This document shows, one piece after another, positions 1 through 64,000 of a stretch of DNA of 64,000 bases; within the stretch, counting starts at the first letter, position 1, and every line of letters starts with the position of its first letter. Below the pieces are notes generated by a model, which saw nothing but the letters and a program-made list of their open reading frames with translations, was not told the origin of the DNA and did no database searches. The stretch is from contig JAVSMO010000001.1 in the NCBI GenBank assembly GCA_032027165.1, positions 1,800,458-1,864,457 on the forward strand. Direction: 5' to 3'. Both the position numbers and the translations under genes were made by a program. The DNA comes from Denitratisoma sp. (lineage in GTDB: Bacteria > Pseudomonadota > Gammaproteobacteria > Burkholderiales > Rhodocyclaceae).

Positions 1-1115
<1,115 letters not shown>

Positions 1116-1158
1116 TTAATTCTGCAAAGCATTAAAATTCATGGGGGTAATGCGAGCC

Positions 1159-1172
1159 TTGATTTGGGTCAA
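1159..1172 (-). promoter_or_regulatory. FNR/DNR-type box upstream of second nirS
   Basis: TTGAT-TTGG-GTCAA on the plus strand, an inverted repeat matching the ANR/DNR/FNR consensus TTGAT-N4-(A/G)TCAA. It ends 74 bp before the start of the nirS at 1-1085, a plausible distance for a class II activator position. This suggests anaerobic or NO-dependent control by a Crp/Fnr-family regulator. The match is read directly; the regulator is inferred. Confidence 0.75.
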
Positions 1173-1224
1173 GATGGGTGCGTTTAACTCTTTGATATTT
1201 CTCAATATTTGCGTATGACATTTA

Positions 1225-3045
1225 TCAATGTTTACCCGTCCCCTCCATGCCGGCCGCATTGCTTTCAGAGACAACCACAGATCCTAAGGGGTTATTGCCC
1301 CCCGCTTCCTGGCCGCGCACCAACTGCTGTTCGCGGCGCTTGCGCCGGTCGATCAAAGGCAGGCAGACCTTGTCGTTGTAGTAGATGACCTGGCAGTCCA
1401 GGCAGTAATGGCATTCATTGGCGTTGATCTCGCCGGTCGGCCGGACGGCCCGCACCGAGCAGCGGTTGGCGCAGACCTGGCAGGGCTTGCCGCATTCCTT
1501 GCGCCGCCGCAGCCACCATTCGAACAGCCGGAAGCGCCCGGGAATGGCCAGCGCCGCCCCCAGAGGACAGAGGTATTTGCAGTAGAACTTGCGGTTCACC
1601 GCCGCCAGTCCGATCAGTGCGATCGCGTAGAGGACATATTCCCATTCCCGCTGGAAGCGCATGGCGATGACCGTCTTGAACGGCTCGATCTCGGCGTACC
1701 AGGCGGCCTGGGCGATCGACTGCAGGGAGACGCCGAACAGGAGGATCAGGACGATGTACTTGAGCGCGACCAGCCGCTCATGGACGGCGTCGCTGAACTC
1801 GATCTCCGGCAGCTTCAGCTTGCGCGCCGCGATCAGGATCAGCTCCTGCAGGGCGCCGAACGGGCACAACCAGCCGCAGTAGACGCCGCGCCCCCACAGC
1901 AGCAGGGTCATGGCGACGAAGGACCAGAGGATGAACAGCATCGGATCGATGAGGAAATGTTCCCATCGGAAACCGCTCATGACGGAACCGGTGAACGTCA
2001 GGACGTTGATCACCGACAGCTGGGCGAGGCCATACCAGCCGATGAAGAACAGGGTGTAGACGTGGAAGGCGTTGCGGACGTAATTCAGAAGATTCGGATG
2101 ACGCGCCAGCCAATCCTGGAAGATCAGGATGGTGAAGAGCACCGACAGCCCGACCACCAGGACGCCGATCTCGAAAGCGCGGTTCTGCCAGATGGCGATC
2201 CAGACCGGCTCCTCCTGCGGCGGCGTCCACGTGCCCGGCTTCGCCGGCGGAGGCGAGATGGCCTGTGGCGGGAATTCGTGCGAAAGCGGCACTGCGCCGT
2301 GCACCGGGCGCGGGGTCGCTGCCGGTTTCCTTTCCTGTCTGGCGGGTTTCGTCGGCGTCTCGGCCGCAGTCGCTGCCGGGGCCGGCAAGTCTGCTGCCTT
2401 CGGCCGGACCTGCCGCTCTGGAGGGGCGTCAGGGACCGAAGGAGACGCCGGGGCTGCCACTCCGCTCGCGGGAACCGTCGCCGGCGCTGCTGCAGCGTCC
2501 TCCTTGGGGGGCGGCGGCAGTCCGGGATGGCGAATGCCGCGCGCCTCTGCCACCATCCTGGCGGAACGCATCACCGTGGCGTTCTCGACCATGACGGTGA
2601 TGGTGGCGCCGGTGATGCCGTCGATGGCGATGTGGCCTTCGCGCCTGGCGCCGATGATGACCTTGTCGAATGCGGACTTGCCCTCGTATTGGGCGACATA
2701 GCGGTTGAGCCGTTCCGGCGTGATGCCGACGGCGAGGATCGGCTCGTCGTGATTGACGATGGCCAGTCCGGCGATGCGTCCCTCGAGGTCAAGGCCGACC
2801 ATGGTGTTGATCGGCTTGCCGGAATACGCCGGAATGCGCAGCACGTCCTCGGTGAGAAAGATATAACCGATCGGCTTGCCGCCCTTGTAGACGGCGGCGG
2901 ATGGCGGCGTGCCTTCGAATCCCCCATAGGCCTCGGCATCGGGGAAGATGCTGCGCACCTGCGGATAGACGGCAGGCAGGTCGGCGGCCTGCGCCATGCC
3001 AAAGCCCAGCACAACAACACACAAGCAGAACAGCCGCGCGATCAA
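1225..3045 (-). CDS. NosR/NirI-family membrane flavo-iron-sulfur protein
   Basis: This family (NirI next to nirS, NosR next to nosZ) is a polytopic membrane protein thought to deliver electrons or support maturation of a periplasmic denitrification enzyme. The 606-residue product starts with a signal peptide (cleavage near AQAADLP). A periplasmic FMN-binding domain follows, with the DGITGAT motif around residue 140, then a Pro/Ala-rich linker (about 175-285). About five or six membrane segments carry the polyferredoxin-type motifs CGWLCPFGAL and CKYLCPLG. A cytoplasmic cysteine-rich segment (CGKPCQVC, ANRC, CHYCLDC) comes near the end. The start is a TTG with TGAGG five bases upstream; the next in-frame ATG would cut the signal peptide. 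The position between two nirS genes, with no nosZ visible, favours NirI over NosR, but the family cannot be split from sequence alone. Confidence 0.85.
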   Translation of the reverse strand: MIARLFCLCVVVLGFGMAQAADLPAVYPQVRSIFPDAEAYGGFEGTPPSAAVYKGGKPIGYIFLTEDVLRIPAYSGKPINTMVGLDLEGRIAGLAIVNHDEPILAVGITPERLNRYVAQYEGKSAFDKVIIGARREGHIAIDGITGATITVMVENATVMRSARMVAEARGIRHPGLPPPPKEDAAAAPATVPASGVAAPASPSVPDAPPERQVRPKAADLPAPAATAAETPTKPARQERKPAATPRPVHGAVPLSHEFPPQAISPPPAKPGTWTPPQEEPVWIAIWQNRAFEIGVLVVGLSVLFTILIFQDWLARHPNLLNYVRNAFHVYTLFFIGWYGLAQLSVINVLTFTGSVMSGFRWEHFLIDPMLFILWSFVAMTLLLWGRGVYCGWLCPFGALQELILIAARKLKLPEIEFSDAVHERLVALKYIVLILLFGVSLQSIAQAAWYAEIEPFKTVIAMRFQREWEYVLYAIALIGLAAVNRKFYCKYLCPLGAALAIPGRFRLFEWWLRRRKECGKPCQVCANRCSVRAVRPTGEINANECHYCLDCQVIYYNDKVCLPLIDRRKRREQQLVRGQEAGGNNPLGSVVVSESNAAGMEGTGKH

Positions 3046-3111
3046 AATAACCTCAGCAGGTTGCCGGGATTCCAGCCCGATTGCCGGCGCAGTGTATCGG
3101 GATTGCCTGTA

Positions 3112-3139
3112 AAAAACAAAAGCCGCAGACGCGGCTTTT
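3112..3139 (-). terminator. rho-independent terminator after the cupredoxin gene
   Basis: A perfect stem AAAAGCCGC / GCGGCTTTT with loop AGAC. On the minus strand it is followed by TTTTGTTTTTT. It lies 22 bp past the cupredoxin stop and before the NosR/NirI gene, so it closes the upstream nirS operon. Confidence 0.8.
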
Positions 3140-3160
3140 GATTAAGTTTGAAGCTGTCGG

Positions 3161-3496
3161 CTATTCCGTGACTTCGATTCTGCCCTTCATTTCGGGGTGC
3201 GGTCCGCAAGTATAGGGATAGCTTCCCGGCTTGTCGAAAACGCGCTGCCAGGATTCGCCGGGGAAGATCCGCTCCGACTCGAAACCGCCCGGCCCGGTGA
3301 ACAGGATCGAATGGCTGGTGCGCTTTTCGTTGTTTGTCCACTTCACCGTGGTGCCGGCCTTGACCTTCAGTTCCGCCGGATCGTACTTGTACTCCCTGAT
3401 GCCGACTTCAGCCGTCTGCGCCGATGCCGGCCAAGGCAGCATGGCCAGGAAAGTCAGTGCGCAGGGAACGGCGAGCAAGCGGATCGGCTTTCGCAT
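3161..3496 (-). CDS. secreted cupredoxin (plastocyanin/amicyanin-like)
   Basis: A small periplasmic blue-copper-type electron carrier of 111 residues. A signal peptide (MRKPIRLL to SAQT) precedes one cupredoxin domain beginning VGIREYKYDPAELKVKAG. The copper ligands are visible as His in RTSHSILF, Cys-x-x-His in YTCGPHPEMKG, and Met in the same loop, which is the pattern of amicyanin/pseudoazurin-like type 1 sites. The start at 3496 is preceded by AGGAGG; an in-frame extension up to 3871 is not protein-like. In the nirS operon it most likely passes electrons to a cd1 nitrite reductase, a role cupredoxins are known to fill; the specific partner is inference. Confidence 0.88.
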   Translation of the reverse strand: MRKPIRLLAVPCALTFLAMLPWPASAQTAEVGIREYKYDPAELKVKAGTTVKWTNNEKRTSHSILFTGPGGFESERIFPGESWQRVFDKPGSYPYTCGPHPEMKGRIEVTE

Positions 3497-3511
3497 GTGG
3501 CACCTCCTGTC

Positions 3512-3541
3512 AAAAAAACGGGGAGCTTCCGCTCCCCGTTT
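3512..3541 (-). terminator. intercistronic hairpin terminator/attenuator before the cupredoxin gene
   Basis: A perfect 11-bp stem AAACGGGGAGC / GCTCCCCGTTT with loop TTCC. On the minus strand a run of seven T follows, and the AGGAGG of the cupredoxin gene comes directly after. It should reduce read-through from the upstream cytochrome gene, or stabilise the 3' end of the upstream message. Confidence 0.7.
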
Positions 3542-3579
3542 GTTCGCCTTTCGCCGGGAGAGTTCCCGGGGCCATGCAC

Positions 3580-4443
3580 TTACTGCTTGGCCGCGGTGAT
3601 GTCGGCCTTGGCGTCTATGCCCAGCGTGTAGCCGAGCGAGACATGATGGAAACGGCCGCTGGTGTGGTCGTCGTGGATGGCGAAGCCGATGTTGTAGGTC
3701 TTGCCGGCCGCCATGGCGATATCGCCCTCGCCGCCGGCGAGCTTGCGCGTGAAGGTGACGACCCACTCGTCGCCCTTCTTCTCGCCCTTGGCATCGGCCA
3801 GGGCCTTGCCGCCGTCCATCACGCGCTTGTCGGCGACGTAGCCGTCGTGCTTGGCGCCCTTGCTGGTCCACTGGATCAGGTCGTAGAACTTGCCGCCCTT
3901 GACGTCGCCGCCGACAACGTACTTGGTCTTCTTGTCGTCCTTGCCGTCGGGCATGGTGCGGGCATCCTGGTGACAGGTTTCCCAGCAGCCGGAGAGGTTG
4001 GCGCGCTCGATCTTGTTGTCCTCGAACATCACCGCCAGCTTGACCTGATTGTCCTTGTCCATCTTCTCCGCGCCGCCTGCCGGCTGCTTCCAGGAGAAGC
4101 GCAGGTACAGGTTGGTGCCGTCATGCGCGGCCTGCACCGTGACCGGAATCGAGCCGGCCTTGCCCTTGATCGGCTTCGGCTCGATCTTCTGGCCGGTTGC
4201 CATCTTCTTGCCCATGTCGGCGGCTTCCTCGTCGTGGCAGGCGGCGCAGGTCTCGCCCTTGCGCAGGCCCTTGGCGCCGCCATGCTCGGTGCCCTTGGTG
4301 ATCCATTCGATCGGGGAAACGCCCGGATAGAAGATGGTGATCTTCTTGCCCGGCGCCTTGCTCCAGTCGGGGGCGGCCATTGCGGCGCCCGCACCCAACG
4401 CGAACACCAAGCCGACGGCGGAAGCGGTGATCAGTTTTTGCAT
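3580..4443 (-). CDS. periplasmic haem protein with ethylbenzene-dehydrogenase-type (EB_dh) domain
   Basis: 287 residues with a signal peptide (MQKLITAS to AMAA). A conventional c-type haem motif CAACH lies near residue 70, in a segment KGETCAACHDEEAADMG. A second cysteine/histidine motif, CWETCH (CX3CH), lies near residue 155. The C-terminal part (VTVQAAHDGTNLYLRFSW; NIGFAIHDDHTSGRFHHVSLG) resembles the haem-binding gamma-subunit fold of ethylbenzene dehydrogenase/DMSO reductase relatives. The start is the ATG at 4443 with AAGGAG seven bases upstream; a TTG two codons earlier is less likely. It sits between the tetrahaem cytochrome and the cupredoxin in the nirS operon, so a role as electron carrier to nitrite reductase is likely. 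The exact partner is unknown. Confidence 0.75.
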   Translation of the reverse strand: MQKLITASAVGLVFALGAGAAMAAPDWSKAPGKKITIFYPGVSPIEWITKGTEHGGAKGLRKGETCAACHDEEAADMGKKMATGQKIEPKPIKGKAGSIPVTVQAAHDGTNLYLRFSWKQPAGGAEKMDKDNQVKLAVMFEDNKIERANLSGCWETCHQDARTMPDGKDDKKTKYVVGGDVKGGKFYDLIQWTSKGAKHDGYVADKRVMDGGKALADAKGEKKGDEWVVTFTRKLAGGEGDIAMAAGKTYNIGFAIHDDHTSGRFHHVSLGYTLGIDAKADITAAKQ

Positions 4444-4517
4444 GGTCAACTCCTTGGTAACAGGTAAATCGGCTATTCAAGTATAGAACGAATCGAAACT
4501 CCGGAAGATGACAGGTC

Positions 4518-5114
4518 TTACTCCTCGTCGTCTTCCTTCATGCCCTTGGGCTTCTGGTGGGCGATGCCCTTGTGGCAGTCGATGCAGGTCTCGCCGTCGC
4601 GCTGCGCCAGCTCGTGCTGCTTCCTCGCCCGCGGCTTCTGCACCTCGCTGTTCATGCCCTCGAAGCCGTGGCAGTTGCGGCACTCGCGCGAGTCCGACGC
4701 CTTCATGCGCCGCCATTCGTTCTGCGCCAGCTCCAGGCGCTTGGCCTCGAACTTCTCCGGCGTGTCGATGGTGCCCATCGCCTTGCCGTAGAGCTCCTTC
4801 GTGGCCTGGATCTTGCGCGCCACCTTGTGCACCCAGTCCTTCGGCACGTGGCAGTCGGAGCAGATGGCGCGCACGCCGGTGCGGTTCTGGTAATGGATGG
4901 TCTTCTTGTATTCCTGATAGACCGTGTCGCGCATCTCGTGGCAGGAGATGCAGAACTCCAGCGTATTGGTCGCCTCCATCGCGGTGTTGAAACCGCCCCA
5001 GAAGACGATGCCGGAGAAAAAGCCGACCACCAGCAGGGTCAGCAGGGAGTATTTGGCGCTGGGCTGGCGCAGTCGGCGCCAGAGGCCACCATTTGAGGAA
5101 TTCGCGTCGGACAT
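4518..5114 (-). CDS. NapC/NirT-family tetrahaem cytochrome c
   Basis: A membrane-anchored quinol dehydrogenase that hands electrons from the quinol pool to periplasmic reductases. The 198-residue product has one N-terminal membrane anchor (about residues 22-42) without a cleavage site. Four CXXCH motifs follow: CISCH, CSDCH, CRNCH and CIDCH, the count and spacing of NapC/NirT. A charged tail ends the protein. It lies directly downstream of the complete nirS, where nirT is found in other denitrifiers, so NirT is the likeliest role. NapC is less likely because no nap genes are visible. Confidence 0.9.
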   Translation of the reverse strand: MSDANSSNGGLWRRLRQPSAKYSLLTLLVVGFFSGIVFWGGFNTAMEATNTLEFCISCHEMRDTVYQEYKKTIHYQNRTGVRAICSDCHVPKDWVHKVARKIQATKELYGKAMGTIDTPEKFEAKRLELAQNEWRRMKASDSRECRNCHGFEGMNSEVQKPRARKQHELAQRDGETCIDCHKGIAHQKPKGMKEDDEE

Positions 5115-5153
5115 GGATCAGTCCAATCAAAAAGACTCGGTCCCAACAAACAC

Positions 5154-5174
5154 CCGGGGGCGCTGGGCCCCCGG
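5154..5174 (-). terminator. GC-rich intergenic hairpin between nirS and the tetrahaem cytochrome gene
   Basis: CCGGGGGC and GCCCCCGG form a perfect 8-bp stem with a 5-base loop. On the minus strand it is followed by GTGTTTGTT, a weak T-rich run. It is more likely a partial terminator or message-stability hairpin than a full stop, since the downstream gene is probably co-transcribed. Confidence 0.45.
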
Positions 5175-5196
5175 TATGTCTTGCTGCTTGCAGCGG

Positions 5197-6900
5197 TCAG
5201 TAGATGTCGTGCTGCGTGTTGTAGACGTTGAACTTGCCGGTCGGGGTGATCATCTTCGGATCGGTGATCACCTTCTTCACGGCGAGGGTCTTGTCGTCAT
5301 ACACCACGATGGCCGACTGGTCGGTCTTGCCGCCCCAGAGAGAGATCCAGACCTCGGAGCCATCCGCGCTGTACTCGGGATGCACGGCGCGCTTGATCGC
5401 CTTGGTCTCCGGCAGGCCGGAATCCTTGGCGACGTTGATGATCTTCTTCGGCTTGGACAGGTCCGCCATGTCCCACACCGCCACGGATTCGGCAACGGCC
5501 TTCTCCGGGTTCTGCGGCGCATCGGCCCAGAAATGCTTGGACTTCGGATGGGTCTTGACGAACAGGTTGCCCGGCACGTGCTTCATTTCCTGGACGACCT
5601 TCCAGTTGTACTGCTTGTACTGCTTGTATTTCGGATTGTCCGACGGCGTGCTGATCAGCGTCACGACATCGGCGCCGAGGTGGCCGGTCGCCCAGACGGG
5701 TCCGAATTTCGGATGCACGAAGTTGGCGCCGCGGCCCGGGTGCGGGATCTTGGCCGTGTCGATCAACGCGGCCAGCTTGCCGGTCTTGGTGTCCACTGCA
5801 GCAATCTTGTTGGAGGCGTTGGCCGCCACCAGGAAGTACCGCTTGGAGGCGTCCCAGCCGCCGTCATGCAGGAACTTGGCCGACTCGATGGTGGTGGTCT
5901 TCAGGTTCTTGATGTCGCTGTAGTCCACCAGCAGGATCTGGCCGGTTTCCTTGATGTTGACGACCCACTCCGGCTTGATCTCGGACGAGACGATCGAGGC
6001 CACGCGCGGCTCGGGGTGGTACTCGCCGTCCACCGTCATGCCGCGGGTGCTGACGACCTTGAGCGGCTTGAGGGTGTCGCCTTCCATGATCACGTACTGG
6101 GGCGGCCAGTAGGAGCCGGCAATGGCGTACTTGTCGTCGTAGCCCTTGAACTTGGAGGTATCCACCGAGCGGGCGTCGAAGCCGACCTTCAGTTCGGCCA
6201 CGACCGCGGGCTTCTCCATCCACAGGTCGATCAGGCTGAGACGGCCGTCGCGGCCGATCACATACACATAGCGGCCCGACTTCGACAGGCGGGAGATGTG
6301 TACCGCGTAACCGGTCTTGACGATGCTGCGGATTTCCTTGGTGTCGCCGTCGATGAGGGCGACTTCGCCGGTATCGCGCAGGGTCACCGAGAACATGTTC
6401 TTCAGGTTGAACTTGTTCATCTGCTTGGTCGGGCGATCCTTGACCGGCACGATCACCTTCCAGGAGTCCATGGTCTCCTTGAAGCTGTACTCGGGCGGCA
6501 CATCCGGCGTGGTCTGGATGTATTTCGCCATCAGGGCGATCTCTTCCTTGGTCAGGATGTCGTCGAAGTTGACCATCCCGCCCTCGGTACCGTAGCCGAT
6601 GATCTTCTCGAGCCGGTTCTGGCCGAGCTTGAGCGTGCCGCCTTCCTGGGTCGATCCGTCGGGCAGCTTCTTGCTCCAGTGGGGCTCGAGGTTCTTGCCC
6701 GTCGCGCCCTTGCGCAGCACGCCGTGACAGCCGGCGCAGCGCTCGAAGTAGATCTTCTTGGCGGCCGCCTTTTCATCGGCCGTCAGCGTAGGGGCCGCCG
6801 CCGGAGCCTGTTGTGCAAAGGCGACGTTGCACAGGCCGGCCACCGCCAGAGGCAGCGCCGCCAGACGCAGGGAACCGGAAATTGAGTTGCGCTTCTTCAT
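5197..6900 (-). CDS. nirS: cytochrome cd1 nitrite reductase (complete)
   Basis: Nitric-oxide-forming nitrite reductase of the periplasm, 567 residues. A signal peptide (to NVAFAQQ) precedes the c-haem domain with CAGCH at residues 55-59. The eight-bladed d1-haem propeller follows, with family motifs [44 protein letters not shown] and VKTHPKSKHFWAD. The last two contain the histidines expected over the d1 haem. The start is the ATG at 6900, preceded by GAGGGAGAAAAG; a 38-residue in-frame extension to 7014 would overlap the FNR box and is rejected. It heads a minus-strand operon with the tetrahaem cytochrome, the EB_dh-type protein and the cupredoxin. d1-haem biosynthesis genes are not in this window. 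Confidence 0.97.
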   Translation of the reverse strand: MKKRNSISGSLRLAALPLAVAGLCNVAFAQQAPAAAPTLTADEKAAAKKIYFERCAGCHGVLRKGATGKNLEPHWSKKLPDGSTQEGGTLKLGQNRLEKIIGYGTEGGMVNFDDILTKEEIALMAKYIQTTPDVPPEYSFKETMDSWKVIVPVKDRPTKQMNKFNLKNMFSVTLRDTGEVALIDGDTKEIRSIVKTGYAVHISRLSKSGRYVYVIGRDGRLSLIDLWMEKPAVVAELKVGFDARSVDTSKFKGYDDKYAIAGSYWPPQYVIMEGDTLKPLKVVSTRGMTVDGEYHPEPRVASIVSSEIKPEWVVNIKETGQILLVDYSDIKNLKTTTIESAKFLHDGGWDASKRYFLVAANASNKIAAVDTKTGKLAALIDTAKIPHPGRGANFVHPKFGPVWATGHLGADVVTLISTPSDNPKYKQYKQYNWKVVQEMKHVPGNLFVKTHPKSKHFWADAPQNPEKAVAESVAVWDMADLSKPKKIINVAKDSGLPETKAIKRAVHPEYSADGSEVWISLWGGKTDQSAIVVYDDKTLAVKKVITDPKMITPTGKFNVYNTQHDIY

Positions 6901-7000
6901 ACTTTTCTCCCTCAACGAAGAACCAGGTAAATGGAAAGAGCCCAAAAAATATACGGCTTTTGTGCTGAGCGAAGATTCTGCCGAATAGGATCTTGCTTCC

Positions 7001-7014
7001 TTGATTTTTATCAA
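7001..7014 (-). promoter_or_regulatory. perfect FNR/DNR box upstream of nirS operon
   Basis: TTGAT-TTTT-ATCAA is a perfect 14-bp FNR-type palindrome ending 101 bp before the nirS start. It implies anaerobic and probably NO-dependent activation by a Crp/Fnr-family regulator (DNR/NnrR/FNR). Confidence 0.85.
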
Positions 7015-7109
7015 ACTAAACGCACGTCTGCAGCCAAACCGAGACCATTCTCAGCATAGGTCAAGAAATGGATGTTGCGAGAAGAAAAATTGATCGGAAT
7101 GGGGCTGAT

Positions 7110-7246
7110 GGTGCCGGGAGGGGGAGTCGAACCCCCACACTGTTTCCAGCGGCGGATTTTGGCTCCGGCCGGCCTTCGGCCTTAACCTGCTGCGCAGGTT
7201 AGCCTGCGCCGCAACAAGCCGCTGCGCGGCGTGTTGTGAGTCCGCT
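7110..7246 (-). pseudogene. degenerate partial tRNA-Leu copy split by a palindromic insert
   Basis: Positions 7110-7161 repeat 7254-7305 exactly: CCA end, acceptor 3' strand, T arm, variable arm and 3' half of the anticodon stem-loop of the neighbouring tRNA-Leu. At 7162-7237 about 76 bp unrelated to tRNA intervene, made of back-to-back inverted repeats (GGCCTTCGGCC, AACCTGCTGCGCAGGTT, GCCGCTGCGCGGC). The 9-mer GAGTCCGCT at 7238-7246 then resumes the anticodon-stem sequence, after which similarity ends. The copy lacks the D arm and 5' acceptor strand and cannot fold into a tRNA. Confidence 0.75.
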
Positions 7247-7253
7247 TGAACCG

Positions 7254-7340
7254 TGGTGCCGGGAGGGGGAGTCGAACCCCCACACTGTTTCCAGCGGCGG
7301 ATTTTGAGTCCGCTGCGTCTACCGATTCCGCCATCCCGGC
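7254..7340 (-). tRNA. tRNA-Leu (anticodon CAA)
   Basis: The minus strand folds as a class II tRNA. The acceptor stem is GCCGGGA/TCCCGGC, the D arm follows, the anticodon stem is GCGGA/TCCGC around loop CTCAAAA (anticodon CAA, reading UUG), the variable arm is long, and the T arm is GGGGGTTCGACTCCCCC. The 3' CCA is encoded (7254-7256). Length is 84 nt without CCA. Confidence 0.95.
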
Positions 7341-7447
7341 CGGGGATGCGCCTTGCGGCGTTCTGCTTCTGAAGCCAACCCGCGTAGAATGGCGGGCCGT
7401 AAAGAGCCGGCATTATCCCGCATCCGGCACCCTCGAATCAAACTTAA

Positions 7448-9575
<2,128 letters not shown>

Positions 9576-9598
9576 GCCGGGCCGAGCGGCCAGGCTGT

Positions 9599-9604
9599 TA
9601 TAAT
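9599..9604 (+). promoter_or_regulatory. -10 element (TATAAT) before yajC
   Basis: Consensus TATAAT in the context GTTATAATTTCG, 35 bp before the yajC GTG start. No good -35 hexamer is seen. The same 12-base context recurs at 14697-14708 before the GST gene. Confidence 0.45.
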
Positions 9605-9638
9605 TTCGCGATTTTTCAAACCTCTCACGGAGACAAAC

Positions 9639-9968
9639 GTGCTGATTTCCAATGCCTGGGCGCAAGCGGCGCCTGCTGCCGGCGACGCGGCCGGCGGCCT
9701 GATGGGCATGCTGCCCATCCTCCTGATGTTCGTCGTGCTGTGGTTCCTCATGATCCGGCCGCAGATGAAGCGAGCCAAGGAGCACAAGGCCATGGTGGAG
9801 GCCATGCAGAAGGGCGACGAGGTGCTGACCAACGGCGGCATCGCCGGCCGCATCACCAAGGTGGGCGAAACCTACGTCGGCCTCGAGATCGCGGAGAACG
9901 TCGAGATTTCGATCCAGAAGAATGCCGTCACGGCCATCCTGCCCAAGGGCACCCTGAAAACTTTGTGA
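9639..9968 (+). CDS. yajC: preprotein translocase accessory subunit YajC
   Basis: YajC is a small inner-membrane partner of the SecDF complex. The 109-residue product has one hydrophobic segment (LPILLMFVVLWFLMIRPQMKRAK), whose end IRPQ and basic continuation are diagnostic. A soluble domain follows with GDEVLTNGGIAGRITKVG. The start codon is GTG at 9639, supported by CACGGAGA upstream. The genes secD and secF follow. Confidence 0.95.
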   Translation: MLISNAWAQAAPAAGDAAGGLMGMLPILLMFVVLWFLMIRPQMKRAKEHKAMVEAMQKGDEVLTNGGIAGRITKVGETYVGLEIAENVEISIQKNAVTAILPKGTLKTL

Positions 9969-10047
9969 GGGGCGAGGAGTGGTGAGGCGCGGGGAGCCGC
10001 CCTCGCGCCGACATTCTCCTCACTCCTGACTCCCAACTCCTCACGGA
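9966..10047. repeat. GA-rich/CT-rich foldback intergenic segment
   Basis: Between yajC and secD a G/A-rich half (GAGGGGCGAGGAGTGGTGAGG) faces a C/T-rich half ending CCTCACTCCTGACTCCC and CTCCTCAC, forming an imperfect inverted repeat. No promoter or coding potential is evident. It may stabilise or partly terminate the message, or be a dispersed repeat. Confidence 0.35.
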
Positions 10048-10048
10048 C

Positions 10049-11911
10049 ATGAACCGCTATCCGCTCTGGAAATACATCCTCATCGCCGTCGCGCTGACCC
10101 TCGGCCTGCTCTACACCCTGCCCAATTTTTACGGCGAGGCGCCGGCAGTGCAGGTCTCGAGCATCAAGACGGCGGTCAAGGTGGACATCAGGCTGCTCGG
10201 CCGCGTCGAGGAGACCCTGAAGGCGGCCGGCATCGCCCATGACGGCCTGTTTGCCGACCAGAACAGCGTGCGCGTCCGCTTCGGCGACACCGAAACGCAG
10301 CTCAAGGCCAGGGACACCATCGAGCGCGCGCTCAATCCAGACGCCGAGAATGCCTCCTACGTGGTGGCGCTCAACCTGCTGACGCGCTCGCCGGCCTGGC
10401 TGACCTCGCTGCACGCCCTGCCCATGTACCTGGGCCTCGACCTGCGCGGCGGCGTGCACTTCCTGCTGCAGGTGGACATGAAGGGCGCGCTCACCAAGCG
10501 CCTCGACGCCACTGCCGCCGACCTGCGCTCGCTGATGCGCGACAAGGGCGTGCGCCACGGCGGCATCGCCCGCGAGCGCGACCAGATCGCCATCCGCTTC
10601 CGCGACGCCGAGACGCGCAACAAGGCGCGTGCCGTCGTCGAGAACGCCCAGCCCGACCTGCTGCTGACGGAAGTCCAGGACGGCGCCGACTTCAAGCTGA
10701 CGGCCACCCTCAAGCCGGAGGCGCAGCAGCGCATCCAGGAATTCGCCATCAAGCAGAACATCACCACCCTGCACAACCGCATCAACGAGCTGGGCGTGGC
10801 CGAACCGGTGATCCAGCAGCAGGGCGCCGACCGCATCGTCGTGCAGCTGCCCGGCGTGCAGGACACCGCCAAGGCGAAGGACATCCTCGGCCGCACCGCC
10901 ACCCTGGAAGTGCGCCTGGTGGACGACGAGAACAGCCAGAACCCGGCGGTCATGGAAGAGGCCGCCAGGGGCCAGCCGCCGGTCGGCACGGAATACTACG
11001 TCGAGCGCAGCGGCGCGCCGCTGCTGGTGAAGAAGCAGGTCGTCCTCACCGGCGACCGCCTCACCGACGCCCAGCCCGGCTTCGACAACCAGACCCACGA
11101 GCCGGCGGTGCACCTCACCCTCGACTCGGCCGGCGCGCGCATCTTCAAGGACGTCACCCGCGACAACGTCGGCAAGCGCATGGCCATCCTGCTCATCGAG
11201 AAGGGCAAGGGCGAGGTCATCACGGCGCCGGTGATCCGCAGCGAGATCGGCGGCGGCCGCGTGCAGATCTCCGGCCGCATGAGCACCGTCGAGGCCAACG
11301 ACGTCGCTCTGCTCTTGCGCGCCGGCAGCCTGGCGGCGCCGATGGAGATCGTCGAGGAACGCACCATCGGCCCGAGCCTGGGTGCCGAGAACATCGAGCG
11401 CGGCTTCAAGTCGACGCTCTACGGCTTCATCGCCATCGCCGTCTTCATGGCCATCTACTACCTGATATTCGGCCTCATCTCCGTGGTGGCCCTGTCGACC
11501 AACCTGCTGCTGCTGATCGCCCTGCTGTCGATGCTGCAGGCGACGCTGACCCTGCCCGGCATCGCCGCCATCGCCCTGACCCTGGGCATGGCCATCGACG
11601 CCAACGTGCTGATCAACGAGCGCATCCGCGAGGAACTGCGCAACGGCGTCACGCCGCAGGCGGCCATCGCCGCCGGTTACGAACGCGCCTTCGGCACGAT
11701 TCTCGACTCCAACGTCACCTCGCTGATCGCCGGACTGGCGCTGCTGATCTTCGGCTCCGGCCCGGTGCGCGGCTTCGCCGTGGTGCATTGCCTCGGCATC
11801 CTGACCTCGATGTTCAGCTCGGTCGTCGTCTCGCGCGGCATCGTCAACCTGGTCTACGGCAGCCGGCGCAAGCTGGCCGCCCTGTCGATCGGCAACGTCG
11901 CCTGGAAATAG
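10049..11911 (+). CDS. secD: protein translocase subunit SecD
   Basis: SecD, with SecF, uses the proton-motive force to complete protein export. The product has 620 residues. It starts MNRYPLWKY with one N-terminal membrane helix. A large periplasmic domain includes GLDLRGGVHFLLQVD, the P1 base region LHNRINELGV and IVVQLPGVQD. Five further helices follow (about 455-610) with the RND-type motif GMAIDANVLINERIREEL. Length and motifs are normal for betaproteobacteria. Confidence 0.97.
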   Translation: MNRYPLWKYILIAVALTLGLLYTLPNFYGEAPAVQVSSIKTAVKVDIRLLGRVEETLKAAGIAHDGLFADQNSVRVRFGDTETQLKARDTIERALNPDAENASYVVALNLLTRSPAWLTSLHALPMYLGLDLRGGVHFLLQVDMKGALTKRLDATAADLRSLMRDKGVRHGGIARERDQIAIRFRDAETRNKARAVVENAQPDLLLTEVQDGADFKLTATLKPEAQQRIQEFAIKQNITTLHNRINELGVAEPVIQQQGADRIVVQLPGVQDTAKAKDILGRTATLEVRLVDDENSQNPAVMEEAARGQPPVGTEYYVERSGAPLLVKKQVVLTGDRLTDAQPGFDNQTHEPAVHLTLDSAGARIFKDVTRDNVGKRMAILLIEKGKGEVITAPVIRSEIGGGRVQISGRMSTVEANDVALLLRAGSLAAPMEIVEERTIGPSLGAENIERGFKSTLYGFIAIAVFMAIYYLIFGLISVVALSTNLLLLIALLSMLQATLTLPGIAAIALTLGMAIDANVLINERIREELRNGVTPQAAIAAGYERAFGTILDSNVTSLIAGLALLIFGSGPVRGFAVVHCLGILTSMFSSVVVSRGIVNLVYGSRRKLAALSIGNVAWK

Positions 11912-11922
11912 GGGAAAACGCC

Positions 11923-12852
11923 ATGGAATTCTTCAAGATCCGCAAAGACATCCCCTTCATGCGCCATGCGCTGGTGTTCAACGTCATCTCGCTGATCACC
12001 TTCATCGCGGCAGTGTTCTTCCTCGCCACCCGGGGCCTGCATTTCAGCGTCGAGTTCACCGGCGGCACCCTGATCGAGGTGAGCTACCCGCAGGCCGCCG
12101 ATACGCAGAAGATCCGCGAAGCATTGGCCAAGGCCGGCTACACCGATACCCAGGTCGCCAATTTCGGCAGCAGCCGCGACGTCCTGATCCGCATGCCGCT
12201 CAGGCCCGGCCAGGACTCGGCCGCGCTGGGCAGCAGCATCATGGGCACGCTGCAGCAGGACGTGGCCGGCGCAGAGCTCAAGCGCGTCGAATTCGTCGGG
12301 CCGCAGGTCGGCCGGGAGCTCGCCGAGAACGGCGCCATCGCCCTGCTGCTGGTGGTATTCGGCATCATCGTCTACCTGGCGCTGCGCTTCGAGTGGCGCT
12401 TCGCCGTCTCGGCGATCATCGCCAACCTGCACGACGTGGTGATCATCCTCGGCTTCTTCGCCTTCTTCCAGTGGGAGTTCTCCCTGCCGGTGCTGGCCGC
12501 CGTGCTGGCGGTGCTGGGCTATTCGGTGAACGAGTCGGTGGTGGTCTTCGACCGCGTGCGCGAGAACTTCCGCAAGATGCGCAAGGCGAGCGTGCCGCAG
12601 GTGATCGACAACGCCATCACCAGCACCATCAGCCGCACCATCATCACCCACGGCAGCACGCAGCTCGCCGTGCTGTCGATGCTGATCTTCGGCGGCGAGG
12701 TGCTGCACTACTTCGCCCTGGCGCTGACCATCGGCATCCTGTTCGGCATCTACTCCTCGGTGCTGGTGGCGAGCCCCCTGGTGATGTGGCTCGGCGTCTC
12801 GCGCGAACAGTTCGTCAAGCCGCAGAAGCCGAAAGAGGAAGCCGTCGTCTGA
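11923..12852 (+). CDS. secF: protein translocase subunit SecF
   Basis: Partner of SecD, 309 residues with six membrane segments. The start is the ATG at 11923 (MEFFKIRKDIPFMRH) after GGGGAAAACGCC; a long in-frame extension overlapping secD is not real. Motifs are FSVEFTGGTLIEV, the periplasmic VEFVGPQVGREL, and LGYSVNESVVVFDRVREN in helix 4. It is 11 bp from secD and ends before a strong terminator, so yajC-secD-secF is one operon. Confidence 0.97.
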   Translation: MEFFKIRKDIPFMRHALVFNVISLITFIAAVFFLATRGLHFSVEFTGGTLIEVSYPQAADTQKIREALAKAGYTDTQVANFGSSRDVLIRMPLRPGQDSAALGSSIMGTLQQDVAGAELKRVEFVGPQVGRELAENGAIALLLVVFGIIVYLALRFEWRFAVSAIIANLHDVVIILGFFAFFQWEFSLPVLAAVLAVLGYSVNESVVVFDRVRENFRKMRKASVPQVIDNAITSTISRTIITHGSTQLAVLSMLIFGGEVLHYFALALTIGILFGIYSSVLVASPLVMWLGVSREQFVKPQKPKEEAVV

Positions 12853-12861
12853 AAAGTCAGT
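12853..12861 (+). repeat. AAAGTCAGY dispersed 9-mer (representative copy; all copies listed)
   Basis: Exact copies of AAAGTCAGT or AAAGTCAGC were found by eye. Plus-strand orientation: 3450-3458, 12853-12861, 15341-15349, 44661-44669, 46855-46863, 60345-60353. Minus-strand orientation: 18749-18757, 23249-23257, 31509-31517, 34218-34226, 39063-39071, 54595-54603. Two one-off copies read GAAGTCAGY (near 25447 and 37029). Several copies directly follow or overlap stop codons (secF, GST, rhlE) or lie in the last codons (glpK). Confidence 0.7.
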
Positions 12862-12876
12862 TCGCGTGACACGGCG

Positions 12877-12901
12877 AAGGCCCGCCCCGGCGGGCCTTTT
12901 T
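12877..12901 (+). terminator. rho-independent terminator of the secDF operon
   Basis: Stem AAGGCCCGCC / GGCGGGCCTT with a two-base apex, followed by TTTTT. It lies 25 bp after secF. Confidence 0.85.
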
Positions 12902-12911
12902 CATGGCCGGT

Positions 12912-13226
12912 TCAGGCGAAAAAGACGTGCTTGACGCGCAGGGTGCGGCCGCCTTCGGCGAGGGCCAGCAATCGGTCGATGTTGGGATGCTTGCCGGGGT
13001 TGGCGCGGGCGTCCTCGGTGTGCTCGGCATAGAGCTCGAGGCCGGCGCGCGCCGCCTCCGGGGTGATGGCGCCGTAGGTCTGGGACAGGTGGTTGTAGAG
13101 GGCCAGCGAGCCGACCTGGCCGGGCTTGTGCTCGATGACGGCGACTTCTTCCTCGCCGTCGAGCAGGCGGATCGCCTCGAGGTGGGCGACGCCCGGCATC
13201 TTCTTCAGGTTGTCTGCGAAAGCCAT
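12912..13226 (-). CDS. DUF2322-like small protein
   Basis: A 104-residue soluble protein of unknown function: MAFADNLKKMPGVAHLEAIRLLDGEEEVAVI, then a mixed alpha/beta part with the conserved-looking stretch EDARANPGKHPNIDRLLAL. I recognise this pattern as the DUF2322 family, small proteins of beta- and gammaproteobacteria without known function. It starts one base after the purB stop, so it is translated with purB. No catalytic residues or metal motifs are apparent. Confidence 0.7.
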   Translation of the reverse strand: MAFADNLKKMPGVAHLEAIRLLDGEEEVAVIEHKPGQVGSLALYNHLSQTYGAITPEAARAGLELYAEHTEDARANPGKHPNIDRLLALAEGGRTLRVKHVFFA

Positions 13227-13227
13227 G

Positions 13228-14670
<1,443 letters not shown>

Positions 14671-14698
14671 TCACGGCTGCGGCGCACCACTGCGATGT

Positions 14699-14704
14699 TA
14701 TAAT
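14699..14704 (+). promoter_or_regulatory. -10 element (TATAAT) before GST gene
   Basis: TATAAT in the context GTTATAATTTCG, the same 12 bases as before yajC. It lies 28 bp before the GST start. Confidence 0.45.
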
Positions 14705-14732
14705 TTCGGCAGATTCAAACAGCAACTCGACA

Positions 14733-15341
14733 ATGAAACTGATCGGTTCCCTGACCAGCCCCTACGTGCGCAAGGCGCGCATCGTCCTCGCAGAGAAGAA
14801 GATCGAGTACGAGTTCGTCCTCGACAATCCCTGGAATGCCGACACCGGCGTGACCAGGCTCAACCCGCTGGGCAAGGTTCCCGTGCTCGTGCTCGACGAC
14901 GACAGCACGCTGTTCGACTCGCGCGTCATCGTCGAGTACCTCGATGGCGTCTCCCCGAACAACCGCCTGTTGCCCGCCGCCGGCCGCGAGCGCATCCGCA
15001 TCAAGCGCTGGGAGGCACTGGCCGACGGCGTGCTGGATGCTGCCGTGGCAGCCTTCCTCGAGGCCAAGCGGCCGAAGAAGGAGCAGAGCGCCAGCTGGGT
15101 CGCGCGCCAGCGCGAGAAGATCGACCGCTCGCTGGAAATGATGTCCGAGGAACTCGGCGAGCAGCCCTGGTGCAACGGCAACGCCTTCTCGCTGGCCGAC
15201 GTCGCCGTCGGCGCGGCATTGGGCTATCTGGATTTTCGCCTGGCCGACATCAAGTGGCGCGAGCAGCACGCCAATCTGGCGCGCCTGTTCGACGAACTGA
15301 TGCAGCGGCCGTCCTTCGCAGAAACCGTCCCACAGGGATAA
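14733..15341 (+). CDS. glutathione S-transferase family protein
   Basis: 202 residues starting MKLIGSLTSPYVRKARIVLAEK: a thioredoxin-fold N-terminal domain with SPYVRK at the usual catalytic position, LNPLGKVPVLVLDD (cis-proline) and FDSRVIVEYLD (glutathione-binding SR). An all-helical C-terminal domain carries GNAFSLADVAVGAALGYLDFR. The length is typical of bacterial GSTs. The start at 14733 lies just after a TATAAT box; upstream in-frame residues are not conserved-looking. The substrate cannot be told. SspA-like stress roles are possible but unsupported. Confidence 0.9.
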   Translation: MKLIGSLTSPYVRKARIVLAEKKIEYEFVLDNPWNADTGVTRLNPLGKVPVLVLDDDSTLFDSRVIVEYLDGVSPNNRLLPAAGRERIRIKRWEALADGVLDAAVAAFLEAKRPKKEQSASWVARQREKIDRSLEMMSEELGEQPWCNGNAFSLADVAVGAALGYLDFRLADIKWREQHANLARLFDELMQRPSFAETVPQG

Positions 15342-15365
15342 AAGTCAGTCCCTGCAGGGCGGCGA

Positions 15366-16457
15366 TCACTCGATGATGCCGCCGCCCAGACACACCTTCG
15401 AATCGTAGAGCACCACGCTCTGGCCGGGCGTCACCGCCCATTGCGGCTGGGCGAAGATCACCTCGCATCTCTCGGCGTTTACGTTTTCCACTTCGCACGG
15501 CGCATCCGGCTGGCGATAGCGCGTCTTCGCCGTGTAGACCCAGTGCGTGTGCGGCAGTTTGCCGTTCACCCAGGACAGGTCGATGGCCTTCAGCCGATCC
15601 GCCAGCAGCGCCGGATGGTCGTGGCCCTGCACGACGTAGAGGATGTTCTTCTCCAGATCCTTGCCGGCGACGTACCAGGCGTCGGCATCGCCGTCCTTTT
15701 GCCCGCCGATGCCCAATCCCTTGCGTTGCCCCAGCGTGTGGTACATCAGGCCGTGGTGTTCGCCGACCCGCTTGTCGCCGTCGAGGGTGCGGATCTCGCC
15801 GGGCCGGCGCGGAATATAGCGCTCCAAAAACTCCTTGAACGGCCGCTCGCCGATGAAGCAGATGCCGGTCGAGTCCTTCTTGGCGAAGTTCGGCAATCCG
15901 GCCGCTTGCGCCATGCTGCGCACCTCGCGCTTGTAGATCTCCCCGAGCGGGAACAGCGTCTTCGACAGCTGCGCCTGGTTGAGGCGGTAGAGGAAGTAGC
16001 TCTGGTCCTTGGTGCCGTCCTCGGCCTTGAGCAACTGGAACTCGCTGCCCATCTCGGTCTGCACCTCGCGCACCTGCGCATAATGGCCGGTAGCGATCTT
16101 CTCGGCACCCAGCGACATCGCGTGATCGAGGAAGGCCCTGAACTTGATCTCGGCGTTGCACAGCACGTCGGGGTTGGGCGTGCGCCCAGCCTGGTACTCG
16201 CGCAGGAACTCGCTGAAGACGCGCTCCTTGTACTCGGCGGAGAAGTTCACCACCTCCAGTTCGATGCCGAGGATGTCGCACACCGCGGCGACGTCGATGA
16301 GGTCCTGGCGCGAGGAGCAGTATTCCTCGTCGTCGTCGTCCTCCCAGTTCTTCATGAAGAGGCCGACGACCTTCCAGCCCTGCTGCTTCAAGAGCATCGC
16401 CGCGACGGAGGAATCCACCCCGCCCGACATGCCGACGACCACGGTTTTCTGTGTCAT
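15366..16457 (-). CDS. mnmA: tRNA-specific 2-thiouridylase MnmA
   Basis: MnmA forms 2-thiouridine at wobble U34 of Lys, Glu and Gln tRNAs. The product has 363 residues. The ATP PP-loop [11 protein letters not shown] is at residues 7-17. The catalytic first cysteine is in [12 protein letters not shown] and the second in [12 protein letters not shown], with GHYAQV and the C-terminal [10 protein letters not shown]. Start ATG 16457 (MTQKTVVVG) overlaps the nudJ stop by 4 bp (ATGA); longer in-frame versions inside nudJ are rejected. The nudJ-mnmA pairing also occurs in enterobacteria. Confidence 0.97.
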
Positions 16458-16909
16458 GTTTCGTAGTGCGTTATCAAATCGAGGCTGAAGCGGCGGCCGG
16501 CGAGGTAGTCGCGGACGCACTGCATCACCAGCGGGCTGCGGTGGCGGGCGTGCTCCATGGCGATCTCCTCCGGCGTCAGCCAAAGGGCGCGCAGGATGCC
16601 GTGGTCGAGCGCCCGCTCCGCCTCGACGCCGAGCAGCCGCCCGCCGAAGGCGAAGCGCAGGTAGGTCGCCTTGCCGTCCGGCCGGCGCCACTGGTAGATG
16701 CCGACCAGGTATTCCGGCAGGAAGCGGTGCGCCGTCTCCTCGAGCGCCTCGCGTGCCGCCGCATCGACGAGCGACTCGCCCTCGTCGAGGTGACCGGCCG
16801 GCTGGTTGAAGCGAATGCCGTCGTCGGTCTCCTCCTCGACGAGCAGGAAACGGCCGTCGCGCTCGACGACGGCGGCGACGGTGACGTTGGGTTTCCAGAT
16901 GCGGTCCAT
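16454..16909 (-). CDS. nudJ: Nudix hydrolase, NudJ-like
   Basis: 151 residues with the Nudix box [24 protein letters not shown] region (GX5EX7REUXEEXGU pattern; the final G is A/H-like) around residue 40. The N-terminus [22 protein letters not shown] and FNQPAGHL match NudJ, which hydrolyses nucleoside di- and triphosphates and thiamine pyrophosphates. It is translationally coupled to mnmA by an ATGA overlap. Confidence 0.85.
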
Positions 16910-16940
16910 GCGCCGATTTTACCGCGCCCCCCGGCTGAGA

Positions 16941-16946
16941 TAAAAT
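16941..16946 (+). promoter_or_regulatory. possible -10 of ilvE
   Basis: TAAAAT in TGAGATAAAATTCG, 35 bp before the ilvE start and just upstream of the divergent nudJ start. The -35 is not clear. Confidence 0.35.
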
Positions 16947-16981
16947 TCGTTTTTATCCTTCCAAGAAAGCTGGAGAACATC

Positions 16982-17905
16982 ATGTCCATGGCCGACCGCG
17001 ACGGCTTCATCTGGTACGACGGCAAGCTCGTGCCCTGGCGCGAAGCGACGACGCACGTGCTGACCCACTCCCTGCACTACGGCCTCGCCGTATTCGAGGG
17101 CCTGCGCGCCTACAAGACCGTCGACGGCACCGCCATCTTCCGCCTCAAGGAGCACACCGACCGGCTGTTCAATTCGGCGCACATCTACATGATGAAGATG
17201 CCGTACGACAAGGAGACCCTGATGGAGGCGCACAGGGAAGTGGTGCGCGCCAACAAGCTGGAGTCCTGCTACCTGCGGCCGATCGCCTTCTACGGCTCGG
17301 AGAAGATGGGCGTCTCGCCCAAGGGCGCCAAGGTGCATGTTTCCATCGCCGCCTGGCCCTGGGGCGCCTACCTCGGCGAGGACGGCCTCGCCAACGGCAT
17401 CCGCGTCAAGACCTCCTCGTACGCGCGCCACCACGTGAACGTCTCGATGTGCCGCGCCAAGTATTCCGGCACCTACGCCAACTCGATCCTCGCCAACATG
17501 GAGGCCACCGAGCACGGCTACGACGAGGCGCTGCTGCTCGACGTCGACGGCTTCGTCGCCGAGGGCGCCGGAGAGAACCTGTTCGTCGTCAAGGACGGCC
17601 AGATCTACGAGCCGGAGATCGCCTCGGCCCTGGTCGGCATCACGCGCGCCACCATCATCCAGCTGGCCAAGGAGCTCGGCTACGAGGTGAAGGCGAAGCG
17701 CCTCACCCGTGACGACCTTTACATCGCCGACGAGGCCTTCTTCACCGGCACCGCCGCCGAGGTGACGCCGATCCGCGAGGTCGACAGCCGGCAGATCGGC
17801 AGCGGCAAGCGCGGCCCGATCACGCACCAGATCCAGAACCTGTTCTTCGACGTGGTGAACGGCCGCTCGCCCTTCCACAAGAGCTGGCTGACCCCGGTCG
17901 AATAG
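16982..17905 (+). CDS. ilvE: branched-chain amino-acid aminotransferase
   Basis: A PLP-dependent class IV aminotransferase for the last step of Val, Leu and Ile synthesis. The product has 307 residues. It begins MADRDGFIWYDGKLVPWREA (ATG at 16982 or 16988, both with GGAG upstream). Motifs are HYGLAVFEGLRAYK, LRPIAFYG and SYARHHVNVSM; the PLP-lysine context is in CRAKYSGTYANSILA. The class IV signature LDVDGFVAEGAGENLFVVKDG and EVTPIREVDSRQIG complete it. A small zinc-binding protein follows after 8 bp, a recurrent pair in betaproteobacteria. Confidence 0.97.
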   Translation: MSMADRDGFIWYDGKLVPWREATTHVLTHSLHYGLAVFEGLRAYKTVDGTAIFRLKEHTDRLFNSAHIYMMKMPYDKETLMEAHREVVRANKLESCYLRPIAFYGSEKMGVSPKGAKVHVSIAAWPWGAYLGEDGLANGIRVKTSSYARHHVNVSMCRAKYSGTYANSILANMEATEHGYDEALLLDVDGFVAEGAGENLFVVKDGQIYEPEIASALVGITRATIIQLAKELGYEVKAKRLTRDDLYIADEAFFTGTAAEVTPIREVDSRQIGSGKRGPITHQIQNLFFDVVNGRSPFHKSWLTPVE

Positions 17906-17913
17906 GAGCCGTC

Positions 17914-18114
17914 ATGTCCGAAGTGAAAGACACCGCCCGCGTCATCGCCGTCACCGCGCACGACCTCCCGCTGCACTGCCCGCAGCCGGACGCGCCGCTG
18001 TGGGCGCGCCATCCGCGCGTCTTCCTCGATCCGCTGAAAACCGGCGAGGCGGTTTGCCCCTACTGCGGCACGCGCTACACCTTCACGGGCGAAGCGCCGA
18101 AGGGACACCATTGA
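17914..18114 (+). CDS. zinc-finger domain protein (zf-CHCC type)
   Basis: 66 residues ending in a metal-binding motif with LHCPQPD upstream and VCPYCGTRYTF downstream, plus a histidine (ARHPRVFLD) between them. This is the Cys-x(n)-His-x(n)-Cys-x2-Cys layout of zf-CHCC, the domain also found in NADH dehydrogenase accessory subunit NDUFS6. The role in bacteria is unclear. It lies between ilvE and waaF on the same strand with short spacers. Confidence 0.85.
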   Translation: MSEVKDTARVIAVTAHDLPLHCPQPDAPLWARHPRVFLDPLKTGEAVCPYCGTRYTFTGEAPKGHH

Positions 18115-18127
18115 TTCCCTCCGCGTG

Positions 18128-19138
18128 ATGCGGAAAGCCCTCGTCGTCGCCCCCTCCTGGATCGGCGACACCATCCTCGCGCAGCCGCTCCTCAAGCGGC
18201 TGCACGACAATCACCCCGGCCTCGCCCTCGACGCCTTTGCGCCGGCCTGGGCGGCGCCGGTGCTCTCGCGCATGCGCGAGATTCGCCGCGTGATTCCCAA
18301 CCCCTTTGCCCACGGCGAATTCAACCTCGCCGGCCGCTGGCGCGCGGGGCGCGAACTCGCGCGCGAGGGCTACGACGCGGCAATCGTCTTGCCGAATTCC
18401 TGGAAGTCCGCCCTGCTGCCCTGCTTCGCCGGCATTCCGCAGCGCATCGGCTTCAGGGGCGAAGCGCGCCACCTGCTGCTCAACCGCATCCACCGGCTCG
18501 ACGAGACGGCCCTGCCGCAGCTGGCCCAGCGCTACGCACTGCTGGCGGAGGACGTCGGCACTGCGATGCCCGCGCCGCTCGCCGCACCGCATCTCGAGGT
18601 CGACGCCGAGTCCGTCCGCGCCACCCTGACGGCGCTCGGGCTGTCCGCTGCGCCGGCCCCGGTCGCCTTCTGCCCCGGCGCCGAGTACGGGCCGGCCAAG
18701 CGCTGGCCGGCGCGCCATTTCGCCGAACTGGCGCGCCGTCTCGCGGCGACTGACTTTCCCGTCTGGATCGTCGGCTCGGCGAAGGACGCGCCCATCGGCG
18801 CGGAGATCGAACAGTTGTCCGGCGGCGCCGCGCGCAACCTGTGCGGACGCACCGACCTCGGCCAGGCCATCGACCTGCTCTCCTGCGCGCGGCTGGTGGT
18901 GAGCAACGACTCCGGCCTGATGCACGTCGCCGCCGCGCTCGACCGCCCGCTGGTGGCGCTCTACGGCTCGTCCAGCACGACCTACACGCCGCCGCTGTCG
19001 AAGCAGGCGAGGCTGCTCAGCCTCGGCCTGGAATGCAGCCCCTGTTTCAAGCGGGAATGCCCGCTCGGGCATTTCAAATGCCTGAACGATCTCGCGCCGG
19101 AAAGAGTGTTCGGAGAAATCAAGGAGATGTTGTCATGA
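18128..19138 (+). CDS. waaF: lipopolysaccharide heptosyltransferase II
   Basis: Adds the second heptose of the LPS inner core at the cytoplasmic face of the inner membrane. About 336 residues of glycosyltransferase family 9. It starts MRKALVVAPSWIGDTILAQPLLKRL, has the conserved FCPGAEYGPAKRWPARHFAELA, and carries the donor-site segment VSNDSGLMHVAAALDRPLVALYGSSS. The cysteine-rich tail CSPCFKRECPLGHFKCL is typical of WaaF. A GTG three bases earlier (18125) is an alternative start. It overlaps the next gene by ATGA. Confidence 0.93.
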   Translation: MRKALVVAPSWIGDTILAQPLLKRLHDNHPGLALDAFAPAWAAPVLSRMREIRRVIPNPFAHGEFNLAGRWRAGRELAREGYDAAIVLPNSWKSALLPCFAGIPQRIGFRGEARHLLLNRIHRLDETALPQLAQRYALLAEDVGTAMPAPLAAPHLEVDAESVRATLTALGLSAAPAPVAFCPGAEYGPAKRWPARHFAELARRLAATDFPVWIVGSAKDAPIGAEIEQLSGGAARNLCGRTDLGQAIDLLSCARLVVSNDSGLMHVAAALDRPLVALYGSSSTTYTPPLSKQARLLSLGLECSPCFKRECPLGHFKCLNDLAPERVFGEIKEMLS

Positions 19139-19557
19139 CCATGCGTTTCTTCGCCACGCCGCAGGACGCCGAAGCGGCCTTCTACGACGCGCTGGAGCGC
19201 GCCGACCTCGACGCCATGATGGCCATCTGGGCAGAGGACGAGGAGGTGCTGTGCACCCACCCCAACGGCGAGCGCATCGCCGGCTTCGCCGCCGTGCGCG
19301 AAAGCTGGCGGCAGATCTTCGCCAGCGGCCAGCGCGCCAGCGTGCGCCTGTCCGACGCGGTGCACCGCCAAGGCATCCTGCTCGCCCTGCACAGCACGCA
19401 CGAGCACTACTCGGTGCCGGGCGAGGAAGTGCCGCGCCCGCCCGTCATCGCCAGCAACGTCTATGTGCGCGGCGCCCAGGGCTGGCACCTGCTGTCGCGC
19501 CATGCCTCCTGCGCGCCGGCGCCGCTGGCCGCCGACATCTCCGCCACGCTGCATTGA
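19135..19557 (+). CDS. SnoaL/NTF2-like small protein
   Basis: 140 residues with an NTF2-like cone fold: TPQDAEAAFYDALERADLDAMMAIWAEDEEVLCTHPNGERIAGFAAVRESWRQIF and a C-terminal strand NVYVRGAQGWHLLSRHAS. This is the SnoaL/DUF4440 pattern of small ligand-binding or isomerase-like proteins. Function is unknown. It is coupled to waaF (ATGA) and to the downstream hydrolase (TTGA), so it is the middle gene of a tight operon. Confidence 0.75.
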   Translation: MTMRFFATPQDAEAAFYDALERADLDAMMAIWAEDEEVLCTHPNGERIAGFAAVRESWRQIFASGQRASVRLSDAVHRQGILLALHSTHEHYSVPGEEVPRPPVIASNVYVRGAQGWHLLSRHASCAPAPLAADISATLH

Positions 19558-20513
19558 CCCCTTACGCCGCCCCCTCCTGGCTGCCCGGTGGTCACGCCCA
19601 GACCATCTGGCCGATCCTGCGCAAGGACGCGCCACCGCCCTACCGGCGCGAGCGCTGGGAGACGCCGGACGGCGACTTCATCGACGTCGACTGGCTGGAC
19701 GCGACGCAGGCGGCAGACGCCCCGCTGGCGGTGCTCTTCCACGGCCTCGAGGGCAGTTCGGCCAGCCACTACGCCGGCGCCCTGATGCGCGCGCTGGCGC
19801 AGCGCGGCTGGTGCGGCGCAGTGCCGCACTTCCGCGGCTGCTCGGGCGAGCCGAACCGCCTGCCGCGCGCCTACCACTCGGGCGACTCGGCCGAGATCGA
19901 CTGGGTGCTGCGGCGCATGCGCACCCTGTTCCCCCGGCGGACGCTCTTCGCCGCCGGCGTCTCGCTCGGCGGCAATGCCCTGCTGAAATGGGCCGGCGAA
20001 CAGGAAGGCGACGCGCGCGACGTGGTGCAGGCCGTCGCCGGCGTCTGCGCGCCGCTCGATCTCACCGCCGCCGGGCAGGCGCTGCAGCAGGGCTTCAGCC
20101 TGGTCTACGCCCGCCACTTCCTGGCGACGCTGAAAGTGACTGCCGATGCCAAGCTGGCGCGCTTCCCCGGCCTCTTCGACGGGGCGCGCATGCGCGCCGC
20201 CCGCAACCTCTACGAGTTCGATGACGCCGTCACCGCGCCCGTGCATGGCTTCAAGGGTGCCGGCGACTACTGGCGCCGCGCCAGCAGCAAGCCCTGGCTG
20301 CCGGGGGTGCGCCTGCCCGCGCTGGTGCTGAATGCACTGAACGACCCCTTCCTGCCGCGGCGGGCCCTGCCCGGCGCACGGGAAGTCGCGGCTTCGGTCA
20401 CGCTCGACTACCCGGACGGCGGCGGCCATGCCGGCTTTGTCTCGGGCACGTTTCCCGGCCATCTCGACTGGCTGCCGCAGCGGCTGCTGGCCTTCTTCGA
20501 GCAGGCCGCATGA
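19554..20513 (+). CDS. YheT-family alpha/beta hydrolase
   Basis: 319 residues of the YheT/ABHD1-3 hydrolase family. The N-terminal PSWLPGGHAQTIWPIL is diagnostic, followed by LFHGLEGSSASHY (oxyanion region), FRGCSGEPNRLPRAYHSGD and the nucleophile elbow AAGVSLGGNALLKW. The Asp region is NALNDPFLP and the catalytic His YPDGGGHAGFV. No ATG fits; translation appears to start at TTG 19554, overlapping the previous stop as TTGA. Longer in-frame extensions lie inside the SnoaL gene and are not protein-like. Substrate unknown (esterase or lipase likely). Confidence 0.87.
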   Translation: MTPYAAPSWLPGGHAQTIWPILRKDAPPPYRRERWETPDGDFIDVDWLDATQAADAPLAVLFHGLEGSSASHYAGALMRALAQRGWCGAVPHFRGCSGEPNRLPRAYHSGDSAEIDWVLRRMRTLFPRRTLFAAGVSLGGNALLKWAGEQEGDARDVVQAVAGVCAPLDLTAAGQALQQGFSLVYARHFLATLKVTADAKLARFPGLFDGARMRAARNLYEFDDAVTAPVHGFKGAGDYWRRASSKPWLPGVRLPALVLNALNDPFLPRRALPGAREVAASVTLDYPDGGGHAGFVSGTFPGHLDWLPQRLLAFFEQAA

Positions 20514-20547
20514 TGGGATAATGGGCGCAACCAAGCGAGGTATCGAC

Positions 20548-21924
20548 ATGCAGATTCCAGCCCCCGAGATTTTCAAGGCCTACGACATCCGCGGCATCGT
20601 CGGCAAGACACTGACGCGCGACGCCGTGTATTCGATCGGCCGCGCCATCGGCTCCGAGGCGCGCGACAGGAAGGTGAAGACCGTCGTCGTCGGCCGCGAC
20701 GGCCGGCTGTCCGGGCCGGAGTTGTCGCAGGCCCTGATGGAAGGCATCTGCGCCAGCGGCGTCGACGTCGCCGACATCGGCATGGTGCCGACGCCGCTCG
20801 GCTACTTCGCCGCCCACCACCTGAAGACCGGCAGCGCGGTGATGGTCACCGGCAGCCACAACCCGCCCGACTACAACGGCTTCAAGATCATGCTGGCCGG
20901 CGACACCCTGCACAGCACGGCCATCACGGCGCTGCGCACGCGCCTGGTCGAGGGCCGCCTCGCCGCAGGCAGCGGCAGGATCACCCGGGTGGATGTGCGC
21001 CAGGACTACCTCGACCGCATCGTCTCCGACGTCAAGCTGTCGCGGAAGATGAAAATTGTCGTGGACTGCGGCAACGGGGTCGCCGGCGCCGTCGCGCCCG
21101 AGCTGTTCCGCCGCATGGGCTGCGAGCTGGTCGAGCTGTTCTGCCAGGTGGACGGCACCTTCCCCAACCACCACCCCGACCCGTCCAAGCCGGACAACCT
21201 CAAGGACGTCATCCGCGCCCTGCAGGAAACCGATGCCGAACTGGGCATCGCCTTCGACGGCGACGGCGACCGCCTCGGCGTGGTGACCAAGGACGGCGAG
21301 ATCATCTACCCGGACCGCCAGCTGATGCTCTTCGCCGCCGACGTGCTGGCGCGCAATCCCGGCGCGCAAATCATTTACGACGTGAAATGCTCGCGCAACC
21401 TGGCCCGCTCCATCCGCCACCAGGGCGGCAGGCCGCTGATGTGGATGACCGGCCATGCGCTGATCAAGGCCAAGCTGAAGGAGACCGGCGCCCCGCTCGC
21501 CGGCGAGATGAGCGGCCACACCTTCTTCAAGGAGCGCTGGTACGGTTTCGACGACGGCCTCTACGCCGGCGCCCGCCTGCTGGAGATCGTCTCGCGCTGG
21601 CAGGACGCCAACTGGCCGCTCAAGCACCTGCCCAACGCGGTGAGCACCCCTGAGCTCAATCTGAAGATGCAGGAAGGCGAGCCGCACGCCCTCATCGCCG
21701 AGCTGCAGAAGACGGCGCGCTTCGAAGGGGCGCAGGAGATCATCACCCTCGACGGCTTGCGCGCGGAATACGCCGACGGCTTCGGCCTGATGCGCGCCTC
21801 CAACACCACGCCGGTGCTGGTGCTGCGCTTCGAGGCCGACGATGCGGCCGCCCTGGCGCGCATCCAGGCCGACTTCCGCCGCGTCCTGCGCCGGGCGCGG
21901 CCCGACCTGCTGCAGTCCTTCTGA
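20548..21924 (+). CDS. phosphomannomutase/phosphoglucomutase
   Basis: 458 residues of the AlgC/ManB-type alpha-D-phosphohexomutase family, interconverting 6-phospho and 1-phospho sugars for LPS and exopolysaccharide precursors. Motifs are IFKAYDIRGIVGKTLT, the phosphoserine loop VMVTGSHNPPDYNGFK, the metal loop AFDGDGDRLGVV, the sugar-specificity loop GEMSGHTFFKERWYGFDDG, and the C-terminal phosphate site MRASNTTPVLVLRFEA. The ATG at 20548 gives the family N-terminus. It could be called algC or manB; dual specificity is usual in this group. Confidence 0.94.
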   Translation: MQIPAPEIFKAYDIRGIVGKTLTRDAVYSIGRAIGSEARDRKVKTVVVGRDGRLSGPELSQALMEGICASGVDVADIGMVPTPLGYFAAHHLKTGSAVMVTGSHNPPDYNGFKIMLAGDTLHSTAITALRTRLVEGRLAAGSGRITRVDVRQDYLDRIVSDVKLSRKMKIVVDCGNGVAGAVAPELFRRMGCELVELFCQVDGTFPNHHPDPSKPDNLKDVIRALQETDAELGIAFDGDGDRLGVVTKDGEIIYPDRQLMLFAADVLARNPGAQIIYDVKCSRNLARSIRHQGGRPLMWMTGHALIKAKLKETGAPLAGEMSGHTFFKERWYGFDDGLYAGARLLEIVSRWQDANWPLKHLPNAVSTPELNLKMQEGEPHALIAELQKTARFEGAQEIITLDGLRAEYADGFGLMRASNTTPVLVLRFEADDAAALARIQADFRRVLRRARPDLLQSF

Positions 21925-21966
21925 CGGGCGCTCAAGATTCCCGGCGGCGGGCCGTAAACCGAGCTT

Positions 21967-23211
21967 ATGCCGGAGCCCGCCCAGGATATCTTCATCGGCC
22001 GCCAGCCGATCCTCGACCGCTACCAGCGGCTCTACGCCTACGAGCTGCTGTTCCGCCGCGGCACGCAGAACAGCGCCGAGGTCACCGACGACCTGGCCGC
22101 CACGGCCACGGTTCTCAGCCACGTCTTTTCCGAACTCGGGCTGGAGGCGGCGCTCGGCCCCTACCTGGGCTTCGTCAACCTCGACGCGCGCATGCTGGCG
22201 AGCGACGCCATCGAGCTGCTGCCCAAGGAAAAATTCGTGCTCGAGGTGCTGGAGACCGTCGAGCTCACGCCGGCGGTGGTCGCCCGCTGCCGCGAGCTGA
22301 AGGACAGGGGCTACGCCCTGGCGCTGGACGACTTCGTCGCCTTCGAGGAAAAGCACGCGCCGATTCTCGAGCTGGCCGACATCGTCAAGGTGGACCTGAT
22401 GGGGATGGACGCCGCCACCCTGGAAAGGACCGTCAAGGCGCTGCGCCCCTGGAAGGTCAAGCTGCTGGCCGAGAAGGTGGACGACGAGGCACAGGTCAAA
22501 ACCTGCCTCGACCTCGGCTTCGAGCTGTTCCAGGGCTACTACTTCGCCAAGCCGGCGATCATCGCCGGCAAGAAGCTGACGCATTCCGAGCTGACGCTGA
22601 TGCGGCTGCTCGGCCTGATCCTCGACGATGCCGAAACGCCCCTGATCGAGGACGTCTTCAAGCAGGCGCCGGGGCTGACGCTGAACCTGATGCGCCTGAC
22701 CAACTCGGCGGCCTCGGGCCTGCGCCAGAAAGTGACTTCGCTGCGCCACGCCATCACCGTATTGGGGCGTCGCCAGCTGCAGCGCTGGCTGCAACTGCTG
22801 CTCTACACCAATCCCTCCGGGGGCGGGGCCAATCCCCTGCTGCAGGTAGCCGCCACGCGCGGACGCTTCATGGAGCTGCTGGCCGGCGACCTGATGGGCG
22901 CCAGCCCCGATTTCGAGGATCGCGCCTTCATGACCGGCATCATGTCGCTCATGCCGGCCCTGCTGCACGTCCCGATCGACGAGGTGATCGCCAGCCTGCA
23001 CGTCGCGCCGGACGTGCGCGAGGCCCTGGAGAGCCGCTCGGACATACTCGGGAAAATGCTCCTGCTGGCGGAGAAGCAGGAGGAAAGCGACATGGCGTCC
23101 TGCTTCGCCCTCACCGCGGAACTGCCCGGCCTGGACAACGAGCGCGTCAACGCCCTCCTCACTCAGGCGCTCGCCTGGGCCAACAGCATCGGCAGCGAAT
23201 CGGCTAGCTGA
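21967..23211 (+). CDS. EAL-HDOD (YuxH-type) signalling protein, degenerate EAL
   Basis: 414 residues. The N-terminal EAL-like domain (about 5-205) begins IFIGRQPILDRYQRLYAYELLFR, where catalytic EALLR is replaced by YELLFR; DDF survives in LALDDFVAFEEKHAP but other metal ligands are altered. A C-terminal HDOD domain follows (LTLNLMRLTNSAASGLRQKVTSLRHAITVLGRRQLQRWLQ). This architecture is common in proteobacteria and probably lacks c-di-GMP hydrolysis, acting instead as a binding or scaffold protein. It overlaps the convergent DUF4202 gene by 8 bp. Confidence 0.87.
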   Translation: MPEPAQDIFIGRQPILDRYQRLYAYELLFRRGTQNSAEVTDDLAATATVLSHVFSELGLEAALGPYLGFVNLDARMLASDAIELLPKEKFVLEVLETVELTPAVVARCRELKDRGYALALDDFVAFEEKHAPILELADIVKVDLMGMDAATLERTVKALRPWKVKLLAEKVDDEAQVKTCLDLGFELFQGYYFAKPAIIAGKKLTHSELTLMRLLGLILDDAETPLIEDVFKQAPGLTLNLMRLTNSAASGLRQKVTSLRHAITVLGRRQLQRWLQLLLYTNPSGGGANPLLQVAATRGRFMELLAGDLMGASPDFEDRAFMTGIMSLMPALLHVPIDEVIASLHVAPDVREALESRSDILGKMLLLAEKQEESDMASCFALTAELPGLDNERVNALLTQALAWANSIGSESAS

Positions 23212-23797
23212 CCGCCTTGAGGATCAGCGGGGTCAGCGCCTCGGGGAGGCTGACTTTTCCGGCGAGGACGAAGGCGCGCGCCTCCGCCGACATCTTCTGC
23301 CAGGTCTTGCGGATGATCTCGATCCACTTCGCCTCGTCGTAGTCGGGGTGCTGCGCGGCGAAGCCGGCGAGGTAGTGCTCGAGGAACACCAGGTCGGTGA
23401 CGTCCTCGAGCAGCTGCGTCTCGGCGTTCACCTTGAGGCCCTTCTTGCCGACGGCGGCCTGGACGCGCTCGATCGTCTCGGCGTCGTAGCCGGTTTCCCG
23501 CAGGATGCGGCCGGCGGTCTCGGCGTGGAACCTGTAGAGGCCGGTTCGCCATTGCAGGTAGCCCTGGCGATCCATCGGATAGCTCGCGCGCGGCGTCTTC
23601 CAGCGCTGGATGTGCTGGGCGCGCACGGCGAGCCGCACCGACTCGGGAGCATCGGGCGAGAAGCGTTCCAGCATGGCGCTCATGCGCTGCGCGTAGAGCA
23701 ATTCCTTGGGCTGGCCTTCGTCGCGGTTCGGGTCCTCGGCGTTGGCAGCGTCGAAGGCCGCGATGGCGGCGTCGAAGCGTTTTGGGTCTGCGATCAT
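23204..23797 (-). CDS. DUF4202 domain protein
   Basis: 197 residues, helical, with DAANAEDPNRDEGQPKELLYAQRMSAMLERF, VRAQHIQRWKTPRASYPMDRQGYLQWR and VFLEHYLAGFAAQHPDYDEAKWIEIIRKTW. I recognise DUF4202, whose histidines and acidic residues recall HD-type metal enzymes; function is not established. Start ATG 23797 overlaps the stop of the upstream Nudix gene (ATGA). It forms an operon with the Nudix gene and alaS. Confidence 0.78.
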   Translation of the reverse strand: MIADPKRFDAAIAAFDAANAEDPNRDEGQPKELLYAQRMSAMLERFSPDAPESVRLAVRAQHIQRWKTPRASYPMDRQGYLQWRTGLYRFHAETAGRILRETGYDAETIERVQAAVGKKGLKVNAETQLLEDVTDLVFLEHYLAGFAAQHPDYDEAKWIEIIRKTWQKMSAEARAFVLAGKVSLPEALTPLILKAVS

Positions 23798-24273
23798 GAA
23801 ATTCTCCTTGCCAGCCAGTCGCGGATCGCCAGGCCCGTGCCGAAATCCCAGGGGCGCAGTTTCTCCGGCGGGATGAGGCGGAACTCGGCGAGTTCCTCGT
23901 TCAATACGATCTCGCCCGCCGCGACGACATGGTAGGCGAGGATGAGCTCGTTCTTGCGCTGGAAGGGGTAGACACCGATCAGGTTCGTGGAAAGCGTGGC
24001 CAGGCCCAACTCTTCCTGCACCTCGCGCGCCACGCCCTCCTCCGGCGTCTCGTCGCGCTCCATGAAGCCGGTGACGAGGCCGAACATCTTCTCCGGCCAG
24101 GCGTGGTTGCGCGCCAGCACGATCAGTCCGTCGCGCTCGACCAGGCCGGCCAGCACCGGCAGCGGGTTGTCCCAGAAGACGTAGCCGCAGGACGCATCCG
24201 GGCAAGACAGCCGCGCGCGCCCTGCGATCTCGCGCCCGTCGAGCGGGGAGGCGCAGCGCGGGCAGAAGCGCAT
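23794..24273 (-). CDS. Nudix hydrolase with N-terminal zinc ribbon (NudC-like)
   Basis: 159 residues. A zinc ribbon (FCPRCASPL ... LSCPDASCGY, four cysteines) is followed by a Nudix domain with box GFMERDETPEEGVAREVQEELG. This resembles the C-terminal half of NADH pyrophosphatase NudC but is shorter and lacks its N-terminal domain. The substrate is open: NADH, ADP-ribose or other dinucleotides. It starts in a one-base overlap with the alaS stop (TGATG). Confidence 0.85.
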   Translation of the reverse strand: MRFCPRCASPLDGREIAGRARLSCPDASCGYVFWDNPLPVLAGLVERDGLIVLARNHAWPEKMFGLVTGFMERDETPEEGVAREVQEELGLATLSTNLIGVYPFQRKNELILAYHVVAAGEIVLNEELAEFRLIPPEKLRPWDFGTGLAIRDWLARRIS

Positions 24274-26885
24274 CAGAGCTTGGCTTCGACCCAGGCCCGC
24301 ACGGAGGCGAGCGCCTTGCCGAGGTGCTCCGGCTGCGTGCCGCCGGCCTGGGCCATGTCGGGGCGGCCGCCGCCCTTGCCGCCGACCTGCTGGGCGACGA
24401 AGTTCACCAACTCGCCGGCCTTCACCTTGCCGGTGAGGTCGCTGCTGACGCCGGCGATGAGCGCGGCCTTGCCGTCGGCGGCGGCGCCGAGCACGACGAC
24501 GCAGGATTTCAGCTTGTCCTTGAGCTTGTCCAGCGTCTCGCGCAGCGCCTTGGCGTCGGCGCCTTCCAGCACGGCGGCGAGCACCCTGGCGCCCTTCACC
24601 TCGGCGGCCTGGCCGGCGAGATCGTCGCCCTGGCTGGCCGCCGCTTTCGATTTCAGACGCGCCAGTTCCTTCTCCAGCGCCTTGACGTGGTCGAGCACCT
24701 GGCCGACGCGGGCGGCGATCTCCTGCGGCTGCGCCTTGACGGCGGCAGCCACCTCGGCGAGTTCGCGCTCCTGCTGCTGCACGACTTCCAGCGCATTCTC
24801 GCCGGTGACGGCCTCGACGCGGCGGATGCCCGAGGCGACGCCGCCCTCGGCGACGATCTTGAAGAAGCCGATGTCACCGGTGCGCGAGACGTGGGTGCCG
24901 CCGCACAGCTCGCGCGAGCTGCCGATGTCCAGCACGCGCACGCTGTCGCCGTACTTCTCGCCGAACAGCGCCATGGCGCCGGACTTCACGGCGTCGTCGA
25001 AGGCCATGACGCGGGCGCACGCCTCGGCGTTGGCGAGGATCTCGCGGTTGACGATCTGTTCGACGCGGCGGATCTCGTCGTCGGTCATCGGCGCATGGTG
25101 GGCGAAGTCGAAGCGCGTGCGGGCGGGATTCACCAGCGAGCCCTTCTGCTGGACATGCGTGCCGAGCACCTCGCGCAGGGCCTTGTGCATGAGGTGGGTG
25201 GCGGAATGGTTGCGCACTGTGGCGGCGCGCGAGGCCATGTCGACCTTGGCCTGCACGGTGTTGCCGACGGTGAGCTTGCCCAGCTTCACCGTGCCCTGGT
25301 GGCCGAAGACGTCGGCCTGGATCTTCTGCGTGTCGTCGACTTCGAAGGCGCCGTGGGCGGATTCGAGCAGCCCGCGGTCGCCGACCTGGCCGCCGGATTC
25401 GGCGTAGAACGGCGTGTGGTCGAGCACCACCACGCCGGCGTCGCCCGAAGTCAGTTCGTTCACCTCGGCGCCGTCCTTGTAGAGGGCGACGATGGCGCCT
25501 TCATGCACCAGCGTGTCGTAGCCGTGGAAGGCGGTGGCCACGCCCGAGTACTCCAGCGCGCCCTTCATGACGAACTTCGAGGCGGCGCGCGCCTGCTCGC
25601 GCTGGCGCTCCATGGCGGCGTCGAAGCCGGCCTGGTCGAGCGTGAAGCCGCGCTCGCGGCACATGTCCGCGGTGAGGTCGAGCGGGAAGCCGAAGGTGTC
25701 GTAAAGCTTGAAAGCGGTCTCGCCGTCGAGGCGCTTCGAGGGCGAGGCCAGCGCCGCCTCGAGCAGGGCCATGCCGTGCTCAAGCGTCTCGGCGAAGCGC
25801 TCCTCCTCGGCCTTCAACACCTCGGCGACGCGTTCGGCCGCCGCCGGCAGCTCCGGATAGGCCTTGCCCATGGCGTGCGACAGGTCCGCCACCAGGCGAT
25901 GGAAGAAGGGCTGCTTCTGGCCGAGCTTGTAGCCGTGGCGGATGGCGCGGCGGATGATGCGGCGGAGCACGTAGCCGCGGCCGTCCGAGCCGGGAATCAC
26001 GCCGTCGACGACGAGGAAGGAACAGGCGCGGATGTGGTCGGCGATGACGCGCAGGCTCGGGTTGACCAGATCCTTCGCCCCCGTCTCGCGGGCGGCGGCG
26101 CGGATCAGGTCCTGGAACAGGTCGATCTCGTAGTTGGAATGCACATGCTGCAGCACGGCGGCCAGGCGCTCGAGGCCCATGCCGGTGTCGACGCTGGGCT
26201 TGGGCAGCGGATGCAGCACGCCCTGCTCGTCGCGGTTGAACTGCATGAAGACCAGGTTCCATATCTCGATGTAGCGGTCGCCGTCGGCGTCCGGCGAGCC
26301 GGGCGGGCCGCCCTCGATGCCGGCGCCGTGGTCGTAGAAGATCTCGCTGCAGGGGCCGCAGGGGCCGGTGTCGGCCATCTGCCAGAAGTTGTCCGAGGTG
26401 AACTTCGGCGCGCCCGGCTTGTCGCCGATGCGCACGCAGCGGTCGGCCGGCACGCCGATCTCGCGCGTCCAGATCTCGTAGGCCTCGTCGTCCTCGTGGT
26501 AGACCGTGGTCCACAGCTTCTCCTTGGGGATGCCGTACACCTCCGTGATCAGTTCCCAGGCGTAGCGGATGGCGTCGCGCTTGAAGTAGTCGCCGAAGCT
26601 GAAATTGCCGAGCATCTCGAAGAAGGTGTGGTGGCGCGCCGTGTAGCCGACGTTCTCCAGGTCGTTGTGCTTGCCGCCGGCGCGGACACAACGCTGCGAG
26701 GTGGTGGCGCGCGCGTAGGGCCGCTTGTCGTGGCCGAGGAAGACGTCCTTGAACTGCACCATGCCGGCGTTGGTGAACAGCAGCGTCGGGTCGTTGCCGG
26801 GCACCAGCGGGCTGGAAGCGACGATGGCATGCCCCTTCGAGGCGAAGTAGTCGAGGAATTTCTGGCGGATTTCAGCGCTTTTCAT
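24273..26885 (-). CDS. alaS: alanyl-tRNA synthetase
   Basis: Charges tRNA-Ala. 870 residues, the normal length, from ATG 26885 ([19 protein letters not shown]). The class II catalytic core shows [19 protein letters not shown] and [16 protein letters not shown]. The tRNA recognition domain follows, then the editing domain with [16 protein letters not shown] and the zinc residues of [15 protein letters not shown]. The C-Ala domain ends it ([15 protein letters not shown]). An in-frame 11-residue extension upstream is not needed. Confidence 0.98.
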
Positions 26886-26970
26886 GGCAGTCGGTGCGAA
26901 AGGCGCCCTGCGGCGCAAAGAGGTCGGATTTTAGCATCGAAGCCCCGGCGCCGCCCCGGCCGGGCAGGCT

Positions 26971-29910
26971 TCAAAGAGAGGTGACGGGGAGGGAGAAATG
27001 GAAGGTGGCGCCCTGTCCCGGCGCACCCTCCGCCCAGACCCGCCCGCCATGGCGCTGGACGACGCGGGCGACGATGGCGAGGCCGACCCCGGTGCCCTCG
27101 AAGGCGGAGTCCCGGTGCAGGCGCTGGAAGACGTGGAACAGCTTGCCGGCGAAGGCCATGTCGAAGCCGGCGCCATTGTCGCGCACGAAGAAGCAGGCTT
27201 CGCCCGCCTCGACCGCGCCGCCCGCTTCGACCACGGCCTGTTCGCACTGTCGTGTGAACTTCAGGGCATTGCCCAGCAGATTGAGCCAGACCTGCCGGAT
27301 CAGGCTGCGGTCGGCCCGGACCGTCGGCATCGGCCCGATGCGCACATCGATCCTGCGTCCGGCGCCGGCCTCGGGCAGTTCCGACAGCACCTCGCGCGCC
27401 AGGCTCGCCATGTCGATCGGCGCGCGCTTCAGCTCGACGCGGCCGATTCGGGCAAAGTCGAGCATGTCGTCGATCAGCTCGCCCATGCGGATGGCGTTGG
27501 AGATGATGCGGTCGAGCTGCCCCCGGCCCTCGGCGCCGATCTGGGGCGCGTAATCCTCCTCGATCACCTTGGCATAGCCGGCGATGGCGCGCAAGGGGGA
27601 ACGCAGGTCGTGGGAGACGGAATAGCTGAAGCTCTCCAGCTCGCGGATCGCCTCCTCCAGCTCCATGGTGCGCTCGCGCACGCGATGCTCGAGGTCGACG
27701 TTGAGGTTGCGGATCTCCTCCTCGGCACGCCGCTGGTCGGACACATCCCGCACGATGGAAATCATGCAGGGCGTGCCGCCGATCTCGATGGCGACCGAGG
27801 ACGTCAGCATGTCGCGCAGCGTGCCGTCCTTCGTGCGCACCTCGAATTCCACGTTGCTGACGCTCCCCCTGGCCTTGAGGTCGGCCAGGAAGCGGCTGCG
27901 CTTCTCGGGATATGCCCAGAGACCCAACTCGACGGTGGTATGGCCGACGGCTTCATCGACCGAAAAACCGCTCAGGCGCTGGAAGCCCTCGTTGGCGTCC
28001 AGAATCAGGCCGTCTTCGAGCCGGACGATGACGATCCAGTCGGGGCTGGCATGGAAGACCTTGGCGAACTTTTCCTCGGACTGGCGCAGCGCATCCTGGG
28101 CGCGCTGCACTTCGGTGATGTCCCGGCCGACGCCGATGATCTGCTGCTCGCCGCCGATCTCGGCGAGCACGCAGGAACCCTCGACCAGGATGACCTCGCC
28201 GCTCTTCTTGCGGAAATGCACCTTGAAGCCGTGCCATTCACCCGCTTCCCGCAATCGGCGCACCAGTTCCTCCCGCTCGGCGGGCTCGGCCCACAGGCCG
28301 ATCTCCAGCGCCGTCCGGCCGAGCGCCTCCTGCGTCTTCCAGCCGGTCAGCCGCTCGAAGCCCTTGTTCACGGCGACGAAGCGGCCATCCTCGAGCCGGC
28401 TGACCGTGGCGTAGTTGGGGTTGGCGTTGAAGGCCTTGGCGAAGCGTTCCTCGGAGCGCCGCAATGCCTCCTGGGCACGCTTCAGTTCCGTGATGTCGCG
28501 CGAGGTGCCGATCAGATGCGGCTCGCCGTCGAGCTCGATGATCGTCGCGGAGCTCAGCACGTCGCGGATGCTGCCGTCCTTGGTGACGAAGCGGGCATCG
28601 AAATCCCGCACGTTGCCGTGCGCCATGAGGCGGCCGATCATTTCCTCGCGCTCCGCCCGGTCGGCCCACAATCCGAGATCGGCGGTCGTGCGTCCCACCG
28701 CCTCGGCGGCGGAATAGCCGGTCAATATCTCGAATCCCCGATTCACCTCGACGATCCGTCCATCGGATATCCGGCTGATCATGATGAAGTCCGGATTGGA
28801 CTGAAAGGCCTTGGCGAACTTGTCCTCCGAGATGCGCAGGCTGCGCTCGCGTTCCCGCAACTGCGCCAGCAGGCCGTAGAAGGCCTGCGCCAGTTCCCCG
28901 ACCTCGTCCTCGCGCATCGACAAGCGGGGCACGGCCGCATCCGGACGATCGCGCTGCGCGCTGACCTGCCGCGTCAATCGCTCGACAGGCCGCACCAACA
29001 GGCCGGCGAGCAGCCAGGCGCACAGCGCGCAGGCCAGCATGGACGAAAGCGCGACCGCGATCACCTTGCCGCGCGCTTCATGCAGAGGTGTATACGCCTC
29101 ATCCAGGGGATAGACGCCCGCGACGAACCAGTTCGTCTTCTTCAGCTGCTTGAAGCTCATGAGCGCACGGAGCCCGCTGCTGTTCTCGCTTTCCTCGGTG
29201 CCCTCGAAGCCCTCGCCGGCCCTGTCCGCGGCGGGGTTCGCCCCGACCGGGGGAGAGTCGGCGAGTATCCGCGACTTGTCGGGGTGGAGCACCAGCTTGC
29301 GGTCCCGCGAGGCGACATACAGGTAGCCGGTCCGGCCGATGAGGGCGGTTCGGGCCTCGCCGAACAGGCGCTCGTTGAGCAGGTTCAGGGTGCAGGCCAC
29401 CACCAGGTCGATCCTGCCGTCTCGAGCCAGGCTGGGGGCGGCAACGACCACCACCGGCGCGCCGCTGACCTTCCCCCGTATCGGTTTGGAGATCACGGCG
29501 GCCCGCGTTGCCATGACCTCGCGGAAGTATTCCCGGTCGGCAAAATTCCCGTCCTGGATCACCGGCAAGGGAGGCTGCTGGGCCAGCGCCCGTCCGTCGG
29601 GCGACAGGGCGAGGCAGCGGTCGATGGCGCCCATCGGCATCGGCAAGTGGCTCATGTAGTGCTCAATGGCTTCTCTTGAGCCGATGGCGATGGACGGCAC
29701 GCCCCGGGCCACCGCCTGGGTCGTCTCCAGGGCGATGCCGAGGTCGTTGTCCATGCCTCTCGCGGCATAGCTGACAAGGGAATGCAACTGGTTGGCGACG
29801 CCGGTCTTGATTTCCTGGCGCACGCCCAGCCAGGACAGCCAGGCCGCCGCCAGCGCCAGCACGGCCAGCATGGCCGTCAGGCCGAGCGCCAGCTTTGCTC
29901 TCAGGCGCAT
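26971..29910 (-). CDS. membrane sensor histidine kinase: dCache-like sensor, HAMP, three PAS
   Basis: 979 residues. One N-terminal membrane helix (about 8-27), a periplasmic sensor (30-275, dCache-like), and a second helix near 277-300 lead to a HAMP segment. Three PAS domains of one subfamily follow (each ...NPDF/NPNY/SPDW... ISRL-DGR ... VN-GFE-LTG ... LGLWA). HisKA has ELESFSYSVSHDLRSPLRAIAGYAKVI and HATPase ends VRDNGAGFDMAF ... FEGTGVGLAIVARVV. No response regulator is adjacent, so it is an orphan kinase or works with a distant partner. It is divergent from glpK with about 130 bp between. Confidence 0.9.
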   Translation of the reverse strand: MRLRAKLALGLTAMLAVLALAAAWLSWLGVRQEIKTGVANQLHSLVSYAARGMDNDLGIALETTQAVARGVPSIAIGSREAIEHYMSHLPMPMGAIDRCLALSPDGRALAQQPPLPVIQDGNFADREYFREVMATRAAVISKPIRGKVSGAPVVVVAAPSLARDGRIDLVVACTLNLLNERLFGEARTALIGRTGYLYVASRDRKLVLHPDKSRILADSPPVGANPAADRAGEGFEGTEESENSSGLRALMSFKQLKKTNWFVAGVYPLDEAYTPLHEARGKVIAVALSSMLACALCAWLLAGLLVRPVERLTRQVSAQRDRPDAAVPRLSMREDEVGELAQAFYGLLAQLRERERSLRISEDKFAKAFQSNPDFIMISRISDGRIVEVNRGFEILTGYSAAEAVGRTTADLGLWADRAEREEMIGRLMAHGNVRDFDARFVTKDGSIRDVLSSATIIELDGEPHLIGTSRDITELKRAQEALRRSEERFAKAFNANPNYATVSRLEDGRFVAVNKGFERLTGWKTQEALGRTALEIGLWAEPAEREELVRRLREAGEWHGFKVHFRKKSGEVILVEGSCVLAEIGGEQQIIGVGRDITEVQRAQDALRQSEEKFAKVFHASPDWIVIVRLEDGLILDANEGFQRLSGFSVDEAVGHTTVELGLWAYPEKRSRFLADLKARGSVSNVEFEVRTKDGTLRDMLTSSVAIEIGGTPCMISIVRDVSDQRRAEEEIRNLNVDLEHRVRERTMELEEAIRELESFSYSVSHDLRSPLRAIAGYAKVIEEDYAPQIGAEGRGQLDRIISNAIRMGELIDDMLDFARIGRVELKRAPIDMASLAREVLSELPEAGAGRRIDVRIGPMPTVRADRSLIRQVWLNLLGNALKFTRQCEQAVVEAGGAVEAGEACFFVRDNGAGFDMAFAGKLFHVFQRLHRDSAFEGTGVGLAIVARVVQRHGGRVWAEGAPGQGATFHFSLPVTSL

Positions 29911-30039
29911 GTTTAGCTGACCCCTCTCCGGCCCGGTGTTGTTGTTCTTGCTGAACCCATCGAATCCCCTTCGGCAACGCTAAGTTACTATAACGCTTAC
30001 GGCAATATCCGGAAGTATTTAACGCTCCGGCATCGCAAA

Positions 30040-31527
<1,488 letters not shown>

Positions 31528-31541
31528 GGCCCAGCCGCCGC

Positions 31542-32270
31542 TCAGGCGGGTGCCAGCAGATCGATCCGGTCCGTGAAGATCGCCGCCACGCCCTGGCGCA
31601 GGAGCAGGCCGGCGTCCTCCGGGTCGTTGACGGTATAGACGAGCAGCGGAATGCCGGCCGCCCGCACTTCATCGAACAGCTGCGGGGTCAGGCAATGGCG
31701 GCTGCAATGCAGGGAAAAACACGCCAGGCGGCGAAAGGCCTGCTGCCAGTCGGGCGGCGGCACCTCGAACAGCAGGCCGCGCGGCAGTTCCGGCGCCGCC
31801 TCGCGGGCCGCCTCCAGCGCTTCGAGGGAGAAGGAGGACAGCAGCGGCGGCGAAGCGTCAGCCCACAGCTCGCGCGCCTCCAGTGCAACCTTGCGGCCCG
31901 TTTCCGCCTCGCGCCCCGCCGACGGCTTGATTTCGACATTCGCCCACAGGCCCAGCGCCAGGCACAAACCGGCGGCATCGCCGAACGACGGCAGCGGCTC
32001 GCCGGCGAATTGCGCACTGTGCCAGCTGCCGGCATCCAGCCGGGCCAACTCGGCATCGCTCGCGTCGGCGACGCGGCCGCGGCCGTCGGTCGTGCGTTCC
32101 AGGGTTTCGTCGTGGATGAGGACGGGCGTGCCGTCCGCCGACAGCATGACGTCGAATTCGACGGCGCGATAGCCGAGGCTGGCCGCGATGCGCAGCCCGG
32201 CGAGGGTGTTTTCCGGCGCCAGCGCGCCGCCGCCGCGATGGGCGATGAGGCGGGGATGGCGCCAGGACAC
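31542..32270 (-). CDS. ugpQ: glycerophosphodiester phosphodiesterase
   Basis: Hydrolyses glycerophosphodiesters to sn-glycerol-3-phosphate and an alcohol. 242 residues of the GDPD TIM barrel: RLIAHRGGGALAPENTLAGLR (catalytic His and Glu), VEFDVMLSADGTPVLIHDETLERTTDG (metal site), LWANVEIKP, and LVYTVNDPEDAGLLLRQGVAAIFTDRIDLL. The start is a GTG at 32270, 14 bp after the ugpB stop; the long in-frame extension upstream is a shadow of ugpB. No signal peptide, so cytoplasmic like UgpQ. Confidence 0.92.
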   Translation of the reverse strand: MSWRHPRLIAHRGGGALAPENTLAGLRIAASLGYRAVEFDVMLSADGTPVLIHDETLERTTDGRGRVADASDAELARLDAGSWHSAQFAGEPLPSFGDAAGLCLALGLWANVEIKPSAGREAETGRKVALEARELWADASPPLLSSFSLEALEAAREAAPELPRGLLFEVPPPDWQQAFRRLACFSLHCSRHCLTPQLFDEVRAAGIPLLVYTVNDPEDAGLLLRQGVAAIFTDRIDLLAPA

Positions 32271-32284
32271 GCGGCGCCCCGCGG

Positions 32285-33571
32285 CTACCGGGTCACCGTG
32301 CCGTCGGTCGGCATCGGTTGCAGCACCGGGTTGCCCCTTCTGACTGCCGTATCCAGGGCTTCCTTGGCCGGCTTGAGGTTGGCCCAGACGGCTTCCAGTT
32401 CCTCGTGCAGGATGGCACGCACGCGGCTCATGCCGAACACGGCCTTGGGCTTGGCCGCGGAGGCGAATCGCCGGTCCGACAGGCGCTCCACCGCCTTGCG
32501 CAGCAACTCGGGGGGGGCACCCTCCGCCGCCAGCCCGCCCACCCCGGCGGGCGTCATCGGCAGGTAGCCGGTGCTGCGTACCCACTGCCGCTGCACGTCC
32601 GGCCGCATCATGAAGGAAATGAAGCTCGCCACGACCGCATATTCCGGCTTCTTCTTGCCCGCCAGCACCCACAGTGCGGCGCCGTCCGGCAACAGGCGGC
32701 CGGGCGCCGCGCCGCGCACGTCGTCGTAGTGCGGCAGGGCGGCGACGCCGAAATCGAAGGGCTTGCGGCGCAGCAGCTGCAGGTACAGGGAGGAGTCGCT
32801 CGTCAGCATGCTGCATTCGCCCGACATGAATTTCTCGTCCGCCTCGCGGCCCGGGCCGAAGGTGCGGAAATAGAAGCTCTTGTGCCAGCTGGCCAGCAGT
32901 GCCACGTGCTTGACCTGCACCAGGTTGTTGAGGACCAGCCCGGTCTTGCCGCCCTGCTCGGGACTGACGATCGGTTCGCCGTGCTGGGTGGCGGCGTTCT
33001 CCAGGAGCACCCAGGCCGGGTTGGACGAGGTGAACGGGCAGCGGCGGTCCACGTCGAAGACCTTGCCGGCCGCCGTCTGCAGCTCCCACCAGGTGACGGG
33101 CGGTTTCGCCGGGTCGAGTTTCGCCTTGCGGAAGGTGTCCTTGTTGTAGTACAGGACCGGCACCGAGAGCGCCAGCGGCAGCGCCTGGATGCGGCCCTTG
33201 TTGTCGTCGACGACGTCGGCGAGGACGGGGAAAAGCGCGGCGGCGTCGAACTTCTCCTTCGCGCCGGCCATCACCTTGTAGAGCGGCAGCATGCGCGGGT
33301 GGCTGTCGAAGAACTTCTGGTACTCCTCGTCCTCGAGCAGGGCCAGGTGCGGCAGCTGATGGGGATCGGCGGCCATGCCCACATGCTGCAGGACCACCTT
33401 GCCGGACCTGCTTTCGGCGTTGAAGCGTCCGACGAACTCGACCAGCGCGGCGGCAGCCTCGCCGGTCATGGCATGGCGGAAGACGATCTCGGGCGGCGGC
33501 GGCGGCGCCTTGGCCGCCTGCGCCAGCGCGGACAGGCCGAAAATGATGGCGGCAAGCAGTTTGGGGAGCAT
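32285..33571 (-). CDS. ugpB: sn-glycerol-3-phosphate ABC transporter substrate-binding protein
   Basis: A periplasmic binding protein of 428 residues with signal peptide (MLPKLLAAIIFGLSALAQAA). Similarity to UgpB is strong and local: VPVLYYNKDTFRKAKLDPAKPPVTW, FMSGECSMLTSDSSLYL, GAALWVLAGKKKPEYAVVASFI, STGYLPMTPA and ILHEELEAVWANLKPAKEALDTAVRRGN. In most genomes it sits with ugpA, ugpE and ugpC; here only ugpQ follows and no permease or ATPase is in the window. The permease genes may be elsewhere, or the protein may have another use. Confidence 0.88.
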   Translation of the reverse strand: MLPKLLAAIIFGLSALAQAAKAPPPPPEIVFRHAMTGEAAAALVEFVGRFNAESRSGKVVLQHVGMAADPHQLPHLALLEDEEYQKFFDSHPRMLPLYKVMAGAKEKFDAAALFPVLADVVDDNKGRIQALPLALSVPVLYYNKDTFRKAKLDPAKPPVTWWELQTAAGKVFDVDRRCPFTSSNPAWVLLENAATQHGEPIVSPEQGGKTGLVLNNLVQVKHVALLASWHKSFYFRTFGPGREADEKFMSGECSMLTSDSSLYLQLLRRKPFDFGVAALPHYDDVRGAAPGRLLPDGAALWVLAGKKKPEYAVVASFISFMMRPDVQRQWVRSTGYLPMTPAGVGGLAAEGAPPELLRKAVERLSDRRFASAAKPKAVFGMSRVRAILHEELEAVWANLKPAKEALDTAVRRGNPVLQPMPTDGTVTR

Positions 33572-33636
33572 GCGGAATCGGGCCCTTCGGGTGAAGTTGG
33601 TATATTACACCGCTCGTTTCCCTTACATCACCCATC

Positions 33637-34863
33637 ATGTCCGGCGCCCTCTCCCACCTTCGCATCCTCGACCTGTCCCGCGTGCTGGCGGGCCCCTGGT
33701 GCACCCAGAACCTGGCCGACCTCGGCGCCGAGGTCATCAAGGTGGAGAAGCCGGGCAGCGGCGACGACACCCGCGCCTGGGGCCCGCCCTACCTGAAGGA
33801 CGGCGCGGGCCGCGACACCGGCGAGTCGGCCTATTACCTCTCCTGCAACCGCGGCAAGAAATCCATCGCGCTCGACATCGCCCATCCGGACGGCCAGCGC
33901 ATCGTCCGCGAACTGGCGTGCCACTGCGACGTGCTGGTGGAGAACTTCAAGGTCGGCGGGCTGGCCAAGTACGGCCTCGACTGGGACAGCCTGCGCGCGA
34001 TCAACCCGCGCCTCGTCTACTGTTCGATCACCGGCTTCGGCCAGGACGGGCCCTACGCCGGCCGCGCCGGCTACGACTTCATCGTGCAGGGCATGGGCGG
34101 ACTGATGAGCGTCACCGGCGAGCCCGACGGCGTGCCCGGCGGCGGACCGCAGAAGGTCGGCGTCGCGGTGGCGGACCTGTTCACCGGCATGTACGCCACC
34201 GTCGCCGTGCTGGCGGCGCTGACTTTCCGCGAACGCACGGGACAGGGCCAGCACATCGACCTGTCGCTGCTCGATGCGCAGGTGGCGATGCTCGCCAACC
34301 AGAACATGAATTTCCTCGCCTCCGGCCAGGCGCCGGCGCGCCGCGGCAACGCCCATCCCAACATCGTGCCCTACCAGACCTTCGCCACCGCGGACGGCCA
34401 CGTCATCCTCGCCGTCGGCAACGATGCCCAGTTCCGCCGCTTCTGCGAACTGGCCGGCCGTGCGGCACTGGCCGACGACGAGCGCTTTGCCAGCAACCGC
34501 GCCCGCGTCGCCCACCGCGACGCGCTGATCCCGCTGCTCGAACCGCTGCTGCGAAGCCGCACGACGCACGCCTGGGTCGAGGCGCTGGAGGCGGCCGGCG
34601 TCCCCTGCGGGCCGATCAACCGGTTGAACGAGGTCTTCGCCGACCCCCAGGTGCAGCACCGCGGCATGCGCATCGACCTGCCGCACCCGTCGGCCGGCAG
34701 CGTGCCCCTCGTGGCCAGCCCGATCCGCCTGTCGGCCAGCCCGCTCGAGTATGCCGCGCCGCCGCCCCTGCTCGGACAGCATACGAATGAAATCCTGCAG
34801 CAATTGCTGGGGTTGCCGGACGACGAACTGGTGCGGCTGCGGAATGCGGGCGCGATCGGATGA
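33637..34863 (+). CDS. CaiB/BaiF family III CoA-transferase
   Basis: 408 residues of the family III CoA transferases: LRILDLSRVLAGPWCTQNLADLGAEVIKVEKPGSGDD, CNRGKKSIALDI, GLDWDSLRAINPRLVYCSITGFGQDGPYAGRAGYDFIVQGMGG and the C-terminal CGPINRLNEVFADPQVQHRGM. The catalytic aspartate should be in the GYDFI segment region. The acyl substrate (carnitine, succinyl, benzylsuccinyl, mesaconyl and others) cannot be inferred here. The gene is monocistronic, divergent from ugpB with 65 bp between. Confidence 0.92.
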   Translation: MSGALSHLRILDLSRVLAGPWCTQNLADLGAEVIKVEKPGSGDDTRAWGPPYLKDGAGRDTGESAYYLSCNRGKKSIALDIAHPDGQRIVRELACHCDVLVENFKVGGLAKYGLDWDSLRAINPRLVYCSITGFGQDGPYAGRAGYDFIVQGMGGLMSVTGEPDGVPGGGPQKVGVAVADLFTGMYATVAVLAALTFRERTGQGQHIDLSLLDAQVAMLANQNMNFLASGQAPARRGNAHPNIVPYQTFATADGHVILAVGNDAQFRRFCELAGRAALADDERFASNRARVAHRDALIPLLEPLLRSRTTHAWVEALEAAGVPCGPINRLNEVFADPQVQHRGMRIDLPHPSAGSVPLVASPIRLSASPLEYAAPPPLLGQHTNEILQQLLGLPDDELVRLRNAGAIG

Positions 34864-35014
34864 TGCACGGGAAATACCGCCTTGCTGGCCCGCAGGCGAT
34901 CCAGTAACATCCAACCGGAATTTCAGCCGGAAACAATCCGGCGACGAACATAAATAATCAATTGGCTCGCAAGCCCTGCCGGCAAAGGACGGTGGCGGGG
35001 CGGATCAGACAGAG

Positions 35015-35758
35015 ATGAACAAGTACCAGAGAGTCGTGCTCATCGTCGCGGCGGTGAACGTCGCGCTGATGCTGCTTTTCCCGCCCTTCCTCGACAATCC
35101 GCTCCGGCGCGGCGCGCCGCCCAGCTTCGAGGGCTTCTACCCCCTGTGGTCCGCCCTCGGCCTGAAGCGCATCCACAGCGAGCTGCTGACGCTGCAGATG
35201 CTGTTCGTTGCCATCAACGGCCTGCTCGCCTGGCTGCTCCTCGACCGGCAGACGGCCAAGGGCGAAGTGCCCGAGTTCCGCTACACGCGCGCCATCAGCT
35301 TCTTCCTGGTCGGCAATCTCGCCCTGCTGTTCGCCTTCCCGCCCTTCGAATCCTATGCCTCGCTGGCGAAATTCGAGGCGCCGAGCTTCGGCGGCTTCTA
35401 TTTCGTGCTGGGCGACAAGAGCCACCGCCACTTCTTCATCCCGCTGCTCTACATGGAAGTCATCCTGGTCGTCGCAAACGTGCTGGTCGTCTGGCTGCTG
35501 TTCAACAGCCTGCGGCGCGCCGAACTGTTCGCCAAGGAGAAGATTCTCGAACTGGCGCAGAACCTGCCGGCCACGGAACTGGCCGAAGTCTCGAAGACCC
35601 TCGGCTACAAGGCTGTGCACCCCGCCGGCGTGCCGACGCCCCACGAGCCGCACCTGGGCGCCGGTCCGGACCGGCGCAAGTACCAGGATCCGCGCTACCG
35701 CGGTCCGGAACGCCGCAAAGGCGGCGATCGCCGCTTCAAGATGCGCGCCGCCCAGTAG
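35015..35758 (+). CDS. membrane protein with tandem FPPF repeats (paralogue A)
   Basis: 247 residues, not a family I recognise. Four hydrophobic segments are arranged as two similar units. Each unit has a first helix ending in (L/A)LLFxFPPF, a short loop with P-SF-(E/G)-GFY, and a second helix ending in WLL(L/F). Unit 1 is about residues 5-75, unit 2 about 92-170. The cytoplasmic tail ends in a basic GPERRKGGDRR motif that occurs at the termini of various proteobacterial proteins. The next gene encodes a protein of the same design, so the pair arose by duplication. Function unknown. Confidence 0.75.
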   Translation: MNKYQRVVLIVAAVNVALMLLFPPFLDNPLRRGAPPSFEGFYPLWSALGLKRIHSELLTLQMLFVAINGLLAWLLLDRQTAKGEVPEFRYTRAISFFLVGNLALLFAFPPFESYASLAKFEAPSFGGFYFVLGDKSHRHFFIPLLYMEVILVVANVLVVWLLFNSLRRAELFAKEKILELAQNLPATELAEVSKTLGYKAVHPAGVPTPHEPHLGAGPDRRKYQDPRYRGPERRKGGDRRFKMRAAQ

Positions 35759-35866
35759 GGCCTGTTGGCCGCCGGATTGATTTGGGCGGCAAACTCCTCT
35801 ACGCTTGCGGCACAACAACAATTACAGGGAGGATGTCCTGCGGCGATCACGCCGGCGGAGTTCTGC

Positions 35867-36439
35867 ATGAACCGACAGCAAGCCATCGCCCTGTGGGTCG
35901 CAGCCGCCAACCTGGTGCTGGTGCTGGCCTTCCCGCCCTACGACTACCTTTCCCTGGCGCAGGGCTACGTGCCCACCTTCGGCGGCTTCCATTTCGTCGG
36001 CACGGCCCCGCCCAACAGCCTGCTCAACCACAACTTCCTCATCCTCGAGGAGATCGTCATCCTGATCGATGCCGGCATCGCCTGGCTGCTGCTGCGGGAG
36101 AGGGCGCCGAATGCGGGCGGGCGCTTCAGCCGCGGGCAGCGCGCCGTGCTGTGGCTGGTCGCCATCAACCTGGTGCTGATCCTGCTGTTCCCGCCCTTCG
36201 AGCACTACCAGGCCATCAGCAAGACGGCCCTGCCGTCCTTCGACGGCTTCTACTTCGTCTTCGGCGACACGGCCCAGAAGCAGATCGTCTCGGCCCTGCT
36301 CTACATCGAGGCCGCCCTGGTCCTGATCAACGGCGGCCTGCTCTGGCTGCTCTTCGCCGACGGCCGCGGCAACAAGCTTTCCACGGAAGAAAAACGGGCG
36401 CTCGCCAAGGCCCTGCGGGAACACCAGCAGGGCGACTAG
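35867..36439 (+). CDS. membrane protein with tandem FPPF repeats (paralogue B)
   Basis: 190 residues and related to the preceding gene. Unit 1 has LVLVLAFPPYDYLSLAQG, PTFGGFHFVG and IAWLLL; unit 2 has LVLILLFPPFEHYQAI, PSFDGFYFVFGD and LLWLLF. Thus there are again four helices in two repeats, but without the basic DRR tail. The start ATG 35867 follows GGCGGAG; an in-frame extension to 35765 is untidy and rejected. Co-transcription with paralogue A is likely (108 bp gap). Function unknown. Confidence 0.72.
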   Translation: MNRQQAIALWVAAANLVLVLAFPPYDYLSLAQGYVPTFGGFHFVGTAPPNSLLNHNFLILEEIVILIDAGIAWLLLRERAPNAGGRFSRGQRAVLWLVAINLVLILLFPPFEHYQAISKTALPSFDGFYFVFGDTAQKQIVSALLYIEAALVLINGGLLWLLFADGRGNKLSTEEKRALAKALREHQQGD

Positions 36440-36458
36440 CCGGAGCGCCCGCGGCGGC

Positions 36459-36962
36459 TCAGTGCTTGAGCGGCTGCCAGCCCGGATGGTCGAAGTGGCT
36501 GGCGTATTTCTCCAGCGCGCTCCCCACCTTCAAGGCGCCGGTCTGGCGCTTCACTTTCTTCGCCTTGCCCTCCATCGCCTCGACGCCCTCGAGGATGTCG
36601 GCGATGACCAGATGCAGCTGTGCGTCGGCCTTCGGATCCAGCTTGCAGCCGGCGATGATGCCTTCCACCTCGCCGTGCACTTTCTTTGCCAGTTCGCCGT
36701 ATTTGGCGGCGGAAAGCTTGTTCTCGTGGACCTCGTGGTGCACGGCGTCGATGCTGTTGCGGATGTTCTCCATGCCCTTGCGCAGCGGCGCGTCGGTTGC
36801 CCACTTCTTGCCGTTGTTCAGCTCCAGCTTCGCCGGCGCCGCGCCGTGTTCGTGGTCATGGCGATGGCTTGCCTTCTCGGCGGCGGACAAGGGCGCGGAT
36901 GCAAGGGACAGGGACAGGAGCGCCGTTCCCAGCAGGCTCCACATGCGGTTGCTTACAGACAT
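36459..36962 (-). CDS. secreted helical protein with His-rich N-terminus
   Basis: 167 residues with signal peptide (to PLSAAEKA), a mature N-terminus with a histidine cluster (HRHDHEHG), then a predicted four-helix body: LRKGMENIRNSIDAVHHEVHENKLSAAKYGELAKKVHGEVEGIIAGCKL and LHLVIADILEGVEAMEGKAKK, ending FDHPGWQPLKH. There is no CXXCH, so it is not a cytochrome c, though the helical length recalls cytochrome c'/b562 bundles; one cysteine remains. Metal binding through the His cluster is possible. A PmrA-like box lies 51 bp upstream, tying it to the two-component operon behind it. Confidence 0.65.
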   Translation of the reverse strand: MSVSNRMWSLLGTALLSLSLASAPLSAAEKASHRHDHEHGAAPAKLELNNGKKWATDAPLRKGMENIRNSIDAVHHEVHENKLSAAKYGELAKKVHGEVEGIIAGCKLDPKADAQLHLVIADILEGVEAMEGKAKKVKRQTGALKVGSALEKYASHFDHPGWQPLKH

Positions 36963-37012
36963 GATTCCTCCAGATGAATGCCCAATCGGCAGGGACAGTT
37001 TCGGCCCGGAGG

Positions 37013-37029
37013 CTTAAATGCAGCTTAAG
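37013..37029 (-). promoter_or_regulatory. PmrA/QseB-type direct-repeat box upstream of secreted protein gene
   Basis: Minus strand CTTAAG-CTGCA-TTTAAG: two half-sites with 11-bp period, matching the PmrA/BasR consensus YTTAAK-N5-YTTAAK. It ends 51 bp before the start at 36962. The next about 20 bp downstream (GGCCGAAACTGTCC) also resemble the region after the second box at 40628. Confidence 0.7.
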
Positions 37030-37033
37030 GAAG

Positions 37034-38371
37034 TCAGCCGGCCGCGGGCGGAAACGCGATCTCGACCCGCAGGCCGCGGCCGCCGGGGCCCGCCCCGAGG
37101 GAAACCTCCGCCCGGTGCAGGTCGGCGATGCGCCGCACGATGGACAGGCCAAGGCCGCTGCCCTCCTCGCCCGTGCCGAGCACGCGGTGGAAGCGCTCGA
37201 ACACCTTGCCGCGCTCCGCTTCGGGAATGCCCGGCCCGTTGTCGGCGACGGCCAGCGACACGCCCCCGGCCGCAGGCTTCACCGAGACTTCCACCTCGCC
37301 GCCGGGCGGCGTGTAGCGCACGGCATTGTCGAGCAGGTTGCGCAGCAGCACGGCGAGCAACACGGCATCGCCGGCAACCGGCGCCGCTTCACCGGGCGCC
37401 AGGCCCACCTCGACGCCCTTGCCGGCGGCAGCCGGCGCGAGTTCGGCGACGCCCTGCTGCGCCAGCGCCTGCAGGTCCACCCTCTGTCCGGGCGGCAAGG
37501 CCGTCTGCGGATCGAGCCGCGCCAGCACCAGCAGCTGCTCGACCAGGTGCGCGGCACGGTCGGTGCCGCTGACGACATTGGACAGCGCGCGCCCACGCTC
37601 GCCATCGCTTGTCGCGCCGAGCGCGACCTGCGCCTGCGTCTTCACGGCAGCCAGCGGCGTGCGCAGCTCGTGCGCGGCGTCGGCGGTGAAGCGCCGCTCC
37701 TGCTCCAGCGAGGTGCGCAGGCGGTCGAAGAGCGCATTGAGCGCGGCGATCAGCGGGGAGATCTCGCGCGGCGCGTTGCCGGCGTCGAGATGGGCGAGGT
37801 TGTCCGGCGCGCGCTGCGCCACCTCGCGCGCAATGCCGGCCAGCGGCGCCAGGCCGGCGCCGACCGCCAGCCAGATCAGCAGCCCCAGCGCCGGCAGGGC
37901 GAAGTACAACGGATGCAGGAGGTGGCTGGCCACGCTTTCCGCCAGCTCGTTGCGCAATTCGTAGCGCTCGCCGACCTGCACCAGGTAATGGCGGCTCTCG
38001 TCCCAGCGGCTGAAGATGCGCCAGCGCTTGCCGTCGATCTCGGCATCGCCGTATCCCTCCGACCGGCTTTGCAGCCGCGTCTCGGGCGCGCTGGACGAGC
38101 GCAGCAGCAGCCTGCCCTTCTTGTCCCAGACCTGGAAGGCGATCTTGCGCTCGTGCTTGTACTGGCGCGGCACCGTCGACTCGCGATCGTCGTCCAGCTC
38201 GTGCTCGAGCTGGGCGGCGATCAGCCCGGCCGACTGGGCGAGGTGGGCGTCGAGCATCTCGCCGATTTCCTCGCGCGCATCGAAGTAGGTGAACACCGCC
38301 GTCGCCAGCCAGGCGGCCAGCACGGTGCCGGAGAGCAGGAACAGCAGGCGGCGGCGCAGCGAGGGCTTCAT
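37034..38371 (-). CDS. qseC: sensor histidine kinase, QseC/PmrB-like
   Basis: 445 residues. Membrane helix 1 at about 10-28, periplasmic domain to about 150 (QVWDKKGRLLLRSS ... WRIFSRWDESRHYLVQVGE, typical of QseC), helix 2 at about 160-182, then HAMP. HisKA has FTADAAHELRTPLAAVKTQAQVAL and HATPase has LLRNLLDNAVRYTPPGGEV and VADNGPGIPEAER. It overlaps the response regulator by ATGA. It is the last gene of the SHP-DHC-cytochrome b-RR-HK operon. QseC is chosen by similarity; the signal is not known. Confidence 0.88.
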   Translation of the reverse strand: MKPSLRRRLLFLLSGTVLAAWLATAVFTYFDAREEIGEMLDAHLAQSAGLIAAQLEHELDDDRESTVPRQYKHERKIAFQVWDKKGRLLLRSSSAPETRLQSRSEGYGDAEIDGKRWRIFSRWDESRHYLVQVGERYELRNELAESVASHLLHPLYFALPALGLLIWLAVGAGLAPLAGIAREVAQRAPDNLAHLDAGNAPREISPLIAALNALFDRLRTSLEQERRFTADAAHELRTPLAAVKTQAQVALGATSDGERGRALSNVVSGTDRAAHLVEQLLVLARLDPQTALPPGQRVDLQALAQQGVAELAPAAAGKGVEVGLAPGEAAPVAGDAVLLAVLLRNLLDNAVRYTPPGGEVEVSVKPAAGGVSLAVADNGPGIPEAERGKVFERFHRVLGTGEEGSGLGLSIVRRIADLHRAEVSLGAGPGGRGLRVEIAFPPAAG

Positions 38372-39033
38372 GCCGGTTCCCTGGAAATCATGTAGCCGAC
38401 GCCGCGCACGGTGCGGATCAACTCCGGCGCCAGCTTGCGGCGCAGGTGGTGCACGAAGACCTCGACGGCGTTGCTCTCGATCTCCTCGCCCCAGCCGTAG
38501 AGCTTTTCCTCCAGCTGCGCCTTCGACAGCACGCGGCCGGCGTTGAGCAGCAGCGCATGCAGCACGGCATATTCGCGCGCCGACAGCTCGACCGGACGGC
38601 CTTCCCAGCTGACGCTGCGCGCCGCCGGATCGAGGCGCAGGGCGCCGTGCTCGAGCACCGGCTCGGCCTGGCTCCTGCCGCGGCGGAGCAGCGCACGCAG
38701 CCGCGCCTGCAGCTCGCCCAGGTCGAAGGGCTTGACCAGATAATCGTCGGCGCCGGCATCCAGCCCGGCGATGCGGTCGGGCACGGTGTCGCGCGCCGTC
38801 AGGATCAGCACCGGCACCGCGTTGCGGGCGGCGCGCGCCCGTGCGAGCACCTCCATGCCCGACAGGCGCGGCAGCCCGAGGTCGAGCACGACGGCATCGT
38901 AGGCCTCGCCGGCCAGCGCCAGTTCCCCCTCGCGCCCGTCCTGCGCCCAGTCGACGGCGAAGCCGGCCTGCTGCAGGCCGGCGCGGATGCCGTCGCCGAG
39001 CAGGCGGTCGTCTTCGACGAGGAGGATTTTCAT
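38368..39033 (-). CDS. qseB: OmpR-family response regulator, QseB/PmrA-like
   Basis: 221 residues. The receiver domain has MKILLVEDDRLLGDGI, phosphoacceptor Asp in YDAVVLDLGLPRLSGMEVL (about residue 51) and Lys in DDYLVKPFDLGEL. The winged-helix DNA-binding domain follows (LELSAREYAVLHALLLNAGRVLSK ... VEVFVHHLRRKLAPELIRTVRGVGYM). PmrA/QseB-type regulators recognise YTTAAK-N5-YTTAAK, and two such boxes flank this operon. It is coupled to the kinase gene. Confidence 0.93.
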   Translation of the reverse strand: MKILLVEDDRLLGDGIRAGLQQAGFAVDWAQDGREGELALAGEAYDAVVLDLGLPRLSGMEVLARARAARNAVPVLILTARDTVPDRIAGLDAGADDYLVKPFDLGELQARLRALLRRGRSQAEPVLEHGALRLDPAARSVSWEGRPVELSAREYAVLHALLLNAGRVLSKAQLEEKLYGWGEEIESNAVEVFVHHLRRKLAPELIRTVRGVGYMISREPA

Positions 39034-39082
39034 GCCGGAATCTTACACGCCGTATCGCCGGGACTGACTTTTGCAGACGGCC

Positions 39083-39688
39083 TCAGCGCGCCAGCCACCA
39101 GGCGCCGGCCGCGGCCCAGCCGAGCAGCAGCATGGCTCCCAGCCAGCGCTGGCCGGCAATCGCCTCGCCCGGCTCGCCCTGCTTGCGGCCGGTGATCATG
39201 GCCCGCGGCAGGTTTTCGCCGTGCATCAGGCTGCCGACGAGGACGCCGGCGAGATGGACGGCCACCACGGCCAGCATCAGCCCGGTGGCGAATTCGTGCA
39301 GTTCCTCCAGCCATTCGCCGCCCAGCTCCTGGTAGGTGAACCAGCCGCTGGCGCCGGCCGACAGCGCCAGGAACAGCAGCAGCATGACGGCCCAGCCGCC
39401 GGCCGGATTGTGGCCGGTGTAATGCGGCGGCGAGAAGCGCAGCAGGCTCTTCAGGTAAGCCAGGGCCTGCCGCGGGCCGCGCACGAAGCTCGAGAAGCGC
39501 GCATGCTTCGAGCCGACGATGCCCCAGAGCAGGCGGAACAGGGCGACCGCCGTCACCGTGCCGCCGGCGAAGACATGCACCAGGCGCCACGACTCGCTGT
39601 CGCCGGTGACCCAGGCCAGCGCGAAGCCGCCCGCCATCAGCCAGTGGCCGAGGCGCACCGGCAGGTCCCACACCAGTATGCTTTTCAT
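39083..39688 (-). CDS. cytochrome b561-family membrane protein
   Basis: 201 residues, four predicted helices with histidines placed for two b haems: RLGHWLMAGG (helix 1), LVHVFAGGTV (helix 2), and LHEFATGLMLAVVAVHLAG (helix 4); GHNPAGGWAV is the usual conserved loop. It is the membrane partner commonly encoded next to DHC and SHP and would link the quinol pool to the periplasmic diheme cytochrome. It is 13 bp downstream of the DHC gene. Confidence 0.9.
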   Translation of the reverse strand: MKSILVWDLPVRLGHWLMAGGFALAWVTGDSESWRLVHVFAGGTVTAVALFRLLWGIVGSKHARFSSFVRGPRQALAYLKSLLRFSPPHYTGHNPAGGWAVMLLLFLALSAGASGWFTYQELGGEWLEELHEFATGLMLAVVAVHLAGVLVGSLMHGENLPRAMITGRKQGEPGEAIAGQRWLGAMLLLGWAAAGAWWLAR

Positions 39689-39700
39689 GGCGATCTCCTC

Positions 39701-40177
39701 TCAGTGTTTGTCGCGCAACTCCGGCAGGGCGATTTCGCGTCCGCGGTAGCTGCCCTGTTCGGCGCGGCTGTGGCAGGCGGTGCAGTTCGATGCGCTGTTC
39801 ACGCGCGCATCGCGCCAGAGGGCCTGCGGCACCTGGCGGTGCTCGCGTCGGAACCAAGTGCTGGCGGTCAGCCGCGGCGGATCGCCCGCGCCGGCCATGC
39901 GGCTGCGGTTCGAGGCGTTGCGCACCAGGAAATCCTCCAGTTCGCGCCGTGTCTTCCCGTCGAGGCTGGCGTTGTCGCCGTAGTGCTTGTCGAGCGTCGA
40001 CATGACGCGCTTCCAGTCCGGCGCCATCAGCAGCGCCGGCGGAAACGGCAGGTGGCAGCTGCCGCACTCCGTCTTGAACGACGGCGGCGCATCGGGCGGA
40101 ATCGGCAGGCGGTCGGCCCTGGCCGCCGTCGACAGGATCAATGCGGCGGCAAGCAGGGATAGTTTCGCGGTTCTCAT
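39701..40177 (-). CDS. diheme cytochrome c (DHC type)
   Basis: 158 residues with signal peptide (to AARAD), an N-terminal domain with CGSCH (FKTECGSCHLPFPPALL) and a C-terminal domain with CTACH (NSASNCTACHSRAEQG). This is the diheme cytochrome DHC that forms an electron-transfer pair with SHP. The start ATG 40177 overlaps the SHP stop by ATGA; upstream in-frame sequence belongs to the SHP gene. Confidence 0.92.
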   Translation of the reverse strand: MRTAKLSLLAAALILSTAARADRLPIPPDAPPSFKTECGSCHLPFPPALLMAPDWKRVMSTLDKHYGDNASLDGKTRRELEDFLVRNASNRSRMAGAGDPPRLTASTWFRREHRQVPQALWRDARVNSASNCTACHSRAEQGSYRGREIALPELRDKH

Positions 40178-40578
40178 AAGCCCTCCGCCAGGAACTGGAC
40201 GAAATCCGCCTTCTCGGCGGCGCTGCACTCGCGCCCCAGCACCTCGGTGCAGTTGCGGCGGAACCACTTTTCCGTCTTGGCCGGATCGCTGAAGCGGGCA
40301 GCCTCCGCGCGCGGCGCCAGCGGCTTGATGGCCTTGCCGGTGACGACATGGCGGCCCGCCTGGGCCGGGCTGTCGGTGTGGCAGGAGACGCAGGCGGGCA
40401 TCTTCTCCGACACGGCGAAGCGCCGGGCGTAGAACTCGGCGCCGCGTCGGGCGGAAGGCTGGAAGCCGGGGGCCTGCCGGGCCGCCTCGGCGGCATAGGT
40501 ATTGATCATTTCCCGCGGGGTGGCCGCTGCGGCTGCCCCGCCCGCCATCAGCAGGGCAAGAAAAATTGCTTTAGTCAT
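40174..40578 (-). CDS. SHP-type cytochrome c (DUF1924)
   Basis: A 134-residue periplasmic monohaem protein of the sphaeroides-haem-protein family. Signal peptide to GGAAAAA, haem motif CVSCH (KMPACVSCHTDSPAQAGRH), and the family features TGKAIKPLAP, KWFRRNCTEVLGRECSAAEKADFVQFLAEGL with the conserved asparagine near the second cysteine pair. SHP is known for an asparagine haem ligand that leaves on reduction, allowing O2 or NO binding. Start ATG 40578 with GGAAAGG upstream. First gene of the operon. Confidence 0.9.
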   Translation of the reverse strand: MTKAIFLALLMAGGAAAAATPREMINTYAAEAARQAPGFQPSARRGAEFYARRFAVSEKMPACVSCHTDSPAQAGRHVVTGKAIKPLAPRAEAARFSDPAKTEKWFRRNCTEVLGRECSAAEKADFVQFLAEGL

Positions 40579-40627
40579 GGCCTTTCCTTTCCGTAAATAC
40601 GACACGGACAGAGTCTCGGCCGAGCGG

Positions 40628-40644
40628 CTTAAGCGGACCTTAAC
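40628..40644 (-). promoter_or_regulatory. PmrA/QseB-type direct-repeat box upstream of SHP operon
   Basis: Minus strand GTTAAG-GTCCG-CTTAAG, half-sites with 11-bp period and one deviation (G for Y). It ends 50 bp before the SHP start. Together with the box at 37013 it suggests autoregulation of the cytochrome/two-component operon. Confidence 0.65.
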
Positions 40645-40695
40645 GGTTTGAAATCCGGTTGATTTGGCTCAAGGGCCACCCCCCGGCAGACTGAT

Positions 40696-40713
40696 ATATT
40701 TACGCCTAAATAT
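40696..40713. promoter_or_regulatory. candidate MarR operator, palindrome 1
   Basis: ATATTTA-CGCC-TAAATAT is a perfect 18-bp inverted repeat in the AT-rich gap between the SHP gene and the aromatic-CoA operon. A second palindrome TAAATATTTA is at 40773-40782. Both share the TAAATA half and lie upstream of the operon that contains a MarR gene. Confidence 0.5.
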
Positions 40714-40772
40714 TATCGTTCATTGATATTCCCGGTGGATTTTTTCAGGTGCCGCATTGCGTTTTGCCACCA

Positions 40773-40782
40773 TAAATATTTA
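40773..40782. promoter_or_regulatory. candidate MarR operator, palindrome 2
   Basis: TAAATATTTA, a perfect 10-bp palindrome 60 bp before the start of the monooxygenase/reductase gene, sharing its half-site with the palindrome at 40696. Confidence 0.4.
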
Positions 40783-40841
40783 AACTTAAAATAATTCGGT
40801 AATCGGCCTGAATCAGGCCAAAGTGGAAAGGGGCTCGGGAA

Positions 40842-43124
40842 ATGCGAATTGCGTGCATCGGCGGCGGACCGGCGGGGCTCTACCTCGCCATCCTCATGAA
40901 GAAAGCGGATCCGTCCCACGACATCACGGTCTACGAACGCAACCGCCCCGACGACACCTTCGGCTGGGGCGTCGTCTTCTCCGACGCCACGCTGGGCAAT
41001 TTCCAGGTGGCCGACCCGGAAAGCTACGAGGAGATCACGCGCAACTTCCACCACTGGGACGACTGCGACGTCTTCTTCAAGGGCCGCAGGATCACCTCGG
41101 GCGGCCACGGCTACTGCGGCATCGGCCGCCAGAAGCTGCTCAACATCCTGCAGGCGCGCGCCGCCGCCCTCGGCGTGAAGCAGGTCTTCGAGACCGAGAT
41201 CGACGACGACGCCCAGCTCGCCGGCGCCGACCTGATCGTCGCCGCCGACGGCGTGCACAGCAAGGTGCGCAACAAGTACGCCGAACACTTCCAGCCCGAC
41301 ATCGACGTGCGCAAGTGCCGCTACATCTGGCTCGGCACCCACTTGAAGCTCAACGCCTTCACCTTCATCACCGAGCCCTCCGAGTGGGGCTGGTTCCAGG
41401 TGCACGCCTACCAGTTCGACCGCGACACCAGCACCTTCATCGTCGAGTGCCGCGAGGAAACCTGGCTGGCCGCCGGCCTCGACAAGCTCGACCAGGCCGG
41501 CTCCATCGCCTTCTGCGAGAAGCTGTTCGAGAAGCACCTCAAGGGCAACAAGCTGATGAGCAACGCCCGCCACCTGCGCGGCTCGGCCTGGCTCAACTTC
41601 AACCGCGTCCTCAGCAGGAAGTGGCACCACAAGAACATCGTGCTGATCGGCGACGCGGCGCACACCGCGCACTTCTCCATCGGCTCCGGCACCAAGCTGG
41701 CGATGGAGGACGCCATCGCCCTGTCGAAAACGCTCAACGCCCATCCCGGCGACGTCGAGCGCGCCGTGGCGCTCTACCAGGAGGAGCGCGAGATCGAGGC
41801 GCTCAAGCTGCAGAGCTCGGCGCGCAACCGCATGGAGTGGTTCGAGAACGTGGCGCGCTACGCCCACCTCGAGCCGGAGCAGTTCGCCTACACGCTGCTC
41901 ACCGGCAGCCAGCGCATCGGCCACGAGAACCTGCGCCTGCGCGACAAATCGTATGTGGACAGCGTCGAGACCTGGTTCGCGCAGAAGAGCGGGCTGCCGG
42001 CGAAGCCGCTGCCGCCGATGTTCACCCCTTTCAGGCTGCGCAAGCTCACCCTGAAGAACCGCGTCGTCGTCTCGCCGATGGCCATGTACTCCTGCCGCGA
42101 CGGTCTGCCCGCCGACTTCCTGCTGGTGCACCTCGGCGGCCGTGCACTGGGCGGCGCCGGCCTGGTGATGACCGAGATGACCTGCGTCGCGCCCGACGCG
42201 CGCATCACGCCGGGCTGCGCCGGCCTTTGGAGCGAAGAACACACGCAAGGCTGGAAACGCATCGTCGACTTCGTGCACGGCCATTCGGACGCGAAAATCG
42301 GCCTGCAGCTCGGCCACGCCGGACCGAAGGGCTCGACCCAGCTCGGCTGGGAGGAGATCGACGAGCCGCTGGCCGCGGGCAACTGGCCGCTGATCGCCGC
42401 CTCGGCGGTGCCCTACGGCCCGCGCAACCAGGTGCCGCGTGCCATGACGCGCGCCGACATGGACGCCGTGCGCGAGCAGTTCGTCGCCGCGGCGAAGCGC
42501 GGCGCCTCCGCCGGCTTCGACCTGCTCGAGCTGCATTGCGCCCACGGCTACCTGCTGTCGAGCTTCCTCTGCCCGCTCACCAACAGGCGCACGGACGAGT
42601 ACGGCGGCACGCTCGAAAACCGCCTGCGCTATCCGCTGGAGGTCTTCAAGGCCCTGCGCGCCGCCTGGCCGGAAGACCGGCCGATGACGGTGCGCATCTC
42701 CGCCCACGACTGGGCGCCCGGCGGCAACACGCCGGAGGACGCGGTGGCCATCGCGCGCGCTTTCCAGGCCGCCGGCGCCGACATGATCGACGTCTCCTCC
42801 GGCCAGACCACGCGCGAGGCGCAGCCGGTCTACGGCCGCATGTACCAGACGCCGTTCTCCGACCAGATCCGCAACGAGACCGGCATCGCCACCATCGCGG
42901 TGGGCAACATCTTCGAGGCGGACCACGTCAACTCGATCATCGCCGCCGGGCGCGCCGACCTCTGCGCCATTGCCCGGCCGCACCTTGCCGACCCGGCCTG
43001 GACCCTGCACGCGGCGGCGCAACTCGGCTATGGCGAGGCTGCCTGGCCGAAGCAGTACCTGACCGGCAAGGCCCAGCTCGAGCGCAACCTGGCACGCGCC
43101 GCGCAGCTGGCGATCCGGGCCTGA
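40842..43124 (+). CDS. 2-aminobenzoyl-CoA (or salicylyl-CoA) monooxygenase/reductase, two-domain flavoprotein
   Basis: 760 residues. The N-terminal half is an FAD monooxygenase: [75 protein letters not shown]. The C-terminal half (about 385-760) is an old-yellow-enzyme barrel: [68 protein letters not shown]. This fusion is the hallmark of the Azoarcus evansii 2-aminobenzoyl-CoA monooxygenase/reductase and salicylyl-CoA 5-hydroxylase. It hydroxylates and then reduces the ring of the CoA ester. The neighbouring CoA ligase, dehydrogenase and hydratase fit; choice between the two substrates is not possible from sequence alone. Confidence 0.9.
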
Positions 43125-43155
43125 ACGCTTTTATGCAATCCATGGAGAACCTGAA

Positions 43156-43662
43156 ATGAGCAAACCGAGCAAAACCTCGTCCCAGCGATCCGACCACGAG
43201 ACCCGGGTCACGGACGACCACCACCAGTCGCTGCGCCTGTGGCTGCGCATGCTGGCCTGCACCAACCTGATCGAGGCCTTCATCCGCAGCCAGCTGCGCG
43301 TGAATTTCCAGACCACGCTGCCGCGCTTCGACCTGATGGCGCAACTCGAGCGCAATCCGGACGGCCTCAAGATGGGCGAGCTGTCCAAGCGCATGATGGT
43401 CACCGGCGGCAACGTCACCGGCATCACCGACCAGCTCGTCGCCGAGGGTCTGGTCGTGCGCGAGGACAACCCGAAGGACCGCCGCGCCTACATCGTCAAG
43501 CTGACCAAGGAGGGCCGCCGCGTCTTCCGCGAGTGGGCCGACGAGCACGAGGACTGGATCATCCGCCTGTTCGAGGGCCTCGAAGAGAAGGAAAAGGAAC
43601 AGCTCTACGTCCTGCTCGCCCAGCTCAAACAGCACGTCGCCGGCCTGCATTCGGAAAGTTGA
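43156..43662 (+). CDS. MarR-family transcriptional regulator
   Basis: 168 residues: winged helix with [63 protein letters not shown], the DxRxxxxxLT wing of MarR proteins. It is the second gene of the aromatic-CoA operon, where MarR repressors are typically released by the aryl-CoA intermediate. Candidate operators are the palindromes at 40696 and 40773. Confidence 0.92.
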
Positions 43663-43663
43663 G

Positions 43664-45629
<1,966 letters not shown>

Positions 45630-45633
<4 letters not shown>

Positions 45634-47258
45634 GTTGCACGGCCCACATCGACACGTTCGCACGAGACAACCTCCCGCCGCGCGACCAGTGGCCGGAACT
45701 GGTGTTCTCGCGGCCGGAGCTGCAGTACCCGGAGCGCCTCAACTGCGCCGCCGAGCTGCTCGACCGCATGGTCGCCGCCGGCCATGGCGAGCGCCCAGCG
45801 ATCTGGGCGCCGGTGGACGGCAAGCCGGTGCGGTGCACCTACCGCCAGCTGCTCGCCCAGGCCAACCGCATCGCCCGCGCCCTCACCGAGGACCTCGGCC
45901 TGGTGCCGGGCAACCGCGTGCTGCTGCGCGGGCCGAACAACCCGATGATGGCCGCCTGCTGGCTCGGCATCGTCAAGGCCGGCGGCATCGTCGTGGCGAC
46001 CATGCCGCTGCTGCGCGCCAAGGAGCTGACGCAGATCGCCGTCAAGGCGCGCTGCAGCCTCGCCCTGTGCGACGCACGCCTGCTCGACGAGCTGGAACTG
46101 GCGCGGCCCGACTGCCCGGACCTGAAGCGCATCGTCGCCTTCAACAGCGACGGTTCCGCGGCCCTCGAAGCGCTGCTCAAGGACAAGCCCGACAGCTTCG
46201 ACAACGTCGACACGGCGGCCGACGACGTGGCGCTGATCGCCTTCACCTCCGGCACCACCGGCCAACCGAAGGGCACCATGCACTTCCACCGCGACGTGAT
46301 GGCGATGTGCGATGCCTTCCCGCGCTCGGTGCTGAAGCCCGCGCCGGACGACATCTTCTGCGGCACGCCGCCGCTCGCCTTCACCTTCGGCCTGGGCGGC
46401 ATGCTGTGCTTCCCGCTGCGTTTCGGCGCGTCCACGGTGCTGGTGGAGAAGCTGATGCCGGACACGCTGATGCAGACTATCCGCGATTTCAAGGCCACCA
46501 TCTGCTTCACCGCGCCGACCTTCTGGCGCCTGATGGCGCCGCTGGCCGAAAAGGACGGCATCGGCCGCCTGAAGAAATGCGTCTCCGCCGGCGAGGCCCT
46601 GCCCGACGCCACGCGCCAGCTGTGGAAGCAGGCGAGCGGCATCGAGATCATCGACGGCATCGGCGCCACAGAGATGATCCACATCTTCATTTCCTCGCCG
46701 CCGGAGAAAGTCCGCCGCGGCGCCATCGGCCAGGTGGTGCCGGGCTACCACGCCCTCATCGTCGACGACGACGGCAACCCGCTGCCGCCGGGCGAAGTCG
46801 GGCGCCTCGCCGTGCAGGGCCCGACCGGCTGCCGCTATCTCGCCGATCCCCGGCAAAGTCAGTACGTGCAGCACGGCTGGAACCTCACCGGCGACGCTTT
46901 CTCGATGGACGCCGACGGCTACTTCACCTACCAGGCGCGCACCGACGACATGATCATCTCGGCCGGCTACAACATCGCCGGGCCCGAGGTGGAGAGCGCG
47001 CTCCTGCAGCATCCCGCCGTCGCCGAATGCGGCGTGGTCGGCGTGCCCGACGCGGAGCGCGGCCAGATCGTCAAGGCCGTCGTCGTGCTGCGCGAGGGCC
47101 ACCAGCCGGGCGAGGCGCTGGCGCGCGAGCTGCAGGACTTCGTCAAGCGCAGCATCGCCCCCTACAAGTACCCGCGCGCCGTCGAGTTCGTCGACGCGCT
47201 GCCGCGCACGGAAACCGGCAAGCTGCAGCGTTTCCGGCTGCGCCAGGAAAACAGATGA
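45630..47258 (+). CDS. benzoate-CoA ligase family protein (2-aminobenzoate-CoA ligase)
   Basis: 542 residues, AMP-forming. Adenylation motifs are [20 protein letters not shown] (P-loop), [16 protein letters not shown], and [43 protein letters not shown], with the catalytic lysine in [14 protein letters not shown]. Length and [16 protein letters not shown] region resemble the benzoate/2-aminobenzoate CoA ligases. The start is GTG 45630, overlapping the upstream stop (GTGA). It provides the aryl-CoA for the flavoenzyme at 40842. Confidence 0.9.
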
Positions 47259-47728
47259 GCGAACTGCACTGCCGCATCCTCGGCGACACCTTTTACAGCG
47301 ACATGCTGGTGCGCTTTTCGCACTGCGACCCGGCCGGCATCGTCTTCTACCCGCAGTACTTCATCATGTTCAACGGCCTGGTGGAGGACTGGTTCAACCA
47401 GGGCCTGGGCGTCAACTACGCCCGCTACATCACCGAACACCGCCTCGGCTTTCCCATCGTCAAGCTCGAATGCGACTTCGTCGCGCCCTCGAAGATCGGC
47501 GAGATCATCACCCTCGGCCTGAAGCTGGAGCGGCTGGGAAAGAGTTCCATGGAGATCGCCGTCGACTGCCGCCACGCGCAGGAGGAGCGGCTGCGCGCGA
47601 GATTCGTGCTGGTTGCCATGAACCTCGATCGGCAGCGCGCGCAGCCCCTGCCCGAAGACCTGCGCGCCCTGATGCTGGCATTCCAACAAGGACAATTCGA
47701 CATAAATAACCACAGGAGAGACTCATGA
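47255..47728 (+). CDS. acyl-CoA thioesterase, 4-hydroxybenzoyl-CoA type
   Basis: 157 residues of the hot-dog fold with the 4HBT signature FSHCDPAGIVFYPQYFIMFNGLVEDWF, where the Asp is catalytic. It also has LGFPIVKLECDFVAPSKIGEIITL. It may release CoA from dead-end intermediates. ATGA overlaps on both sides tie it to the ligase and RidA genes. Confidence 0.92.
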   Translation: MSELHCRILGDTFYSDMLVRFSHCDPAGIVFYPQYFIMFNGLVEDWFNQGLGVNYARYITEHRLGFPIVKLECDFVAPSKIGEIITLGLKLERLGKSSMEIAVDCRHAQEERLRARFVLVAMNLDRQRAQPLPEDLRALMLAFQQGQFDINNHRRDS

Positions 47729-48120
47729 TCCAGATGTTCAACCCGCCCGAGTGGCAGCGGCCGAAGGGCTATTCGAACGGCGTCACCGCCTACGGCCAGA
47801 TGATCTTCGTCGCCGGCCAGGTGGGCTGGGACAGCAGCGAGGTGTTCCAGACCGACGACCTGGTCGGCCAGGTGCGCCAGGCCCTCACCAACATCGTCGC
47901 CATCCTCGCCGAGGCCGGCGCCAAGCCCGAGCACATCGTGCGCATGAACTGGTATCTCGCCGACAAGGACGAGTACAACGCCCGCCTGGCCGAGATCGGC
48001 GCCGCCTACCGCGAACTGATCGGCCGCCACTTCCCGGCGATGACCGCGCTGCAGGTGGCCGGCTTCGTCGAGGACGGCGCCAAGGTGGAGATCGAGGTCA
48101 CCGCAATGCTCCCTGCTTGA
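47725..48120 (+). CDS. RidA/YjgF-family protein
   Basis: 131 residues: GYSNGVTAYGQMIFVAGQVGWDSS, LTNIVAILAEAGAKPEHIVRMNWYLADKDEYNARLAEIGAAYRELIGRHFPAMTALQVAGFVEDGAKVEIEVTAML. RidA proteins hydrolyse reactive enamines/imines. After ring reduction of aminobenzoyl-CoA an enamine/imine forms, so a deaminase role in this pathway is plausible; this is inference. The catalytic arginine of RidA is not in the usual IEIEAIA context here. Confidence 0.88.
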   Translation: MIQMFNPPEWQRPKGYSNGVTAYGQMIFVAGQVGWDSSEVFQTDDLVGQVRQALTNIVAILAEAGAKPEHIVRMNWYLADKDEYNARLAEIGAAYRELIGRHFPAMTALQVAGFVEDGAKVEIEVTAMLPA

Positions 48121-48180
48121 CGGACGGCAGGTCCGGCGGACGAGCGGATCGGCTATCCTGACGGCACGGAGATCCGTGCC

Positions 48181-49029
48181 ATGACCTTGACCCCTGCCGA
48201 ACTCGACCGCCAGTACAATGCCCGCGCCGCGGTGCCGGAGCACCCGGAGATCCTCGCGCGCTGGGCGGCCCGCTCCGCACAGGCACGGCAGGAACGGCAC
48301 TGCGAAACCGGCTACTACTACGGCGCCTCGCCCGCGGAGACCCTCGACTTCTTTCCGGCGCGCAAGCCCGGTGCCCCGCTCCTCGTCTTCATCCACGGCG
48401 GCTGGTGGCGTTCCCTCGACAAGCAGGACTTCTCCTTCATCGCTCCCGCCTTCGTCGACGCCGGCGCCGCGGTGGCCCTCATCAACTATTCGCTGGCGCC
48501 AAAAGCGCGCATCGAGCAGATCGTCCGGCAGTCCCTGCGCGCCTGCGCCTGGTGCTGGCGCAACGCCGCCGGCCTTGGCGTCCATCCCGACCGCATCCAT
48601 GTTGCCGGCCATTCCGCCGGCGGCCACCTGGCGGCGATGATGCTGGCGGCCGACTGGCCGGCCTGGGCGCCGGACCTGCCGCCGCAGCTGCTGCGCAGCG
48701 GGCTGGCCGTCTCCGGCGTCTTCGACCTGGAGCCGGTCGCGCGCACGCCGTTCCTGCAGCGGGACCTCAAGCTGGGCAAGGCGGCGGCGCGGCGCGTCAG
48801 CCCGGTGCGCTACCGGCCGCCGCGCAGCGTGCCCCTGCACACCGCCGTCGGCAGCCACGAGAGCGGGGAGTTCCACCGCCAGGCCGGACTCATCCGCAGC
48901 GCCTGGCCGCATTGTGCCGGCAGCCACCTGACGCTCGAGGGACTCAACCACTTCACCGTCGTCGAGGCCCTCGGCGACCCGGCCAGCCCGCTGCACCGCC
49001 ATGCCCTGCGCATGATGCGGCTCGCATGA
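48181..49029 (+). CDS. alpha/beta hydrolase, arylformamidase-like
   Basis: 282 residues with HGGWW (LLVFIHGGWWRSLDKQDFSFIAPAFV), the motif of kynurenine formamidases and related esterases, GHSAGGHLAAMM (nucleophile Ser), and a His near LEGLNHFTVVEAL. N-formylkynurenine hydrolysis would feed tryptophan carbon into anthranilate, the likely substrate of this operon. Other amide or ester substrates are possible. It is 60 bp from ridA, so probably the same transcript. Confidence 0.82.
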   Translation: MTLTPAELDRQYNARAAVPEHPEILARWAARSAQARQERHCETGYYYGASPAETLDFFPARKPGAPLLVFIHGGWWRSLDKQDFSFIAPAFVDAGAAVALINYSLAPKARIEQIVRQSLRACAWCWRNAAGLGVHPDRIHVAGHSAGGHLAAMMLAADWPAWAPDLPPQLLRSGLAVSGVFDLEPVARTPFLQRDLKLGKAAARRVSPVRYRPPRSVPLHTAVGSHESGEFHRQAGLIRSAWPHCAGSHLTLEGLNHFTVVEALGDPASPLHRHALRMMRLA

Positions 49030-49034
49030 GTGCG

Positions 49035-49064
49035 TTGTCCGCACCGAGCGCGTGCGGGTAGAAT
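49035..49064 (+). promoter_or_regulatory. possible sigma70 promoter of the sigma54-activator gene
   Basis: TTGTCC - 18 bp - TAGAAT, with the -10 ending 17 bp before the start at 49082. Confidence 0.4.
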
Positions 49065-49081
49065 CCCCGCCAGGGGATTCC

Positions 49082-50410
<1,329 letters not shown>

Positions 50411-50446
50411 TTCGAAAAGCTTTTCTCCAGACCTGCAATAGGCCGG

Positions 50447-50466
50447 ATGTTGGCGCTTGCCAACAT
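50447..50466. promoter_or_regulatory. upstream activator palindrome A
   Basis: ATGTTGGC-GCTT-GCCAACAT, a perfect 20-bp inverted repeat 37 bp past the activator gene. It fits the half-site pattern TGTY-N10-RACA known for GlrR. Its centre is 66 bp from palindrome B. Confidence 0.75.
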
Positions 50467-50511
50467 TGCAACCTATTGATTTTTATATTTTTGTTTTAAT
50501 TGACCCATGGC

Positions 50512-50533
50512 AGTGTTGGGATTTGCCAACACT
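50512..50533. promoter_or_regulatory. upstream activator palindrome B
   Basis: AGTGTTGG-N6-CCAACACT, with core TGTTGGG-ATTT-GCCAACA. Centre 88 bp upstream of the -12 GC of the sigma54 promoter. Confidence 0.72.
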
Positions 50534-50597
50534 CTTGAGTCTTCCTGTCTTCGAAGTTTTACATTAACTATTTGTAATCATTAAAAAATAACAACCA

Positions 50598-50611
50598 GGC
50601 ACGGTCATTGC
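50598..50611 (+). promoter_or_regulatory. sigma54 promoter of the globin operon
   Basis: GGCACGGTCATTGC: -24 GG and -12 GC separated by the invariant spacing (GG at 50598-50599, GC at 50610-50611), within the consensus TGGCACG-N4-TTGC. The surrounding DNA is AT-rich, as expected for a bent promoter region. Confidence 0.82.
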
Positions 50612-50661
50612 GAAGTAACGGGCGGACTCCATCATCGCCCCGAAAAATGAAAGGACCGGCC

Positions 50662-51105
50662 ATGAAAACAGAACAGATCCGTCTCATCCGCGCCAACTGG
50701 GAAGAGATCCACCCCAATGCCCGGCTCGCCGGCCGCCTGTTCTACACCAAGCTGTTCCTCATCGAGCCCTCGCTCAGCGAGCATTTCCGCAACAACGCGG
50801 AAGAGCAGACCCAGCGCCTGATGCGGGCCCTCGGCATCGCGGTCTACGGCCTCGGCCAGCCCAGGGTGCTGGAGCCCCTGCTGCACAACCTCGCCGAGCA
50901 TCACGCCATGGCTGGCGTGAAGGGCAGCCACTACGACGCCGTCGGCAAGGCGCTGCTGTGGACCCTGAAGATCGTCCTCGGCGAGAAATACACCGAGGAA
51001 GCCGCCCGTGCGTGGGAGCATCTGTATGCCGGGATCACCCGGACCTTGCGCGACGCCATGCGGAATGATGCTGCCGGCGCGACGGCGCTGCGCGCGGCGG
51101 CCTGA
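50662..51105 (+). CDS. single-domain globin
   Basis: 147 residues of the flavohaemoglobin-type single-domain globin family. Segments are QIRLIRANWEEIHPNARLAGRLFYTKLFLIEPSLSEHF, a distal Phe/Gln region, and the proximal-His helix LEPLLHNLAEHHAMAGVKGSHYDAVGKALLWTLKIVLGEKYTEEAARAW. It has no FAD or NAD domain. It probably binds O2 or NO. Start at 50662 follows AAAGGA; a second ATG at 50647 is less well placed. It is the first gene after the sigma54 promoter. Confidence 0.9.
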   Translation: MKTEQIRLIRANWEEIHPNARLAGRLFYTKLFLIEPSLSEHFRNNAEEQTQRLMRALGIAVYGLGQPRVLEPLLHNLAEHHAMAGVKGSHYDAVGKALLWTLKIVLGEKYTEEAARAWEHLYAGITRTLRDAMRNDAAGATALRAAA

Positions 51106-51116
51106 GGGGCGGGGCC

Positions 51117-51563
51117 ATGTCGATCGCCACCTGGAGCGTCCGGCCGAAGGCCCTCGCGGTGCCGCCGTTCGCGCGCAGCCGCGCCTTCCTCGATGTCGCC
51201 GAAAGCTCGGCCGACATGATCGCCGTGCTCGACGCGGCCGGGCGCCGGCTCTACGCCAATGCCTCCTTCGGCAGGCTGCTGTCCCGCGCCGAATACATCG
51301 CCGGCAGCGACTCCTTCGGCCACATCCATCCCGAGGACCGCTCCCGCGTGCGCAAGCTGTTCATGCGCGTGCTGTCCGAGCGCCGCGGGCAGCGCCTGCG
51401 CTACCGCATCGTCGACCGCCACGGCAACGTGCACCACATCGAGTCGCACTCCCACGTCGTGGCCGGCGATGACGGCGATGCCCCGCGCGTCCTGGTCATC
51501 TCCTGGGAGCCCCGCAGGGCGACCGGCGCAGCCGACGACTTCGGGCAATTGCGCGCCGCCTGA
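51117..51563 (+). CDS. stand-alone PAS domain protein
   Basis: 148 residues consisting almost only of one PAS domain: FLDVAESSADMIAVLDAAGRRLYANASFGRLL ... GSDSFGHIHPEDRSRVRKLF ... RYRIVDRHGNVHHIESHSHVVAG. It is very like the PAS of the kinase encoded next (SADMIAVLDA / STSDMIAVLDAE), so the pair probably arose by duplication. It lacks any output domain and may act as a sensory adapter or a competitor for the kinase PAS dimer; that is inference. Confidence 0.82.
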   Translation: MSIATWSVRPKALAVPPFARSRAFLDVAESSADMIAVLDAAGRRLYANASFGRLLSRAEYIAGSDSFGHIHPEDRSRVRKLFMRVLSERRGQRLRYRIVDRHGNVHHIESHSHVVAGDDGDAPRVLVISWEPRRATGAADDFGQLRAA

Positions 51564-51592
51564 GCGCGCGCCCGGCGGCAGAGGGGAACCGC

Positions 51593-52876
51593 ATGCTGCA
51601 GAAACGCTCGCCTGTCTGGACGGCTGCGGACACCGCCGCGCCCGGGCTGGACGAACACTGCTTCCATGCCGTTGCCGACAGCACGTCGGACATGATCGCC
51701 GTGCTCGACGCCGAGGGCCGCCGCCTGTATGCCAATCCCGCCCTTGCCCGGCTGCTGGGGGAAACCGGCAGCCTGGTCGGCACCGATTCCTTTCTCGACA
51801 TCCATCCCGACGACCGCGATCGCATGCGCGCCCTGTTCAGGCAGGTCGCGACCCAGGGCAGCGGCGCGCGCGCCGAATACCGCCTCATCGATGGCCGCGG
51901 CGGGACGTGCTTCCTCGAGTCCCAGTCCAACGTCGTCTGCGACGGCAGCGAGCCGCTGCGCGTGGTGGTGGTGTCGCGCGACGTGACCGAACGGCGGCGG
52001 TTGGAGGACACGCTCTCCCGCCTCAACCGGGAGCTGGAGTCGCGCATCGAGGCGCGCACGGCGCAGCTCTCCGCCGCCAAGGGCCAGCTGGAAGGCACCG
52101 TGGCCGAGCTGCAGGCGGCGCACGGCGAACTGCGGACGCGCGAAGAGGACGCCCGCCGCGCGCTGGAACGGGCGCGCGAGCTGCACGAGCTGAAGCTGCG
52201 CTTCGTGTCGATGACCAACCACGAGTTCCGCACGCCGCTCACCACGATCCTCTCCGCTTCGGAGCTGCTGCGCACCTATGACGGGCGCTTCTCGGAGAAG
52301 GAACGCCTCGAAATCCTGGACGACATCCGCAGCGCCGTCGGCCGCATGACCTTGATGCTCGACCAGGTGCTCACGATCAGCCGGTCCGACGCCGGCCGGC
52401 TGGAGTTCCAGCCCGAGCCGGTGTCCGTCACCGGGTTCGCGCGCGACCTGCTCGGCAAGCTGGAAAAGGCCGCCCTCGGCAGCCATCGCTTCGCCCTCGA
52501 ATCGCAGGCGGCGGAAACGACCCGCCCGCTCGACGCCAGGCTGCTGACCCTGATCCTGCAGAACCTGCTCTCCAATGCAGTCAAGTACTCCGCCCACGGC
52601 AGCCAGGTCACGCTGCGGGTTGCCGCGGAGGCGGCCGCCACGGTATTCGAGGTTGCCGACGAGGGCATCGGCATCCCCGAGGAAGACCGGGCGAACCTGT
52701 TCAAGACCTTCTTCCGCGGCAGCAACGTCGGCCGGATTGCCGGCACCGGACTCGGCCTCGCCATCGTCAAGCGTGCGGTGCAGCGGCATGGCGGCGCCAT
52801 CGCCTGCGAAAGCGTCCTGGGCGGCGGCTCCCGCTTCATCGTGCGCATTCCGCTTGTGCCGGGACCGGCCGCCTGA
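51593..52876 (+). CDS. soluble PAS histidine kinase
   Basis: 427 residues without membrane segments. PAS at about 20-135, a coiled coil at about 140-195 (LNRELESRIEARTAQLSAAKGQLEGTVAELQAAH), HisKA with RFVSMTNHEFRTPLTTILSASELL, and HATPase with NLLSNAVKYSAHGSQVTL, DEGIGIPEEDR and GTGLGLAIVKRAVQRHGG. It is in the same operon as the globin and the PAS protein. It is the best local candidate to phosphorylate the sigma54 activator at 49082, though kinase-regulator pairing is inferred. Confidence 0.9.
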   Translation: MLQKRSPVWTAADTAAPGLDEHCFHAVADSTSDMIAVLDAEGRRLYANPALARLLGETGSLVGTDSFLDIHPDDRDRMRALFRQVATQGSGARAEYRLIDGRGGTCFLESQSNVVCDGSEPLRVVVVSRDVTERRRLEDTLSRLNRELESRIEARTAQLSAAKGQLEGTVAELQAAHGELRTREEDARRALERARELHELKLRFVSMTNHEFRTPLTTILSASELLRTYDGRFSEKERLEILDDIRSAVGRMTLMLDQVLTISRSDAGRLEFQPEPVSVTGFARDLLGKLEKAALGSHRFALESQAAETTRPLDARLLTLILQNLLSNAVKYSAHGSQVTLRVAAEAAATVFEVADEGIGIPEEDRANLFKTFFRGSNVGRIAGTGLGLAIVKRAVQRHGGAIACESVLGGGSRFIVRIPLVPGPAA

Positions 52877-52904
52877 AAATCCCCCGACAGGAAAATCATC
52901 CCCC

Positions 52905-53453
52905 ATGCAAAAGGAAACCGTCGTTCTGCTCCATGCCGCGTCGCTCGCGGGCCCCCTGTCCCTGCTCGCCGATCGACTGGCCGCCACGCACCGCGTCATC
53001 CGCGTCGGCCTGGACGCTGGCGCCGCACAACCGGCATCGAACCTGGCCGGACTGCTCGGCGGCGGTGCGGCGGCACATCTGGTCGCACAGGGCCCGGCCC
53101 TTGGGCATGCGCTGGGGCTGGCACAGGCCTGCCCGGATCGCATCTCCAGCCTGGCGCTCATCGAGCCCGTGCAAGCAGGCCGGACGTCATCCGCTGCGGT
53201 CTTCGGCATCGCCCAGCCCGTCTGCCTGGTCGGACGGATCCTCAGCGGGCTGCGCGTGCATGCCGAGATGCGCCGGCTCGGCGACGCCCTGGCAAACGCC
53301 GAACAGCACTTCTTCATCGACGATCCGACCGACGTGCGGGCGACCGACAGGAGCATCGCCGAACTGGTCCTCGCCTTCCTGCACCGTCACGGCAACGACG
53401 GCCGGCGCATGTCGGCGCCGCCTTTCCTGCGGGAATGCAGTCTGGCCGCGTAA
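52905..53453 (+). CDS. alpha/beta-hydrolase-like protein lacking the nucleophile
   Basis: 182 residues. The first half reads like an alpha/beta hydrolase: VVLLHAASLAGPLSLLADRLAATHRVIRVGLD and then LVAQGPALGHALGLAQACPDRISSLALIEP, where the usual GxSxG elbow is GPALG with no serine. The cap and C-terminal part are short. It is probably a non-catalytic relative. Start ATG 52905 follows GACAGGAAAATC. It ends before a terminator and is the last gene of the sigma54 operon. Confidence 0.6.
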   Translation: MQKETVVLLHAASLAGPLSLLADRLAATHRVIRVGLDAGAAQPASNLAGLLGGGAAAHLVAQGPALGHALGLAQACPDRISSLALIEPVQAGRTSSAAVFGIAQPVCLVGRILSGLRVHAEMRRLGDALANAEQHFFIDDPTDVRATDRSIAELVLAFLHRHGNDGRRMSAPPFLRECSLAA

Positions 53454-53495
53454 GGCCATTGCGGCGCCCGGCCGCGCCATGATTTCCGTCCCCGT

Positions 53496-53523
53496 AAAAA
53501 TGCCGCGTCTGCGCGGCATTTTT
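53496..53523 (+). terminator. rho-independent terminator of the globin operon
   Basis: Perfect 12-bp stem AAAAATGCCGCG / CGCGGCATTTTT, loop TCTG. It lies 43 bp after the last gene and separates the two sigma54 units. The 324-bp gap 53454-53777 holds this, two palindromes and a promoter. Confidence 0.9.
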
Positions 53524-53558
53524 CATGGTGCCGGCGCATTCGTTTCGACACCTCTTGC

Positions 53559-53576
53559 TGTTGGCATCCGCCAACA
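53559..53576. promoter_or_regulatory. upstream activator palindrome C
   Basis: TGTTGGC-ATCC-GCCAACA, a perfect 18-bp inverted repeat. Centre is 65 bp from palindrome D. Same core as palindrome A at 50447. Confidence 0.75.
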
Positions 53577-53623
53577 TCGCAACACACTGTATCAAAAGAT
53601 TTTTTTCGCGATCGGTCCTCGGC

Positions 53624-53641
53624 TGTTGGTTTTCACCAACG
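53624..53641. promoter_or_regulatory. upstream activator palindrome D
   Basis: TGTTGGT-TTTC-ACCAACG; arms GTTGG and CCAAC are complementary, last base deviates. Its centre is 87 bp upstream of the -12 of the second sigma54 promoter. Confidence 0.6.
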
Positions 53642-53706
53642 CCGTCGGCCCGATGCAGGTTGCCACGAATCGGCTATTCGATTGTTTTTATTGTGTTTTA
53701 TTCCAT

Positions 53707-53720
53707 GGCATGGTCGTTGC
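53707..53720 (+). promoter_or_regulatory. sigma54 promoter of the second unit
   Basis: GGCATGGTCGTTGC: GG at 53707-53708 and GC at 53719-53720, correct -24/-12 spacing. It resembles the first promoter base by base (GGCAYGGTCRTTGCG). Confidence 0.82.
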
Positions 53721-53777
53721 GTAGTTGAGGGCACGGCAGATCGAAACTGCCTGATACCAGACTGAAAGGAGAACACC

Positions 53778-54257
53778 ATGAGAACCCGCATCCTCGCCGC
53801 CGCCCTGATCGCGGCCCTGTCGCAAACCGCCTTCGCCGACAACGGCGCGTACTGGAACAACATCGACGCCGGCATGGCCAACATGCTGGAGACGAAGAAA
53901 GGCGCGCCGCTGCCGACCGGCGATTACTGGGCAGCCGTCCAGGCCGGCTTCGACAACATGCTCAACCACACGCCCTATGCCGGCGAAACCGCGGTGACCG
54001 TCGCCCGCGGCGAGCCCGATCCGGTGGAAACCCTGCTGCATGCCATGGTGCGCAGCGAAGACCAGCCGGTGCGCGTGCGCGGCATCGACTCCCGGGACGA
54101 CAACGTTGCCGCCGCCTTCGGCCGCATGCTGAATCACGCTCCCCATGAAGGCGAGACCGCGGTCACGGTTGCGCGCCAGCTGGACTACCGCGTCGACCGC
54201 CTCGTGATGGCCATGCGCAACGCCCGGCCGGCCGCCATCGAGGTCGCCGCGAAATGA
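53778..54257 (+). CDS. exported protein with internal MLNH-GETAVTVAR repeat
   Basis: 159 residues, a family I do not recognise. Signal peptide (MRTRILAAALIAALSQTAFA), then a repeated motif: FDNMLNHTPYAGETAVTVAR near residue 60 and FGRMLNHAPHEGETAVTVAR near 115. A first copy is degenerate (AGMANMLETKKGAPL). No cysteines or haem motifs. Repeats include His and acidic residues that could bind metal. It is the first gene after the second sigma54 promoter and overlaps the next by ATGA. Confidence 0.7.
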   Translation: MRTRILAAALIAALSQTAFADNGAYWNNIDAGMANMLETKKGAPLPTGDYWAAVQAGFDNMLNHTPYAGETAVTVARGEPDPVETLLHAMVRSEDQPVRVRGIDSRDDNVAAAFGRMLNHAPHEGETAVTVARQLDYRVDRLVMAMRNARPAAIEVAAK

Positions 54258-54715
54258 CCGGCCATAGCCTGACGGCCACCCGCCCGGGCGGCGAACGCAC
54301 CGCACGGGACATGCGGGCCGACGCGCGCCCGTCGGCAGCCGGACTCGCCGACTCCCTCGTCTGGATCCGCCCGGCCGTCGCCTATCTGCTGGTGGCTGTC
54401 GCGCTCGGCGTGTACATGGGCGTCCAGGGCGACCACACGCTGCGCTCGGTACACGCGCACCTGAACGTGTTCGGCTGGGTCTCGCTGGCACTGATGGGGC
54501 TGATTTACGGCCAGCACCCGGAGATGGCGCGGAACCGGCTGGCACGGTCGCATTTCTGGCTGCAGAACCTCGGCCTGGCGATGATGATGCTGGCACTGAC
54601 TTTCAAGCTGGCCGGCTATCCGCAGGCCGAACCGGTGCTCGGCATCGGCTCCGTCATGGCCGCGCTGGCGGTCGGCCTCTTCGCGGCAAACGTCTTCCGC
54701 GCGGCCCGCGCCTGA
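54254..54715 (+). CDS. small haem-copper-oxidase subunit I-like membrane protein
   Basis: 153 residues with a 35-residue soluble N-terminus and four predicted helices: AVAYLLVAVALGVYMGVQG, HAHLNVFGWVSLALMGLIYGQHPE, HFWLQNLGLAMMMLALTFKL and GIGSVMAALAVGLFAANVF. The HAHLN-FGW motif and LIYGQHPE and HFWLQNLG resemble helices of cbb3/NorB-type subunit I, but the protein is far too short for an oxidase. It could be a one-haem relative, or a gas- or haem-sensing membrane partner of the exported repeat protein. Start overlaps by ATGA. Confidence 0.6.
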   Translation: MTGHSLTATRPGGERTARDMRADARPSAAGLADSLVWIRPAVAYLLVAVALGVYMGVQGDHTLRSVHAHLNVFGWVSLALMGLIYGQHPEMARNRLARSHFWLQNLGLAMMMLALTFKLAGYPQAEPVLGIGSVMAALAVGLFAANVFRAARA

Positions 54716-54718
54716 GCC

Positions 54719-55087
54719 TCAGCCGGGCGGCAGCCGCCGGCGCAGAAGTTCGCGCAGGTCGGCCAGCTCGTAGGGCTTGGTGATGTATTCGTCGGCGCCG
54801 CAGGCCAGCCCCTTGTGGCGCGTGTCCTTCTCCGCACTGGCGGTCAGGAAGCAGAACACCGTGCGCGCCGTGGGCGGATGGGCGCGAATCTCGCGCAAAA
54901 CGGAAAAGCCGTCCATCTCCGGCATCATCAGGTCGCAGATGATCAGGTCGGGCACGCAGGCGATGGCGCTATCGACGCCCTGGCGCCCGTTCTCCGCCTC
55001 GAACACCTCATGACCTTCCAATGCCAGGAAGCGCCTGAGGTTGGAGCGGATGTCCTTTTCGTCCTCGATGATGAGCACTTTCGCCAT
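54719..55087 (-). CDS. single-domain response regulator
   Basis: 122 residues, CheY-like receiver only: MAKVLIIEDEKDIRSNLRRFLALEGHEVFEAENG, phosphoacceptor Asp in LIICDLMMPEMDGF, Lys in DEYITKPYELADL. The kinase gene lies 5 bp upstream on the same strand. The ATG 55087 matches the family. A long in-frame extension upstream is a shadow of the kinase gene. Confidence 0.92.
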   Translation of the reverse strand: MAKVLIIEDEKDIRSNLRRFLALEGHEVFEAENGRQGVDSAIACVPDLIICDLMMPEMDGFSVLREIRAHPPTARTVFCFLTASAEKDTRHKGLACGADEYITKPYELADLRELLRRRLPPG

Positions 55088-55092
55088 GTCCG

Positions 55093-58000
55093 CTACCTCG
55101 GCAAGGTGACGTCGAAGCGGGAGCCCTTTCCCGGCGCGCTGCTGACCTCGATGCGGCCGCCGTGCAGGTCGACCGCCTTCTTGACGATGGCCAGGCCGAG
55201 GCCGGTGCCCGGCAGCGTACCGACGTTCTTCGCCCGATGGAAGGGTTCGAACAGGTGCGGGAGGTCCTCGTCCGGGATGCCGATGCCGCTGTCGGTCACC
55301 GTGAAGCGCAGCTGCGCCTCGTCGGCGCGCACCGCCAGCGCAACCGTGCCGCCATTCGGCGAATACTTCAGGCCGTTGGAGAGCAGGTTGCCGAGGATGA
55401 AGCGCGCCAGCTTCTCGTCGAGCAGCGCCTGGATGCCGTCGGCAGACATGTCGAAGACGATGCGGTCGCCGCGGCGCCCCTCGGCTTCCTCGGCGCGGAC
55501 CGTCTCCCGGATCACCTTCGCGCAGAAGTCGCGCACGTCGAGCGGGGCGGGGTTGCATTCCAGGCGGTCGGCCTCCGCCTTGCCGATCACCAGGACGTCG
55601 TCCATCATCCGCGTCATGCGGCGCACCGCGCTCTCGACGGCATCGATCAGCTCGGCCCGCTCCGCCTCCGGCAGCTTGCCGCCGTAGTACTTCAGCAGCT
55701 CGGCCGAGGAGAGGATGGTCGCGAGCGGCGTGCGGAATTCGTGCGAGGTCATCGAGACGAAGCGCGACTTCAGGTAGTTGAGCTCCTTCTGCTTCTCCAG
55801 CGCGGCGCGGATCTCCTCCTCCGCCTGCTTGCGCGCCGTGATGTCCACGATGGTCCAGATCGAGCCGGCCCGCGGATTGTCCGGATCGATGTTGCGCCCC
55901 AGGGTCTGCGCCCAGAAGGACGTGCCGTCCCGCCGCACCATCTGCCACTCCACCGAGAACGGCTCGCCGCGCGCCATCACGGCATACCCTTGCTCGCCGA
56001 ATTCCCGCCAGCTTTTCTCGTTCGGAAAAAGGATGCGCGAGGACTGGCCGATCAGCTCGTCCTGCCGGTAGCCGAGCATGTCGGCGAAGGCGCGGTTGAC
56101 CCACACGTAGCGCCGCTCGCGCGAATAGATGATGCCGACCAGCGCGCTCTGCAGGATCAGCTCGCGCTCGGCCGAGGTGCGCTTGAGCTCGTCCTCCAGC
56201 CGCCTGCGCTGGTCGATGTCCACGATGGCCCACACCGTGCCCTGCGACAGGTCGCTGGAATTCACGGCCTTGCCCGACAGCTGCGCCCAGAACAGTCGGC
56301 CGTCGGCGCGCCGCATGAGCAGCTCCGCCTCGTAGTGCCTCCCCGCCAGCACTGCCGCCGATACGGCGGCGCCGGTTTCCATGTAGGCTTCCCGCGAGAA
56401 ATAGTACGGCTCGAGCGAGATCCCCAGGATCCTTTCCGTGTCGACGCCGAAGATCTGTCCCATGGCCTTGTTGGCCCAGCGCAGCCGTCCCTTCGGGTCG
56501 AGGAGCGCGATGCCGACGATCGAGCGCTCGAGGATGGTCTCGCGCTCGGCCAGGGTCTGCTTCAGGCTTTCTTCCAGCCGGCGGCGTTCGGTGACGTCGT
56601 GGATGAAGGACAGGGTGGCCCGCTTCCCCTGCCATTGGACCTGGACGGTGTTGCCCTCCACCCAGACGGTCTTGCCGCTCGGCGTGCGGATGCGAAAGCC
56701 GATGACCGCCTTGCCGCCCTCAGGCTCGTCGACCAGCCTGACGGCATGGGCGCGCATCGTGGCGGCATCGTCCTCATGCACCAGGTCGAGGAAGCTGCCC
56801 ATGCGCAGCAGTTCCTCCTCGCCGCATTCCAGCATCCGGCACAGCGCCTTGTTGGCCAGCATCACGCGATTGCCGTGGACGATGGTGATGCCGACCGGGG
56901 AGTTCTCGATGACGTGCCGATAGTTTTCTTCCGAGCGGCGCAGATCGTCCTCGGCCCGCTTGCGCTCGGTGATGTCGATGAGGAAGGAGAGCACCGCCGG
57001 CTGGCCCTCCCACTCGACGTCGACGCCGCTGAACTCGATCCAGACGATCTCGCCGTTGGCGCGGAGCAGTCGGAACACCTCGTGCGACGGCACCGGCTCG
57101 CCGCGACGGCGCCGCCGATGGCGGTCGACCAGCACCGGGCGGTCGTCGGCATGGATGTAGTCCAGCAGGGGCTTGCCGACCAGCTCCGCCTCGCCGCGGC
57201 CGGTCAGCTCGGCGATGCGCGGATTGACGAAGCGCAGGATGCCGTCCTGCGAGATGAGGATGCCCTCGCTGGCATGGTCGACAAGAAGGCGATAGCGCTC
57301 CTCGGAATGGCGCAGGGCCTCGTCGGTCTTGCGCCGCTCTGTCTGGTCGCCGAGGAAGGCCAGCGTGGCCGGCTCGCCGTTCCAGAGGATGCGCACCGCG
57401 CTCGACTCGACCCAGACGTGGCTGCCGTCGCGGCGCATGACGCGGAACTGCGTGTAGCGCTCGGCTTCCTCCCCGCGCATGCGCCGGCCGTAGCGGTCGG
57501 CGACCCGCGCGACGTCCTCCGGGTGGAGCAACTGGACGAACGGCCTTGCGGTCAGCTCCGCCACCGTGAAGCCGGTCAGCTCCTCGGCGCGCGGATTGGC
57601 GAAGACCAGGCGGTTGCCCTGGGCGATGATGATGGTCTCTGAAACGTTGTCGATGACCGTGCGGTAATGCTCCTCCGACTTGCGCAGGGCCTCGTCGGCG
57701 CGCTGCTGCTCGGTGACGTCCGCCACCGAGACGAGCGTGGCGGGTTTGCCCTGCCAGACGATGTCCGCGCGGCTGACGCGGACCCACGCCGCCGCGCCGC
57801 CCGGCGCGTCGATGCGCAGGGGCCGGGCAAGGTCGGTCCGCTCGTCGATGCTGACGAAATCGCCCAGCGCTGCGCCGACGATCTGCTCCGGCGTACGCCC
57901 GACCATCGCCGCCGCGGCGGCATTGGCATAGCGGATCGCGCCTTCCTGGATGATGACCACCCCCTCGGCCAGTGCGTCGATGGCGAGCGAGCGCCATTCA

Positions 58001-58608
58001 AGTTGCCAGCGGTACTCATAGATACGCCGCAGCAGGCGGTCGATCATGACGTGGCCGACGATGGTGATCAGCCCGGCTGGCACGATGAGGGCGTTGAGCT
58101 TGAGGAGGTCCATCTGCGGCAGCAGGCCGAGTGGACCGGCCAGCAGGCTGGGGAAGGCCGCCACGGCGAGGTTGCCGAGCACGTTGTCGCGCAACCGCAG
58201 GATGAAGCTCAACAGCGGCGGCACGATGAACCAGAACATGAAGCCGCCGATGCCATAGGCGGCGCCGCCGTCCAGCCGCGCCAGGATCCACAGGAACACC
58301 ACCTGCAGCCAGAGCACGCCGCCGTAGAACACCAGCGGCAGCAGGCGCCGCATGCCCGCCAGAACGGCCAGCGGGTAGGGCAGGAACGAGAGTGAGAGGA
58401 GGATGCGCAGCCAGAAGGTGTCCGGTGCGTGAAGCGGATCGATGGCCCAGTCCCACAGCCACAGCGAGAAGACGAGAAAGGCCCCGGCGAAGGCGATCAT
58501 CGCCGTCGGCCGGCGGAAGTCCGCCTGCTTGAGACGCTGGAATTCCGCTTCGTCGAGCCTGCCGCGCGGCGAAGCCGGAATCATCCGCTGTAGATCGGTC
58601 ATGCCCAT
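55093..58608 (-). CDS. membrane histidine kinase with six PAS domains
   Basis: 1171 residues from ATG 58608 (MGMTDLQRM). A membrane region (about 35-205) has around six helices (AFLVFSLWLWDWAI ... LSFLPYPLAVLAGM ... FLWILARLDGG ... PSLLAGPLGLLP). Six PAS domains then run from about 220 to 935, recognised by repeats such as YRTVIDNVSETIIIAQ, YRLLVDHASEGILIS, YRHVIENSPVGITIV and ELILQSALVGIIYS. HisKA is RFVSMTSHEFRTPLATILSSAELL and HATPase has NLLSNGLKYSPNGG and GTGLGLAIVKKAVDLHGG. Its HisKA resembles that of the soluble kinase at 51593 (RFVSMT-HEFRTPL-TILS-AELL). No coding function is seen in 58609-58854 other than the opposite-strand helicase leader. Confidence 0.9.
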   Translation of the reverse strand: MGMTDLQRMIPASPRGRLDEAEFQRLKQADFRRPTAMIAFAGAFLVFSLWLWDWAIDPLHAPDTFWLRILLSLSFLPYPLAVLAGMRRLLPLVFYGGVLWLQVVFLWILARLDGGAAYGIGGFMFWFIVPPLLSFILRLRDNVLGNLAVAAFPSLLAGPLGLLPQMDLLKLNALIVPAGLITIVGHVMIDRLLRRIYEYRWQLEWRSLAIDALAEGVVIIQEGAIRYANAAAAAMVGRTPEQIVGAALGDFVSIDERTDLARPLRIDAPGGAAAWVRVSRADIVWQGKPATLVSVADVTEQQRADEALRKSEEHYRTVIDNVSETIIIAQGNRLVFANPRAEELTGFTVAELTARPFVQLLHPEDVARVADRYGRRMRGEEAERYTQFRVMRRDGSHVWVESSAVRILWNGEPATLAFLGDQTERRKTDEALRHSEERYRLLVDHASEGILISQDGILRFVNPRIAELTGRGEAELVGKPLLDYIHADDRPVLVDRHRRRRRGEPVPSHEVFRLLRANGEIVWIEFSGVDVEWEGQPAVLSFLIDITERKRAEDDLRRSEENYRHVIENSPVGITIVHGNRVMLANKALCRMLECGEEELLRMGSFLDLVHEDDAATMRAHAVRLVDEPEGGKAVIGFRIRTPSGKTVWVEGNTVQVQWQGKRATLSFIHDVTERRRLEESLKQTLAERETILERSIVGIALLDPKGRLRWANKAMGQIFGVDTERILGISLEPYYFSREAYMETGAAVSAAVLAGRHYEAELLMRRADGRLFWAQLSGKAVNSSDLSQGTVWAIVDIDQRRRLEDELKRTSAERELILQSALVGIIYSRERRYVWVNRAFADMLGYRQDELIGQSSRILFPNEKSWREFGEQGYAVMARGEPFSVEWQMVRRDGTSFWAQTLGRNIDPDNPRAGSIWTIVDITARKQAEEEIRAALEKQKELNYLKSRFVSMTSHEFRTPLATILSSAELLKYYGGKLPEAERAELIDAVESAVRRMTRMMDDVLVIGKAEADRLECNPAPLDVRDFCAKVIRETVRAEEAEGRRGDRIVFDMSADGIQALLDEKLARFILGNLLSNGLKYSPNGGTVALAVRADEAQLRFTVTDSGIGIPDEDLPHLFEPFHRAKNVGTLPGTGLGLAIVKKAVDLHGGRIEVSSAPGKGSRFDVTLPR

Positions 58609-58715
58609 GTCGAAACCTGCCGCCGTACCCGCGCCACACTGGGAAAAACCGAGTTTACCTGCTATTCGGCACGTTATGCCATCGGCCTTGAAACGGCTGG
58701 CACGGCCGTTTGGGC

Positions 58716-58721
58716 TATAAT
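58716..58721 (+). promoter_or_regulatory. -10 element of the rhlE promoter
   Basis: TATAAT at 58716-58721, about 134 bp before the start, giving a long 5' leader. A TTGAAA at 58688 is too far away (22 bp) to be a good -35. Confidence 0.5.
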
Positions 58722-58804
58722 GGCTGCGGTTTGCCCGTTCGCCGGTTAGCGCCTGCAAACCTGTCCGGTCGATCCCGACCAAGATTCAATCGAAACCCCT
58801 CGTG

Positions 58805-58848
58805 TCCTGAACCGGTACGCTGAGCGATCAGCGCAGGCCGATTCAGGA
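58805..58848 (+). promoter_or_regulatory. leader hairpin that can mask the rhlE ribosome-binding site
   Basis: TCCTGAA at 58805-58811 pairs with TTCAGGA at 58842-58848, which contains most of the SD sequence AGGAG (58845-58849). Inside lies CGCTGA-GCGA-TCAGCG (58818-58833). The structure could lower translation until melted or rearranged. Confidence 0.5.
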
Positions 58849-58854
58849 GCACCT

Positions 58855-60345
58855 ATGACTTTCGAAGAACTCGGGCTGCTGCCCGAACTGCTCAAGGCGG
58901 TGGCCGATGCCGGCTACACCGAGCCCACCCCCATCCAGGCCCAGGCCATCCCCGTCGTGCTCGCCGGCAAGGACGTCATGGGCGGCGCCCAGACCGGCAC
59001 CGGCAAGACCGCCGGCTTCGTCCTGCCGCTGCTGCAGCGCCTCGCCCGCCACGCCAGCACCAGCCCGTCGCCGGCCCGCCATCCGGTGCGCGCGCTGATC
59101 CTCACGCCGACGCGCGAGCTGGCCATGCAGGTGCACGAGAGCGTGCAGACCTACGGCAAGTACATCCCGCTGCGCGACCTGGTCGTCTACGGCGGCGTGG
59201 ACATCAAGCCGCAGACCGAGGCGCTGCGCCGCGGCGTCGAGATCGTCGTCGCCACGCCGGGGCGCCTGCTCGACCACGTACAGCAGAAGAGCGTCAACTT
59301 CAACAGCGTCGAGGTGCTGGTGCTGGACGAAGCCGACCGCATGCTCGACATGGGCTTCATCCCCGACATCAAGCGCATCCTCGCCATGCTGCCGAAGGAG
59401 CGCCAGAGCCTGCTCTTCTCGGCCACCTTCTCCGAGGAAATCAAGAAGCTCGCCGACACCATGCTGAAGGCGCCGGTGCTGATCGAGGTGGCGCGCCGCA
59501 ACGCCGTCACCGAGACGGTGACGCACCGCATGCACCCGGTGGACCAGGACAACAAGCGGCAGCTGCTCGCGCACCTGCTGAAGACCAGCAGCCTGAAGCA
59601 GGTGCTGGTCTTCGTCGGCACCAAGTTCGGCGCCAGCCGCCTCGCCCACTACCTCGAGAAGCAGGGCATCGAGGCCACCGCGATCCACGGCGACAAGAGC
59701 CAGCAGCAGCGCACCGAAGCGCTGGACGATTTCAAGAGCGGCAAGGCGCGCGTGCTGGTCGCCACCGACGTCGCCGCGCGCGGCCTCGACATCGACGACC
59801 TGCCGCACGTCATCAACTTCGAGCTGCCGCACGTGCCGGAAGACTATGTGCACCGCATCGGCCGCACCGGCCGCGCCGGCAAGGAAGGCGACGCCACCTC
59901 GCTGGTCTGCGCCGAGGAGCGCGGCAAGCTGGCCGAGATCGAGAAGCTCATCAAGCGCCCGATCGAGCAGGTGGTCGTGCCCGGCTTCGAGCCGGGGTCG
60001 GACTTCTCCGGACCGGTCGAAAAAGGACGCCGCGGCCGCGGCGGACGCCCCGAGAAGGGCGAAGGCCGCGAGAAGAGCGAGGTCAGCCGCGAGAAACCCC
60101 CCGCTCCGCGCCGCGAGCCGCGCGGCCGCGACGAAGGACGCGAGCGGCGCGAGCCGCGCCGCGTCGAGCCGGCCAAGGCGAAGCTGCCCAAGCTGGACTT
60201 CGACCCGAGCAAACCCTACGAATCGCGCGGCAGCAGCGAGGATGCGGCGGCACCGGAGCCGAAGCGATCGCACCACCGGCCCAAGCGCCCGGTGCCGGCG
60301 CTGCTGGGCGGCTTGCCCAAGCCCGAGCCGGAAACCGAGAAGTAA
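58855..60345 (+). CDS. rhlE: DEAD-box RNA helicase RhlE
   Basis: 496 residues. Q motif [31 protein letters not shown], motif [23 protein letters not shown] as [19 protein letters not shown], and the RecA2 motifs [19 protein letters not shown] and [11 protein letters not shown] basic, disordered RGR/RE-rich tail begins at about residue 385 and resembles RhlE tails. Cold-shock helicases often have long, structured leaders, as here. It ends with an AAAGTCAGC element overlapping the stop. Confidence 0.92.
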
Positions 60346-60380
60346 AAGTCAGCCGGCGCAGCACGCCGACCGGAGGCCGC

Positions 60381-61124
60381 ATGGCGCAGTGGATCGAAGG
60401 ACAAGTCGTCGAGCGCATCGACTGGACCGATCGCCTGCACTCCCTGCGCATCGAGGCGGCCATCGAGCCCTTCCGTGCCGGCCAGTTCACCAAGCTCGGC
60501 CTGCAGATCGGCGACGAGGTCGTCGGCCGCCCCTACTCCATCGTCAGCGCGCCGGGCGACCCCGTGCTCGAGTTCTATTTCTCGACGGTGCCGGAAGGCC
60601 CGCTCTCGCCGCGCCTGTCCGAACTGAAGGCCGGCGACAGCATCCAGGTGGCGCCGAAGCCGAACGGCTTCCTCGTCCTCGACGAGGTGCCGCCGGCGAT
60701 CCACCTCTGGCTGGTGTCGACCGGCACCGGCATCGGTCCCTTCCTCTCCATCCTGAAAACGCCCGATCCCTGGCAGCGCTTCCAGCGCGTCGTGCTGGTG
60801 CACGCCGCCCGCACGGCGGACGAGCTCACCTACCGCCGCGCCATCTCCCGCGTCATGGAGGCCGAGCCGAAGCGCTTCGCCTACATTCCCTTCCTCAGCC
60901 GCGAGAGCGCCGACTATGCGCTCGCCGGCCGCATCCCGCAGGCCATCGCCGACGGCCGCCTCGAAGCGCGCGCCGGCCTCGGCCTCGATGCGACCCTCGC
61001 CCACGTCATGCTCTGCGGCAACCCGGCCATGGTCGAGGACGCGACGGCGGCGCTCGCCGCGCGCGGCTTCCGCAAGCACAGGCGCAAGGAGCCGGGACAG
61101 ATCAGCATGGAAACCTACTGGTAA
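60381..61124 (+). CDS. fpr: ferredoxin-NADP+ reductase
   Basis: 247 residues, Fpr subfamily. FAD motif VGRPYSIVSAP, NADP part WLVSTGTGIGPFLSIL, AARTADELTYR, and MLCGNPAMVEDATAAL; C-terminus GQISMETYW typical of bacterial Fpr. It exchanges electrons between NADPH and ferredoxin or flavodoxin and takes part in oxidative stress defence. Start ATG 60381 follows CGGAGG. Confidence 0.94.
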   Translation: MAQWIEGQVVERIDWTDRLHSLRIEAAIEPFRAGQFTKLGLQIGDEVVGRPYSIVSAPGDPVLEFYFSTVPEGPLSPRLSELKAGDSIQVAPKPNGFLVLDEVPPAIHLWLVSTGTGIGPFLSILKTPDPWQRFQRVVLVHAARTADELTYRRAISRVMEAEPKRFAYIPFLSRESADYALAGRIPQAIADGRLEARAGLGLDATLAHVMLCGNPAMVEDATAALAARGFRKHRRKEPGQISMETYW

Positions 61125-61140
61125 TTCCCGGGAGGGCACG

Positions 61141-61986
61141 ATGAAACTCGTACGCTACGGCACGGAGGGCCGCGAAAAGCCCGGCCTCATCGATGGCGAG
61201 GGCCGGCTGCGCGACCTGTCGGTCGCCATCGCCACCATCGACCAGCTCACCCTCTCGCCGCAGGGGCTGAACAGCCTGCGCAGCATCGCGCCGGAATCGC
61301 TGCCGCGCGTGAAAGGCAATCCGCGCCTCGGCGTGCCGTTCACCGGCATCAGCAAGATCGTCGGCGTCGGCCTCAACTACCGCGACCACGCGAAGGAGGC
61401 CGGCATGCCGATCCCGGCCGAGCCGATCCTCTTCATGAAGGCCACCACCTGCATCAACGGGCCATTCGATCCGCTCGTGCTGCCGCCCGGCTCGACGAAG
61501 GCCGACTGGGAAGTCGAGCTCGCCATCGTCATCGGCACGGTCGCGCGGCACGTGCCCGTCGAGCGCGCGCTCGAGCACGTCGCCGGCTACTGCGTCGCCA
61601 ACGACGTCTCCGAGCGCGAGTACCAGCTCGAGCGCGGCACGCAGTGGGACAAGGGCAAGGGCTGCGACACCTTCGGCCCGCTCGGGCCGTGGCTGGTCAC
61701 CGCCGACGAGATCACCGACCCGCAGGAGCTGCACCTCTGGCTGGAACTCAACGGCCAGCGCGTGCAGGACGGCCACACTTCGAACATGGTGTTCGGCTGC
61801 GCCGAGCTGGTCAGCTACACCAGCCGCTTCATGACGCTGCTGCCCGGCGACGTCATCGTCACCGGCACCCCGCCCGGCGTCGGCCTCGGCATGAAGCCGC
61901 CGCGCTACCTGAAGGCCGGCGACCGGCTGCGCCTGGGAGTGGACGGCCTCGGCGTGCAGGAACAGCCCGTCGTCGCCGCGCGCTGA
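61141..61986 (+). CDS. fumarylacetoacetate hydrolase family protein
   Basis: 281 residues. N-terminal part LVRYGTEGREKPGLIDGEGRLRDLS, then the FAH fold KIVGVGLNYRDHAKEAGMPIPAEPILFMKATTCINGP, metal ligands DWEVELAIVIG, CVANDVSEREYQLE, KGCDTFGPLGPWLV and IVTGTPPGVGLGM. This family includes 2-hydroxyhepta-2,4-diene-1,7-dioate isomerases, acylpyruvate hydrolases and oxaloacetate decarboxylases; the substrate is uncertain. Sixteen bases after fpr, with GGGAGG before the start. Confidence 0.92.
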   Translation: MKLVRYGTEGREKPGLIDGEGRLRDLSVAIATIDQLTLSPQGLNSLRSIAPESLPRVKGNPRLGVPFTGISKIVGVGLNYRDHAKEAGMPIPAEPILFMKATTCINGPFDPLVLPPGSTKADWEVELAIVIGTVARHVPVERALEHVAGYCVANDVSEREYQLERGTQWDKGKGCDTFGPLGPWLVTADEITDPQELHLWLELNGQRVQDGHTSNMVFGCAELVSYTSRFMTLLPGDVIVTGTPPGVGLGMKPPRYLKAGDRLRLGVDGLGVQEQPVVAAR

Positions 61987-61997
61987 AGATCGCCGGC

Positions 61998-62474
61998 ATG
62001 CGCGCGGTCTGGCTTCTCGGCGCCGCCGTGCTCCTGCTCTTCGCCGCCCTCGCCGCCTATCTGGCTCCGCTCCAGCCCGGCATCCTGCAGCTGCAACTCG
62101 CCTTCACGCCGCGCGCCTTCGGCACGGTGATCCACCTCTGGTCCGCCGAGGACCTGGCCCGCTACCGCGCCCATTTCCCCTGGGACTTCCTGCTGCTCGC
62201 CGGCTACGCCGCCTTCGGCCGGCTGTTCGTGCGGCGCGCGCCGCTGTTCGCCGGCCGCGCGCCGGCGGCCCGCGCCGTCATGGCGTGGCTGCTCCCCGCC
62301 GCCGCGCTGTGCGACGCGACCGAGAACGCCTTCCACCTCTGGCTGACGGCGGCGCCGCGCTTCGGCATGGCGCCGATCTACGCCCTCTCCGCCCTCGGCG
62401 CCGCCGCCAAGTGGGCGCTGCTGTTCGCCTTCGCGATCGCCGTCCTGCATGCCCTGGCAAAGCGAAGCGATTAA
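61998..62474 (+). CDS. small four-helix membrane protein
   Basis: 158 residues with four hydrophobic segments: AVWLLGAAVLLLFAALAAYL, FPWDFLLLAGYAAFGRLFV, AVMAWLLPAAALCDATENAFHLWL and GAAAKWALLFAFAIAVLHAL. Polar residues DxxEN in helix 3 stand out. I do not recognise a named family. The start ATG 61998 lies 11 bp past the FAH gene; a long in-frame extension overlapping the FAH gene is a shadow. Confidence 0.65.
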   Translation: MRAVWLLGAAVLLLFAALAAYLAPLQPGILQLQLAFTPRAFGTVIHLWSAEDLARYRAHFPWDFLLLAGYAAFGRLFVRRAPLFAGRAPAARAVMAWLLPAAALCDATENAFHLWLTAAPRFGMAPIYALSALGAAAKWALLFAFAIAVLHALAKRSD

Positions 62475-62499
62475 CCCCGGAAGCGGCATAGGCTTTATT

Positions 62500-62528
62500 T
62501 GACAGCCCCTCCGTAAGGCGCCTAGGAT
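62500..62528 (+). promoter_or_regulatory. sigma70 promoter of the right-edge sensor gene
   Basis: TTGACA (62500-62505), 17-bp spacer, TAGGAT (62523-62528): near consensus. The start codon follows 31 bp later. Confidence 0.7.
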
Positions 62529-62558
62529 GGGCCGCCGAAATCCATTTCGCATGCCGCC

Positions 62559-64000
62559 ATGCCAGCTTCGATCCGGGGCCATCTGGCCTTGCTGCTGATC
62601 GCGCTTTCCATCCCGCTGGTGGCGCTGCTCGGCTACAACATCTACAGCGACATGCAGGATGCCGTCAGCCGAGCCAAGACCTCGCTGCGCATCCTCGCCA
62701 CCACGATGGCCACCAACGCCGGACGCAAGGTCGCCGAGACGCGCGAAACGCTCGCCCGCCTGGCCGCCCGCCCCCTCGTCAAGGCGGCCGACGCAAATCG
62801 CTGCGACGAGGTGTTGAAGGAGCTGCACTCGCTGAGTCCCGGCTATTCCAACATCGTCTACACGGATGTGCGCGGCCGCACGCTGTGCTCGGCCCGGCCC
62901 CAGCCGGGCGGGCGGACGGTCGACGTCGGCGGCACCGACTGGTTCCGCAAGGCGGCACGGTTGCAGCGCTTCAGCATCGGCACGCCGCACGTCGGCCCCA
63001 TCACCGGCAAGTGGGTAACCGTCTTCAGCCTGCCGATCCGCGACGACGCCGGCAACATGGTGGGCCTCATCCACCTGCCGCTCGACCTGAACGCCTACGA
63101 CCCCGGCATCCCCGTGCGCCACCTGCCCGAAGACAGCCGCTACGGTTTCTTCGACGCGGACGGAATCATGATCTGGCGCAACGCGGACCCCGAGAAGGTG
63201 ATCGGCACCAGGCCGGATGCCGATGCGGCGCGCCGCATCGTCGAAGTGCGCGACGGCGAATTCGAGGCCCTGGCGGTCGACGGCGTCGTCCGCTTCTTTT
63301 CCGTGGTGACGGTGCCGGAGGCCGGCTGGGTCGCCTTCATCGGCGTGCCGCGCGACTCGATCTACGCCCAGGCCCGGGAAAAGGCCCTCGTCGGCGCACT
63401 CGTCAGCCTGCTCGGGCTGGCCGTCCTGATCGTGCTGATGCTGGCGATTGCCCGCCGCATCGGCCGGCCGGTGCATTCCCTCGTGACCGCCGTGCGCGCA
63501 GTGGGCGCCGGCGACCTCGGCGTGCGCGCGGCTCCCTCCGGCCCCGCCGAACTGCGCGAAGTGGCCGCCGAATTCAACGCCATGGTCGACGCCCGGCTGC
63601 GCAGCGAGTCCCTGTTCCGCGAAGTCACGGAATCGATCCGCGAGGCCTTCTGGATCGTCACGCCCGACTGGCGCACGGTGAAGTACATCAGCCCGGCCTA
63701 CGAGAAAATCTGGGGCGAGCCGGTCGAACTGCTCTACCGGGACGGCCTGCGCTGGCTGGCGGCGGTGCCGGAAAAATTCCGCGCCGACCTGCGTGCGGCA
63801 ATCCCGAAGCCGGAAGGCCATTCAAGCTGCGAAGTCGTGCAGTTTCCCGACTACCCGATCCTGCGGCCGGACGGCACGCAGCGCTGGATCGCCTCGCGCG
63901 CCTACCCCGTGCGCGATGACGCCGGCCGCGTACTGCACTTCGCCGGCATCTCCGAGGACATCACGGAACGCAAGCGCGCCGAGGCCGAGCTGGAAGGCTA
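62559..64000 (+). CDS. sensor protein: dCache, HAMP, PAS (partial, runs off right edge)
   Basis: About 480 residues visible. Membrane helix near 8-27 (GHLALLLIALSIPLVALLGY), a periplasmic double-Cache sensor (about 30-270: FRKAARLQRFSIGTPHVGPITGKWVTVFSLPIRDDAGNMVG), a second helix at about 270-293, HAMP (RRIGRPVHSLVTAVRAVGAGDLGVRA), then a PAS domain (LFREVTESIREAFWIVTPDWRTVKYISPAYEKIWG) ending at DITERKRAEAELEG, where the window ends. The output domain (kinase, GGDEF or other) is not visible. Confidence 0.85.
   Translation, partial: MPASIRGHLALLLIALSIPLVALLGYNIYSDMQDAVSRAKTSLRILATTMATNAGRKVAETRETLARLAARPLVKAADANRCDEVLKELHSLSPGYSNIVYTDVRGRTLCSARPQPGGRTVDVGGTDWFRKAARLQRFSIGTPHVGPITGKWVTVFSLPIRDDAGNMVGLIHLPLDLNAYDPGIPVRHLPEDSRYGFFDADGIMIWRNADPEKVIGTRPDADAARRIVEVRDGEFEALAVDGVVRFFSVVTVPEAGWVAFIGVPRDSIYAQAREKALVGALVSLLGLAVLIVLMLAIARRIGRPVHSLVTAVRAVGAGDLGVRAAPSGPAELREVAAEFNAMVDARLRSESLFREVTESIREAFWIVTPDWRTVKYISPAYEKIWGEPVELLYRDGLRWLAAVPEKFRADLRAAIPKPEGHSSCEVVQFPDYPILRPDGTQRWIASRAYPVRDDAGRVLHFAGISEDITERKRAEAELEG

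Follow-up and report, generated by a model that had tools for sequence, protein, structure and literature searches.

Two paralogous membrane proteins with fused FPP units and their single-unit relatives on viral and bacterial DNA

Introduction

Two adjacent genes in a Denitratisoma sp. genome, here called A and B, encode small membrane proteins in which the same sequence unit recurs four times. They lie within a 64,000-nucleotide stretch of contig JAVSMO010000001.1 that was analysed as a whole (hereafter, the window), and they raise the question of how such a repeat arose, where else it occurs, and what the proteins may do. From their sequences, A and B are almost certainly old paralogues in a nameless betaproteobacterial family of inner-membrane proteins with four helices, each derived from two fused FPP units. 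The analysis defines this family, establishes which of its two duplications came first, and ties it to equally nameless proteins that have a single unit and are encoded on viral and bacterial DNA. The single, fused, and paired forms offer a ready test of how a small membrane protein is changed when two helix hairpins are fused.

Genes A and B

Gene A (35015-35758, + strand) has an ATG start and encodes a four-helix membrane protein of 247 aa with two FPP units and an Arg-rich C-terminal tail. Gene B (35867-36439, + strand) also has an ATG start and encodes a four-helix membrane protein of 190 aa with two FPP units and no tail. The genes share a strand, with 108 bases between the end of A and the start of B, and each product has four hydrophobic peaks. 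Unit 1 of A (35024..35248, +) consists of a helix, FPPF, a loop, PSFEGFY, a second helix, and WLLL, while its unit 2 (35282..35509, +) carries FPPF, PSFGGFYF, and WLLF, and its tail (35654..35731, +) has the motif GPDRR...GPERRxxxDRR. The corresponding elements are FPPY, PTFGGFHF, and WLLL in unit 1 of B (35876..36100, +), and FPPF, PSFDGFYF, and WLLF in its unit 2 (36134..36361, +). A longer TTG start for B at 35765, given in the list of open reading frames, is probably not the one used, because B homologues begin at ATG.

When the window genome was searched with B, the sole matches were A and B, and PERRxxxDRR, searched as a DNA pattern across the whole of that genome, was truly encoded nowhere besides the A tail. 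A scan of the region found no promoter. Terminator-like stem-loops numbered four in the region, against 1.3 expected; in both second units, the codons of PSF(D/G)GF (35379-35393 and 36232-36247, +) make small DNA stem-loops of this kind, probably as a result of codon choice.

The repeated unit and the order of its duplications

The unit can be summarised as a helix, FPP[FY], a short loop, F-x-GF[YH], a second helix, and WLL, with two copies in each protein. The first-pass annotation had described A and B as paralogous membrane proteins, each with an internal duplication, and this is borne out by both register and profile comparison. In an alignment of B with its relatives, the halves match at N15/N101, FPP 22-24/108-110, F38/F125, G40/G127, F41/F128, L58/L145, N68/N155, and W73/W160 (window B has D68), and the repeat offset is 86 or 87 residues at every conserved position. 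Comparison of half against half with hhalign gave probabilities of 99.5% for A1/A2 and 99.8% for B1/B2. The B1/B2 score of 144.8 compares with a maximum of 13.7 when B1 was aligned with 20 column-shuffled versions of B2, and reversed controls reached 29.7 for B and 17.9 for A.

The scores between halves also bear on the order of events. The first halves of the two proteins (A1/B1, 162) and their second halves (A2/B2, 187) are closer to each other than are the halves within either protein (A1/A2, 110; B1/B2, 145), so the duplication within the protein is older than that of the gene. The proposal that a two-helix unit was duplicated twice is thus supported, and its order can now be given: the unit was duplicated within a gene first, and that gene was duplicated later.

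Among 85 family members, 81 have the FPP motif twice (one of the 85 is cut at its N-terminus). Over 84 alignment rows, an Asn in each helix is conserved (N15, 94%; N68, 99%; N101, 100%; N155, 98%), and E148 is present in 99% of rows. The conservation alignment and the tree described below exclude the incomplete rows L094, L104, and L106; L085, an A-type protein that ends at a contig edge, was sorted with B in the conservation alignment and half-profile comparison and with A in the tree. The earlier view that FPPF and GFYFV are strongly kept holds in part. FPP itself is kept, but the window units read FPPF, FPPF, FPPY, and FPPF, and GFYFV is present in both second units but is replaced in the first units by GFYPL (A) and GFHFV (B).

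Distribution, phylogeny, and selection

One scan of 84,980 species genomes returned 75 loci, nearly all labelled as beta- or unspecified proteobacteria and mostly Rhodocyclales, with a single locus labelled Gammaproteobacteria. FPP genes are carried by 20 of 60 relative genomes, and 19 of these 20 are among the 36 genomes of the same family. Among 369 genomes sampled from the class and 398 from the phylum, the window genome alone gave a convincing match; outside it, the unit profile found just weak places in 398 genomes (E 0.002 or worse), some of them fragmentary or with stops. The four-helix form was found almost exclusively in betaproteobacterial genomes. One close relative (L075) is in the genome of Ca. 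Desulfobacillus denitrificans, the organism treated in PMC8402940; Azospira oryzae DSM 21223, which is in culture, has an A-type gene (L100), and Sulfurisoma sediminicola BSN1 a B-type gene (L058).

In the tree, the 25 rows with the Arg-rich tail (GPDRR...PERR...DRR) and the 59 without it fall on opposite sides of one branch, the support for which (95/75) is under the star level of the tool, which also flags long branches. The family is split into two old lines, of which A has the Arg-rich cytosolic tail and B lacks it, and the tail motif is kept throughout the A line, distant members included. Genes in the loci were called by a simple script; A followed by B in tandem was found at 11 of 76 loci, most loci carry just one of the two, and B is often the only copy. 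Values of dN/dS were 0.23-0.46 for A and 0.33-0.54 for B (nine comparisons each), and selection on both is by this measure purifying, though not strong.

Single-unit relatives

A new finding here is that the FPP unit, as judged by profile similarity, also stands alone, in predicted two-helix proteins of about 80-120 aa. On IMG/VR contigs, the unit profile identified single-unit proteins at L171 (82 aa), L152 (103 aa), L178 (approximately 114 aa), and L283 and L294 (84 aa), together with a more weakly matching type at L304. Against viral ORFs, the E values were 9e-6 for L171 and 9e-7 for L283; of the viral pattern scans, 49/49, 90/90, and 80/83 loci were read. In the opposite direction, a profile of three viral single-unit proteins searched against 249 genomes gave E <0.001 for the two window proteins alone (2.6e-6 and 3.8e-5), and with a profile of five such proteins, searched over 274 genomes, the window proteins reached 1e-7. 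The similarity between unit and single-unit protein is therefore significant in both search directions. Aligned with hhalign, the two sets gave a probability of 96% and a score of 48.5, against a maximum of 13.4 in 30 shuffles.

The five-protein profile also matched bacterial genomes, all of those sampled for single-unit proteins being Pseudomonadota. The matches were a 96-aa protein with FPPW at L400 (E 8.7e-12), a short FPPF reading frame at L402 (E 2e-7), and, weakly, L404 (YPPW; 0.009) and a candidate place in G191 (0.006). The frame at L402 (1498-1653) stops after 51 aa at the start of a transposase-like ORF (1614-2585, -), and is possibly a gene interrupted by an insertion element.

FPP[WFY] ends helix 1 in all four window units and in the five single-unit proteins, which are also like the window units in having G[FY]-x-[FL] and a [QE] that opens helix 2. 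All four window units have G[FY] in the outer loop, and in all four helix 2 opens with [QE]; exceptions occur among distant members, such as unit 1 of L097, with AF and L in their place. Unlike A and B, the single-unit proteins have one unit, FPP that is mostly followed by W or F, helices that lack the Asn, and no tail, and some have longer loops. Other searches added little to this set: tblastn of one unit or of the single-unit proteins against phages and plasmids gave nothing convincing, an FPPW...GY pattern matched 7 of 249 genomes with a convincing ORF in none, and exact peptide patterns of the single viral proteins each retrieved only their own source among viral contigs.

The V-ATPase c subunit and K2P channels are likewise four-helix proteins from fused two-helix units, and resemble A and B in that a fused two-unit form exists beside surviving single-unit relatives. 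The comparison is one of analogy, and kinship in sequence or fold is not claimed.

Comparison with named families

The first-pass annotation could not match the pair to a named family, and none that fits was found in Pfam or NCBIfam; PHROGs, PDB sequences, and PDB folds also gave no convincing match. TctB (PF07331) matched 4 of 70 members weakly (best E 3.1e-4), and no Pfam match to it was found for A, B, or any of 10 diverse members. TctB is the small four-helix membrane subunit of tripartite transporters and is like A and B in size and helix number, whereas the solute-binding protein (SBP) that neighbours the window genes is of the SBP_bac_8/SBP_bac_1 type. Of 70 members, 24 weakly matched the phage family PHROG 11096 and 22 weakly matched PHROG 27313 (best E 7.6e-5 and 5.8e-5, respectively). 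In 200 genomes, the PHROG 11096 model found no real relatives; one chance match to the PHROG models was inspected and discarded. SpoIIGA/Peptidase_U4 was rejected: B scores 15.8 against a curated cut-off of 209.55, and the one Pfam score given among the 10 diverse members is 13.5 against 28.4. Searches of the published literature by FPP motif spellings found nothing on these membrane proteins.

Predicted fold and topology

An AlphaFold model of B (70 rows; pLDDT 75, pTM 0.57) has a helix, strands, and a helix twice over, most clearly in the first half, with a pLDDT near 50 in the second cap. The model of A (pLDDT 68) has low-scoring loops and no regular strands, so that the predicted cap fold rests mainly on one repeat. 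With moderate confidence, the fold is predicted to be two repeats of helix, periplasmic strands, and helix. In B, the middle inner loop is basic (5 K/R, 1 acidic) and the first outer loop has no K/R; in A, the outer loops have 4 and 3 K/R against 4 in the middle inner loop, and its topology is therefore less clear than that of B. The best viral fold match of both window models was a 92-aa viral protein, BFVD A0A516LWQ3, which was matched by B with a probability of 1.00 (TM 0.78 on the target, rmsd 1.4 over 83 columns, E 3.1e-3) and by A with a probability of 0.90 (E 0.14). It is, unlike A and B, a single unit, and the likeness is one of predicted fold. A functional site at the membrane surface had been proposed from the conserved motifs; their surface placement fits both conservation and predicted topology, and the site remains a candidate as regards function.

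Possible roles

The role that we tentatively prefer for A and B is that of an accessory, dispensable membrane scaffold or modulator made of repeated units, rather than an enzyme. An accessory role is suggested by the patchy presence of the genes (19 of 36 family genomes), and a scaffold or modulator by this patchiness together with the lack of any recognisable catalytic set, the conserved polar residues of the helices, and the aromatic outer caps. The N and C termini of both proteins are predicted to be inside. In each unit, helix 1 would run via FPP[FY] to a short periplasmic cap, rich in strands and bearing F-x-GF[YH]F, from which helix 2 would return. Single-unit proteins would need to assemble from several copies, while the fused forms would pre-pair two units and A and B together would supply four; a complex of A with B cannot be the rule, since most loci have only one of them. 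The Asn conserved in every helix may aid helix packing, the aromatic caps may line the outer surface of the membrane, and the Arg-rich tail of A may dock cytosolic partners or acidic lipid. Counting against this model, the helix Asn is not retained in the viral single-unit proteins, and window B itself has Asp at 68.

Alternatively, four helices with two-fold pseudo-symmetry could form the pore of a small channel or transporter, its path lined by the conserved Asn and Glu. Polar residues are indeed conserved within every helix, and also where helix 4 ends on the outer side, and pore-forming two-helix subunits have given rise to two-unit fusions (K2P and the V-ATPase c subunit). VIA-align rows are also partly channels (pannexin, LRRC8), but at Z 5-6, a level that the tool itself notes as typical of common helix arrangements. 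A Foldseek search of the PDB gave nothing at E<=0.001, and neither Pfam and NCBIfam nor a search of PDB sequences turned up a transporter family. We consider a channel unlikely.

The neighbourhood survey that had been proposed at first pass identified an SBP gene as the commonest neighbour of FPP genes, and so A and B could be membrane partners of this SBP and of the neighbouring glycerophosphodiesterase, anchoring the SBP or relaying its signal inward. In the window, the gene (32285..33571, -) encodes an ABC-type solute-binding protein (SBP_bac_8); glycerophosphodiesterase and glycerol-kinase-like genes are nearby, and no adjoining permease gene was noticed among the neighbours scanned. In Rhodocyclales, FPP genes are mostly divergent to an SBP_bac_8 gene accompanied by one for a glycerophosphodiesterase, in many cases close to an alaS-like gene (identified by eye); the window and its closest relatives have a CaiB-like gene between the SBP and FPP genes. 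An SBP gene adjoins FPP genes at 47 of 76 loci, in the tail and no-tail lines alike, and at 44 of the 66 loci whose upstream sequence exceeds 1.5 kb; in 44 of the 47 it is divergent, typically across a gap of about 130-150 bases. However, 34 of the 36 family genomes have the SBP, and 15 of these are among the 17 that gave no FPP match, whereas G046 has FPP without SBP and other betaproteobacterial lines with FPP genes have no SBP at the locus. SBP and FPP are therefore not an obligate pair, and their link looks mainly positional, resembling an inherited chromosomal position. A partnership with the SBP is accordingly improbable.

A sensor, in which the aromatic periplasmic caps bind lipid or a small molecule and the Arg-rich tail of A relays this in the cytosol, is just as doubtful. 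The outer motifs rank among the most conserved parts, the tail motif is retained even in distant A members, and in one lineage a gene for a nucleotide cyclase lies ahead of FPP; yet B is tail-less and often the sole copy, and no regulator neighbour is common to all lineages.

Least probable of all, and in our view very unlikely, is that the FPP unit had its origin in phages, as a two-helix membrane protein encoded in the lysogeny region (a superinfection-exclusion or immunity-type factor) that betaproteobacteria took over, fused, and duplicated, with A and B still guarding the inner membrane against phage DNA: this reading is kept because of two viral gene contexts only, at L171 (3590-3835; an adjoining repressor-like gene and a nearby integrase-like gene) and L283 (10236-10487; two repressor-like genes nearby), while the few genes scanned around L152, L178, and L304 gave no repressor or integrase hint, and a literature search on superinfection exclusion found no match. 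The vicinity of repressor and integrase genes is the usual site of lysogeny and moron genes.

Two other small proteins recur at these loci. Between B and a two-component system, the window encodes a presumably exported 167-aa protein with a His-rich stretch (HRHDHEHG; 36459-36962, -), which has no Pfam or NCBIfam match and is common to a cluster of 11 loci. A 134-aa protein with no Pfam match (L047:6060-6461, -), also presumably exported, recurs downstream of the SBP in a 17-locus cluster.

Follow-up and report, generated by a model that had tools for sequence, protein, structure and literature searches.

The window analysed here is a stretch of 64,000 nt from a 3.4-Mb genome (G000), and coordinates without a contig label are positions within it. 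The following genes and control elements were located (the dyads carry no strand).

49082–50410, + strand: sigma54 activator (REC-AAA+-Fis), GlrR-family paralogue, assigned through Pfam, NCBIfam, its orthologue clade and site co-occurrence; alternative GTG start at 49052
50448–50465: distal putative enhancer dyad of the globin operon, TGTTGGCGCTTGCCAACA
50514–50531: proximal putative enhancer dyad of the globin operon, TGTTGGGATTTGCCAACA
50597–50611, + strand: predicted sigma54 −24/−12 promoter of the globin operon, AGGCACGGTCATTGC
50662–51105, + strand: single-domain globin (Y28 B10, F42 CD1, Q49 E7, H81 F8)
51117–51563, + strand: lone PAS protein (PAS_3, E = 1e-10)
51593–52876, + strand: soluble PAS-HisKA-HATPase histidine kinase (Pfam, NCBIfam)
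52905–53453, + strand: ORF formerly called hydrolase-like, unsupported as a hydrolase
53559–53576: distal putative enhancer dyad of the second operon, TGTTGGCATCCGCCAACA
53624–53641: proximal putative enhancer dyad of the second operon, TGTTGGTTTTCACCAACG
53706–53720, + strand: predicted sigma54 −24/−12 promoter of the second operon, TGGCATGGTCGTTGC
53778–54257, + strand: secreted 159-aa protein of an unassigned family, with a repeated F..ML.H.P..G.T.VTVAR motif
54254–54715, + strand: 153-aa membrane protein, predicted helical bundle, weak CcoN likeness (HxH segment)
54719–55093, − strand: single-domain response regulator (RR), convergent with the second operon
55093–58782, − strand: MASE8 multi-PAS histidine kinase, a conserved neighbour of the cluster

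Pfam matches and the co-directional order confirmed the globin, lone PAS and PAS kinase genes of the first-pass annotation, with intergenic gaps of 11 and 29 bp. The two PAS proteins are related, as had been claimed, their PAS domains being 50% identical over 108 aa. The sigma54 activator was rightly counted as part of the system and lies closer than the reported "nearby", directly upstream of the globin gene (49082–50410). Its description as having no adjacent kinase holds within the window, but in two relatives, G468 and G097, a kinase gene precedes the activator, immediately or nearly so. The fourth gene could not be retained as hydrolase-like. The ORF gave no Pfam or NCBIfam match and no credible PDB match, no homologue was found among the related loci compared, and the G-x-S-x-G nucleophile elbow is absent, with "AQGPA" at that place. 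An alpha/beta hydrolase identity is not supported by these results. The codon-position GC signal of this ORF is weaker.

At neither operon had the first-pass annotation noted the paired dyads and the sigma54 promoter, and the second, putatively co-regulated operon was missed as well. The dyads follow the pattern TGTTGGC-N4-GCCAACA and stand in pairs upstream of the globin and of the second operon. Both operons are near-identical in layout, and their spacings match to within one base: the dyads lie 66 bp apart at the globin operon and 65 bp apart at the second, and the nearer dyad lies 66 and 65 bp, respectively, from the −24 GG. Perfect dyads occur three times in the 3.4-Mb genome, all at these two operons. 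A one-mismatch dyad near oxidase genes (G000:C1:1773922) was rejected as intragenic. A REC-AAA+-HTH activator and −24/−12 promoters with upstream dyads are the features of a sigma54 two-component regulon, and we consider it very likely that such a regulon exists around the activator and the dyads.

Activator orthologues were collected from six further genomes: G468 (Sulfuritalea sp. PRO1), G525 and G235 (Rhodocyclaceae), and G097, G592 and G593 (Betaproteobacteria). The dyad–sigma54 element is present in all seven genomes with an orthologue. Across 398 family genomes, the element pattern matched only in G000, G468, G525 and G235, and the reversed pattern, used as a control, gave zero matches in the same set. 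The activator search of these 398 genomes returned at least 73% identity in exactly the same four, and at most 66% for all others among the matches listed. Were the genomes independent, such a coincidence would have a probability of about 1e-9; they are not, as three share a genus, but thirteen other sampled members of that genus contained neither element nor orthologue. Some of the genomes later counted had themselves supplied sites for building the pattern. The supporting genomes are mostly draft metagenome assemblies, and only one of the four orthologue-bearing family genomes is more than 90% complete. A close single-domain globin (E ≤ 1e-24) was found in all four of the orthologue-bearing family genomes and in 6 of the 394 others.

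The geometry of the element was compared over sixteen promoters. The nearer dyad lies 64–67 bp from the −24 GG in fourteen of them and about one helical turn closer in the other two, and a second dyad, 65–67 bp further upstream, is recognisable in eleven. For most element matches outside the Betaproteobacteria (Haloferula, Xanthomonas, Peribacteria, Caulobacter, Sedimenticola, Kofleriaceae and Bacteroidales), neither the activator nor its targets had a homologue there, and these matches were set aside as probable chance occurrences; a match in Myxococcales was accompanied by an activator match of only 40%.

The best NCBIfam match of the activator is GlrR, at 617 bits, below the curated equivalog cut-off of 763 bits. 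The genome encodes a separate GlrR-like protein (G000:C1:3355407), 62% identical to the activator, whose gene stands behind kinase-like and lipoprotein-like genes, as in glrK-qseG-glrR. The activator has no such surroundings, and the seven orthologues form a clade of their own (support 94/94, 96% of bootstrap trees). It is a GlrR paralogue distinct from the genome's own GlrR. The published QseF/GlrR consensus is TGTCN10GACA (PMC8745638), with the same half-site and spacing as the window dyad, and this literal sequence occurs above the nearer dyad in two promoters, of G235 and G593. GlrR/QseF of enterobacteria resembles the activator in its REC-AAA+-Fis architecture and in dyad half-site and spacing; it differs in its target, glmY, and in its place in a glrK-qseG-glrR locus, whereas the window activator belongs to a separate clade with the globin operon as predicted target. 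The activator would represent a duplicate in the GlrR family that acquired a new regulon and retained the half-site geometry.

The globin (147 aa) matched Pfam Globin with 46 bits (E = 8e-12) over residues 27–127. It is a single domain with no reductase domain, which by profile makes it a single-domain globin of the VHb/HGb-I type; having no fused transmitter, it does not have the composition of a globin-coupled sensor. Its haem pocket consists of Tyr B10 (Y28), Phe CD1 (F42), Gln E7 (Q49) and His F8 (H81). H81 was set as F8 by eye-alignment to Vitreoscilla Hb, in which it corresponds to His85. The same alignment led us to drop H90 as F8, and with it the idea that some relatives had lost their proximal His. 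The pocket residues are kept in the collected single-domain globin homologues, with the exception of one divergent globin-like protein. By sequence, the closest solved chains are 3s1i and 3ubc, "hemoglobin-like flavoproteins" (E = 9e-24), which we take to be HGb-I of Methylacidiphilum infernorum. No match to the truncated-globin family PF01152 was found in the genome. The first globin scan of the genome contigs returned no relative; the relatives were reached through the DNA element. By our reading of the sequences, oxidases of the aa3 and cbb3 types and an open frame resembling qNor are encoded in the genome, so both O2 and NO are plausible ligands of the globin. A subset of betaproteobacterial single-domain globins (L048 9362–9775 and L013, L015, L018, L021 and L035) carries Asp at the position of H90, adjoining the conserved Tyr91 (VHb Tyr95).

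In the second operon, the 159-aa protein had no Pfam match over threshold, and its structure prediction (pLDDT 41) was too low for use; its family is a predicted member of the regulon in four genomes. The 153-aa protein scored 30 bits against the Pfam CcoN/COX1-like profile, a weak match under the cut-off of 34.8, and matched CcoN 3mk7 weakly (E = 0.48). Fold comparison of its model (pLDDT 75) with the PDB gave generic helical matches only, and haem binding by this CcoN-like protein is a prediction only.

Conservation of gene order, on which the first-pass annotation had staked its proposal, was borne out: the neighbourhood recurs in G525, G468, G592 and G593. The G525 locus contains the activator, globin, lone PAS, a shortened PAS kinase, the 159-aa protein, the CcoN-like protein and the facing RR and multi-PAS kinase. 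The G468 locus is the same, except that the PAS kinase is missing and no CcoN-like protein was detected. G592 has the activator, PAS kinase, 159-aa protein and the facing RR–kinase pair, with a further gene of the 159-aa type on a different contig; the surroundings of its activator yielded no globin. The order in G593 is activator, globin, two kinases and RR. The activator is followed by the PAS kinase in G235, where other contigs carry the element at a globin, a divergent globin-like protein and a GGDEF protein. The order in G097 is multi-PAS kinase, a small intervening gene, activator, element, small ORFs and globin. Unlinked globins bear the element in G235 and G593. Targets predicted outside the window include unlinked globins and PAS kinases, members of the 159-aa family, a diguanylate cyclase and secreted proteins, and the putative control circuit recurs in six other Betaproteobacteria.

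Several of these loci show individual features. Directly upstream of the activator in G468 lies a histidine kinase with a Tll0287 domain and CXXCH (L095 11440–9974), for which the roles of c-haem sensor and cognate kinase of the activator are plausible there. The G525 PAS kinase (L079 3406–4005) keeps its PAS and phospho-acceptor region and ends before the ATPase domain, which may reflect decay, an assembly error, or a protein serving only as phospho-acceptor or phosphatase. The divergent globin-like protein of G235 (G235:C10, L116, reverse strand, ~1616–2038), under the same dyad–sigma54 element, has Asp at F8 and Val at CD1, gave no Pfam match, and may be incapable of normal haem binding. 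The element at the GGDEF protein (G235:C4, L114 ~1651–2700) ties the regulon to c-di-GMP in that genome.

With these results in hand, we propose a dedicated two-component sigma54 circuit that has two targets in the genome, one of them the globin operon. Judging from the anatomy of the DNA and the co-occurrence of sites and activator, the phosphorylated activator would bind both dyads at each operon, and sigma54 polymerase would read both promoters. The circuit would switch on the globin, lone PAS and PAS kinase and, separately, the secreted protein and the CcoN-like membrane protein. The globin would be its output, a soluble O2- or NO-binding effector with a Vitreoscilla-Hb-like pocket that possibly serves as an NO dioxygenase or O2 buffer. 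The PAS kinase is itself a predicted member of the regulon and probably contributes to its control, which would create a feedback loop, and the facing multi-PAS kinase with its single-domain RR would form a second input branch. As its signal the circuit would probably read redox, O2 or NO status, and a gas is plausible in this role; this is the weakest step of the explanation. The complete mechanism, a dedicated sigma54 circuit with the globin as output and PAS kinases in feedback, we regard as on balance probable. The other targets, secreted proteins and a GGDEF protein, speak against it in giving no clear pointer to gas handling, as does the G592 locus, in which the activator had no globin nearby.

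The alternative with the best prospects concerns one step only and is compatible with the rest of the proposal. The kinase of the activator may be the convergent multi-PAS kinase (55093–58782) or an unlinked kinase, and the operon PAS kinase may act on another regulator or as a phosphatase; we hold this to be a possibility of some substance, though not the expected outcome. In G468, G525, G592 and G235 the cluster has kept the multi-PAS kinase and the RR as neighbours, including in genomes whose PAS kinase is missing or shortened. Its absence in G468 and the loss of its ATPase domain in G525 imply that the operon PAS kinase is not always the activator's kinase. The PAS kinase nevertheless stands directly after the activator and under the element in G235 and G592, and the cores of the two kinases are 50% identical, an identity that suits the alternative and does not decide the activator's partner.

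It is unlikely, in our judgement, that the regulon is a surface or biofilm programme driven by a signal other than gas, with the globin as an accessory that handles O2 or NO. Secreted proteins do occur among the predicted targets, namely those of the 159-aa type and others in G593 and beside the G235 globin, as do a GGDEF protein and, downstream of the G235 globin-like gene, a TPR protein predicted for the outer membrane. The functions of these proteins are unassigned, however, globins are the commonest recognisable target, and the Tll0287 domain with CXXCH in the kinase upstream of the G468 activator is that of a haem-type sensor.

We give a rather poor chance to the view of the first-pass annotation, which casts the globin as gas sensor or source of the signal, acting through the lone PAS and PAS kinase on phosphorylation of the activator. 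Globin, lone PAS and PAS kinase adjoin in G525 as in the window, activator, globin and kinase genes are contiguous in G593, and globin-coupled kinases that feed an NtrC-like regulator are known from NmpRSTU (PMC6211767). Against this, the putative activator sites and the sigma54 promoter precede the globin, globin genes on two other contigs of G235 bear the same elements with no adjoining PAS match, and no fusion of a globin to a transmitter was seen. The position of the globin and the G235 genes suggest that it is the output of the switch rather than its sensor. More doubtful again is a scheme in which the free globin and the lone PAS, both products of the regulon, are soluble parts of one split gas sensor. 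They would load the PAS kinases with a gas or redox signal or relieve them of it, and in this way the haemoglobin would set the gain of its own sigma54 switch. Binding of the dyads by the genome's ordinary GlrR is very improbable: GlrR has the same half-site geometry and the genome's own protein is 62% identical to the activator, but in the family genomes, where GlrR-like paralogues are frequent, the element was confined to those with an activator orthologue, and G209 and G268 have a GlrR-like gene and no sites.

The proposed sigma54 circuit was compared with known systems. Globins of the Vitreoscilla Hb/HGb-I type share the one-domain fold family and Tyr B10, Gln E7, Phe CD1 and His F8; the window globin differs from them in its predicted control by a dedicated, PAS-linked sigma54 two-component circuit and in an operon that contains no reductase gene. 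NorR is a sigma54 activator of NO-detoxification genes that senses NO itself through a GAF domain; it shares with the window activator the control of genes handling NO as a predicted role, whereas the latter has a receiver domain in place of GAF. In NmpRSTU of Myxococcus xanthus, a protoglobin domain fused to the kinase NmpU is the sensor, and the regulator is NtrC-like (PMC6211767). As in the window, globin, kinases and an NtrC-like sigma54 regulator share one locus, but the sensor globin is fused there, whereas the window globin is free and is a predicted target gene. The open literature, to which our search was largely confined, contained no described globin operon of this kind. What bacterial single-domain globins do in the physiology of the cell has long been debated, in part because little can usually be learned from the way they are regulated. 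With its own activator, enhancer sites, promoter and a small predicted regulon, this globin could allow the inducing signal to be found directly by reporter assays.

Upstream of the activator, at about 45659–48120, the window contains genes whose sequences suggest a CoA-ligase, a protein of thioesterase type and a RidA protein, perhaps of an aromatic-acid pathway. The RidA gene was assigned by Pfam, and a RidA gene is also found upstream of the activator in G468.
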